Shown here: piece after piece, positions 1-42,597 of the stretch
Layout: each line of letters begins with the position of its first letter
Position numbering within the stretch: the first letter of the stretch is position 1
DNA from: Spirochaetota bacterium
Lineage (GTDB): Bacteria; Spirochaetota; Brachyspiria; Brachyspirales; JACRPF01
Assembly: GCA_038043445.1 (NCBI GenBank)
Contig: JBBTBY010000005.1
Location: forward strand, 1 to 42,597
Reading direction: 5' to 3'
Length of the DNA: 42,597 nt
The notes under the pieces: model-generated
The model's input: only the letters and a program-made list of their open reading frames with translations
The model's database searches: none
Told to the model about the DNA's origin: nothing
Made by a program: the position numbers and the translations under genes

Positions 1-1361
1 TGAAGCTCGTTCGCCGTCCGTTCTATCTCTGTCTGCGTATATCGCGGACGCGGATCGTACGCTGCCCAGGCATCCTTTCTCCACCCTGCCTTGCCAGATA
101 CCACGAACTCCCGCCGGCGTTTTCGCCAGCCGGTAAGCAGATCGCAGAGTTCATACTGATCGTTCGCAAGATCGAAAAGCTGATATCTTCCGATGAGCGG
201 ATACCAGGCAAGCTTCCATCTCTCGGTGCGCACGCATCGCTGGGTATTGCGCATCGGCTCACCGGGCTCCTCGGGGCTGTAGAATTCGCAGAGAATGGCA
301 TCGCGGACGCGTTCTTTCTCGCCGCGAAGCACAGGCACGAGAGAAAAGCCATCGCTTGCTGATGACGGGCGCGATATTTCGGCGAGATCGCAAAGCGTCG
401 GAAGAATATCGACATGATGTGACATGGCGGTGAAACGCCCGCCGACAGGTATGCCCGGCCCCCTTATGACGAACGGCGATGCTATGCTGTGATCATACAT
501 GTTCTCTTTACCGAGAAGGCCGTGACTGCCGTTGGCTACGCCCTGATCGCCGGTGAACATGATGATGGTATTCTCAAGTTCGCCCCGTGCTTTGAGAAGT
601 CCCAGCACACGCCCTATCTGATGATCGATATGACTTATCATCCCGTAATACCGTGCGCGGTAGCGGCGCATCGCATCCTGCTCACGCGGCCAGTTCTCGA
701 TAAGTTCGTCGCGTATGACCATGTCGCCGTTGTCGAAGGGATGCTCGGGCATATGGTTCGGATAGAGCGGCATGTCCGCCGCGTTATACATCGATGCAAA
801 GGGCTCCGGGCTCACATGCGGATCATGCGGGCCGTGGAAAGCGAGATAGCAGAACCATGGCATATCGCTTGGCGCATGGTCGATAGCGTAGAGCGCCGCA
901 TCAGCGAAGAGCGCATCACCGTGGTCTTCCACTTCGCCGTAGGGCTCCTTGAAACGCATGTAATGGGCATGCTCCTGATAATCGTTGAGATTATCCTTCG
1001 TGCCGAACGCACAGTGCACCGCATCATACCCCTTGTCGCGCGGGTGCCCGTCATTATGCCATTTGCCGCAATGCATCGTGTGATATCCGGCATCGCGGAA
1101 CGCCTTCGGCATGAGCGTGAGCTCGGGGTTTATCGGCATACCGAACCACGGCACCTTATTCGTGAACGTATTACAGCCGGTGAGTATCTCCGCCCGAGCG
1201 GGGGTACATATCGGTGTCGTGCAGAAATGGCGATAGAACGCGCTGCCGTCGTTCGCAAGCGTATCGAGATTCGGCGTATGGATATGGGGGTTGCCGAGCG
1301 CATGTATCGTATCGAAGCGCTGATCGTCCGTGAGTATGAAAAGTACGTTCGGCTTCTTCAT
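1..1361 (-). CDS. Sulfatase (formylglycine-dependent), 3' end cut by window edge
   Basis: Alkaline-phosphatase-superfamily sulfatase, expected to hydrolyse sulfate esters, here probably on glycan fragments. The reading frame is open from the ATG at 1361 to the window edge, giving 453 residues without a stop, so only a short C-terminus can be missing. The N-terminus starts straight into the core strand, with the metal-binding TDDQR at residues 11-15. The Cys-type signature CTPAR is at residues 52-56, where C52 would become formylglycine, and a GKWH motif follows. There is no signal peptide, so the enzyme looks cytoplasmic and would act on imported oligosaccharides. It starts 18 nt after the stop of the upstream glycoside hydrolase, with an AGGAG/GGAG-type ribosome site, so the two are very likely one operon under the AraC gene at 3204. 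The exact substrate cannot be told from sequence. Confidence 0.93.
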   Translation of the reverse strand, partial: MKKPNVLFILTDDQRFDTIHALGNPHIHTPNLDTLANDGSAFYRHFCTTPICTPARAEILTGCNTFTNKVPWFGMPINPELTLMPKAFRDAGYHTMHCGKWHNDGHPRDKGYDAVHCAFGTKDNLNDYQEHAHYMRFKEPYGEVEDHGDALFADAALYAIDHAPSDMPWFCYLAFHGPHDPHVSPEPFASMYNAADMPLYPNHMPEHPFDNGDMVIRDELIENWPREQDAMRRYRARYYGMISHIDHQIGRVLGLLKARGELENTIIMFTGDQGVANGSHGLLGKENMYDHSIASPFVIRGPGIPVGGRFTAMSHHVDILPTLCDLAEISRPSSASDGFSLVPVLRGEKERVRDAILCEFYSPEEPGEPMRNTQRCVRTERWKLAWYPLIGRYQLFDLANDQYELCDLLTGWRKRRREFVVSGKAGWRKDAWAAYDPRPRYTQTEIERTANEL

Positions 1362-1379
1362 GATGCTCTCCTGCGCTCC

Positions 1380-3110
1380 TTATTTGATGAGAACGGGGGA
1401 CGGCCCGACCATTATCGACGCCCCGGTCAACTCATGCTCGTCACCGTAGAGCCCCGCCGTCTTCGACGCTTTCCATTCCGCCGGCAGTGCGAACGATGAA
1501 TCGCCGTCCGCATTCCAGACGATATGCGCTTTTCGCTCGCCGCGTGCAAGCTCGACCGTCCACACACCGTCCTTGTCGCGTGCGCAGGACCTCATCACCG
1601 AACCGACAAGCCATTTCGCTGCGGAAGCATACGCAGACGCCGTATCCTTAAATGTTCCGTCCTTCTCGATAAGTCCCATCGCGTTATTATCCATCGAATA
1701 ATAATAGTACCGTTCTATCCCGAGGGCCCATGTCAGGATATAGCAGCGCGCTACGAAATCGCCTGCCGCGCGGTATGAGAAGAGCGTATCCTTCTCCGTG
1801 CCGAGCACCTTCTTGAATGCGACGGCTTCCTTCGATTCAATGCGCCACCCCGCTTCGGTGTTCCACACCGGGAGTTTCACCCCAAGCGCCGATCGCGCTT
1901 CATCTATCTCCTGTGCACCGCGTATCATTATCTCGGGTTTATCCCAGGTATAGAAATGATACCCGAGCGCATTCGCATTCCGCGCCATACCTTTTTCGAG
2001 AAGTGTCCGCATGAACCCGGTATTGCCGACCGTAGATGATGCGACCATGACATTCGCGGGGTCTATCTCTTTGAGCACGGCCGCCGCTTCGCGATTGAGC
2101 ATGACGATCTCATCCTGAGTTCCGGAAAAGAATGTTTCATGGTTCACTTCGTTCCATATCTCATAATGACGTATCACGCCCTTATACCGCGTCGCCACCG
2201 TGCGGACGTAGTTCTTCCAGTCCTCGATGTTCTTCGGGGGCGCAGCCCATCCGGTCTCTTTCGCCACACCTTTATTGTACGCCGACGGTTCATCCGGCTT
2301 TGACGACGCCCACGTCGGTGTCAGCCCGAGCACGAGCAGCACCTCCGCCCCATGCTTTCTTGCCGCTTCCACATACCAATCAAGCTTCTTGAAATCCCAA
2401 TTCCCTTTCGTCGGCTCAAGATACGGCCACATCGTCCGCGAATCCCAGAGGCGTATCGCTTTGAACGGGATATCGGGGAATTCAGTCGATGTCGACGGCC
2501 AATGACCGTGTATGTGCATCCCGAACAATTGCGGCGGTATGGCTGTCTTCGGCGGCGATAGCACTATGCCTTCCGCACCCGTGCCCTCGACCGTCGTCAT
2601 GCTGATATCATCGACGAAAAGCAATCCCTTACTGGTAAAGCGTATGACGAGCATTGCATTCGGATCATTATCGTTCGCAGTTTCCTCATGTTTGTACTCA
2701 CGCCATGCGTCGGTCACCTGTACGGTCTTGCTCAGATACACCGTATAGGGAGCCTTTGTTCTGAACACACGCACCTCGGCAGAAAGCCCATCGGTCCCCT
2801 TCATCCAGAATGACATCCGATACCGTTGTCCCTTTACGACGTTTATATTGGTACCGTTGAGCATCTGCACGGCACCCGAACGGAATTCCGTGCAATCCAT
2901 CTTCTGCGCATGGCTGCCCGAGCGCGGCGTTTCGGTATCGTCGGAATACGTGAGCGAGAGTTTCGCCCAATGAAGGCAGTTGTCGTTCCAGCCATTCGCC
3001 CAGCCTTTATCGGAGAACCCCTCGGACTCGAAACCGCCGTTGCGTAGAAGCTCCGTGTTCGCACCAAGCATGGCGGTAACGGCAAAAGCAGCAAGCACCT
3101 GAATTCGCAT
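1380..3110 (-). CDS. Secreted clan-A glycoside hydrolase (GH39-like) with N-terminal carbohydrate-binding-like domain
   Basis: Predicted exported retaining glycosidase of 576 residues. Residues 1-18 are a signal peptide. Residues about 20-175 form a jelly-roll domain beginning NGGFES, typical of CBM4/9-like modules. Residues about 185-500 are a TIM barrel: the acid/base is E321 in IWNEV and the nucleophile E419 in NTEAGW, the clan GH-A arrangement best matching GH39-like enzymes. A small C-terminal beta domain follows. A longer frame reaches 3191, but the ATG at 3110 has GGAG 9-10 nt upstream and gives a clean signal peptide, so I chose it. It is transcribed away from the AraC gene at 3204 and is followed closely by the sulfatase. 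Family assignment within clan A is uncertain; substrate unknown. Confidence 0.88.
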   Translation of the reverse strand: MRIQVLAAFAVTAMLGANTELLRNGGFESEGFSDKGWANGWNDNCLHWAKLSLTYSDDTETPRSGSHAQKMDCTEFRSGAVQMLNGTNINVVKGQRYRMSFWMKGTDGLSAEVRVFRTKAPYTVYLSKTVQVTDAWREYKHEETANDNDPNAMLVIRFTSKGLLFVDDISMTTVEGTGAEGIVLSPPKTAIPPQLFGMHIHGHWPSTSTEFPDIPFKAIRLWDSRTMWPYLEPTKGNWDFKKLDWYVEAARKHGAEVLLVLGLTPTWASSKPDEPSAYNKGVAKETGWAAPPKNIEDWKNYVRTVATRYKGVIRHYEIWNEVNHETFFSGTQDEIVMLNREAAAVLKEIDPANVMVASSTVGNTGFMRTLLEKGMARNANALGYHFYTWDKPEIMIRGAQEIDEARSALGVKLPVWNTEAGWRIESKEAVAFKKVLGTEKDTLFSYRAAGDFVARCYILTWALGIERYYYYSMDNNAMGLIEKDGTFKDTASAYASAAKWLVGSVMRSCARDKDGVWTVELARGERKAHIVWNADGDSSFALPAEWKASKTAGLYGDEHELTGASIMVGPSPVLIK

Positions 3111-3133
3111 GATGATATCTCCATCGAAGCATC

Positions 3134-3161
3134 TTGCAATGCGCAATACTCCGTCTATAAT
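3134..3161 (+). promoter_or_regulatory. Sigma70-type promoter of the AraC gene at 3204
   Basis: TTGCAA at 3134-3139, a 16-nt spacer, and a perfect TATAAT at 3156-3161. Predicted start of transcription near 3168, leaving a leader of about 35 nt that carries an SD sequence. Confidence 0.6.
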
Positions 3162-3203
3162 GTCCCAGTCCGGGTAAAATGTAAATAGCAAAAAGGAAGG
3201 ATG

Positions 3204-4046
3204 ATGTCAAAAAAGGACATCAAAGAACGGCTCCTTGCCGCGCTCGCTCCCGTCCCATCCAAGGCATACTTCGCGGTCACCCACGCCTATGACCTCACGG
3301 TCCCGAAGGATTGGCTCATAATCGATCGTGTTGTCGATGAAGGGCATATCCTTTTCGTTCGGAGCGGGAACGGCAGATATATTGCCGGCGGGAAGGTAAT
3401 AGCCCTCACGCCGGGTAAGGTGATACTGATATTCCCGCATACACCCTACAGCGCGTATCCTGATCTAAAACACCGCCCATCGATAATACCCATTCGCTTC
3501 ACGCTCCTGGACAGAACCGGCAAGAACAGATTCCCGGCACGGCTGCCGCCCGTCGTATTCACACCGACGCGGCGATTCGCCTATCAGGAGCTTTTTGAGT
3601 CGATACACACGAATTTCGTCAATGCGCGCACCTCGGAGCATGCTGCGGGCATGGCCGGCACGCTCATGCACATACTTATATCGATGATAACCCGCGATGC
3701 ATTCACGTCCGAGGACGCCGGAAAAGCAATTCTCACTGCAAAGCGCTACATCGATAGGAATCCTGCTGAGCGCATATCTATCGCCGCATTGGCGAAGAAA
3801 GCTGGATGCTCAAGGAAGCGGTTCACCCGCTCTTTCCTGCGGCAGTTCGGCACCTCACCGAAAGCATATGCCATGAACGCACGCATGCGCTATGCGCGCT
3901 ATCTCATCGAGCAGACCGAGGAGAGTATCGCTTCGGTAGCCAGAACGCTTCACTACACCGATCAGTACGTTTTCTCAAAGCAGTTCAAATCAAACTTCGG
4001 CGTGCCGCCATCCGCCTGCCGCGCGCATCATGCCGATCAAAAATAG
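3204..4046 (+). CDS. AraC-family transcriptional regulator (cupin sensor plus AraC HTH)
   Basis: About 280 residues. The N-terminal ~140 residues look like the beta-rich AraC ligand-binding cupin. The C-terminal ~100 residues carry the paired helix-turn-helix domain, with a first HTH around ISIAALAKKAGCS and the conserved second HTH segment ending SKQFKSNFGVPPS. Two in-frame ATGs abut (3201 and 3204). AAGGA at 3193-3197 is 3 nt from the first and 6 nt from the second, so 3204 is preferred. The gene diverges from the GH39-like/sulfatase operon with only 93 nt between starts, so it is very likely the dedicated sugar-responsive activator of that operon. Confidence 0.93.
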   Translation: MSKKDIKERLLAALAPVPSKAYFAVTHAYDLTVPKDWLIIDRVVDEGHILFVRSGNGRYIAGGKVIALTPGKVILIFPHTPYSAYPDLKHRPSIIPIRFTLLDRTGKNRFPARLPPVVFTPTRRFAYQELFESIHTNFVNARTSEHAAGMAGTLMHILISMITRDAFTSEDAGKAILTAKRYIDRNPAERISIAALAKKAGCSRKRFTRSFLRQFGTSPKAYAMNARMRYARYLIEQTEESIASVARTLHYTDQYVFSKQFKSNFGVPPSACRAHHADQK

Positions 4047-4111
4047 CTGATGCGTGATCGATACCATGCGATTTTATATTTATCGTCAAGACGGCACCGT
4101 CCGGACGTCGT

Positions 4112-5524
4112 CTACTTCGTTTTCCTCTTGTACACCCGTACGTAATCGAAGTAAACATTATAACTGAAGTCGGAAATCCGCTCGATGATCTTCACCTGCG
4201 CGTCGCTGACTTCCGTGGCCAGTATGATGAATTCGTTCGTGTGCGATAGCGCCGTTGCGGTGGTATAGCTTTTCACCCCGTCAAGAAAAAAAGTCCACTC
4301 CGTCGGAGTCCATTCGAGTCCGACCGTGTGGTATCCGTTCATAAGATCGGGAATGTAACGAGTCTGCGAACCCAGGAATTTGTGATCCTTGCCGTAACCG
4401 TCCCAGTGTATATTGTGCGTCGTGATGCCCATTTCCGGATCCCAGCATTCGTAGATGTCCACTTCCACTCCGGAACGTCCGGGGTCGCCGATGAACTTTC
4501 CCGTCGTTGGGGACTGCAGCCAGAACGCCGACCAATGTGCGCCATGTGAATTCTCGTATCGCACGCTGCATTCGAAATAGCCATATACCGTTTCGAACTT
4601 GTTCTGTGACGCTACATGAGCGATGAGTATTTTATCGCCGTCGCGCTTTACCGACAGCACCGCATTCCCACTCCCGTCAAGCCGGACCATGGTGTTTGTC
4701 GCGAATCCGCGAAGGCGCGGCCCCTCTACGCGGAACATCCATTTCGACATATCCAATGCGGTGCCGTTGAACTCGTCCTGCCAGACCAGTTGATAATCAT
4801 CGGATGGCGGCCCGCTTCGTCGGCTTCCTTTCACCTTGATCGCCGATGAAAGCCCCGCGTCTTCGGCAGCGGCAGTCACTTCTTCCGTGGTAAGCGCGCG
4901 ATCGTATATTTTGACTTCGTCGATGAAACCGGTCACCCCGGTACCGAATACAAGCGGGGCTTCGTTGACAACAATTTCGCCCGAAGGCATTTCCTGATTT
5001 CCGCACGGAACGCCGTCGACGAACATGCGGACGATTTTCGTCCGTCCGTCGAATGCCGCGACAAGGTGATGCCATGCTCCGTCAACTACGGACATTTTCC
5101 CGTTCACCTGGTTGAACGCCTCCTTCGCACCAGAGAATGTTGCGCTGAATCCGGTGGTGCCGTTGCGCATATGGACGTAGAGTCCGATGCCTCGAGTTTT
5201 CCCCCATTTGGACGCCAGGTTTTGCCATTGCCCGTTGGTACCCGGTAGTTTCACAAGCAACTCGATGGTACATGCGTCTCCGAGATTGAACTTTTCAGAC
5301 GAAGGCACCTCCGCCGACGTCGATCCATTGAAGGAAAGGCATCCGCCTTTTTTTCCGGGAACGAACTCGGCGCCCTTGAGCACACCCTCCATCCCACCGA
5401 TCGAATCCCGTATCGAAGAGCCGCCCCCTTCCTCGAACGACCACCATGCGATGGGTTTTACGCCCTCGCGGGGATACGCTGCCGCCGCCCATACGATCGC
5501 ACCTAACAGAACGAATTTTATCAT
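4112..5524 (-). CDS. Secreted LamG-GH16 endo-glycanase
   Basis: 470-residue exported enzyme. Residues 1-17 are a signal peptide. Residues about 22-225 are a LamG/concanavalin-like jelly roll (AWWSFEE start, FIDEVKIYDRAL end), probably glycan binding. Residues about 244-468 are a GH16 beta-sandwich. The catalytic signature EVDIYE is at 354-359: E354 nucleophile, D356 helper, E359 acid/base, with the one-residue bulge seen in many laminarinases, agarases and porphyranases. The ATG at 5524 has GGAGG six to seven nt upstream; the longer open frame to 5623 lies in the promoter region and is rejected. It diverges from its probable activator at 5700 and converges on the first AraC gene. Substrate could be a beta-glucan or a marine galactan. 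Confidence 0.92.
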   Translation of the reverse strand: MIKFVLLGAIVWAAAAYPREGVKPIAWWSFEEGGGSSIRDSIGGMEGVLKGAEFVPGKKGGCLSFNGSTSAEVPSSEKFNLGDACTIELLVKLPGTNGQWQNLASKWGKTRGIGLYVHMRNGTTGFSATFSGAKEAFNQVNGKMSVVDGAWHHLVAAFDGRTKIVRMFVDGVPCGNQEMPSGEIVVNEAPLVFGTGVTGFIDEVKIYDRALTTEEVTAAAEDAGLSSAIKVKGSRRSGPPSDDYQLVWQDEFNGTALDMSKWMFRVEGPRLRGFATNTMVRLDGSGNAVLSVKRDGDKILIAHVASQNKFETVYGYFECSVRYENSHGAHWSAFWLQSPTTGKFIGDPGRSGVEVDIYECWDPEMGITTHNIHWDGYGKDHKFLGSQTRYIPDLMNGYHTVGLEWTPTEWTFFLDGVKSYTTATALSHTNEFIILATEVSDAQVKIIERISDFSYNVYFDYVRVYKRKTK

Positions 5525-5594
5525 CGATCTCCTCCGCACAAAGCAATGTTTCAAGCCAAAGCAATGCTGTCCGCCCCGGAACAATTGCCATATT

Positions 5595-5623
5595 ACTGTA
5601 TTATAGAACAACAGAGCCGTCAA
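5595..5623 (-). promoter_or_regulatory. Promoter of the GH16 gene
   Basis: On the minus strand, TTGACG (5623-5618), a 17-nt spacer and TACAGT (5600-5595). A TATAAT also occurs at 5605-5600 but with a poor spacer. The -35 box abuts the 21-bp-spaced repeats at 5622-5657, as at AraC-activated promoters. The choice of -10 is uncertain. Confidence 0.4.
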
Positions 5624-5657
5624 TGTATAATGGTACAGAATAAATGTATAATCGTAC
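5622..5657. promoter_or_regulatory. Paired direct repeats, probable AraC-type operator
   Basis: Two 15-nt direct repeats, AATGTATAATGGTAC (5622-5636) and AATGTATAATCGTAC (5643-5657), identical at 14 of 15 positions and starting exactly 21 nt apart (two helical turns). They lie between the divergent GH16 and AraC genes, touch the GH16 -35 box and end 6 nt before the -35 box of the AraC gene. This is the expected layout for a dimer of an AraC-family protein acting on both promoters. Confidence 0.7.
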
Positions 5658-5663
5658 CGTTCA

Positions 5664-5691
5664 TTGACAGCGAAATGTTGCCGTGTATACT
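5664..5691 (+). promoter_or_regulatory. Near-consensus sigma70 promoter of the AraC gene at 5700
   Basis: TTGACA at 5664-5669, a 16-nt spacer, TATACT at 5686-5691. Transcription should start near 5698, right at the ATG at 5700, so the mRNA looks leaderless; no SD sequence is present. Confidence 0.7.
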
Positions 5692-5699
5692 GACCAGCG

Positions 5700-6416
5700 A
5701 TGAGTAATTTTATTCACATTTCATATTACCCTTTCATCGCAGAGGACAATCCACCCCATGGGCATGCGTATTGGGAAACGGTAATCGTCCTTAAGGGAAG
5801 TGGGATAACCGTTGCCGAAGAAACGGAGTATCCGCTAAAACCGCGCACTATCATCGCCTTTCCGCCAAAGTATCGGCATGCCGACCGTCTGCGCGGCGCG
5901 TACGGATGTTATGTGATAGGCGCCCGCGATTTTCCGGGGGTGCACAATCTTGTACATGCACACGATAACGGCACCATAACGGGGATGGCGCATCTGCTCT
6001 ACAGGGAATTCCACCGAAAGCATCGCGGCTGGAGAGAGTCATGCGAGTCGATCCTTGCCTGTATGCAATCGATACAGTTACTCAACCGGTGCGCCGTTGT
6101 CGACGATGAAGCGGTATCTCGGTTCGAAGACATCATCATTGAACATATTCATGCGCCGAATTTCAATATTCGCCGCTCGCTCTCGACACTGCCGATATCG
6201 CCGACACGGATGTTCGCACGATTCAAAAAGGCGCGAGGCGTTTCGCCGAGGCAATACCTCATCAATCTCCGGCTGCGCGAAGCGGCGACGCTGCTCACGA
6301 CAACGGATATTCCCATCGATGTCATTGCGAATCGTCTTGGGTTTTTTGATAGATATCATTTTTCCAGGATATTCAAGCAAAAAATAGGATATAGCCCCGG
6401 GTACTATCGGAAATAA
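5700..6416 (+). CDS. AraC-family transcriptional regulator
   Basis: 238 residues. The short N-terminal cupin begins with histidines at 20 and 22 (PHGHAYWE), the usual first strand of a sugar-binding AraC sensor. Residues about 135-238 are the double HTH domain, with DVIANRLGFFDRYHFSRIF as the second HTH and a typical GYSPGYYRK end. It diverges from the GH16 gene, and the paired direct repeats between them are its likely binding site, giving control of both GH16 and itself. The start codon lies 8 nt after a TATACT -10 box with no SD, suggesting a leaderless transcript. The start is otherwise supported by the conserved N-terminal strand and the lack of upstream alternatives. Confidence 0.92.
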   Translation: MSNFIHISYYPFIAEDNPPHGHAYWETVIVLKGSGITVAEETEYPLKPRTIIAFPPKYRHADRLRGAYGCYVIGARDFPGVHNLVHAHDNGTITGMAHLLYREFHRKHRGWRESCESILACMQSIQLLNRCAVVDDEAVSRFEDIIIEHIHAPNFNIRRSLSTLPISPTRMFARFKKARGVSPRQYLINLRLREAATLLTTTDIPIDVIANRLGFFDRYHFSRIFKQKIGYSPGYYRK

Positions 6417-6431
6417 TGTCCATATCATTCC

Positions 6432-6460
6432 TTGACAGGAGCGCAGTATGGCATTATACT
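6432..6460 (+). promoter_or_regulatory. Near-consensus sigma70 promoter of the LysM-SBP operon
   Basis: TTGACA at 6432-6437, a 17-nt spacer, TATACT at 6455-6460. Only one base departs from the consensus hexamers. Predicted transcription start near 6467, inside the inverted repeat at 6463-6483, so a repressor bound there would block initiation. Confidence 0.75.
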
Positions 6461-6462
6461 AT

Positions 6463-6483
6463 CTGTACTGCTGCTTGGTACAG
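6463..6483. promoter_or_regulatory. Inverted repeat CTGTAC-N9-GTACAG, probable repressor operator
   Basis: Perfect 6-bp arms (6463-6468 and 6478-6483) around a 9-nt spacer, placed just after the -10 box. The operon encodes a GntR-HTH/LacI-type regulator, and TGTAC half-sites recall those of the AraR family, though with a different spacing. Autoregulation is inferred. Confidence 0.5.
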
Positions 6484-6526
6484 TTAAGCACATTGTAACA
6501 ACGCTGGAAGGCGGGGAGATCAGTGT

Positions 6527-8533
6527 ATGAAAAACATATTCGGGATGTTCGGGAAATACTTCGGCGTCATCGCCATCTGTGCTGCCTTTATCGTTGCTGC
6601 TATCGCGGTCTTTCTTAATCAACGCATCGATGAAGATGCATTTCACATCGTCAAGACGGGCGAAACGCTCGAGTCGATAGCCAAGTCATATCACGTATCG
6701 GTCGATACGATCTGCAGCGAGAATTATCCCGATGTGCAGGCCAATGACAGAATAACCGTCGGCATGAAAATAAAGCTCCCGAAAAGTGCGCTTGCAAGCA
6801 CGATCACTGTCCGCTTAGCCCACTGGCAGCTTGAACCCGGCTGCCGCGAGGGCATCAATTACATGATAAAGGAATATCAGAAACTCCATCCGAACGTGAA
6901 GATACTACAAAACACCGTCCCTGAATCAACGTACGGTCAATGGTTCATCACCCAGATGCTCGGGGGCACGGCGCCCGACCTCATCGAGTGCGCGCTCGGC
7001 GTGCCGTATAATCTCCTCATCGGTTACTACATGAGGTACTTCACGCCGCTCACCGACCAGATGATGAGCCCCAATCCATACAACAAAGGCAATGAATTCG
7101 AAGGGATGGCCCTCCGCGATACGGCGAAGGACGGCTTCAAGAACTGCTATGTCCCGGACGTTCAGGAATATATGACCATCGGCCTTTCAATGCATATGGT
7201 ACGCATCTACTACAACAAAGACCTGCTGTTGAAATTGACCGGCAGTACGAACGCCCCGACATCGTGGCAGGAATTCCTTGTGATATGCGATACGATAAAA
7301 AAGCATAAATATATGAACAAAAAGACCGCGGAAGATCTCGCGCGGCTCCGCAAGGCCGCTTCCAATGCAGCCGCACATCTCAGCGAATTGAAAGCGCGGA
7401 GCAGTGCGGCATCGAAGACGGCCCGTGCGGAACGCATCAACGCCGACGCACAGAAAAAACTCGCCGCGTACGAAATGACGGTGACGCCGTATGTTCCGAT
7501 AGCGAATTCGAGCTATCACATGGGAATGCTTGAAGGATCGTTCTTCAACGTCATCACATCAAAGGCCCGCGACAGGATCGATTTCAATCATGACTGTACC
7601 GTCAGCGCTGTTGAACAGTACATCGGTTTCAAGACCGGGCTCATCGATATGAACTACTCCCCCTACCGCTCGCGATTCACGCTTGTGGCACAGATGTCGA
7701 GTAATTCCATGCAGGGATTCACCGGGCTCAAGCGCGACGATGCGGTGCTCATGTTCGTGCAGGGCCGTTCGGTGTTCATCGTCACCGGGACTTGGGACGC
7801 GCTTACGCTCGCGGAACAGGCGAAAGACAACGGCTTTGCCGTCGGCGTGATGGATTTCCCCTACCCGGACAGGAACAGCCCCGATCTATACAGGGATTTC
7901 GTCGGCCCGTCATTCGAGGACCCGTCCATGGGTTTCCCATTCGGCTGCCCCACGCCGGAAAGCGCGTCAGAACGCAAACGCTACGCCATAGACTTTCTTC
8001 TGTTCATGGCATCGAAAGAGAACAATTACAAGCTCAATGAACTGATCGGCTGGATACCGTCGATACGCGGAGCCGCCACATCCGGCGTTCTCAAATTCTT
8101 TCAGCCGCACACCGATGGTGTTATGGGCGGATGGAACATCAATCTCGGCGGCGAGTCGATAATAAAATGGCAGCAGGTGTATGCGATGTACCAGGTAGGT
8201 CAGCTCTCCTATGATGACATGTGCAGGGATTTCATCCCGTACTACCTTGAACGCGGGTACAACGATTATATCACCGTGAACAAGAACTGGCGGCGAAGCA
8301 TCGTGAACGATGAAAAGCTCGCGACCATGCTCCGGGTAAAATCGTTCGCAGCGACCAATGAGCAGAAGCGCGCCGAATATTCGGCAAAATACCGATACGT
8401 GCTCCTCCGGCTCAACCGCGAGGTCGATGTAAGCTATGAGCGATCGCTCCTTACCCGTGTGGCCGCGAAGAATACGGTATCGCCCGCTTTCGACTACAGC
8501 GCCATCGCGCGCGCACGGCTCGGGATGCGCTGA
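6527..8533 (+). CDS. Membrane-tethered LysM plus extracellular solute-binding protein fusion
   Basis: 668 residues. Residues 13-30 form one hydrophobic helix with no clear cleavage or lipobox site, so it is likely an inner-membrane anchor. Residues about 38-85 are a LysM domain (FHIVKTGETLESIAKSY, ending KIKLP), expected to bind peptidoglycan. Residues about 93-570 resemble family-1 ABC sugar-binding proteins, with YYNKDLLLKLTG and TSWQEF motifs. Residues about 255-318 are a charged Ala/Lys/Arg-rich helical insert, probably coiled coil, in the middle of the binding domain. GGGGAG lies 8 nt before the ATG. No permease or ATPase gene is nearby, so it may supply a distant transporter or act as a periplasmic sugar sensor or holder. 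It is first in an operon with the regulator and the large glycoside hydrolase. Confidence 0.85.
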   Translation: MKNIFGMFGKYFGVIAICAAFIVAAIAVFLNQRIDEDAFHIVKTGETLESIAKSYHVSVDTICSENYPDVQANDRITVGMKIKLPKSALASTITVRLAHWQLEPGCREGINYMIKEYQKLHPNVKILQNTVPESTYGQWFITQMLGGTAPDLIECALGVPYNLLIGYYMRYFTPLTDQMMSPNPYNKGNEFEGMALRDTAKDGFKNCYVPDVQEYMTIGLSMHMVRIYYNKDLLLKLTGSTNAPTSWQEFLVICDTIKKHKYMNKKTAEDLARLRKAASNAAAHLSELKARSSAASKTARAERINADAQKKLAAYEMTVTPYVPIANSSYHMGMLEGSFFNVITSKARDRIDFNHDCTVSAVEQYIGFKTGLIDMNYSPYRSRFTLVAQMSSNSMQGFTGLKRDDAVLMFVQGRSVFIVTGTWDALTLAEQAKDNGFAVGVMDFPYPDRNSPDLYRDFVGPSFEDPSMGFPFGCPTPESASERKRYAIDFLLFMASKENNYKLNELIGWIPSIRGAATSGVLKFFQPHTDGVMGGWNINLGGESIIKWQQVYAMYQVGQLSYDDMCRDFIPYYLERGYNDYITVNKNWRRSIVNDEKLATMLRVKSFAATNEQKRAEYSAKYRYVLLRLNREVDVSYERSLLTRVAAKNTVSPAFDYSAIARARLGMR

Positions 8534-8564
8534 GCACCGGCACATGGCGGGGGCTGAGAACGCG

Positions 8565-9674
8565 ATGAACATTGAAAGCACCAGCTTCATCACCACCGTC
8601 TCAAGCGTTAAGCGAGAGATAGTTCAGAACGAGATCATTCGAGCGAAAAAGGGCAACGGCGATAAGATCCCGTCAGTGCGGGTCCTTGCAAAAAAGTACC
8701 GCGTAAGCCCGACGACGATCATGCGCATCGTCGCCGAGCTTACCGGCGAAGGCGTACTGATAACCTCGGAAAAACGAGGCGTCTTCATCAACGCTATCGA
8801 TCTCTGTTCACGATATCTCATCCCGAAGGACAACATTGCGGTCATTGTCAATGCGTTCGGCTACTATTATGACGAGGTCCTCGGGGTCATCGAAGCGGAG
8901 GCTGACAAGCGCAATCTCCGTATCATATTCCAGACTTCCGGATGGGGCTACCGCGATGTATCGCCGATCATCGCCGAACTGGGCGGGTTGAGCAGGACCG
9001 CCGGCATCATCATGCGCATCCCGGACGGATTTTCCGATACAACGCCATTCATGCATACGATATCGCAGGGTGTGCCGATAGTGTTCATCGACAGCGACCT
9101 TGCGGAAGTGAACACCGACAGCATCACCGTCGACAATATCACCGGTGCGCGCCGGGCGGTCGAGCACCTCATCGAGAACGGGCATACGCGCATAGGGTTT
9201 TTCAGGGAGCCGACGCAGGTGCGCTCATCGGTAGAAGCGGACCGATACCGCGGCTACTGTGCGGCCCTCGCTGCGCACGGCATAACGGCACCGAACGAAT
9301 TCGATATCCAGCGCTCCGAGGACGACCTGTCCCTTGCAGATGCATCGCTTCGCGATCTCATCGCATCGCAGACGATAACGGCTTTTTTCTGTTATAACGA
9401 TCTCTATGCTCATTGGCTCATTGCGTACTGCCGAATGCAGAACATATCGGTGCCCGATGACATCTCTATCGTCGGGTTCGACAATGCGCGTTCGCTGCCG
9501 ACACCGAGACTATCGACCATGGACCCGCACAAGGAAGAGATGGGCCGTCATGCCGCACGGCTTCTCTTTCGGCGCATCGCTTCGCCATACGATGCCTATG
9601 CCCCCGAACATATCGTATTGACACCGACACTTGTTCACGGCGATACCGTACGATCACTATCAGGAGTTCGATGA
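8565..9674 (+). CDS. GntR-HTH/LacI-sensor transcriptional regulator (AraR-like architecture)
   Basis: 369 residues from the ATG at 8565. Residues about 10-80 are a GntR winged helix (IPSVRVLAKKYRVSPTTIMR, then GVLITSEKRGVF). Residues about 90-365 are a LacI/periplasmic-binding-like sensor, with the family's TDSITVDN, HLIENGHTRIGFF and DDISIVGFDN motifs. This mix of GntR DNA-binding and LacI sugar-sensing domains is that of AraR-type repressors. The open frame extends upstream into the preceding gene, and ATG 8544 is possible. I chose 8565 because a G-rich stretch lies about 11 nt before it and the protein then begins close to the HTH. Its end overlaps the next gene. The likely target is the inverted repeat at 6463-6483. 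Confidence 0.88.
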   Translation: MNIESTSFITTVSSVKREIVQNEIIRAKKGNGDKIPSVRVLAKKYRVSPTTIMRIVAELTGEGVLITSEKRGVFINAIDLCSRYLIPKDNIAVIVNAFGYYYDEVLGVIEAEADKRNLRIIFQTSGWGYRDVSPIIAELGGLSRTAGIIMRIPDGFSDTTPFMHTISQGVPIVFIDSDLAEVNTDSITVDNITGARRAVEHLIENGHTRIGFFREPTQVRSSVEADRYRGYCAALAAHGITAPNEFDIQRSEDDLSLADASLRDLIASQTITAFFCYNDLYAHWLIAYCRMQNISVPDDISIVGFDNARSLPTPRLSTMDPHKEEMGRHAARLLFRRIASPYDAYAPEHIVLTPTLVHGDTVRSLSGVR

Positions 9675-12600
9675 TGCGAAAACACCTTCTCGTCATGCTA
9701 TTCTCTTTTGCCGCGTTGACCGGCGCGGACGATGAGCTCGATGCCGGTTATACGCCGGTATTCACGACAGCGTTCGGATCTGCATCCGTGCCGCTGAAAG
9801 GCAATGACCGCGTGAGCGGCGTACTGCCCGACGGATGGCGGGAGGATTCCGCTTGGGCAAAGACCTGGGTGAACTATACCGTCGTATCGGAGCGCGGCGA
9901 AAATTCCCTCCGCATCTCCGTGACGAATATCGTTGACGGCAAATGTCAATTCACCCACGATATCCCGCAGAAGAACGGCATCTGGCGCCTTCGCGTCCGT
10001 GCCCGTTCCGCCGACCTCCTCACGCTCACTGTCGGTGTTCGGGAAACTGGTCCGAAATACAAATTCCTTGCACTCGCCCGATTCTCGCTTACCCGTGAAT
10101 TCAGGGAACATCTGTTCGAATGCACGCTCCCGGCCCATACGCAGCCGACGGCTCTGTACGCGCTCATCGAGGACAGGGGCGAGATCGATATCGCCTCATT
10201 CGTCCTGGAAGAAAGCGATGAAGCATCAATGGATAAGCGATTCCGTCTGCGCTACCCCTATGCTGAGAACGGGAATCTGCTCCGGACAACACGGCTTCCC
10301 CTCGGATTACAGAGCGGCTGGATGCTTGACCGTAACCGCTCCGACGGCGATGATATCGTCATTGCCGCGGACACGTCGGAGAAAGGGCCGAGCGGATATC
10401 CGCCGCTTACACTCGAGAATCCCGGCGCCACATCGCAGCTCTACAGCGAACCGTTCTTCGTGCCGCTGAGCGGAACACACATCGCGAGCATGTATGTGAA
10501 CGGACGCGGGAAAGGATCACTTGCCGTACTCGGCGAGGGGAAAACGCTCGCGACGAAGACATTCGATCTCGGCGATGTTCCTTCGGACGTTTTCACGTTC
10601 TCGGGGGCATCCGCAGCAGTGACGAATATATCGCTCCCCGACAATTCACGCGGATACCGTATCAGTATCCCCAAAGCAGGGGCGAACCCGTGGGACGTTC
10701 GGCTTGATGCGGTATCGCGATACGACATCGCACTTGGAGATACTGTTCTTATCGTCTTCAATGCCCGAGCGCTATCCGCCGACAGTTCCGGTGCTGATAA
10801 TAATTACATCAAGATCGAACAGAGCAGCGCACCCTATCGCTCCGTGCTGTCGCAGAAATTCAGGCCCGAAACAGAATGGAAGCGCTTCGTGTTCGCAGGC
10901 TCCGCACCGATACCATACGAAGCAGGAAAATGCCGCGTGACATTTCAGCTCGGGGCGAACCGCCAGGAAGTGGAGATAGCGAATATACGCTGCATGGATC
11001 TGCGCCGAACGATGGTCCCCGACGAAGCGATCAGGGCCGCGAATGCAAGCGCGCCGCTTAACGGCACCGATATGCTCAACGACGCTGAGACGCGGACAGG
11101 CGCATGGACGCGCGTTGCCGTTCCTTTCAAACCGATCCCCAACAGCCGCGGCCATGCGCTCATGCTGTCCTGGAGCGGTTCCCTTCGCATTGATGCCATG
11201 CAGGTCGAGCGCGGAGAGACACCGCGGCCATATGCGCCGCAATCGACTGCCGAGGTGTCGCTGGCATCGCCTCAGTATAATAACATCTTCTTCGACGGTC
11301 CGCCCACCGCGGATTATTGCGTCACCGGGGCACCGGCAGGTTCATTCCTGCACGCAAGGACTATCAATGTCTACCGCGAAGAGAGCGGTCTTTCCAGGGT
11401 AGCGCTCTCCGGTAAAACGATGCAGAATGGGAACATCAGCATCCCTCCCGGCAGGAACGTATACGGGTCGCAGAGGATAGAAACATGGGTCGCTGACGCC
11501 GGCGGAAAACGCATAAGCCCATTCGCCGAGATCGTACTGCACCGCATGCGTACACCGCGCTATTGGAAAGCGGACGCTCCGCGCTCACCCTTCGGCATAC
11601 ACACCATCGCAACGACTCGTCATATACTCATGGCAAAGGCGATGGGATTCAATTGGACGCGCCTGCACGATGCCGGTCTCAACTATATCGGCTGGTACCA
11701 TCTGGAACCGCAGAAAGGGACATGGATGTTCAGCGATGCGGATATACAGCGCTATCGAACGCACAGCATGAAGGTGATGGGTGAATACTCGACAGCCCCG
11801 CGATGGGCGAGCTACGGCAGGGACATAAAGCCCCAGTCGGAATACTTTGACCGCTTCTATCAGCCGCGCGATCTGAACGATTATGCGAACTATGTGCGCG
11901 TTGTAAGCGAACGATACCGCGGCATCATCGATACATATGAAGTGTGGAACGAGCCGTGGATACACGCATGGTGGGGCGTCGGCTTCGATACCGCGAAAGG
12001 CGAGCGTGACGGATATATCACCAGCAAGAACGCCCAGGCCGACTACGTGAAGCTCATGGCGGCAGCATACGCTGCGGCAAAGAAGGTCGACCCTTCCATA
12101 ACCGTTGTCGGCGTCAATACGACGGCGAATAATACCGAAGACCCCGCATCGACGCAGCGCCGATTCAATGGCCCGGTATGGAGCCGCGGGGTGAGTGACG
12201 CCGGCGGGCTCGCCTACTGCGATGCCGTCTCATACCATCACTATATCACAACAGTGAACGGCTTCCCAAGCGACGGCGTGGAAAAAGGCGGCGCGGAATC
12301 GCTCGATGTGTTCAGGACTGACGGCCGACATCAGAAACCCGTCATTATGAGCGAGGGATCATCGATAATGAGCTCCATCGGCGGCGGCCTGTATAAACAT
12401 ACCCTTCCGGTAGAGGACAATGAGGACTGCATGCGAACCGCGAACATGCTCATACGATACATGACTTCTTTGCTCGTCAACGACGTCCAGCGCATGTTCC
12501 TCTATTCCATGCATTGCTTCAATCACTTCTATCGCGGCAATGCATACCGTTTCCTTGTGAACGAGGACGGCACCATGCACCCCGCCGGCGTTGCTGCGAA

Positions 12601-12880
12601 CACGTTCACCTGGCTCATCGAGGACATGCGCTTCGTAAAGACCGTAACGCTCGCTCGCGGCGTATACGCATACCTCTTCGACGGTGACGGGCGATCGGCC
12701 GCTGTCATCTCAACGTGGACATCTGAGCGCGAAGAGTACATACCGCCGGCACGGGATGACATACGCTGTTATGATATTTTCGGGAACACCTGGCGGCAGG
12801 GGGTGCGCATCGGACCTGCCGTCATGTATGTCTCTGCGAAGGGTAACGCATCGGCACTTGAAACGATGCTGACAAAATGA
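9674..12880 (+). CDS. Large secreted clan-A glycoside hydrolase with multiple beta-sandwich modules
   Basis: 1068 residues. Residues 1-17 are a signal peptide. Residues about 20-630 are beta-rich and look like several CBM4/9-type jelly rolls in series, although I cannot set their exact borders. Residues about 637-960 are a TIM barrel opening with SPFGIHTIATTRH. The acid/base is E760 in EVWNEPW and the nucleophile E894 in VIMSEGSS, as in GH39-like and related clan-A enzymes. A C-terminal beta domain closes the protein. ATG codons at 9671 and 9674 are adjacent; AGGAG at 9662-9666 is 7 nt from 9674. The start overlaps the end of the regulator gene, so translation is probably coupled. It is the third enzyme of this glycan region; substrate unknown. 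Confidence 0.87.
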   Translation: MRKHLLVMLFSFAALTGADDELDAGYTPVFTTAFGSASVPLKGNDRVSGVLPDGWREDSAWAKTWVNYTVVSERGENSLRISVTNIVDGKCQFTHDIPQKNGIWRLRVRARSADLLTLTVGVRETGPKYKFLALARFSLTREFREHLFECTLPAHTQPTALYALIEDRGEIDIASFVLEESDEASMDKRFRLRYPYAENGNLLRTTRLPLGLQSGWMLDRNRSDGDDIVIAADTSEKGPSGYPPLTLENPGATSQLYSEPFFVPLSGTHIASMYVNGRGKGSLAVLGEGKTLATKTFDLGDVPSDVFTFSGASAAVTNISLPDNSRGYRISIPKAGANPWDVRLDAVSRYDIALGDTVLIVFNARALSADSSGADNNYIKIEQSSAPYRSVLSQKFRPETEWKRFVFAGSAPIPYEAGKCRVTFQLGANRQEVEIANIRCMDLRRTMVPDEAIRAANASAPLNGTDMLNDAETRTGAWTRVAVPFKPIPNSRGHALMLSWSGSLRIDAMQVERGETPRPYAPQSTAEVSLASPQYNNIFFDGPPTADYCVTGAPAGSFLHARTINVYREESGLSRVALSGKTMQNGNISIPPGRNVYGSQRIETWVADAGGKRISPFAEIVLHRMRTPRYWKADAPRSPFGIHTIATTRHILMAKAMGFNWTRLHDAGLNYIGWYHLEPQKGTWMFSDADIQRYRTHSMKVMGEYSTAPRWASYGRDIKPQSEYFDRFYQPRDLNDYANYVRVVSERYRGIIDTYEVWNEPWIHAWWGVGFDTAKGERDGYITSKNAQADYVKLMAAAYAAAKKVDPSITVVGVNTTANNTEDPASTQRRFNGPVWSRGVSDAGGLAYCDAVSYHHYITTVNGFPSDGVEKGGAESLDVFRTDGRHQKPVIMSEGSSIMSSIGGGLYKHTLPVEDNEDCMRTANMLIRYMTSLLVNDVQRMFLYSMHCFNHFYRGNAYRFLVNEDGTMHPAGVAANTFTWLIEDMRFVKTVTLARGVYAYLFDGDGRSAAVISTWTSEREEYIPPARDDIRCYDIFGNTWRQGVRIGPAVMYVSAKGNASALETMLTK

Positions 12881-12904
12881 TCGTCAGCACCTTGCCTGCC
12901 CTGC

Positions 12905-14884
12905 TCAGTCGCGATTGACGAAAAGCCCGCTCAGCGAGAACGTTACGAACGCCAGGTGCTCGTTCACCACAAGGTCTTTCACTGCGCGCGAAGGCCGCTG
13001 ACGGTAGGTGTAATTGATATCGATGTCAAGATTCGCGTTGCCGAGCTTGATCCGCGGCGTTATACCGGCAAGCCCGCCAAGACCGTAGACGGGCGGTTTT
13101 CCTGAGAAGATTATCATCGTGCCTTCGATCCCGGCGCGCACGGAGAGCCAATCGAATAACCAGTGTTCGATCGCCGGCATGAGCTTGCCCATGTACATGC
13201 CATGATCGTAGTAGATCTCGTTCATCTGCTTGCCGACGATGAACGTCCGCTTCTCGTTGAGCGCGAACGTTATCGTATTCTCGATGAATATCGGCGTCCG
13301 GTAACTGATGAAATTCGAGACCGTTGTATCATAATACCAGGCATTATCCATATAGTAACTGACAAGCGTATCGAACATAACCGAATCGGACGGGTCCTTG
13401 ATCAAGATCCCGAACTCGGCACCCCAGACGATTTTCTGGTCGAAATCGTAATTCGCCTGCGCAGGGTCCTTCCTGTCCTTTCCGATAGCACTGCCCTTTG
13501 CCATGAATACATGCGTCCCATTTGTCCAATTCGGGGATGAATCATAGATCCCAATTTCTCGGTACGCAATGGCAATGCCCGCGCCGAAACCCACACACTC
13601 ACCTAAAGAGAATCCCGAAGCGAGCATGCCGCGATGATAGGAACCACCGTTGTTCTGAAAGGTACTATAGTTCATGAAATTCGGGTTCCCGGGGTTCTTC
13701 GGTATGAGCCCGCCGGTGATCGGGTCGCTGAAGCCGCTGAAATTATACTCAAGCGTCAGCCCCCATCCTTTTGTCACAGGAATGCTGTATCCGATAATGC
13801 CTTGACCTCCCATCTCCAGCGCACCGTACCCGTTCCCAGTCAAGGGACCCGACGGCTGCTGCACCCATGCCATGAATGCATTGTCCGGCACGATCATGAT
13901 CGGAAAGTTCTGGATCGACAGGGATGCGTATATCCTATCCTGCTTCGCCGCACCGAGATACGCCGGGTTCACCATCGTGGTATAACGTTCGGGAACGACC
14001 TTGAATTTCGATGTGGCCCCGGAAAGCTTATTGAGGAACGCCTGCACGACCTTGTTGTTCGGATCGAGCTGTTTCGCCGCATACAGTTCGGCTTTTGCCT
14101 TCGACATATCCTTGTTATCGTACGCATCGATACCTTTCGACAGCTTTACGACCGCATCCTCGTTCATCGCCGTCTTCGATGCGAGCGCATCATTGATGGA
14201 GCGATCGACACCGAGCTTCAACGTCGTGAGAATGTCCTTCGCGAAGAAAGCGCTTATGTACGGGTAGTTCTTTCCCGGCTCGGTTATCTGCTTACGCCAG
14301 ACGACCTCGCCCGTTTCCACCTTCGTCATGCGAAGGCTCACGATGAGCGAGCCCGGCATGCTTACGATATCCCCGAAGACGATGAAATCGCAGGCGAGTA
14401 TCTTCCCCGCCTTGACGGAATCCTTTTCATCGACAGCGCCGGTAAGCGATAGTTCCATCTCCTTGAAGAGCTCGGAGCGCTTCTCGCGTTCGACAAGCCG
14501 CACACGGGGCGATTTTTTCACTTCAAAGGCGATGAGCTCGGAGAAACCTTTACCGATATATTTATGCTCGGGATTATCGGAGCTTACCTTAAAGTCATTG
14601 ATGGCTATCTTGTTCTCGCCGGGGGTCGACACGCCCATGCCGCCTGCAGTGATATCCCGTTCATCAGCGAGTGCCGCATTCGATTCAGTATCGTTTATTT
14701 TCTTGACGGCGGACTTCTGCACCTCGACGACACCCATATGCTTCGTCTTGATACGCACGGTCGACTCGGTCTCTTTCACCAGACCGTGAATGACATCGCC
14801 ATTCTCAAGTATAACGGTTTTTTCCTGCGGCACGGCGATCGCCATGCAGAAGATCGCAAACACCATGATCCGTATTGCCCGCAT
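12905..14884 (-). CDS. CsgG-like domain, TPR and outer-membrane beta-barrel fusion protein
   Basis: 659 residues with an N-terminal signal peptide (about 1-18). Residues 20-65 form a small beta domain (VILENGDVIHGLVKE) like those that begin many spirochaete envelope proteins. Residues about 90-230 match the CsgG/FlgO type of fold: NKIAINDF, then PRVRLVEREKRSELFKE, then GKILACDFIVFGDI. Residues about 245-300 look like a TPR-type helical pair (AYDNKDMSKAKAELYAAKQLDP). Residues about 315-659 are alternating aromatic/polar strands ending in a barrel-like C-terminus. The start has GGAGG about 7 nt upstream. A secretion, assembly or lipoprotein-localisation role in the outer membrane is inferred from the CsgG-like part only. 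It stands alone, converging on the large glycosidase with 24 nt between stops. Confidence 0.75.
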   Translation of the reverse strand: MRAIRIMVFAIFCMAIAVPQEKTVILENGDVIHGLVKETESTVRIKTKHMGVVEVQKSAVKKINDTESNAALADERDITAGGMGVSTPGENKIAINDFKVSSDNPEHKYIGKGFSELIAFEVKKSPRVRLVEREKRSELFKEMELSLTGAVDEKDSVKAGKILACDFIVFGDIVSMPGSLIVSLRMTKVETGEVVWRKQITEPGKNYPYISAFFAKDILTTLKLGVDRSINDALASKTAMNEDAVVKLSKGIDAYDNKDMSKAKAELYAAKQLDPNNKVVQAFLNKLSGATSKFKVVPERYTTMVNPAYLGAAKQDRIYASLSIQNFPIMIVPDNAFMAWVQQPSGPLTGNGYGALEMGGQGIIGYSIPVTKGWGLTLEYNFSGFSDPITGGLIPKNPGNPNFMNYSTFQNNGGSYHRGMLASGFSLGECVGFGAGIAIAYREIGIYDSSPNWTNGTHVFMAKGSAIGKDRKDPAQANYDFDQKIVWGAEFGILIKDPSDSVMFDTLVSYYMDNAWYYDTTVSNFISYRTPIFIENTITFALNEKRTFIVGKQMNEIYYDHGMYMGKLMPAIEHWLFDWLSVRAGIEGTMIIFSGKPPVYGLGGLAGITPRIKLGNANLDIDINYTYRQRPSRAVKDLVVNEHLAFVTFSLSGLFVNRD

Positions 14885-14924
14885 GGATATCCTCCAGACG
14901 AAAATATATCGATCCTTCGGTCAT

Positions 14925-14930
14925 AGTATA
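14925..14930 (-). promoter_or_regulatory. Probable -10 box of the CsgG-like gene
   Basis: TATACT on the minus strand (14930-14925), about 41 nt before the start codon. The -35 is poor (TGGTAA at 16-nt spacing), so this is a tentative call. Confidence 0.35.
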
Positions 14931-14971
14931 CAATGCGCGGGAATATTTACCAGCGGATGCAGCCGACGGCG

Positions 14972-15844
14972 CTAGAGCAACGCGTCTACTTCGCGCTTGA
15001 ACGGTATTGAATCGGATGCGCCTTTGCGTCCAACTGATATGCCGGCGGCTATCGTCGCCCGTGAAAGGCATTCGGAAACGGATGCGCCGCTTTCCGATGC
15101 GGCAAGGAAATATCCGATGAAGGTATCGCCAGCGGCCGTCGTATCGACGACGGGAACGCGCTCAGCGGATACCGCAGTGCGCCCCTGACGGTTCGCGTAG
15201 ATCGCACCGTCGGCACCGAGCGTAAGCAGTACATTAAGCCCTTCGTATCGTGAGAGAAGACCTTCAATGACCGCATCGGGGCCGGACACACCGGAAATTC
15301 CCTCAGCCTCCGTCTCATTGACAATGAGCGTATCGACTAGATGAAGCGGATAATCGCGCACCGCGGGCGTGTACGGCGCGGCGTTGAACCATATGCGGCG
15401 CTCAATCGCCGCGGCTTTCTGCATGAGAAGCGGAATATCGTTCACCTCATTCTGCAGGAGGACGACACCGTCCGCGGCAGCGAGCGCAGTATCCATGGCC
15501 GCAGGCGTATTATCGAAATTGGCGCCGGGGAAAAGGATTATCGCATTCTCTCCCTTGGCACTGACCTGTATTACCGCATGGCCGCTCGGACACTCTGAAG
15601 TTCCCAGAAAACGAAGGTCGATACTTTCCTTTGCCAGTATGTTCCGAAGCCATTCCCCATCGCGCCCTATACTGCCGGCGTGAGCGACAGTCGTCCCGGC
15701 ACGCGCGAGGGCAATGCTCTGATTCGCACCCTTGCCGCCGAGCGTAGTAGTAAGCGAAGCGCTCGCTATCGTCTCCCCGGGGCGAACGAAATGATCGACC
15801 GCATAAACGTGGTCGGCATTGATGGAGCCGTAGTTCAGTATCAT
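14972..15844 (-). CDS. rbsK: Ribokinase, PfkB family
   Basis: 290 residues, the usual length. It phosphorylates ribose at O5 with ATP. The N-terminus MILNYGSINADHVY fits the family start. The sugar-binding GGKGAN is at 36-41. The C-terminal PfkB signature DTTAAGDTFIGYF contains the catalytic base D240. The gene lies downstream of a nucleoside hydrolase on the same strand, so the pair would release ribose from nucleosides and phosphorylate it. Another PfkB sugar kinase activity (for example deoxyribose) is possible. The start codon is only 6 nt after a TATACT box with no SD, suggesting a leaderless mRNA independent of the hydrolase. Confidence 0.88.
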   Translation of the reverse strand: MILNYGSINADHVYAVDHFVRPGETIASASLTTTLGGKGANQSIALARAGTTVAHAGSIGRDGEWLRNILAKESIDLRFLGTSECPSGHAVIQVSAKGENAIILFPGANFDNTPAAMDTALAAADGVVLLQNEVNDIPLLMQKAAAIERRIWFNAAPYTPAVRDYPLHLVDTLIVNETEAEGISGVSGPDAVIEGLLSRYEGLNVLLTLGADGAIYANRQGRTAVSAERVPVVDTTAAGDTFIGYFLAASESGASVSECLSRATIAAGISVGRKGASDSIPFKREVDALL

Positions 15845-15850
15845 ATGTTC

Positions 15851-15859
15851 AGTATAGCA
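15851..15859 (-). promoter_or_regulatory. Extended -10 promoter of ribokinase
   Basis: Minus-strand TGCTATACT (15859-15851), an extended -10 element without a good -35. Six nt separate it from the ATG at 15844, so transcription should begin at the start codon itself. Confidence 0.55.
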
Positions 15860-15907
15860 CGTTATCGCGATTGCCGCTACATACCTTTCGAGATCGTCGC
15901 GAAAAGA

Positions 15908-15961
15908 GAGAACAAGGGGACATCCCTCGACTCCGCTCGGGAACCATGCCCCCTTGTTCTC
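15908..15961. repeat. Long inverted repeat between nucleoside hydrolase and ribokinase
   Basis: Two 16-nt arms (15908-15923 and 15946-15961), complementary at 15 of 16 positions, around a 22-nt loop containing CTCGACTCCGCTCGGG. On the minus strand the hairpin is followed by TCTTTTC, so it could end the hydrolase transcript. The loop resembles a short CTTCGACTCCGCTCAG-like motif that I recall as dispersed in many bacterial genomes, so it may be a small mobile palindrome instead. Confidence 0.65.
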
Positions 15962-16040
15962 AGCGATGCTGATGACGTTATGTTGTTCGCAATCCTATCG
16001 TGACAGATGATCAGTATTTTCGCGACAGCCTCCATTCTTT

Positions 16041-16940
16041 TCAGAGCCGGCTCACCAGGAGCTCCTTGAACGCATGCGACAAGCGCTCCCTGTCCTTCCA
16101 TCGTATCGCAGTGCGCACCGGACGACCGCTGTCGCTTTTTCTCGTGTATCCTTCATCGTCCACAGCAAGCATCATCTCTTCCATTTCGAGAAGATCTTCG
16201 CTGAATGCGAGATAGACCGCCACCGTATCGAACAGTATCGAGCTCTTTCCGGTGTCCGGGCCGTGACGCCACATCGCATAGGACTCCATGACGGTGCGTG
16301 TGACCGGCAGCGTCGATGCCGCGGCGCGTTTGTAATGCTCACCGCTCAGAACGATATCAGCGCAGGTATCGAGCGGGGTTATCGTAATGGGCCACGACGC
16401 GCGGAACATCGCCTGTGCCGCAGCCACATCCTGCTTAACGTTCCATTCAGGGATGATGCCGTCGAATATGCCCTCCTCGCGATTCGTCTTGTGATGCTTC
16501 GCAATGGAGCCGAACATGGCCACGATACGCGCTCGCTCGGCGATACGTGGCTCACGGCGCAGCGCCTCGGCGATATTCGTCACCTGCCCGATAGCGATCA
16601 ACGTCACCATTTCTGATGATGACATAATGACGCGGATCATCTCGTTGACACCGTCGGGATACATGGTGATGCCGGCGGCTTTCGGATCGAAACTGTCTAT
16701 CCACGGCATTATCTGCACCGTGTTCTTCCCGCACGGCACGCCGATGCCGACGGGTATATCCGTACGCCCGGCGGCGGCGAGCATTTTCGCGACGATGCGC
16801 GCACGCGGTTCGGGGTCGCCCCGCACGGTGGTAATGAGTTTCACGTCAAGCTCGGGCGAGTTCAGAAGCATTGCGACAGCCCACGAATCGTCGATATCGT
16901 CGCCGATGTCAGTGTCGAGGATGACCGGTATTTTTTTCAT
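16041..16940 (-). CDS. Inosine-uridine-preferring type nucleoside hydrolase
   Basis: 299 residues. It hydrolyses the N-glycosidic bond of ribonucleosides to base and ribose. The family's calcium-binding cluster is at the N-terminus as DTDIGDDIDD. IAIGQVTNIAEAL and a WNVKQDVAAAQAMF segment follow, with the C-terminal catalytic-site aspartate region at SSILFDTVAVY. The frame is open ten codons upstream, but the ATG at 16940 has GGAG 8 nt before it and the motif begins at once. The gene directly precedes ribokinase and follows, 30 nt downstream, the URO-D superfamily pair on the same strand. Substrate range among nucleosides cannot be told; a non-nucleoside N-riboside is possible. Confidence 0.9.
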   Translation of the reverse strand: MKKIPVILDTDIGDDIDDSWAVAMLLNSPELDVKLITTVRGDPEPRARIVAKMLAAAGRTDIPVGIGVPCGKNTVQIMPWIDSFDPKAAGITMYPDGVNEMIRVIMSSSEMVTLIAIGQVTNIAEALRREPRIAERARIVAMFGSIAKHHKTNREEGIFDGIIPEWNVKQDVAAAQAMFRASWPITITPLDTCADIVLSGEHYKRAAASTLPVTRTVMESYAMWRHGPDTGKSSILFDTVAVYLAFSEDLLEMEEMMLAVDDEGYTRKSDSGRPVRTAIRWKDRERLSHAFKELLVSRL

Positions 16941-16976
16941 TGGTGAAACTCCATTCCGCTGTATTTTCATATCATC

Positions 16977-17972
16977 TCATATCGCTGCTTTTGCGCAATA
17001 TTCACGGAGAAGCCGCGTGTAACAGCGGAACATCTCCACGCTCACATCGGGCGGCGTCTGATGATCGGTCGTGGGGATATACCCGCCGGAACGCATCACC
17101 GGCAGAAGGCGCTCGAACTCGGTGCGTATCGCATCCTCTCCGCGATGCATGACGGTCTTATCAAAACCGCCGATCATGCGCCACGACGGGTGATCATGCC
17201 TGAGCTTTGCCACATCGACACCGGCCATCCGCTCGAGCGGCAGGCACCCTTCAATACCCGCGTCGATGAACCACGGCACGACGGATGTCACGTCGCCGTC
17301 GGTATCCACCATGGGAATGATGCCGCGCGTTTTCGCGAGGGGGATGATGCGGTGATAGCACGGCGCGATGAATTCATCGAACTGCTCGCGGCTCAGCATC
17401 GGCCCGCTGTTATACGACAGGTCTTCCGCGAACGTCATGACATCAGGCGTAAGGTATTCGAGCACAATGTTGAGACATGCGGCATTATATCGGCAGAGGT
17501 CATCGTTCATGCGCTTCATAAGCACCGGCTGATCGAAGAAGGCATAGAGATGCCGCTCCACGCCGAATATCTCGCGGGGATACCAGAAGAAGCCGTCAAG
17601 CTGCAGCCACACGACAACATCGCCCTTCGCGTGCATGTCGGCGATACGCTTCAACCGATCACGGTCTATCACTGGCCCTCGTGCGAGCACCGGAGCGACA
17701 AGATTGTCATAATCAGCCTCGGTATCGATGACGCCCTCGCTCCTGGTCTTTCCATCCGGACGCGTGATGTTCCCGCGCGGTGAAAGCCATATCCATTCAT
17801 GGACATCCATTGAAAAGTGGCGCAGCACATCCTCACGAGAGAGGTCCTTCGGGAGGCCTTCGTCATGCCAGCGGGCAAGCGTTTTGTCCCACCAGCATAT
17901 CCATTCCATCGCGGGTAATGTATCGACAGGCTTGAAGTTCATCACCCGTTGAAAACGTTCACGCACGTTCAT
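16977..17972 (-). CDS. Uroporphyrinogen decarboxylase (URO-D) superfamily protein
   Basis: 331 residues from the ATG at 17972, which has GGGAG 8 nt upstream. The start MNVRERFQRVMNFKPVD is typical of the URO-D/corrinoid methyltransferase superfamily, as are EDLSYNSGPMLS in the middle and the late PTTDHQTPPDVS. It is a TIM-barrel protein. True HemE is unlikely because the N-terminal signature of HemE is not seen; members of this group often act as methyltransferases in corrinoid systems, but no corrinoid protein gene is adjacent. It overlaps the preceding gene by 4 nt (ATGA), so both are translated together. Substrate unknown. Confidence 0.8.
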   Translation of the reverse strand: MNVRERFQRVMNFKPVDTLPAMEWICWWDKTLARWHDEGLPKDLSREDVLRHFSMDVHEWIWLSPRGNITRPDGKTRSEGVIDTEADYDNLVAPVLARGPVIDRDRLKRIADMHAKGDVVVWLQLDGFFWYPREIFGVERHLYAFFDQPVLMKRMNDDLCRYNAACLNIVLEYLTPDVMTFAEDLSYNSGPMLSREQFDEFIAPCYHRIIPLAKTRGIIPMVDTDGDVTSVVPWFIDAGIEGCLPLERMAGVDVAKLRHDHPSWRMIGGFDKTVMHRGEDAIRTEFERLLPVMRSGGYIPTTDHQTPPDVSVEMFRCYTRLLREYCAKAAI

Positions 17973-19231
17973 TCGAACATCTCCCTGATAATCTCTTTCG
18001 CTATACGCACCCATGCAGGTATCCTGCGCGGGTCATTGCCAACCGTCGAAACATCCTTGAGCGTGATATCAAAATGGCAGTCGCGCAGCGACAAGAGGTC
18101 ACGGCGGAGGATACGGCGTATGCGATCCTCATCGAAGCCGACACTCACCATATCCGTAGGGTTCGGGCGATAGGAGATGATATAATCATTACCGATGGCT
18201 TCGGCACATTTCGCCACGTTCGCATACGGCGTCACGGCTATGCGTTTCAGGTTCGGGATCTTCCTGAGAAGCGGTATCTTCGCCGTCAAGTCCTCGCAGC
18301 AACCGTAGCCGACCGCACCGTATTTTTCAAGTATCGGTATCTGATAGGCAAGCATGAACTCATCGAACATGGCAGGCGACACCATGGTGAATTCCTGCGA
18401 TGCACCGAATCCCCAGAGATCGCTCCGAAGCACCGGCGCATCGCTTGCCGAAGGCTCGATACAGCCGCCGCCGTACGGCTCGCCCTGACAGTATGCGTCG
18501 TATGCATGGAGGTCACCGGCGGCTTCGCCTGACAACTGATCCGCGAGCACGCCGTCGCGCATGAATGCAAGGAGCTCATGGAGCCATGCCGGGGCATCGT
18601 ACATGTCGAGCAGCACCTGTTCCTGACCGCGAAGCTTTATCAGATCGCTGCAGATATCGCCGTGAAAGTTCCGGTAGAACGGCGCACGCGAAACGACGAC
18701 GGGTATGATATCGCCGATAGCATCCTGTGCACGGTATACTCGTTCATTCGTCGCCTCTTCATCGAACGCATGGTCCGGCAGGGAAAGCTTCGCGATATCG
18801 GCATACGATCGCAGCGGTACATCATGAAAAAAATCCCTGCCCCCGCCCGCGAGCGACTTGACCTTGAGGCTCACACCCCATAGTTCCGTGTTGCCCTCAC
18901 CCCACGGGATGCCGCCGTCGGCGTAGACCGCATGAACGAGATGATACGGTTTCAGCACGGTGTCATCCCCGAGGGAATGCTGATAGAGCTGATACCGCAG
19001 AGATATCTCAAGGCCGCGAAGGAACGGATCTTCTGCCGCAACGGTATGCATCTGCGTTTCATGGAAGCCGTTCCCCATCACCTGCACCGGGGGACGCGTC
19101 ATGGCGAACGCATGCAGATCGCGCCAACGCTGTCTGCGCTCTTCCAGGGACGCATCGCCCGCCGCCTCCGCATATTCGCGGGCAAGACCGCGTACCATCT
19201 CTATCTCCGTGCGAACCGGCGCAATGGTCAT
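17969..19231 (-). CDS. URO-D superfamily protein, first of a tandem pair
   Basis: 420 residues. The C-terminal half has URO-D/MtaA-like features, including MVSPAMFDEFMLAYQIPILEKYG, YGCCEDLT with paired cysteines, and an ISYRPNPTDMV strand. The N-terminal 100 residues are helical and acidic and are not recognised. It starts at an ATG with AAGGAG close upstream and ends overlapping the second URO-D gene. The pair may form a heteromer or act in sequence on one compound. It diverges from the AraC gene at 19331, which probably controls it. The paired cysteines could bind a metal such as zinc; this is inferred. Confidence 0.75.
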   Translation of the reverse strand: MTIAPVRTEIEMVRGLAREYAEAAGDASLEERRQRWRDLHAFAMTRPPVQVMGNGFHETQMHTVAAEDPFLRGLEISLRYQLYQHSLGDDTVLKPYHLVHAVYADGGIPWGEGNTELWGVSLKVKSLAGGGRDFFHDVPLRSYADIAKLSLPDHAFDEEATNERVYRAQDAIGDIIPVVVSRAPFYRNFHGDICSDLIKLRGQEQVLLDMYDAPAWLHELLAFMRDGVLADQLSGEAAGDLHAYDAYCQGEPYGGGCIEPSASDAPVLRSDLWGFGASQEFTMVSPAMFDEFMLAYQIPILEKYGAVGYGCCEDLTAKIPLLRKIPNLKRIAVTPYANVAKCAEAIGNDYIISYRPNPTDMVSVGFDEDRIRRILRRDLLSLRDCHFDITLKDVSTVGNDPRRIPAWVRIAKEIIREMFE

Positions 19232-19249
19232 AACCGCTCCTTGCGCGTT

Positions 19250-19278
19250 AATATACGATCAATGAGAATGAGGGGCAA
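19250..19278 (-). promoter_or_regulatory. Promoter of the URO-D superfamily operon
   Basis: Minus-strand TTGCCC (19278-19273), a 17-nt spacer, TATATT (19255-19250). It sits back to back with the AraC promoter in a 99-nt gap. Confidence 0.5.
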
Positions 19279-19295
19279 TGGATGGAACGACCGTT

Positions 19296-19324
19296 TTGCA
19301 CTTTTCGACCGGCGGTTATATACT
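19296..19324 (+). promoter_or_regulatory. Promoter of the AraC gene at 19331
   Basis: TTGCAC at 19296-19301, a 17-nt spacer, TATACT at 19319-19324. The ATG lies 6 nt further on, so the transcript is predicted to be leaderless. A CGACCG repeat at 19288 and 19306 flanks the -35 box. Confidence 0.5.
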
Positions 19325-19330
19325 CGCGTC

Positions 19331-20068
19331 ATGACGTTCAGGAACATACGCACGGTGCATGCTGTCCGCGGGAAGCATGTCGCCCCGCATACGCACGGAT
19401 GGCTCGAGGTCGTCATCTATGTCCGCGGCAGCGGCGGCACCATCATCGGCGGCAGGCATTTTCCCGTGCGCGAGAACGATCTCACCATCACCCCCGGCGG
19501 CATCGCCCATGACCAGACCAATGATACCGATCTCGTCTCCGTCTGCATCGAGCTTGACGGGAGCGGACTGGAACGCTTCACAGGCCTCTGGCATGATACC
19601 TCGGGGCTGATACGGCTTGCCGGGGAACGGCTCCTTTCGGAAAAGGACAGCGGGCCGGGCGCTGACGATATACGCATGGGATACGCGTACGAATTGATCG
19701 GTCATATCAAGCGGACCGTCGAAGGGAGATCGTCCATGCGCAGCGACGGCGCCGTGCTCCAGCGCTCGCTCTCGATAATAAGCGAACGGCACGGCATGAT
19801 AAGCGTCCGTGAGCTCACGCGAACGCTCGGGGTGACACAACGGCAGCTGCGCGACCTCTATCAGCGGCGTATGAGAACGTCACCGGTAAAGCATATCATC
19901 GACCAGCGGCTTTTCCATGCGCGCGCAATGCTCTGCACGAAGAGAGGCAGTGTGGAGTCAATTGCAGAGGAATGCGGATTCGACGACGTTGCATATTTCT
20001 CACGCATCTTCAAGCGGCATACGAATATCACCCCATCGGCGTTCAGAAAACGGGCGTTATCGCGTTAA
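19331..20068 (+). CDS. AraC-family transcriptional regulator
   Basis: 245 residues. The N-terminal cupin carries HVAPHTHGWLEVVIYVRGSG, with histidines as in sugar-binding AraC sensors, then NDLTITPGGIAHDQ. The C-terminal HTH pair includes ISVRELTRTLGVTQRQLRDL and the conserved SIAEECGFDDVAYFSRIFK. A much longer open frame begins at 18932 but runs through the divergent URO-D gene and the promoter. The ATG at 19331 follows a TATACT box by 6 nt and begins at the usual AraC N-terminus. It probably controls the divergent URO-D pair. Its end is 3 nt from the converging AtpI-like gene. Confidence 0.9.
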   Translation: MTFRNIRTVHAVRGKHVAPHTHGWLEVVIYVRGSGGTIIGGRHFPVRENDLTITPGGIAHDQTNDTDLVSVCIELDGSGLERFTGLWHDTSGLIRLAGERLLSEKDSGPGADDIRMGYAYELIGHIKRTVEGRSSMRSDGAVLQRSLSIISERHGMISVRELTRTLGVTQRQLRDLYQRRMRTSPVKHIIDQRLFHARAMLCTKRGSVESIAEECGFDDVAYFSRIFKRHTNITPSAFRKRALSR

Positions 20069-20071
20069 GCA

Positions 20072-20455
20072 TCATTCCGCGTTCTTCCTGACGCCGAACA
20101 CAAAGAGCGCAAGCCCCATATAGAACAATGGATAGAACGCCGCGAATGCAAGGAGCAGCGCCGGATGATTGAGCGCGAACACGGTGCCGAGACCGAGCAG
20201 CATGAACACCGATAGAATATTGAGGAACACGCTCGCGAACACGAGAAAGAACGCCGTCTGCGGATCGCTCGAAAGCGCCTTGAATTTCAGAAAGAACATC
20301 GCCCCGATGACGATCATGCTGTACGCCACCGCGGCTGCGACCGACACGCGGAGCATCGGCGGTATGAACACGGCATTGACGACGAACGCCGCAACGGCGG
20401 CGGCCCCGAGCGCAATGCTATAAGGTATCAGTCTTTTTATTATCGCGTCGCCCAT
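20072..20455 (-). CDS. Four-helix membrane protein, AtpI-like
   Basis: 127 residues with four hydrophobic segments (about 9-30, 34-52, 65-88, 97-117) and a short basic tail. The size, topology and position directly after an AtpZ-like gene suggest an AtpI/ATP synthase I-chain-type protein, which helps assemble the F-type c-ring. Sequence identity alone is not convincing. The ATG at 20455 overlaps the AtpZ-like gene by 38 nt and has GGGGGAG just before it. A longer frame to 20494 is less likely. No ATP synthase subunit genes follow; the next gene is a converging AraC. Confidence 0.6.
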   Translation of the reverse strand: MGDAIIKRLIPYSIALGAAAVAAFVVNAVFIPPMLRVSVAAAVAYSMIVIGAMFFLKFKALSSDPQTAFFLVFASVFLNILSVFMLLGLGTVFALNHPALLLAFAAFYPLFYMGLALFVFGVRKNAE

Positions 20456-20639
20456 TGCTCCCCCTGATAAGCCGCATCGTTTCTTTATAGACAAGATAGC
20501 CGCCCACGACGATTCCGATACATGAACCGATGACAGTGAAAAGCGGCAGCGTCTTCATCCATCGGTCAAGGAATACGCCCCCGACCGTGAACAATGCGAC
20601 CGCAACGGCGAGTTCCAGCCCGAGATTGAAATAACGCAC
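20418..20639 (-). CDS. atpZ: AtpZ/AtpI-family small membrane protein
   Basis: 73 residues with two transmembrane helices. The pattern GGVFLDRWMKT, then VIGSCIGIVVGGYLVYKE, is the AtpZ/AtpI family signature (G...LD......P....G...G...G). In other bacteria this protein sits at the head of the ATP synthase operon and is thought to aid F0 assembly or Mg/Ca handling. The start is a GTG one nt after the stop of the GerMN-domain gene, so translation is coupled. Here it stands at the end of an ftsH operon, away from any atp structural gene. Confidence 0.7.
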   Translation of the reverse strand: MRYFNLGLELAVAVALFTVGGVFLDRWMKTLPLFTVIGSCIGIVVGGYLVYKETMRLIRGSNGRRDNKKTDTL

Positions 20640-20640
20640 G

Positions 20641-21222
20641 CTACTTTCTCGCAGGCCTGAACGGCTCTTTCTTCAGGTCTTCCCTGATGAAAGAACGATT
20701 GCAGTTGACCGTGCCGCCCAGAACGCCTATCGGCGTGCCGTTCACGACGATGCGTATCTCATGCACGGAGGGAAAATTCGCGAACACGGTAGAGAGCACG
20801 CTTTCCACGGCTGACACCTCGCGGCCTTCCTCGAGCTTGAGAAAGAACCCCTCGCTGAGATCGATGATGAGCGAATGATCCGTGTAGAAAATATTGCGCA
20901 CATCCGTCTCATAGGGGATAAGCCGCATGAGCGACGGGCTCACGGGACCGTTACGCATCGCCTCAATGACCGCCTGTATGCGGCCGGCATCCGTGGACGC
21001 ATTCAGCACTTCCTGCCGTTCGCTTTTCACGCGCCGGGCGCGCTCGTCATAGAAATATATCGTCCGTACGGAATACGGCGTGAACACGGAACGCATGAGC
21101 ATCCACAGGAAGAATAGCGCCACGCCGGCTACGAACACGACGAAAAGTATCGCGCGGTTGCGTTTCCGTGCATCGCGGTCGATGCCGACGAACAATGATC
21201 GTATAGTGTCGAGCGGACCCAT
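20641..21222 (-). CDS. Membrane-anchored GerMN-domain protein
   Basis: 193 residues. A transmembrane helix lies at about 24-45 after a basic cytosolic start. Residues about 50-180 form the GerMN fold (VRTIYFYDERARRV, GPVSPSLMRLIPYETDVRNIF, LIIDLSEGF, AVESVLSTVFANFPSVHEIRI). GerMN was named from a germination protein but is common in non-sporulating bacteria, where its role is mostly unknown and probably involves the envelope. Upstream ftsH ends 9 nt before the start, so it belongs to that operon. The C-terminus has a cysteine (VNCNRS) not typical of the domain. Confidence 0.8.
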   Translation of the reverse strand: MGPLDTIRSLFVGIDRDARKRNRAILFVVFVAGVALFFLWMLMRSVFTPYSVRTIYFYDERARRVKSERQEVLNASTDAGRIQAVIEAMRNGPVSPSLMRLIPYETDVRNIFYTDHSLIIDLSEGFFLKLEEGREVSAVESVLSTVFANFPSVHEIRIVVNGTPIGVLGGTVNCNRSFIREDLKKEPFRPARK

Positions 21223-21231
21223 GGGATCCCC

Positions 21232-23220
21232 CTATTTCTTCTTCCGCGGCGGCTTCTTTTCTTCCGTACCGCCCGCCTCGTTCTCAGCCGGTGCCGGCTT
21301 GCCGGACGAGGATACCGAGGTAAGCTTTTCCTCTTCCTTGCGTATCGTCATGCCGAGCAGTTTTTCCATGTCCTCGAGATCGAGCACCTCGCGTTCAAGA
21401 AGCGCCTTGGCGAGCAGTTCGAGCTTATCGTTATGCTCCGCGATGAAGCGCTTGGCGAGCGCGTACTGCTCCATCACGATCTTCTCTATCTCGGCATCTA
21501 TTTTCTGCGCCGTCTGTTCGCTGTAGTCCTTATGGCGCGCTATTTCTTTACCGAGGAATATCGGCATCTCCTTCTGCCCGAAGGAGAGCGGTCCGAGCGA
21601 GCTCATGCCCCATTCGCAGACCATGCGCCGTGCGAGATCGGTAGCGCGCTCGATATCGTTCGATGCACCCGTCGTGAAATTACCGTACTTATGCTCTTCC
21701 GCCGCACGGCCGCCGAGGAGCATGGCTATCTCGGCACGTATCTTCAGTACATCGGCGGTGTATCGGCCGTCCGTGGGAAGCTTCCATGTCGAACCGAGCG
21801 ATCTCCCGCGCGGGATGATGGTCACCTTGTGAAGCGAGTCCGCGTGTTCTCGGAGCATTATCGCCACAAGCGTATGGCCCGACTCGTGATATGCGGTATT
21901 TTCCTTCTCGCGTTCGCTTATGACAAGGCTGCGCCGCTCGGGGCCCATCATCACTTTGTCTTTCGCTTCCTCAAGCTCGGAGGTCGAAACAAGTTTCTTG
22001 TTCCGTCTCGCCGCAAGGAGTGCCGCTTCGTTGATGAGATTCGCCAGATCGGCACCGGAAAATCCGGGCGTCGCTTTTGCGATGATCTTGAGATCGACAT
22101 CCGGCTCCATCTGCACTTTCGCAGCATGGATGCGCAGAATGCCCTCGCGCCCCCGCACGTCGGGGATATCGACGACGACCTGCCTGTCGAATCGGCCGGG
22201 GCGGAGCAATGCGGGATCGAGAACGTCCGGTCTGTTGGTCGCCGCGAGGATAATGACGCCGAGATCGGTGGAGAATCCGTCCATCTCTACGAGCATCTGA
22301 TTGAGCGTCTGTTCGCGCTCGTCGTGACCGCCGCCGTAACCGGCGCCGCGTGTGCGCCCGACGGCATCGAGCTCATCGATGAAGATGATGCACGGTGCGT
22401 TGCGCTTGCCCTGTTCAAAGAGATCGCGTACGCGGCTCGCGCCGACGCCGACGAACATCTCAACGAATTCGCTGCCGCTCATGCTGAAAAACGGCCGGCT
22501 CGCTTCGCCCGCCACCGCTTTCGCAAGGAGCGTTTTCCCGGTGCCCGGAGGCCCTACAAGGAGAACGCCCTTCGGTATCTTCGCCCCGAGCTTGGTGAAT
22601 TTGCCGGGCTCTTTCAGGAATTCGACGACTTCCTGCAGTTCCACCTTCGCCTCTTCGCAGCCCTCGACATCCTTGAACGTGATATTGACGTCCTCTTTCC
22701 GGAGCATGCGGGCACGGCTCTTGCCGAACGACATGGCGCGATTATTTGCGCCCTGGATATTCCTGAACATGAAGAACCAGAAGATGAACGCAAGCACAAG
22801 GATAGGGGCCACGTTCATGATAAGGAGGAGCAGCCAGTCCTGCTTCTTCGCCTCGCCGCTGAATTTCACCCGATGTTTGGTGAGAAGCGGTATGAGCTCG
22901 GGGTCGGTATACGGTATATACGTCTTGAAAGGGAAATTGGTGGCCGAACCGTTGAACGATTCGGCGAAGACGCCGTTGATGTCATTGTCGACGATCTTCA
23001 CTTCGACGACACGGTCGTTCGTGATATTCTCAATGAACTGCGAGTACGTCCAGACCTTGGGTTCATGCGTCGTGGATTTCCAGATGCTCGGCACGATGAA
23101 CCAGAGAAGGACGACGAGGACGACAAGGAGGAGCAGTATCTGACTGCCGCCGCTCCCGTCCCCGGGGCCGATAGGCTTTTTCTTCGGCAGCAGTTTTTTC
23201 ATCCCGTTCTTCTGACTCAT
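21232..23220 (-). CDS. ftsH: ATP-dependent zinc metalloprotease FtsH
   Basis: 662 residues, normal length. This membrane AAA+ protease degrades unneeded membrane and regulatory proteins as a hexamer. Transmembrane helices are at about 27-47 and 131-150 around a periplasmic domain. The Walker A motif GPPGTGKT contains K229, and the second region of homology ends in [20 protein letters not shown]. The zinc site is HESGH with H445, E446 and H449, plus a later aspartate in the NDIERAT region. The C-terminal tail is Pro/Lys/Glu rich. GGAG lies 6 nt before the ATG. It is the second gene of an operon led by an NlpC/P60 peptidase, which is an unusual partner. Confidence 0.97.
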
Positions 23221-23239
23221 CTACTTCTCCGTATGATAC

Positions 23240-23986
23240 TTAGAATTCTTCGCCGTCGGCGGGGATGTCGAACACCGTACCGAACGCACGGATCAATTCC
23301 CCGGAAAGATATTTTACCGATGACGAATCGCCGGAGAGCTTGCGCCTCAGAAAGGTATTGAACTCGCGGCCTTCCATCATGTATTTATCTTTATAATAGA
23401 GATTCGCATGGCTTATCACGACGCCCTTCGCATAGCTGTGAAGATACCGTATCACGCCCATGCTGTCAACATCGAGCACGATGCCCGTATGCGTGAGCGG
23501 ATCATCATATGCGCCGTTGCCGTTCGCATCCCAGGTGTTATCGAAGAACACGATGTCCCCGGTCTTCGGGCGTGTGCGACGGTATATCTTCTTGTACCCC
23601 TTAAGCGTGTCGTACATTATCTTCACGCCCGTGGTCCCCGAAATTATCTTCGCCTGCTTCTCGAACACCATGACATTCGCCGAAGTATAGGCGGCGAGCG
23701 TATACCCCGAGCAGTCGATGGAATACGTGACAAGGTCCTTTTTCTTCGGATGCGGAAGACGTATCGACTGCTGATACGCGGGGTTCATCCCCTTCACCTT
23801 CATGGCCCAATTGGTTATGTCGGCACGGGAGAGCATTTCCTGCTCTTTCGTCAAACGCACGCCCTTCTCATCCACCATGCGCTGATAGGACGAATCATTG
23901 CCGTAATTCTGGGCGAAAAGCGCGGACGCCGCACAAAGAAGAAATACAAATTTCATCGGAGAGCAACAATAGCATTCTTTTTTCAC
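23240..23986 (-). CDS. Secreted NlpC/P60 family cysteine peptidase with calcium-binding-like loop
   Basis: 248 residues from a GTG at 23986, which has GGGAG 11 nt upstream. The ATG at 23956 (M11) gives a more compact signal peptide but has no SD, so the start is uncertain. A signal peptide ends near residue 25. The NlpC/P60 core shows DCSGYT (nucleophile C92), THTGIV (H166) and LHSY (H183), as in peptidoglycan endopeptidases that cut D-Glu to diamino acid bonds. Between the Cys and first His is DANGNGAYDD (about 153-162), an EF-hand-like loop that may bind calcium. It leads the operon with ftsH. A promoter lies at 24026-24053. Confidence 0.85.
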   Translation of the reverse strand: MKKECYCCSPMKFVFLLCAASALFAQNYGNDSSYQRMVDEKGVRLTKEQEMLSRADITNWAMKVKGMNPAYQQSIRLPHPKKKDLVTYSIDCSGYTLAAYTSANVMVFEKQAKIISGTTGVKIMYDTLKGYKKIYRRTRPKTGDIVFFDNTWDANGNGAYDDPLTHTGIVLDVDSMGVIRYLHSYAKGVVISHANLYYKDKYMMEGREFNTFLRRKLSGDSSSVKYLSGELIRAFGTVFDIPADGEEF

Positions 23987-24025
23987 AAGTCAAATCGCTC
24001 CCGTGCATGTTTTTTAAGGCAGGCT

Positions 24026-24053
24026 ATTCTAGCACAGGGGGCATAAAAGTCAA
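24026..24053 (-). promoter_or_regulatory. Promoter of the NlpC/P60-ftsH operon
   Basis: Minus-strand TTGACT (24053-24048), a 16-nt spacer, TAGAAT (24031-24026). Predicted transcription start near 24019, about 33 nt before the GTG. Confidence 0.65.
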
Positions 24054-24278
24054 TGATGACGTCAAGTATTCAACAAAATCGACCATATGCCGACTCATAC
24101 ACCCGTCAGAATCGCAAATAAGACAGATGACAATGCATGCTTGTTCTCTGCGCTTCCGCCATCAAGCACACACGGCCACCCGTAACGATGGCACGGCGGC
24201 CAAAAAAGCTTCGCACCCTGATCGCTTTGCGTTCGCTTTCTGTTCTATCGCCGCTTCCCCTCTTTCCGAACCGGACGA
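24054..24278. other. Gap between divergent promoters
   Basis: The whole gene-free stretch runs from 23987 to 24329 and is taken up at its ends by two divergent promoters. In the middle I see only a TGACGTCA palindrome near 24057 and no convincing gene; small open frames here lack SD sequences and domain-like sequence. Confidence 0.5.
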
Positions 24279-24306
24279 TTGACAGATGCCCGATGGATTA
24301 TATACT
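24279..24306 (+). promoter_or_regulatory. Near-consensus promoter of the gene at 24330
   Basis: TTGACA at 24279-24284, a 16-nt spacer, TATACT at 24301-24306. Transcription should start near 24313, which rules out the open-frame starts at 24279 and 24309 and leaves a 17-nt leader. Confidence 0.7.
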
Positions 24307-24329
24307 CCATGCACAGGCGGTTACGGCAG

Positions 24330-25898
24330 ATGAGATCGTTCCCGATCGGCATCATACTATCGTTCGTTATTCTCTCCGCCACGCTCTTTGGGGAGATGCG
24401 TCACGAGCGTTTCATCCCGATCGATGCGCCCCTTGTCGCGATGTTCTCCCCCTCACGATGCGCCGAGAAAGCGGGGGAAAGCGCCCTTACCAATAACTTC
24501 ATTCGAAAAGCGTTCGAGGAGATCGAAAAGCTTCGCATCATTTCCATTGTCACCAATCCCGCGGCATACGGCATCGATGCCCATGCGAATGCATATATCT
24601 TTATCACCGTCGCAACCAATGCGGCAAAGGTCGCCGAGGTCGGGCTCGTCCTGCGATTGGCAGACAGTGCCCGGGCAAAAATGGCGTTCGCTTCGTTCGC
24701 CGGGCAGAACGGCATGCGCATACTGCCGCGCCGCGGATATTCGCTCATCGCAGGCACGGGAAAGGGGATCGCCGCGGGATTCACCGACGATGCCTTCATT
24801 CTTCTGTACTCCGACCGGGCGCTCGAGGTCGAACTCGCGTTCACGCTCGATGCCCACATCGCGGCAGCTTCGGAGAAAAATTCCCTGCTCGCCGATCAGC
24901 GTTTCCGAACAGCAGCGGATCGAAGAACGGATATCGCCATCTATTCACACCTTGCCTTCGTCACGCAGCTCTTGTTCAGTCCCGGCAAGGCGATGCCGAA
25001 CATTCGTCCGGAAAGCAAGCGCTTTGTCAGCGCGGGATTTGAGTTCTTCCCCGGACGCGTGGAGTGTTCGATCGACATCTACCGCATCAAGGCGGACGAG
25101 GAGCTCCGAAAACTTCCAAGAAAGCTCGATGCGCGCATCGCCCGCTATGCCGGCGAAAAACCACTGGCGCTCGTAACAGCCGCTTTCGACAGCACCGCCG
25201 CTTCGCAGATGGTCCGAAAAATATCAAATAACACCCTGAACGGCATCGCCGAACGTTTTGACCACGATCTCAACTACCCTTTCACGGATGCAGTAAAGCT
25301 CCTCAAAGGCGACTGCCTCGCATCCATCACCAAGCTCGATCTTGACAGGAAACACTACGAATTTTTTGCAGCATTCACCTGTGATGCTCCTGGCATGACA
25401 AAGCTCCTTAACCTCATCGCGGATAAGGGCGTGCTGGAACACATGACGACGAACAACACCGGCTACTACATGCTCGTATCCGAGGAGCCGGGTTTCGAGC
25501 TCGTGTATTTCATCGTCCGCGGCGACATCCTTTTCATCTCCACACCGGGCAGAAAGGACGTTCTCTTCGGAGCAGAACCGAAGGACCTCCCCTCCCCGGG
25601 ATCGATGCATGCCATGACGGAGAACAGCGTCCACATCGCACTGAATATCGATGCCCTGCTGGATGCGTTCATCAGCGGCGGCACCGTCGATGCAGCGCTC
25701 GGGGCGCAGGCGGCGCGCGGCAAGCTCATGACACTTGCCATAAGCGCCGCGATGACACAGGACCGAACGGTCGCATCGACCGTTCGCGCCGGACTCGCCG
25801 ACCCATCCATCAACGCGCTCACGCAGGTATTATCATGGATTGATGCCGTGTTCACCGATCTTAGCCCGTCACAATCAAAAAGGCGGAGAAACGAATAG
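24330..25898 (+). CDS. Secreted protein of unknown function, possibly DUF4836/DUF3352-like
   Basis: 522 residues from the ATG at 24330, just after the predicted transcription start. Residues 1-22 are a signal peptide. The rest alternates beta strands and helices, with repeated patterns such as an Ile-rich strand, FTDDAFILLYSD, and later VYFIVRGDILFISTPG followed by a helical MTENSVHIALNIDALLDAF. This layout reminds me of large secreted families such as DUF4836 or DUF3352, in which a domain of unknown role repeats, but I cannot confirm it. No catalytic motif is visible. It ends in a basic tail (SKRRRNE). It is monocistronic, divergent from the NlpC-ftsH operon and followed by a palindromic repeat element. 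Confidence 0.7.
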   Translation: MRSFPIGIILSFVILSATLFGEMRHERFIPIDAPLVAMFSPSRCAEKAGESALTNNFIRKAFEEIEKLRIISIVTNPAAYGIDAHANAYIFITVATNAAKVAEVGLVLRLADSARAKMAFASFAGQNGMRILPRRGYSLIAGTGKGIAAGFTDDAFILLYSDRALEVELAFTLDAHIAAASEKNSLLADQRFRTAADRRTDIAIYSHLAFVTQLLFSPGKAMPNIRPESKRFVSAGFEFFPGRVECSIDIYRIKADEELRKLPRKLDARIARYAGEKPLALVTAAFDSTAASQMVRKISNNTLNGIAERFDHDLNYPFTDAVKLLKGDCLASITKLDLDRKHYEFFAAFTCDAPGMTKLLNLIADKGVLEHMTTNNTGYYMLVSEEPGFELVYFIVRGDILFISTPGRKDVLFGAEPKDLPSPGSMHAMTENSVHIALNIDALLDAFISGGTVDAALGAQAARGKLMTLAISAAMTQDRTVASTVRAGLADPSINALTQVLSWIDAVFTDLSPSQSKRRRNE

Positions 25899-25929
25899 CC
25901 GGGTCGAATTCATCATGCAAGAGAAATGC

Positions 25930-26048
25930 AACCACAGAGAAAAAGCAGGAGAACACAGAGATAGAGCGGGAATTGGTTTTCACCCAACGGGTGTCTTTTT
26001 ATCTTCTCTCTGTCTTTTCTCAGCTTTTTCTCGGTGATCTCTGTGGCT
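25930..26048. repeat. Palindromic repeat element A (CCACAGAG type)
   Basis: Left arm from CCACAGAGAAAAAGC at 25932, right arm GCTTTTTCTC...CTCTGTGG ending near 26046; the right arm has about 9 extra nt. The arms continue with AGAGAACACAGAGA-like sequence. Similar ACCACAGAG palindromes are, to my knowledge, scattered in intergenic regions of many bacteria. The half at 41101-41150 in this window is related. Confidence 0.65.
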
Positions 26049-26089
26049 TTTCTTTACCCTTACGTAAGGATGTGGGTTAGGAAATTCGC

Positions 26090-26118
26090 TTGACTTTTCG
26101 CCTATTTCCGCATATAAT
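26090..26118 (+). promoter_or_regulatory. Near-consensus promoter of the ffh-rplS operon
   Basis: TTGACT at 26090-26095, a 17-nt spacer and a perfect TATAAT at 26113-26118, giving a leader of about 32 nt before ffh. Confidence 0.8.
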
Positions 26119-26156
26119 CGCAGGCCTAAATACTCTCAGGTGCATTAGAAGAACGC

Positions 26157-27536
26157 ATGCTTGAAGGACTGACAAAAAGTATAACCGGCGCGCTTTCCGC
26201 GCTCGGCGGCAGGAAAAGGCTGACTGAGAAGCAGCTTACTGATGCTGTCGCGCTCATAAAGGACGCGCTCATCGCCTCCGACGTGAACACCGAAGTGGCC
26301 GAAAAGTTCACCGCATCCGTGCTCAAGCGTGCTGTCGGCACCGATGTGCTCGAAGGCGTCAACCCGAGCGAGCAGTTCATCGCCATTGTCCACGAAGAGC
26401 TTGCTGCAATGATAGGCGGCTCCGAAGAAAAGCCCGGCCTCTCGCTCCTTCCCGATGAAAAACTTTCCATAGTGCTCCTTTTCGGGCTGCAGGGCTCAGG
26501 GAAAACAACGACGGCGGCAAAGCTCGCCGCACACTATAAGAAAAGCAAACGCGTCATGCTCGTCGGTCTCGATGTGCATCGCCCCGCCGCCATGGAACAG
26601 CTTGCCACGCTCGCAGAACAGGCGGGCGTCCGCTGTCATATTGAAAAGCAGGAAGACAAGGCACATAAGATATTGAAAAAATCGCTCTTTGTCGCAAAGA
26701 AAGAAACTATCAATCTGCTCATCGTCGATACCGCCGGACGCCTCGAACTTGACGATGCGATGATGCAGGAACTGAAACGCGTGGCGAACACCGTGGAAAG
26801 CACGGAAAAGCTCCTCGTCGTCGATTCGACGGCAGGACAGAGCGTATTCAATACCGCGAAAGCGTTCCGCGATGCGGTCGGCATTACCGGCGTCATTATG
26901 ACAAAATACGATTCGGATGCCAGGGGCGGGAGCGCGCTCTCGCTTAAATATGCCGCCGGCACGCGTGTGAAATTCATCGGCACCGGCGAGCACCTCGAGG
27001 ACTTCGACGAATTCGACGCCGAACGTGTCGCATCGCGCATGCTCGGCATGGGCGACGTCGTCAAGCTCGTGAAGAAAGCGGAAGCGGCCATCGATCAGAA
27101 AAAAGCCGAAGAGATGATGAAGAACATCATCGAGAACAATTTCAGCTTCAATGATTATCTCACACAGATCGATTCGACGATGTCCATGGGCGGACTTTCG
27201 AAGATAATGGCCATGCTCCCCGGCACGCATGACCTCCCCGACGACATGATGGGCGAACAGGAAAAGCAGATACGCCGTTTCAAGGCGATAATACAATCGA
27301 TGACGAAAAAAGAGCGGCTTGCCATTTTTCCGCTCAACAATTCCCGCGTCGTACGCATCGCCAAGGGAAGCGGCACATCGGTGTATGAAGTGAACCGCCT
27401 GCTCAAGCAATTCAACACCATGCGCAGCATGATGGGCAGCAGGAAGAAAATGGACCGCATGATGGCGGGGCTCGAGCGCATGGGCGTCGATATGAACAGC
27501 ATGGACGCGAACGCATTTGAAAGGACTATGAAGTGA
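26157..27536 (+). CDS. ffh: Signal recognition particle protein Ffh
   Basis: 459 residues. It is the GTPase of the signal recognition particle, which binds SRP RNA and delivers membrane-protein nascent chains to FtsY. The N domain is residues about 1-90. The G domain has GLQGSGKTT (G1), DTAGR (G3), TKYDSDARGG (G4 and DARGG loop) and GTGE (G5). The Met-rich M domain is about 300-459, with the RNA-binding segment RIAKGSGTSVYEVN. G4 usually reads TKLDGDARGG; the Y and S here resemble what I recall from spirochaetes. The arginine-rich lead of the RNA-binding helix is reduced (NSRVVRIAKGSG). The SD is weak. It heads the ribosomal operon. Confidence 0.97.
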   Translation: MLEGLTKSITGALSALGGRKRLTEKQLTDAVALIKDALIASDVNTEVAEKFTASVLKRAVGTDVLEGVNPSEQFIAIVHEELAAMIGGSEEKPGLSLLPDEKLSIVLLFGLQGSGKTTTAAKLAAHYKKSKRVMLVGLDVHRPAAMEQLATLAEQAGVRCHIEKQEDKAHKILKKSLFVAKKETINLLIVDTAGRLELDDAMMQELKRVANTVESTEKLLVVDSTAGQSVFNTAKAFRDAVGITGVIMTKYDSDARGGSALSLKYAAGTRVKFIGTGEHLEDFDEFDAERVASRMLGMGDVVKLVKKAEAAIDQKKAEEMMKNIIENNFSFNDYLTQIDSTMSMGGLSKIMAMLPGTHDLPDDMMGEQEKQIRRFKAIIQSMTKKERLAIFPLNNSRVVRIAKGSGTSVYEVNRLLKQFNTMRSMMGSRKKMDRMMAGLERMGVDMNSMDANAFERTMK

Positions 27537-27570
27537 TTTTTCATAGAGATATTCCAACGGAGGAACTTTC

Positions 27571-27969
27571 GTGGTAAGAATCAGACTCAAACGCATCGGG
27601 CGCAAACATCAGCCGCATTACCGCATCGTAGTGACCGACTCCCGGAGCCCTCGGGACGGACGCTTCATCGCGGAACTCGGCTGGTTCGACCCGCGCTCGG
27701 CAACGGAACAGATCAAGATCGACGGCGAACTCGCCAAGTCGTGGATAGCCAAAGGCGCACAGCCGAGCGACACGGTATGGGGCATACTGGCCACTGCCGG
27801 CGTCATAGAAAAAACGCCGCAGACATCCACTCGCCCGCCGCTCAAGGTGCGCAAACCGGAAAAGCGCCGCTCGACGCGCCCGAAAGAGGCCGCCGCGGCA
27901 GCAGCATCGCCGGAAGCGGCACCTGCAGCGCCAGCGGCAGAAGAAAAGAAAGAAGAAGTAAAGGCATAA
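27571..27969 (+). CDS. rpsP: 30S ribosomal protein S16 with C-terminal tail
   Basis: 132 residues. Residues 1-80 are the normal S16 core (VRIRLKRIGRKHQPHYRIVV, then RFIAELGWFDP). Most S16 proteins end near 80-90 residues; here about 45 more follow, rich in Lys/Arg at first and then Ala/Pro/Glu. Start is a GTG with GGAGG 7 nt upstream. It lies 34 nt after ffh, in the conserved order with khpA, rimM, trmD and rplS. The tail is probably disordered and surface exposed on the small subunit. Confidence 0.96.
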   Translation: MVRIRLKRIGRKHQPHYRIVVTDSRSPRDGRFIAELGWFDPRSATEQIKIDGELAKSWIAKGAQPSDTVWGILATAGVIEKTPQTSTRPPLKVRKPEKRRSTRPKEAAAAAASPEAAPAAPAAEEKKEEVKA

Positions 27970-28011
27970 CGCGCTCGGGAATGTCCGGTCCGTGTGCGCA
28001 TGGAGAAATCG

Positions 28012-28251
28012 ATGGAAGAGAAAGAACTGGTAGAATACCTTGCGAAACGGCTTGTCGATAAACCGGATGCCGTTTCGGTGAACGTTGTCGAGGATGACAA
28101 GGGTACCGTGCTCGAACTAACGGTAGCCCCGGACGATGTGGGCAAGGTCATCGGAAAGCGCGGGCGCATTGCACATGCGCTTAGAACACTGCTCTCCGCC
28201 TCGGGCATTAAGACCGGGCGGCGCGTGGCGCTCGATATCATCGACAATTGA
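28012..28251 (+). CDS. khpA: KH-domain RNA-binding protein KhpA
   Basis: 79 residues, one type-II KH domain. The GKRG loop in VIGKRGRIAHALRTL is the RNA-contacting GXXG motif. KhpA usually pairs with KhpB (Jag) and binds many RNAs, affecting cell shape or translation; no khpB is in the window. An open frame begins at a GTG at 27994, but GGAG sits 6 nt before the ATG at 28012 and the resulting length is typical. Its place between rpsP and rimM is conserved in many bacteria. Confidence 0.93.
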   Translation: MEEKELVEYLAKRLVDKPDAVSVNVVEDDKGTVLELTVAPDDVGKVIGKRGRIAHALRTLLSASGIKTGRRVALDIIDN

Positions 28252-28253
28252 CG

Positions 28254-28760
28254 ATGGACGGCTTTGTTGCGGTCGGCACCGTGGTGCGGCCGCAAGGGGT
28301 CCGCGGTGAACTGAAGGTAACGCCGTACGGCTCGCTTGACGATATACGTTTTCTGGCGAATGTGCGGAGGATATACCTGGTACGCGATGAGCGATCGAAC
28401 GCGTACGACGTTGTATCGGTGAAATTCCTCACTGATGCAGCGGTTATCAAAGTAACGGGCATCGACGATATGAATGCCGCCGGAAAACTGACCGGCAGCA
28501 CGGTCTCGGTAGGAGAAGGAGATTTCCCTCCCCTCCCGGCGGACAGCTATCATATCGATGATCTCATCGGAATGACGGTGGTCGATGAAAAGGGCATTGT
28601 GCGCGGAACGGTGGCGGGTATCATCCGCACGAAAGCGCATGATGTGCTTGAGGTGACAGGGCCGGAAAGAACGGTGAACATACCGTTCGTGAAGGCGATA
28701 GTCACGGTCGATACGGCCGCGAGGCGCATGACGGTGCGCGCTTCGGGGTTCTTCGCATGA
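28254..28760 (+). CDS. rimM: Ribosome maturation factor RimM
   Basis: 168 residues. It assists assembly of the 30S head near S19. N-terminal RimM domain begins GFVAVGTVVRPQGVRGELKV; the C-terminal PRC-barrel has YHIDDLIGMTVVDEKG and ends VNIPFVKAIVTVDTAARRM. The ATG at 28254 lies 2 nt after the khpA stop; a TTG at 28248 is also in frame. No clear SD, so translation is probably coupled to khpA. Its stop overlaps the trmD start. Confidence 0.95.
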   Translation: MDGFVAVGTVVRPQGVRGELKVTPYGSLDDIRFLANVRRIYLVRDERSNAYDVVSVKFLTDAAVIKVTGIDDMNAAGKLTGSTVSVGEGDFPPLPADSYHIDDLIGMTVVDEKGIVRGTVAGIIRTKAHDVLEVTGPERTVNIPFVKAIVTVDTAARRMTVRASGFFA

Positions 28761-29512
28761 GGATGCACCTGACGATACTGACATTGTTCCCGGACTTCTT
28801 CACCTCGCCGTTCGCGACGGGCGTGATAGACGGAGCACGGGAAGGCGATCTTTTACAGACTGACCTGGTGAATCTGCGTGAGTACGGCCTTACCCGTCAC
28901 AGAAAATGCGACGATTACCCGTACGGCGGCGGACCCGGCATGGTGATGAGCGTAGAGCCGTTCGAGAAGTACTACCGTGCGAACCCGAAAAAGAAGGGCG
29001 AGCATGTCGTACTGTTGACGCCGACCGGAACACCCCTCACGCAGCCGATCGTAAAGCGATTGGCGGAGAAAGAACGGCTGACGTTCATCTGCGGACACTA
29101 CGAGGGCGTCGATGGGCGTGTCGAATCGCGGTATGCCGACGAGGCGATATCTATCGGCGATTATGTCCTTTCCGGCGGAGAAGCGGCGGCCCTTGTCATC
29201 GTGGATGCGATGGTGCGCTATTTCGGCGTTATCGGCAACGATGCGTCAGTGCCCGGCGATACGTTCGAAGAACGCATGCATGGCCTTTTAGAGCACGAGC
29301 AGTACACGCGTCCCCCGTCATGCGAAAGCGGCGACGTGGATGCGGTGCTTAAGGGCGGGAATCACCGGGACATTGAAGCGTGGCGGCGCAGAAGGAGCGT
29401 CCTGCGCACATTTGAGTACCGAAGCGATCTTCTGGCGAAAGCGAAGCTTACCGCGGAAGATATACGGTATATATTCGAACATTTGAAGATAAAGGAGAAA
29501 GACAATGGATAA
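28757..29512 (+). CDS. trmD: tRNA (guanine-N1)-methyltransferase TrmD
   Basis: 251 residues. It methylates G37 of tRNAs using S-adenosylmethionine, preventing frameshifts. The SPOUT trefoil knot is visible in [30 protein letters not shown] and [10 protein letters not shown]. The DD of the first motif is intact; the preceding KC is less usual than TV or KV. The start overlaps rimM by 4 nt (ATGA), with another ATG two codons on. The C-terminus carries the rplS SD and overlaps rplS by 8 nt. Confidence 0.96.
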
Positions 29513-29981
29513 AATGATGGTAGTGAACAACGCACAGAAGAAGGAAGTCCCTGCGGTAAGCCCCGGGGACACGGTGCGTATGCACGTAAAGATCATCGAA
29601 GGCGACAAAGAGCGCGTGCAGCCCTTCGAAGGTGTTGTCATGTCGCTGAAGGGCAGCGGCCCCGGACGCACGGTAAAAGTGCGGAAGATCTCATACGGCA
29701 TCGGCGTTGAGCGCACGTTCCTTCTACACTCGCCGCGCATCGAGAAGATAGAGATCGTACGCAGCGGGAAAGTACGCCGCGCGAAACTCTACTTCCTGCG
29801 CAACAAATCCGGCAAGAAATCGCGTCTCGTCGAGAAGCTCGGATTAAAGGTCACCGCGGTCGAGAACGCCGAAACAGAAGCAACGGCTCCTGCACCGGCT
29901 GAAAAACCTGCCGAAAAACCGGTTGAAGCGGCAGCTCCTGCGCCGGCTGAAAAAAAGGCCGAGAAAAAATCGGCGAAGTGA
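29505..29981 (+). CDS. rplS: 50S ribosomal protein L19 with Ala/Pro/Lys tail
   Basis: 158 residues. Residues 1-115 are L19 ([54 protein letters not shown]). The last 40 residues are low complexity, with two APAPAEK blocks and a lysine-rich end, like the S16 tail in this operon. GGAG lies 7-8 nt before the ATG, inside trmD. It ends the operon, converging on queD with 16 nt between stops and no clear terminator hairpin. Confidence 0.96.
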
Positions 29982-29997
29982 TCCTGCAGGAACGGAC

Positions 29998-30363
29998 TTA
30001 GACGAAATATTCCGCCCACTGGCGGTCATTCTCCCATATGCGCACACGCTCGAGGGTGATGTGCGCCGGCAGCAGTTCCTTCAGTCTGCCGAACACGTAA
30101 CGAGCGAGCATTTCCGCTGACGGATTTATCGTCTTGAAATAGGGGATATCGTTCAGCATTTTGTGGTCGAGACTTTCGGTCACCTCGCGGAGATGTTTCT
30201 TCAACTCGACAAAATCAATGGCAAGCCCGTCGCTCATCACATCCTCGGCGGTCACGGCTATCTCCACCTTATAGTTATGCCCGTGCATGTTCTCGCATTT
30301 GCCCTTGTATCCGCGCAGATAGTGCGCGCTCTCGAATTCGCCCATGATCGTCAGCCGGAACAT
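29998..30363 (-). CDS. queD: 6-carboxytetrahydropterin synthase QueD
   Basis: 121 residues. It converts dihydroneopterin triphosphate to 6-carboxy-tetrahydropterin in queuosine/preQ0 synthesis. The zinc ligands H14, H27 and H29 are present, as are the catalytic C23 in GKCENMHGHNY and LDHKML downstream, which identify the QueD/PTPS family. No queC, queE or queF gene is nearby. The start lies one nt after the DegT-like gene's stop, with a weak SD, so it is third in the deacetylase-DegT operon. A PTPS-III type function in folate synthesis is the alternative. Confidence 0.9.
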   Translation of the reverse strand: MFRLTIMGEFESAHYLRGYKGKCENMHGHNYKVEIAVTAEDVMSDGLAIDFVELKKHLREVTESLDHKMLNDIPYFKTINPSAEMLARYVFGRLKELLPAHITLERVRIWENDRQWAEYFV

Positions 30364-30364
30364 G

Positions 30365-31441
30365 TCAGCGTATCCGCTTTATCAGTTTGGATATGAGCTC
30401 GACCTGCTTTTTCAGGAGCGAGGGATATATCGGCAGCGACACCGACTTTCGATGCGCATCCTCGGCCTTGGGGAATTCGCTCCGTGATATGCCGAGATAA
30501 TGATAGAGGGGCTTGTAGACGGGGCGCGCGACCTCCACTTCCTGCCGCTTGAACATATCGATGGTCTCCTGCACGCTCATCTCGCCGTTCAACTTGACCA
30601 CATAGCGGTAATTGTTGGGCACTTCGGCATCATGCACGATAGGGCGCGAACATTTCGCCTGCATGGCCGAGGCGGTATAGATAGCGGCGATCTCTTTTCG
30701 GAGCTGAAGCATGCCCTTGTTGCGCACGGGGTTGTCCTTGTCAAGCTCGCGAAGCTCCGCAAGACCGATGGCGGCCTGCAGGTCCGTCGGGAAGAAATTG
30801 TATCGCTTCTTGAAATCGTCCTTCTTGTCATAATGGCGCATGTCGCGGATGCCCTCAACGCCTTTCTTGCGCGTGAGTATCATCCCGCCGGCGCCGCCGC
30901 TCGTTATCATGCGGGTCGCCGCGAACGAAAAGTAGGCGAAATCCCCGAAGCTGCCCGGCTGCGTATCCTTGAAGCGCGCCCCGAGGGAATGACCGCAGTC
31001 CTCGATGATGGGCACCTTCACTTCGGAGAGCTCATCGATGAGGGCCACACTCCCGAACATATGCGATACGATTATCGCCTTGGTGCGATCGGTGATCTTC
31101 GCATGCACCTCGTCCATATCCATATTGTAGGTATTATCGCCGATGTCGACGAGCACCGGTTTCGCCTTGCACTGCAGTATCGCCGAGAGCGGCGACGCAT
31201 TGAGGTACGCCGAGAGGATTATCTCATCGCCCTCCGCAATACCGAGCTGATCGAGTATGAGAGTGAGCGCGGCGGTACCGGTCGATACGAACACCGCCGA
31301 ATACGATTTCCCGAAATAGTTCGCGAACGCGCGCTCGAAGTCATAGATAACATCGCCGGTGGCGAGCTTATCGCTGATAAGGACGGCGAGCGCCTCCTCA
31401 AGGTCCTTTTTCTGAATGGTCGGCCGTGAATGGGATATCAT
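30365..31441 (-). CDS. DegT/DnrJ/EryC1/StrS-family protein lacking the PLP lysine
   Basis: 358 residues, normal fold length. Conserved parts are seen: GDVIYDFERAFANYFG, STGTAALTLIL, IIEDCGHSLGARF (with the PLP-ring aspartate) and NFFPTDLQAAIGLAEL. In the usual SFHATKxITTGEGG motif this protein reads SFAATRMITSGGAGG, so the PLP-binding lysine is R177 (codon CGC at 30913-30911). It is probably not an ordinary sugar aminotransferase. ColD-type dehydratases have His at this place, so a dehydratase-like or non-catalytic role is possible. The ATG at 31441 overlaps the deacetylase stop (ATGA) and has AGGA 7 nt upstream. Confidence 0.85.
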   Translation of the reverse strand: MISHSRPTIQKKDLEEALAVLISDKLATGDVIYDFERAFANYFGKSYSAVFVSTGTAALTLILDQLGIAEGDEIILSAYLNASPLSAILQCKAKPVLVDIGDNTYNMDMDEVHAKITDRTKAIIVSHMFGSVALIDELSEVKVPIIEDCGHSLGARFKDTQPGSFGDFAYFSFAATRMITSGGAGGMILTRKKGVEGIRDMRHYDKKDDFKKRYNFFPTDLQAAIGLAELRELDKDNPVRNKGMLQLRKEIAAIYTASAMQAKCSRPIVHDAEVPNNYRYVVKLNGEMSVQETIDMFKRQEVEVARPVYKPLYHYLGISRSEFPKAEDAHRKSVSLPIYPSLLKKQVELISKLIKRIR

Positions 31442-32205
31442 GCTTCTTTCCTTTGCTGCTGCTCGTATGAATAGCCTTTCATGAACGACATTATCCACGC
31501 CCAGTCCTTCTTGTCGCGGATTATCATGTAGCGGTATATCTGCAGATTATCCGGATTGCTGCTGAGCGGTATCTTCACCGGGCCGCGGATGATGGTGAAG
31601 GCGTTCTTATATCCGGCGGCGCGCACATGCGATACGGTCACCGGCGATCGTATGCCGTAGGGGTAGACGAAGAGCTCCACGGGGACGCCGAGACGCTTTT
31701 CAAGCACGCGTTTTGAGCGGAATATCTCGTTCGAGAACACCTGCGGGAGCGTGATGAAGAGGTCATTGTTCACGCGCTCATGATCATAACCATGCGACGC
31801 TATGGTACACCCATCGTCAGCGAGCGCTTTGAGCTCGCCCCAGGTGAGGAACGCGCTCCCGACACCGATTATCCCCGGGTATATGGCCAGCACCGGGCGG
31901 ACGCCGAGCGGCCGAAGCACATTGGTATATGCCGTAATGAGCGTACGGTAGCCGTCGTCTATCGTGATAAGCACATTCGTCCTGCCGGAGACCGAACCGT
32001 TGGTGATATCAGGATACGATACGAATCGGAAACCAGCGGATGCGATCTCGTTCATCTGCGCCCGAAAGTCCGCAAGCGGTATATCGGTATAGGACTTGCT
32101 CGCCTGCCCTATGAATGAATGATAGCAGAGGATGAACACCGTATTGCTTGCCGCAAAACAGGATTGGATGACGAAAAGAAGTGCCGCGCACCGGACGATG
32201 AGCAT
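31438..32205 (-). CDS. Secreted polysaccharide deacetylase
   Basis: 255 residues from the ATG at 32205, which has AAGGA 9 nt upstream. Signal peptide about 1-18. NodB-fold carbohydrate esterase 4: motif 1 TIDDGY (D83 base, D84 metal), motif 2 SHGYDH (H138, H142 metal ligands), then VYPYG. It removes N-acetyl groups from a polysaccharide such as peptidoglycan or an exopolysaccharide, in the periplasm or outside. First gene of an operon with the DegT-family protein and QueD. Longer starts at 32223 and 32277 spoil the signal peptide. Confidence 0.9.
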   Translation of the reverse strand: MLIVRCAALLFVIQSCFAASNTVFILCYHSFIGQASKSYTDIPLADFRAQMNEIASAGFRFVSYPDITNGSVSGRTNVLITIDDGYRTLITAYTNVLRPLGVRPVLAIYPGIIGVGSAFLTWGELKALADDGCTIASHGYDHERVNNDLFITLPQVFSNEIFRSKRVLEKRLGVPVELFVYPYGIRSPVTVSHVRAAGYKNAFTIIRGPVKIPLSSNPDNLQIYRYMIIRDKKDWAWIMSFMKGYSYEQQQRKEA

Positions 32206-32346
32206 ATCATTGTATCCTTGCATCGATGAAGCGGCGATATTATAGCGGATGCCGCCGTTTCCGCAAGGGGATTGCAAAAATATGAAAATAATATACCATC
32301 ATCATTAACATAATACCGGACCGGTTATACAGCGGGGAACGGACGC

Positions 32347-33105
32347 ATGAAGGAATTAAGTAAATTCAGTCTGAAAGCGATCGAGGTCATGCGGCATCTG
32401 CTTGAGCACGATGTCGTCGAAGAGACCACGATCGATGCTCTTCGCGTCATGGAACTCGAATACTACTCTTTGCTCGATAAGATCGCCGTGCTCGAAGAGC
32501 GCGTGAACATCGATGAAAAGACCAACCTGCTCAAATACAAGGACGATTACATCACGATGATCGTCAAGACCGCATCGCGTGTGCTCGACCGCCCTACCCT
32601 CAACGATGATTTCAAGATATCGTACATACGCTTCGACATCGATAACTTCTCGCACCTCAACAACAAGTACGGCCACGATAAAGGCGATATCGTCCTCATC
32701 GATGTGGCGAAGATACTGCGCACCGCGTCGCGCCCGACGGATTATCCCATCCGTTTCGGCGGCGAGGAATTCGATGTGCTCCTCCCCGCCACCGATCTCG
32801 CCGGTGCCGGCGTCTACCTCGACCGTATCTACGGCGCCATGCGTCAGCTCAAGTACGATTTCAACGGCGACACGATACGCCCGACGATAAGCGGCGGTGT
32901 CAGTATGATGAAGATACCGTCGATGAGCCTCAAGGAAATAAGCGACAGCACTATGAAGGAAAAATACCTCACGCTGCAGCGCGAGGTCGATGACGCCCTC
33001 TACGACGCAAAGCTCGCCGGCAAGGACCGGTTCTGCACCTACGACCCCACCAAGGACTACCACAGCATCCGCACAAAATATGATGCACGGGGCAAGCGCA
33101 AGTAA
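32347..33105 (+). CDS. Soluble diguanylate cyclase (GGDEF domain)
   Basis: 252 residues. Makes cyclic di-GMP from two GTP. Residues 1-60 are helical, probably a coiled-coil dimerisation stretch without a recognised sensor or membrane segment. The GGDEF domain carries FDIDNFSHLNNKYGHDKGD, the active site GGEEF at 138-142 and an inhibitory-site RxxD (R129-D132) exactly five residues before it, so product inhibition is likely. A 40-residue basic tail follows. GGGGAA lies before the ATG. It diverges from the deacetylase operon and precedes the GH42 gene, which has its own promoter. Confidence 0.93.
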   Translation: MKELSKFSLKAIEVMRHLLEHDVVEETTIDALRVMELEYYSLLDKIAVLEERVNIDEKTNLLKYKDDYITMIVKTASRVLDRPTLNDDFKISYIRFDIDNFSHLNNKYGHDKGDIVLIDVAKILRTASRPTDYPIRFGGEEFDVLLPATDLAGAGVYLDRIYGAMRQLKYDFNGDTIRPTISGGVSMMKIPSMSLKEISDSTMKEKYLTLQREVDDALYDAKLAGKDRFCTYDPTKDYHSIRTKYDARGKRK

Positions 33106-33112
33106 TCGCACG

Positions 33113-33140
33113 ATTGTCCCTGTTCTGCGCACTATTGTCC
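33113..33140. promoter_or_regulatory. Direct repeats upstream of the GH42 gene
   Basis: ATTGTCC at 33113-33119 and 33134-33140, starts 21 nt apart, about 24 nt before the -35 box; a further TTGTCC is at 33171-33176. The spacing equals that of the GH16/AraC repeats and suits an AraC-family dimer, but the motif is short. Confidence 0.4.
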
Positions 33141-33163
33141 AGAAAAAAAACGAACGCCGCTTC

Positions 33164-33192
33164 TTGTCTTTTGTCCGAACCATCACTACAAT
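33164..33192 (+). promoter_or_regulatory. Promoter of the GH42 gene
   Basis: TTGTCT at 33164-33169, a 17-nt spacer, TACAAT at 33187-33192, giving a short leader with AGGAG. Confidence 0.55.
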
Positions 33193-33211
33193 ATCCGCCA
33201 AGGAGTTCCCC

Positions 33212-35272
33212 ATGGACCGTTACCCGTCTATAAACCCGCGCTATCCGCACATGCTGCATGGCGGGGATTACAATCCCGACCAATGGCTTCACCTGCCGGA
33301 GATAATACACGAGGACTTCCGGCTGGCGAAACTCGCTCATATCAATGCGATGAGCATAGCCATATTCGCCTGGACGGCGCTTGAACCGAGCGATGGCAAG
33401 TACACGTTCGACTGGCTTGACCGCATCATGGACACGCTCGAGAAGAACGGCATGTACGCCGTGCTCGCCACGCCGTCCGGCGCGCGCCCCGCGTGGCTCT
33501 CGCAGAAATACCCCGAAGTGCTCCGCGTAACGGGCGAGCGCAGGCGCAATCTGCACGGGCTCAGGCATAATCACTGCTACACCTCGCCGATATACCGAAA
33601 AAAGGTGCGCGAGATGAATACGCGCATGGCAAAGCGATATAAGGATCACAAGGCGCTCCTTGTCTGGCATCTGTCCAACGAATACGGCGGTGAATGCCAT
33701 TGCGAGCTCTGCCAGGAAGCATTTCGTTCCTGGCTTAAGACGCGCTACCATAACGATATTGATGCACTCAACAAAGCGTGGTGGACAACGTTCTGGAGCC
33801 ACATCTATACGGACTGGTCGCAGATAGAATCGCCCTCGCCGATCGGCGAAAAGTCCGTACACTGCCATAATCTCGACTGGAAACGCTTCGTGACGCATCA
33901 GACCGTCGATTTCATGAAGATGGAGATAGACTCGCTGAAGGGCATAACCACTGACGTCCCGGTGACGACGAATCTCATGGGGTTCTACACCGGTCTGGAC
34001 TACTGGAAGCTCGCGCCGCATCTGGACATCGTTTCCTGGGACGAGTATCCGCCGTGGCATGAGAGCGGGCAGAGCGAACAGACGATCGCTGAATATTTCG
34101 CTTTCGTGCACAATCTCAATCGCTCTCTCAAGCAGGGAAAACCCTTCATGCTCATGGAAAGCGCACCAAGTCCGACGAACGGTCAGCGTGCGGCGAAGCT
34201 CCGCAGGCCCGGCATGCACAAGCTTGCATCGCTCCAGGCGGTAGCGCACGGGTCCGATACGGTACAGTATTTCCAATACCGGAAGAGCCGCGGTTCGTGG
34301 GAGAAATTCCACGGCGCCGTGGTCGACCATGTCGGACACGAGAACACACGAGTATTCCGCGATGTGACATCGGTCGGCGAGGCGCTCACGAAACTCGATG
34401 CTGTCGTCGGCACGACAACACCGGCGGAGACCGCCATCATCTACGATTGGGAGAATCGCTGGGCCATCGACGACTTCTGCGGCGTGCGCAATGACGGCGA
34501 ACGGAAATATCCCGATGAATGCGTCGATCACTATCGCTCGTTCTGGCGCCGCGGCATTCCCGTCGACGTCATCGATATGAACGAAGACCTCGGCAGATAC
34601 AAGCTCATCATCGCGCCTATGCTCTACATGGTGAAGCCCGGCGTCGGCGAACGCATCGCTTCATTCGTCGAGAAGGGAGGCGCCTTCGTAACGACGTATC
34701 TCTCCGGCATCGTCGATGAGCATGACCTGTGCTTTCTCGGCGGCTGGCCCGGACCGCTCAGAAAGACGCTCGGCATCTGGAGCGAGGAGATCGATGCGAT
34801 AAGCGCCGGCGAGAAGAACGGCATCGTCATGGGAAAGAACGATCTTGGTCTCTCCGGCACCTACGAAGCGCGCCTCTTCTGCGATCAAGTCCATGCCGAA
34901 GGCGCACAGGTGATCGGCACCTACGAAAAGGACTTCTATGCGGGCAACCCGGCGCTTACCGTGAACTCGATCGGCAAAGGGAAAGCATATTATCTCGCCG
35001 CACGCATGGAGCAGCGCTTCCTCGACGACTTCTACCGCGGCATAAGCGATGGATCATCGCTCACACGCTCGCTCGACACCGAGCTTCCAGAGGGGGTGAC
35101 CGCGCATTATCGCACCGACGGAAAGAGCCGCTTCGTGTTCGTCATGAATTTCACCGATACGAACAAGCAGGTCGCTCTCGGCAAGGAATTCACCGATATG
35201 CTCGCCGGCGGCACCGTTCGCGGGACGCTCGATCTTGAGCCGTTCGGCGTACGAGTGCTCGCATCAATATAA
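33212..35272 (+). CDS. Beta-galactosidase, GH42
   Basis: 686 residues, typical GH42 length, no signal peptide, so cytoplasmic. It cleaves terminal beta-galactosides. N-terminal TIM barrel begins HGGDYNPDQW. The acid/base is E157 in HLSNEYG and the nucleophile E316 in MLMESAPS. The cluster ECHCELC just after the acid/base is the zinc site of metal-binding GH42 members. The middle domain (about 385-600) is the trimerisation domain and the last 60 residues a beta domain. AGGAG is 6 nt before the ATG at 33212; the open frame continues upstream but covers the promoter. It probably works on oligosaccharides taken up after GH16-type cleavage. Confidence 0.95.
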   Translation: MDRYPSINPRYPHMLHGGDYNPDQWLHLPEIIHEDFRLAKLAHINAMSIAIFAWTALEPSDGKYTFDWLDRIMDTLEKNGMYAVLATPSGARPAWLSQKYPEVLRVTGERRRNLHGLRHNHCYTSPIYRKKVREMNTRMAKRYKDHKALLVWHLSNEYGGECHCELCQEAFRSWLKTRYHNDIDALNKAWWTTFWSHIYTDWSQIESPSPIGEKSVHCHNLDWKRFVTHQTVDFMKMEIDSLKGITTDVPVTTNLMGFYTGLDYWKLAPHLDIVSWDEYPPWHESGQSEQTIAEYFAFVHNLNRSLKQGKPFMLMESAPSPTNGQRAAKLRRPGMHKLASLQAVAHGSDTVQYFQYRKSRGSWEKFHGAVVDHVGHENTRVFRDVTSVGEALTKLDAVVGTTTPAETAIIYDWENRWAIDDFCGVRNDGERKYPDECVDHYRSFWRRGIPVDVIDMNEDLGRYKLIIAPMLYMVKPGVGERIASFVEKGGAFVTTYLSGIVDEHDLCFLGGWPGPLRKTLGIWSEEIDAISAGEKNGIVMGKNDLGLSGTYEARLFCDQVHAEGAQVIGTYEKDFYAGNPALTVNSIGKGKAYYLAARMEQRFLDDFYRGISDGSSLTRSLDTELPEGVTAHYRTDGKSRFVFVMNFTDTNKQVALGKEFTDMLAGGTVRGTLDLEPFGVRVLASI

Positions 35273-35302
35273 GGCAGCGACGGACCAAAGCACGCCGATA
35301 CA

Positions 35303-35330
35303 TTGCAAATTCGGCGCAGAATGGTAATAT
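35303..35330 (+). promoter_or_regulatory. Probable promoter of the small secreted protein at 35435
   Basis: TTGCAA at 35303-35308, a 16-nt spacer, TAATAT at 35325-35330. The leader of about 95 nt holds a perfect 12-bp palindrome, CCATTCGAATGG (35409-35420), next to the AGGAGG. Confidence 0.4.
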
Positions 35331-35434
35331 CACTCTACCACGGGCCAATGGTTATGTACCGACAGATATCGCTTCGTGCTCGTGACCATGGAAGACCGCA
35401 TTCCATGCCCATTCGAATGGCAGGAGGACTGACG

Positions 35435-35920
35435 ATGAAGAACCCTGGAAGATCGATCGTGATCGTGTCGGCACTGTGCTTTGTATCGAGTGCACTTCTC
35501 ATGGCGGGATTGTTCGGCGACAATTTCAAGGACGATTTCAGCAATCGCCCGAAGGAAAGCGCCGCCATCTACATCATGACGCTCACCGCACTTGGCTCAA
35601 AGATCGAGGTCGACGGCAAAGAGGTCGCAACATACAAGCTGCAGTACGGTGCCATATACCTGAAAGCAGGCGCGCACAAATACACGATAAAGACGAAACA
35701 GGCGGACAAGACGCTTGAATTCACGAAGGAAATAACGGTCAATGCGAGCGAGGACGCCTTCGTTGTCGTTCGGCCGAGACTCTTTTCTGCCGATGCATTC
35801 GAATTGGTCACAGAGAAAGGGATATTCGAAGAGTTCTATGGGAACCGCAAAGAGTATAATCTCGGTGAGATAAAATGCGCGGGTGAGATAGACCTTACGA
35901 AAGAAGCGAAAAAGAAATAG
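35435..35920 (+). CDS. Small secreted protein with PEGA/DUF2846-like beta domain
   Basis: 161 residues from the ATG at 35435, which has AGGAGG 7 nt upstream. A signal peptide (about 1-27) is followed by FGDNFKDDFSNRPKE and then a beta-rich domain (SKIEVDGKEVATYKL, AGAHKYTIKTK) like the PEGA or DUF2846 type that presents a small beta sandwich at the envelope. No lipobox cysteine. No catalytic motif. It is followed by a strong terminator and looks monocistronic. The frame extends to 35303, but that part lies in the promoter and leader. Confidence 0.75.
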   Translation: MKNPGRSIVIVSALCFVSSALLMAGLFGDNFKDDFSNRPKESAAIYIMTLTALGSKIEVDGKEVATYKLQYGAIYLKAGAHKYTIKTKQADKTLEFTKEITVNASEDAFVVVRPRLFSADAFELVTEKGIFEEFYGNRKEYNLGEIKCAGEIDLTKEAKKK

Positions 35921-35933
35921 GCGCATGCCGCTT

Positions 35934-35969
35934 GGAACGCCGCGGGCGACCGCGGCGTTCCTATTTATT
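35934..35969 (+). terminator. Rho-independent terminator
   Basis: An 11-bp perfect GC-rich stem (35934-35944 with 35951-35961), loop GGCGAC, followed by TATTTATT. It ends the small secreted-protein transcript; the T-rich end overlaps the -35 of the next promoter. Confidence 0.85.
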
Positions 35970-35995
35970 GACACGCCCACGGGGCATAGTATACT
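35968..35995 (+). promoter_or_regulatory. Near-consensus promoter of the UbiD operon
   Basis: TTGACA at 35968-35973, a 16-nt spacer, TATACT at 35990-35995. Transcription should start near 36002, 21 nt before the ATG. Confidence 0.75.
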
Positions 35996-36022
35996 TGGCG
36001 AACAGTAATTATTGGACAGGTC

Positions 36023-37495
36023 ATGAGCACTTCTCCCCAGACGATACGAGAATTCATCGAGCTCCTTCGGGACAGGAACGAACTTATCACCATCGAGAAA
36101 GAGGCCTCCGCCCGCCTTGAGATACCTGCGCTCGCTGAACGCATGATGAAAGAGCCCAACGGCGGAAAGGCGATGCTTTTCACACATGTCGAAGGCTCAT
36201 CACAGCCACTCGCGGTCAATCTCTTCGGTTCGTTCGAGCGCCTGAAACTCGCCTTCGGCGTCGACGATCTCGCCGCGATACCGGCACGCATACGCTCGCT
36301 TTTTGATATCGTGAAAATGCGCGGCGGCCTCTCGAACATGCTCTCCCTCATCGGTGAGGCGAAGGACCTCCTTGCGCTCCCCCCGAAGAAAGTGAACGGC
36401 GGTTATGCGCAGGAAGTCGTCCATACGAAGGAGGCCTCGCTCGATACGCTCCCGATACTCCATTGCTGGGAGGGCGACGGTGGACCGTTCATAACGCTCC
36501 CCATGGTGATAACAAAAAGCCCCAAGGATGGGACGTACAACATCGGCATGTACCGCATGCAGAAATTCGATGCGCGTACTACGGGCATGCATTGGCATCG
36601 ACATAAGGTCGGCGCGCGTCATTATCGCGAACATCAGGAAATGGGCATACAGAAAATGCCCGTCTGCGTCGCCTTGGGAGGCTCGCCCGCGCTCGTATAC
36701 GCATCCACTGCCCCGCTCCCCCCGCAGATAGATGAATACGCGTTCACCGGATTCCTCCGCAGCGAGAACGTCCGTGTCACAAAAGCCGTGACGAACGACC
36801 TCCTCATCCCCGCTGATTGCGAGATCATTCTCGAAGGCTATGTCGACACGACAGAGCCGCTCCGACGCGAAGGCCCGTTCGGCGATCACACCGGCTATTA
36901 CTCACTCGCCGACGACTATCCCGTCTTCCATCTCGAAGCGATAACATCCTGCAAAAAACCGATATACCCCGCCACGGTCGTGGGCGTACCGCCGATGGAG
37001 GATTACTATCTCGGCTACATGACCGAGCGCATTTTCCTTCCGGTGATACAGATGATGCTCCCGGAGATAGTGAACTATTCGATGCCGTCGTGGGGCGTGT
37101 TCCACAACTTCGTGTTCGTATCGATAAAAAAGGAATTCCCCTCGCATGCAAAGAAGGTCATCTACGGCCTCTGGGGCCTCGGGATGATGATGCTCACAAA
37201 GGTCATCGTCGTCGTCGATTCGGATGTGGATGTGGAGAACGATCGCGAAGCGCTTTGGGTGATGCTGAACAACATAGACCCGAAACGCGATCTTGTGTTC
37301 GGCGAGGGACCGCTTGACGAGCTTGATCACGCAGCCCCGCGCGCCGCAGTGGGCGGAAAGCTCGGCGTCGACGCCACGCGGAAATGGAAGAACGAGGCCG
37401 ACGTCCGCGAATACCCCGACAAACTTGCGCGCGGCGATGCATTCATGAACGCGCTCAGGAAGAAGTGGTCTGACAGCGGCGTATTCCCGAAGTGA
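36023..37495 (+). CDS. UbiD-family prenylated-FMN-dependent decarboxylase
   Basis: 490 residues, the usual UbiD length. It carries out reversible non-oxidative decarboxylation of aromatic or unsaturated acids using prenylated FMN. NIGMYRMQ and HWHRHKVGARH contact cofactor and metal; EGPFGDHTGYYS holds the conserved Glu/Asp catalytic part; VVVDSDVDVEN closes the domain. The SD is weak (AGG). No UbiX prenyltransferase is seen here. It may be UbiD/MqnP-like in quinone synthesis or act on other acids. It heads a three-gene operon with a DUF3108 protein and a SUMF1-fold protein. Confidence 0.92.
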   Translation: MSTSPQTIREFIELLRDRNELITIEKEASARLEIPALAERMMKEPNGGKAMLFTHVEGSSQPLAVNLFGSFERLKLAFGVDDLAAIPARIRSLFDIVKMRGGLSNMLSLIGEAKDLLALPPKKVNGGYAQEVVHTKEASLDTLPILHCWEGDGGPFITLPMVITKSPKDGTYNIGMYRMQKFDARTTGMHWHRHKVGARHYREHQEMGIQKMPVCVALGGSPALVYASTAPLPPQIDEYAFTGFLRSENVRVTKAVTNDLLIPADCEIILEGYVDTTEPLRREGPFGDHTGYYSLADDYPVFHLEAITSCKKPIYPATVVGVPPMEDYYLGYMTERIFLPVIQMMLPEIVNYSMPSWGVFHNFVFVSIKKEFPSHAKKVIYGLWGLGMMMLTKVIVVVDSDVDVENDREALWVMLNNIDPKRDLVFGEGPLDELDHAAPRAAVGGKLGVDATRKWKNEADVREYPDKLARGDAFMNALRKKWSDSGVFPK

Positions 37496-37511
37496 TGTTC
37501 CGGAGGGAGTG

Positions 37512-38255
37512 ATGCAGAGAACCATTGTGCTCTTCGCAGTGGCATCGTTCACGCTCGCTGCCTTCACCCCCGGTGAAAAATGCTTCTATGACCTGGCCAT
37601 AGAGCTTCCTGAATTCGGCCTTTCCGGCAAGGTCGGCACCATAGAACTTGAGATGATCGGCACGACCAATATGCGCGGCACGCTCCTCCATCATGCCGTC
37701 GTCCGCATCAGGGCAGCCGACATCATACGGCCGATATTCCCGTTCAATAATGTCTTTCAATCCTGGTTCGATGCATCCACGTTCACGCCGCATCGCGTGG
37801 TCTACCAGGTGCGTCAGGGGAAATGGTCGAACGACATCACCTTCGATATCGATGTCGAGAAACGCATCGGCGTCTATACCGATCGCCGCAATCCGAGCGG
37901 CAAGAAGATACATCTGCCGCCGCGGGCCATGGACGTCATCACCGCCCTCTATGCGCTGCGCCGTGCGCCGAAGGACAGGCCGTTCGATTTCATATGGCTC
38001 GATTACGACCGCCTGCGCGATGAAGAGTTCACGTTCAGCGAAGGGACACCGATGCGCATGAAGCCGCTCCGGAAGGACGGTACCGTATCGGTGCTGCAGA
38101 CGCATGAACATATCTTCTACGGCTTCACCGTCAATCTGGCGAAGGAATTCGAGTTCCTGCCGTTCGATGTGAACATACCGGCAGTGCGTTCATCGCGGTT
38201 CACGCTCGTGGCGCGGGCGCGTCTGGCAAAATACATATCGGGCAAGCTTCTATGA
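37512..38255 (+). CDS. Secreted DUF3108-family protein
   Basis: 247 residues. Signal peptide about 1-18. The beta-rich body, starting GEKCFYDLAIELPEFGLSGKVG and containing FQSWFDASTFTPHRVVYQVRQG and DVITALYALRR, matches the DUF3108 pattern of a periplasmic lipocalin-like beta barrel of unknown role. GGAGGG lies 4 nt before the ATG; a GTG at 37509 is also in frame. It follows ubiD by 16 nt and overlaps the next gene by 4 nt. Confidence 0.82.
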   Translation: MQRTIVLFAVASFTLAAFTPGEKCFYDLAIELPEFGLSGKVGTIELEMIGTTNMRGTLLHHAVVRIRAADIIRPIFPFNNVFQSWFDASTFTPHRVVYQVRQGKWSNDITFDIDVEKRIGVYTDRRNPSGKKIHLPPRAMDVITALYALRRAPKDRPFDFIWLDYDRLRDEEFTFSEGTPMRMKPLRKDGTVSVLQTHEHIFYGFTVNLAKEFEFLPFDVNIPAVRSSRFTLVARARLAKYISGKLL

Positions 38256-39118
38256 CGACGATGCGCCGCTTCGTGACCGCATGCATCATCGTTCCAACGC
38301 TCCTTACGCCCGCGTCGAACGAAATGATCATGATACCATTGCCGGGCGGTACATTCACCATGGGCTCTCCCATCGAGTACACTGAGAAACCGATACGTAC
38401 GGTAACGGTCGGTCCATTTTCCATCGGTGCGCATGAGGTGACATACAGCGAGTGGCAGCGCGTATACTCCTGGGCACTCTCCCGCGGCTATCGTTTTGAC
38501 AATACCGGCACTAAGGGCGGCCACTTCCTCGACACGAGCGAACACACGGACAACGAACCGGTGACCGGCGTCAGCTGGTACGATGCGATAAAGTGGTGCA
38601 ATGCCGCGTCTGAAATGGAAAAGCGACCGGTATGCTATTATACGACGAGTGCGCGGAGTACCATCTACCGCACGGGACGCATCGAACTTACCGGCACCTC
38701 AGTGCTGCCGCGGGCGGGCGGATATCGCCTTCCCTTCGAGGCGGAATGGGAATATGCCGCACGCGCCGGAACGACAACGCACTTCTTCTGGGGCGCCGCT
38801 ATCAACGGCGACTATGCCTGGAATTATGCGAACTGCACGGGACGCACGCATCCCGTCGGTACGAAAAAGCCCAATCCGTTCGGACTGTATGATACGGCCG
38901 GCAATGTCTATGAATGGTGCTTCGACTTTTACGGATATTATGATGCGAAAACTATAAAGGACCCGAGCGGCCCTTTCGCCGGAGAATACCGCGTCATGCG
39001 CGGCGGATGCATATCCGAACAGAACAATACGCTGCGTACTGCTGCGAGGAATTATGTAGCACCGAGCACGGCTAGTTTCGAGAACGGATTCCGTGTCGTC
39101 ATCGCGCGGCCGCGGTAA
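38252..39118 (+). CDS. Secreted SUMF1/FGE-fold protein, active-site cysteines absent
   Basis: 288 residues. A signal peptide (from M4, about 4-22) precedes a full FGE-sulfatase domain: IPLPGGTFTMGSP, VTGVSWYDAIKWCNA, YRLPFEAEWEYAARAG, NPFGLYDTAGNVYEWC and a RGGC...LRTAARN ending. Real formylglycine-generating enzymes carry a Cys-x4-Cys pair after RGGS; here that stretch is shorter and has no such pair. It is therefore probably a binding or structural member, not the activator of the sulfatase at 1-1361. The start overlaps the DUF3108 stop (ATGA). It ends the UbiD operon. Confidence 0.88.
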   Translation: MTTMRRFVTACIIVPTLLTPASNEMIMIPLPGGTFTMGSPIEYTEKPIRTVTVGPFSIGAHEVTYSEWQRVYSWALSRGYRFDNTGTKGGHFLDTSEHTDNEPVTGVSWYDAIKWCNAASEMEKRPVCYYTTSARSTIYRTGRIELTGTSVLPRAGGYRLPFEAEWEYAARAGTTTHFFWGAAINGDYAWNYANCTGRTHPVGTKKPNPFGLYDTAGNVYEWCFDFYGYYDAKTIKDPSGPFAGEYRVMRGGCISEQNNTLRTAARNYVAPSTASFENGFRVVIARPR

Positions 39119-39133
39119 CATCGCGAACGCACG

Positions 39134-39427
39134 TTACGCCTGTTTGTTCACATTGACAAAGCCGTAGCTTGTGGAACTCAGATCGACGGTAACGGCGCCG
39201 TAGCCGTTCACATAACCGACAAGATACGTATCGAACCCGAGCGACTTGAGATAGCTCCGCTGCTCATCGGCGCTTTTCTCCACACGCGCTATCTCTTCGC
39301 GGTTCAGTTTCTCAAGGAGCTGTTTATCGACACCGGTAAGCGTGAACTCCTTCTCGCGCACCGCTTGCCGCGGGCGGCCATTATCCGGTGCGGAGGTCAA
39401 CCGCAGTCGATTGAGCGATATCTCCAT
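39134..39427 (-). CDS. Hypothetical small protein
   Basis: 97 residues, not recognised. Begins MEISLNRLRLTS; a charged helical middle (VDKQLLEKLNREEIARVEKS) is followed by a Tyr/Gly-rich beta end (TYLVGYVNGYGAVTVDLSS). No signal peptide. A TATTAT -10 box with a TTGCTT -35 at 17-nt spacing lies only 6 nt before the ATG, and there is no SD, suggesting a leaderless mRNA. The gene converges on the SUMF1-fold gene. Confidence 0.55.
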   Translation of the reverse strand: MEISLNRLRLTSAPDNGRPRQAVREKEFTLTGVDKQLLEKLNREEIARVEKSADEQRSYLKSLGFDTYLVGYVNGYGAVTVDLSSTSYGFVNVNKQA

Positions 39428-39433
39428 GTATAC

Positions 39434-39462
39434 ATAATATCCCAAAGCATGCCGGAAAGCAA
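39434..39462 (-). promoter_or_regulatory. Promoter of the small gene ending at 39134
   Basis: Minus-strand TTGCTT (39462-39457), a 17-nt spacer, TATTAT (39439-39434), 6 nt from the ATG. Confidence 0.45.
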
Positions 39463-39478
39463 GCGAACAGAACCGCGC

Positions 39479-40753
39479 TTACTGTTTCAGCATATCGCCG
39501 AAGTCCGCCACGAACACACGCCTCGTTCCGCCGACGAATGCATTGAACGTCACATATCGCCACGTGCGGTCCCAGGCCGGGTGCGGGTCGATGCGCATCA
39601 CCGCATCGGGACACGGCTGTGCGGCATTGATACGAACCGCGCATACCTCATTTCCCGTGGCAAGCTCTATCCAGCGCAGGGGTATCGTACCGTCGCCGAA
39701 TGCCGTCTTTTCCTTCGTGTAAGTATCGGTAAGCAGGTGGCGTCCGTTCGGATGTATCGTGGGATGCCCCGATCCGATCAGGTCATCGCGTATCTTCCTG
39801 AGAGCCGTCCCGTCCTCATGGACCTGCACAAATCGGAGCACATCGCGGTCGATGTTCAAGTTCATGGAAATATGTCTGCCGTCCGGGAACCAAGTGGCAT
39901 GATGCCCTCCCTTCTCCCACTGCTCGGGACCGACAGCACAATGCGGCTCACTGCCGTCAACACCGATGGTCACCCAGGCATAACGAACTTCTTTGTACGC
40001 CTCTGCGAACATATTGAAACGCGGTGTGTCGTGGAACGGGAACCAGCGGAGGCTCAGCATGAGCCTCGTCCCCTGCGGATTGAATTTACTGTGAAAGCCG
40101 TATATCTCATACTGCGATGCATCACCGATGTTCACGCGCGGTGCTGCGCGCTCAAGCATATCGCGTATCGAGATAAGGAGCCGTGAGCGGCCGCTCGATG
40201 TGTCCGTGATAAAAAACCCATCATCGGCCGAAGGCCCTTTGTTCCACCGTACCTGCTCATCGGGTATGCGGACGCCGTAGCCGGGCTGGGTCTTCCGCAT
40301 GGTGGACATGTTCGCCGATATGAGCCAGCGTCCGTCCGGTGATGCGTGGTATACCGTTCCATCCATCCGCACACGGCTTCCGCTCACGGGATCGAGCTTC
40401 CATGCGAACGGCTTCCAGGTCGTCGTATCGACATCGTTGAAAAAAAGCGTATGGTCATCGGCGCCCCAATTGATATTTGCACCCATCTGCGGCTCCCAAC
40501 CGCAACTCTTCGCGACTATCTTCTCCGTTCCCTCGGCGAGATCGATGATGCACACCTCGCCCGCGTCGCCCGGCCCCGGCTGCCTGTCCTCGAAGGGCAT
40601 GCGGAACACCGCGAGATATCGCCCCGATGGGCTTATCGGCGATGTATCAAAAAAGCGGTGTATCGACCCGCCGGCATCCGGGGTTACGCACCAGGTCGGC
40701 ACAAGCGGGTCATGCTCGGTATATCGCGGGAACTTTTCCGAAATGGTCATCAT
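39479..40753 (-). CDS. Beta-propeller protein, oligogalacturonate-lyase-like
   Basis: 424 residues, no signal peptide, so cytoplasmic. Repeated propeller blades of the TolB/WD40-like type are seen: SPISPSGRYLAVFRM, YHASPDGRWLISANM, KFNPQGTRLMLSLRW, ATWFPDGRHISMNL and IHPNGRHLLTDTY. Length, cytosolic location and histidines near GGHHATW and GSGHPTIHP fit oligogalacturonate lyase (PL22), which splits unsaturated galacturonate disaccharides in pectin breakdown using Mn. A non-catalytic TolB-like propeller remains possible. GGAG is 6 nt before the ATG. It stands alone; no other pectin gene is in the window. Confidence 0.65.
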   Translation of the reverse strand: MMTISEKFPRYTEHDPLVPTWCVTPDAGGSIHRFFDTSPISPSGRYLAVFRMPFEDRQPGPGDAGEVCIIDLAEGTEKIVAKSCGWEPQMGANINWGADDHTLFFNDVDTTTWKPFAWKLDPVSGSRVRMDGTVYHASPDGRWLISANMSTMRKTQPGYGVRIPDEQVRWNKGPSADDGFFITDTSSGRSRLLISIRDMLERAAPRVNIGDASQYEIYGFHSKFNPQGTRLMLSLRWFPFHDTPRFNMFAEAYKEVRYAWVTIGVDGSEPHCAVGPEQWEKGGHHATWFPDGRHISMNLNIDRDVLRFVQVHEDGTALRKIRDDLIGSGHPTIHPNGRHLLTDTYTKEKTAFGDGTIPLRWIELATGNEVCAVRINAAQPCPDAVMRIDPHPAWDRTWRYVTFNAFVGGTRRVFVADFGDMLKQ

Positions 40754-40949
40754 TGGTATCTCCTTGCACTATGATAATGCCGCTTTATCGGGATTCCATT
40801 GCCTGAAAAGGAATTGTTTTTATCTGTGGAGGAAGGAGCCCCTCCCTTTCAAATCGAGATAGAACAGAAAGCGAACGTATAATCATACGGCATGCATTCG
40901 CGTGTACGGGATCAAAAACAAATACCGAGCGGGAGAAATAACGAACCGC

Positions 40950-41039
40950 GAAAATCACGAAAGACACGAAAAAATGCAAGGAAATCGAATACCGAAAATC
41001 GTATCCGCTTTCGTACTTTTCGTGTGTTTCGTGGTTTTC
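40950..41039. repeat. Palindromic repeat element B (CACGAAA type)
   Basis: Left arm 40950-40972 and right arm 41017-41039, each 23 nt, complementary at about 21 positions, with a 44-nt centre. The arms read AAAATCACGAAAGACACGAA and its complement, the style of ACACGAAA palindromes that I recall from many genomes. Confidence 0.7.
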
Positions 41040-41100
41040 TCTTTCCATTTGCGCGGAGGATGATACGCAGATTTCACATTTCGAATGAAAATGTTCGGCT

Positions 41101-41150
41101 CCCCTTCTGCTCTTTCTCTGCCTTTTCTCCGTGAACTTCGTGGTTTCTCT
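41101..41150. repeat. Half element C, related to element A
   Basis: On the minus strand it reads CCACGAAGTTCACGGAGAAA and on through GGCAGAGAAAGAGCAGAAGG, which aligns with the right arm of element A (CCACAGAGATCACCGAGAAA and on). No matching second arm is seen, so it looks like a broken or single copy. Confidence 0.5.
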
Positions 41151-41186
41151 TCATCCTTTTGCATGGATTTGGGGCGCCTGGATTTA

Positions 41187-41214
41187 TTGACAAAGGCCGT
41201 ATTTATAATATAGT
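41187..41214 (+). promoter_or_regulatory. Promoter of lon
   Basis: TTGACA at 41187-41192, a 16-nt spacer, TATAGT at 41209-41214. It is a housekeeping-type promoter; no CIRCE element or heat-shock consensus is seen. The leader is about 93 nt long. Confidence 0.65.
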
Positions 41215-41217
41215 ACC

Positions 41218-41284
41218 AAAACCGCTCGAAACGCCGGTTTTGACTATGGCTTGAGCGGCACGGTTACTGTATCGTGTGAGATAC
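41218..41284 (+). promoter_or_regulatory. Structured lon 5' leader with competing hairpins
   Basis: AAAACCG (41218-41224) can pair with CGGTTTT (41235-41241), or CCGCTC (41222-41227) with GAGCGG (41253-41258); the two exclude each other. A third hairpin, GTATC-N6-GATAC, is at 41269-41284. Possible leader control of lon; the stems are short. Confidence 0.3.
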
Positions 41285-41313
41285 GAATCACTCTATTGAG
41301 GTCGGCCCTTTCC

Positions 41314-42597
41314 ATGGAAGAAAAGCAAGATGAACCCCAGCCCCTCGTGCTCGTTGAGGAGAGGCTGCCGGCGCGGATAAACGTCATCCCCATAAAAACG
41401 AAGCCGATATTCCCCGGGCTTTACACCCCGCTCGTCGTCGGCCCGGGGCGGTACATCGAAGCGATCAACGATGCCATCGATAATAATCACGGTTTCCTCG
41501 GGCTCAATCTCCTTATGGACGAGAGCACCAACGAAGAGACCGATCTCGCCGAATCGTCGCTCTACAAGACCGGGGTTGTAGCCAAGATATTCAAGAAGCT
41601 CAATCTTCCCGACAATGGCGTCAACATACTTATCAATTCGATACGCCGCTACAAGATACTTAAATTCGAATCGTTCTCCCCCTTCATACGCGTCGAACCG
41701 CTCTACATCCCGGATGTGACCACGATCAAGACCGATGACGATGCGCTTGAAATGAAAGCGTTCACCCGCGCGCTCATCGCCGAGGTGAAGGAAGTATCCG
41801 AGGACAACCCGCTCTTTACCGAGGAGATGCGATTGACCATGGTGAATGTGGACGAGCCGGGCAAGCTCGCCGACTTCATCACTTCCATGCTCAATGTCGA
41901 GCGCTCGAAGCAGCAGGAGATACTTGAGACATACGACGTGCGCGAACGCATGCACAAAGTGCTTGACCTTGTCAGAAAAGAGAAAGAGATAGTCAAGATA
42001 CAGCACAAGATTCAGGGCAAGATAAACGAGACGGTGCAGAAGCAGCAGCGCGATTATTTTCTCCGCGAACAGCTGAAGGAGATACAGAAAGAGCTCGGGG
42101 TGGCCACCGACGAACGCACAAAAACGCTCGAACGCTTCAAGAAGATAATCTCCGAGCTCAAGGTCAACGAGGAAGTGCTCGAGAAGATGACGCAGGAAAT
42201 AGAGAAATTCGAGATGACCGACAGTCACTCGCCGGAATTCGCCATCACGCGCAATTATCTCGAAACGGCGCTCACCTTGCCGTGGAATACGGAAAGCACG
42301 GAATCCATCGATCTCAAAAAAGCGAAAAAGATACTTGACGCCGACCATTACGGCCTCGATGATGTGAAAGAACGCATCCTGGAATTCCTCGCCGTCCGCA
42401 AGCTCAAGCCGGGGACAAAGGGTTCCATCATCTGTCTCGTCGGCCCCCCCGGCGTGGGGAAGACTTCGATGGGGAAATCGATAGCGGGATCGCTTAACCG
42501 CAAATTCTTCCGTTTCTCGCTCGGCGGCATGCGCGATGAGGCGGAGATAAAAGGCCATCGCCGTACGTATATCGGCGCCATGCCGGGGAAGATAATA
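41314..42597 (+). CDS. lon: ATP-dependent protease Lon, 3' end cut by window edge
   Basis: First 428 residues of Lon (usual length about 800). The protein degrades damaged and regulatory proteins in the cytoplasm. The N-terminal substrate-binding domain begins near INVIPIKTKPIFPGLYTPLVVG. The coiled-coil stretch KIQGKINETVQKQQRDYFLR and REQLKEIQKELG follow, then LPWNT, DHYGLDDVKERILEFLAVRKL, and Walker A GPPGVGKTS with FFRFSLGGMRDEAEIKGHRRTYIGAMPG. The sensor motifs and the Ser-Lys protease part lie beyond the window. The start has GAGG about 12 nt upstream, so the SD is weak, but the sequence begins at the usual point. Confidence 0.96.
   Translation, partial: MEEKQDEPQPLVLVEERLPARINVIPIKTKPIFPGLYTPLVVGPGRYIEAINDAIDNNHGFLGLNLLMDESTNEETDLAESSLYKTGVVAKIFKKLNLPDNGVNILINSIRRYKILKFESFSPFIRVEPLYIPDVTTIKTDDDALEMKAFTRALIAEVKEVSEDNPLFTEEMRLTMVNVDEPGKLADFITSMLNVERSKQQEILETYDVRERMHKVLDLVRKEKEIVKIQHKIQGKINETVQKQQRDYFLREQLKEIQKELGVATDERTKTLERFKKIISELKVNEEVLEKMTQEIEKFEMTDSHSPEFAITRNYLETALTLPWNTESTESIDLKKAKKILDADHYGLDDVKERILEFLAVRKLKPGTKGSIICLVGPPGVGKTSMGKSIAGSLNRKFFRFSLGGMRDEAEIKGHRRTYIGAMPGKII

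Follow-up and report, generated by a model that had tools for sequence, protein, structure and literature searches.

The tethered sugar-binding protein described here is likely a substrate-specific CUT1-type receptor, one of about 13 that would feed one shared permease and ATPase. Its gene lies in the window (the whole stretch of DNA that was analysed, 42,597 nucleotides; Table 1), which belongs to a 5.1 Mb draft genome (G000; 97% complete, 178 contigs). The receptor family is expanded in this genome and in its sister genome (G001; 20 contigs, also a draft), and a single homologue occurs in the genome of another spirochaete family (G040). In the proposed route, enzymes would release oligosaccharides, which enter the periplasm. 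The receptor would sit at the outer face of the inner membrane via its helix, probably also at the peptidoglycan via its LysM domain, and would capture an oligosaccharide, probably a product of the carbohydrate-active enzymes encoded nearby. It would then hand the sugar to a single fused MalF-MalG permease (C88 in G000), which a single UgpC/MalK-type ATPase (C122 in G000) would power. About 12 paralogous receptors, many of them beside other carbohydrate-active loci, would use the same C88 permease.

From its letters, the earlier note had read the protein as an uncleaved membrane helix and a LysM domain followed by a solute-binding protein (SBP) with a charged helical insert, and this reading is borne out by Pfam, AlphaFold2 and Foldseek. 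SBP_bac_8 (E 3.5e-13) and SBP_bac_1 (E 5e-11) matched over residues 109-520, and both matches, like that to LysM, pass the curated Pfam cut-offs. The AlphaFold2 model was built with a 21-sequence family alignment as input (mean pLDDT 77, pTM 0.67; low-confidence stretches at residues 142-162 and 210-213). It contains a LysM-like beta-alpha-alpha-beta unit (E39-41, H48-54, H59-66, E81-83) and an alpha/beta SBP fold interrupted by two long helices (265-290 and 295-318, pLDDT about 90), which correspond to the charged insert. Domain search and structure prediction therefore agree on both folds: the protein has a LysM domain by sequence and by fold (Pfam, profile match, model) and the SBP_bac_1/SBP_bac_8 fold of a CUT1-type receptor. 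The best PDB matches found by Foldseek are CUT1 oligosaccharide receptors (top E 9.6e-12), with RafE and chitin-oligosaccharide, xylo-oligosaccharide and maltose-type SBPs among the top matches. The C-terminus is mostly helical in the model (residues 542-665) and has 57% mean identity over residues 542-628 in the paralogue alignment.

The membrane helix has K residues before it and polar residues after it, so that by the positive-inside rule it would be oriented N-in/C-out, with about 10 residues predicted on the cytoplasmic side. Judged by eye, the 668-aa protein has neither a lipobox nor a convincing signal-peptidase site, and the lipobox cysteine is absent from every aligned N-terminus of the family; the protein therefore does not classify as a lipoprotein SBP. 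The helix itself is retained by every aligned relative.

Table 1. Positions in the window of the receptor gene, its parts and the neighbouring features.
Feature	Position	Strand	Basis
LamG-GH16 protein	4112..5623	-	Pfam
AraC-family regulator, cupin-type N-domain, directly upstream of SBP gene	5700..6416	+	Pfam
Sigma-70-like promoter TTGACA-17-TATACT, 11/12, between AraC and SBP genes	6432..6460	+	Motif scan
TM-LysM-SBP gene, whole ORF, 668 aa	6527..8533	+	ORF listing, Pfam, AlphaFold2, Foldseek
N-terminal membrane helix, residues 2-32	6530..6622	+	AlphaFold2 helix and family alignment; topology inferred
LysM domain, residues 40-85	6644..6781	+	Pfam PF01476 E 2e-10; profile match to solved LysM structures; model beta-alpha-alpha-beta
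CUT1-type sugar-binding fold, residues 93-541, interrupted by insert	6803..8149	+	Pfam, AlphaFold2, Foldseek
Two-helix insert (predicted), residues about 262-321	7310..7489	+	AlphaFold2 and alignment
Putative EF-hand/dockerin-like calcium loop DFNHDCTVSAVE, residues 352-363	7580..7615	+	Alignment; calcium binding inferred
Conserved helical C-terminal extension, residues 542-668	8150..8530	+	AlphaFold2 and alignment
GntR-HTH/LacI-type regulator	8565..9674	+	ORF list and Pfam; start inferred
Large secreted protein, weak clan-A glycosidase-like match, PF00331 below cut-off	9671..12880	+	Pfam

Mean identity between paralogues is 20.6% in the two-helix insert and about 60% in the SBP fold. In the alignment the insert is missing from a LysM-bearing clade (C66 and C91 of G000 and C12 of G001) and from the distant G040 homologue. 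The insert is a variable, fast-evolving and optional arm, and it is dispensable since three LysM-bearing members lack it. We discarded a general role in docking to the permease, since neither this clade nor the G040 homologue has the insert. The loop behind it follows the pattern DxNxDxxxxxxE; three members have D replacing N and some read exactly DxNxDGxxxxxE. Wherever the region is present in a member, the positions D1, N/D3, D5 and E12 are conserved. By this pattern the loop is a putative calcium site of the EF-hand or dockerin-like type.

A LysM domain is present in every full-length family member of G000 and G001, whereas the enzymes encoded nearby differ between loci. For this reason a part of LysM in substrate recognition was judged unlikely; the domain is more likely an anchor, which probably holds the receptor at the peptidoglycan. 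The linker between the membrane helix and LysM is only about 7 residues long, so the peptidoglycan would need to be close to the inner membrane. This fits the description of the spirochaete peptidoglycan layer as inner-membrane-associated (PMC7554043). A LysM domain and a membrane anchor would also suit a protein that holds sugars or captures wall fragments near the peptidoglycan and works with no transporter. This is quite improbable, given that the constancy of LysM is that of an anchor and that in its genomes the family occurs together with one permease.

At the window locus (Table 1), two regulators adjoin the SBP gene and may control it. For the GntR-HTH/LacI-type gene, the ORF caller gave a start at 8436; we chose the start at 8565, with which the gene does not overlap the SBP gene. 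The promoter match was compared with 300 mononucleotide shuffles, in which the best score was 10. It is a strong match at the window gene only, and a search for a promoter that all paralogues have in common found none. The regulators on both sides, together with the lack of an adjoining permease at most paralogues, could imply that the tethered SBP is a sensor, which would recognise sugars and pass the signal on to a regulator or partner but import nothing. We consider this unlikely, since hardly any residues are left on the cytoplasmic side and there is no signalling domain. Moreover, the flanking regulators are of soluble types, and a permease gene adjoins two members of the family and the distant homologue. 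AraC-type regulators are also found everywhere in G000 (at least 150; 150 of 257 candidates were scored and 150/150 matched), so that such neighbours are expected by chance, and they were set aside as evidence of dedicated regulation. The earlier note had favoured sugar-holding at the peptidoglycan or a sensor role. Both are less likely than import in view of the operon context of the permease, the UgpC/MalK-type ATPase and the short cytoplasmic end.

Further genes in the window deserve mention. A protein at 12905-14884 (-) is LpoB/CsgG-like at its N-terminus and continues into a long C-terminal portion of unassigned kind, and members of its sequence cluster are encoded near other paralogues (L052, L059, L063). 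A sulfatase is encoded at 3-1361 (-) and a sulfatase-modifying-type (FGE) protein at 38252-39118 (+); this pair suggests the use of sulfated glycans.

Searches of the two expanded genomes, both drafts, showed that the receptor belongs to a paralogue family. G000 contains 13 SBP-bearing family loci including the window gene, plus one truncated member. Full-length or near full-length paralogues are encoded on C88, C142, C97, C24, C115, C100, C51, C128, C127, C21 and C66, and that on C91 lies at a contig end. G001 contains nine members, among them the orthologue of the window gene (C1, 80% identity); in the tree, this pair clusters with the G001 member that adjoins the permease gene. Identity between paralogues is about 60% in the SBP body. 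All family members have the membrane helix and, among the aligned full-length relatives, all have LysM except the G040 homologue. Homologues without the N-terminal part, which would have told against the earlier note, thus come down to one distant protein that lacks LysM and still keeps the helix. Carbohydrate-active genes adjoin the receptor gene at several loci (GH28, GH16, GH42-like, pectate-lyase-like and CBM9/CBM4_9). The truncated member of G000, a remnant on C67 (L055:8856-9305, 149 aa), has the membrane helix and LysM fused in frame to the C-terminal tail, without the SBP domain. Its junction lies at ATGCGCATCAAGG, which is also present in the C51 paralogue; either the domain was deleted recently or the contig is misassembled.

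No permease or ATPase gene adjoins the SBP gene within the window. The earlier note was right on this point for the window, but the picture does not extend to the whole genome, where a permease gene comes immediately after that of a close paralogue. On C88 of G000 (L043), the paralogue directly precedes a protein of 792 aa that has two BPD_transp_1 domains, the first half UgpA/MalF-like and the second half MalG/UgpE-like, each with an EAA-like loop (EAAEIDG...LP). The same order, a family member and then directly the fused permease, is found on C13 of G001 (L057). Each expanded genome has one fused permease of this family, which gives a receptor to permease ratio of 13:1 in G000 and 9:1 in G001. 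In G040, the homologue, which has neither LysM nor the insert, is part of an operon on one strand (L065) that encodes a MalK-type ATPase (5264-6358), a TPR protein (6397-7227), the SBP (7258-8949) and the fused permease (8978-11077). The C88 permease (L043:11058-13436) and its G001 counterpart exceed the G040 permease in length by about 95 residues, and both have extra hydrophobic segments between the MalF-like and MalG-like halves.

Each expanded genome has a single close UgpC/MalK-type ATPase with 61-62% identity to the G040 ATPase, and its gene adjoins an rpe-like gene, away from the permease genes; the C122 ATPase passes the UgpC cut-off, which was tested in G000. The TPR protein gene lies directly upstream of the SBP gene in all six of its occurrences in three genomes (L043:8090-8980, L065:6397-7227 and four more). 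The TPR protein (296 aa) has an all-helical model (pLDDT 89), and it likely belongs to the core system as its fourth component. Across 393 Spirochaetota genomes, searched with E up to 1e-60 for the permease and up to 1e-12 for the SBP, both families were at these thresholds confined to the same three, G000, G001 and G040. G000 and G001 belong to one family and are not independent in this co-occurrence, so that one distant genome, G040, anchors the operon argument.

G000 contains further PF00528 loci besides C88, and the permease set of G001 resembles that of G000. Those on C58 (a two-domain protein), C72 and C138 look like permeases of other transporter types, from their frame size and arrangement. 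The C100 and C101 systems each consist of an SBP-permease fusion (L092:4702-7719, 1005 aa, and L089:6005-8863, 952 aa, respectively) and a second large permease. These partner permeases (685 and 663 aa) have a weak glycosidase-like stretch ahead of the permease domain. It could be argued that the orphan receptors serve these two sugar permease systems, as one paralogue shares both its stretch of DNA and its direction with the C100 system. This is very improbable, because both systems have their own fused SBP domain and because it is the fused MalF-MalG permease that the receptor family adjoins in all three genomes.

A shared permease is the simplest reading, since 13 receptors in G000 and nine in G001 face one family permease each; the window protein itself would then dock to the C88 permease, and its sugar would be an oligosaccharide. 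The level of identity in the SBP body is expected if the paralogues have a common partner, but such conservation fits a simple recent duplication too. The C100 paralogue counts against the model, as a different permease pair is encoded some 5 kb away, although this pair comes with a fused SBP of its own. The G000 draft might miss another permease, and the G001 assembly with its 20 contigs likewise shows one. Neighbour genes are weak evidence, as G000 is rich in AraC genes and probably also in carbohydrate enzymes. On balance, we lean towards a 'plug-in' importer, in which one fused permease and one ATPase serve a dozen dispersed membrane- and wall-tethered receptors, whose genes lie beside different carbohydrate-active loci, and the TPR protein is the fourth core component. 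If so, each locus needs only enzymes and a receptor.

If receptors held at the inner membrane and cell wall share one permease, the ability to take up many polysaccharide products can arise through duplication of a single gene. This would explain how carbohydrate-active loci multiplied in these spirochaetes without transporters of their own, and it would caution against labelling orphan SBPs as sensors just because an adjacent permease is missing. It would also become testable whether a tethered receptor takes the place of one that diffuses in the periplasm, in a diderm with its peptidoglycan against the inner membrane.

The earlier note knew of no described equivalent, and this holds as far as our literature search reached, which found no description of a fusion of LysM with a solute-binding protein. 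Profile searches covered Spirochaetota. A peptide-pattern contig search found the sister genome only, with query-specific patterns that leave room for relatives in other phyla, and plasmid tblastn gave just distant ordinary sugar SBPs and two-gene permeases. As far as searched, this is a variant of the type I sugar importer. The proposed system shares with CUT1 importers (MalEFGK2, UgpBAEC, RafEFG with MsmK) the SBP fold, a MalF/MalG-type permease with EAA-like loops and a UgpC/MalK-type ATPase. Unlike in these, the SBP is membrane-anchored and carries LysM and an inserted two-helix arm, MalF and MalG form one polypeptide, a TPR gene accompanies the core genes and, in the expanded genomes, the ATPase gene lies elsewhere.

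The Opp system of Borrelia burgdorferi has five OppA receptors, the permeases OppB1C1 and OppB2C2 and the ATPase OppDF (PMC11732028). In both cases a spirochaete has several receptors for few permeases and a single ATPase, with the sharing here deduced from gene counts. Unlike Opp, the present system would take up sugars and not peptides, has no lipoprotein anchors, has LysM and has about 13 receptors instead of five; the resemblance is an analogy and not homology at family level. Multitask ATPases such as MsmX and MsmK are orphan MalK-like ATPases that energise several sugar importers (PMC7658222). Similarly, one orphan MalK-like ATPase would here drive sugar import for several receptors, but there the ATPase is common to whole receptor-permease sets, whereas here the permease would also be shared. 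The LysM domain resembles by sequence profile those of the solved structures 4uz2, 4xcm and 7r1l, which by their deposited names are mostly wall hydrolases or spore-coat proteins, none joined to a sugar-binding receptor. In ECF transporters, one energising module serves many substrate-capturing parts; the 'plug-in' logic proposed here is comparable, but built from type I ABC parts.
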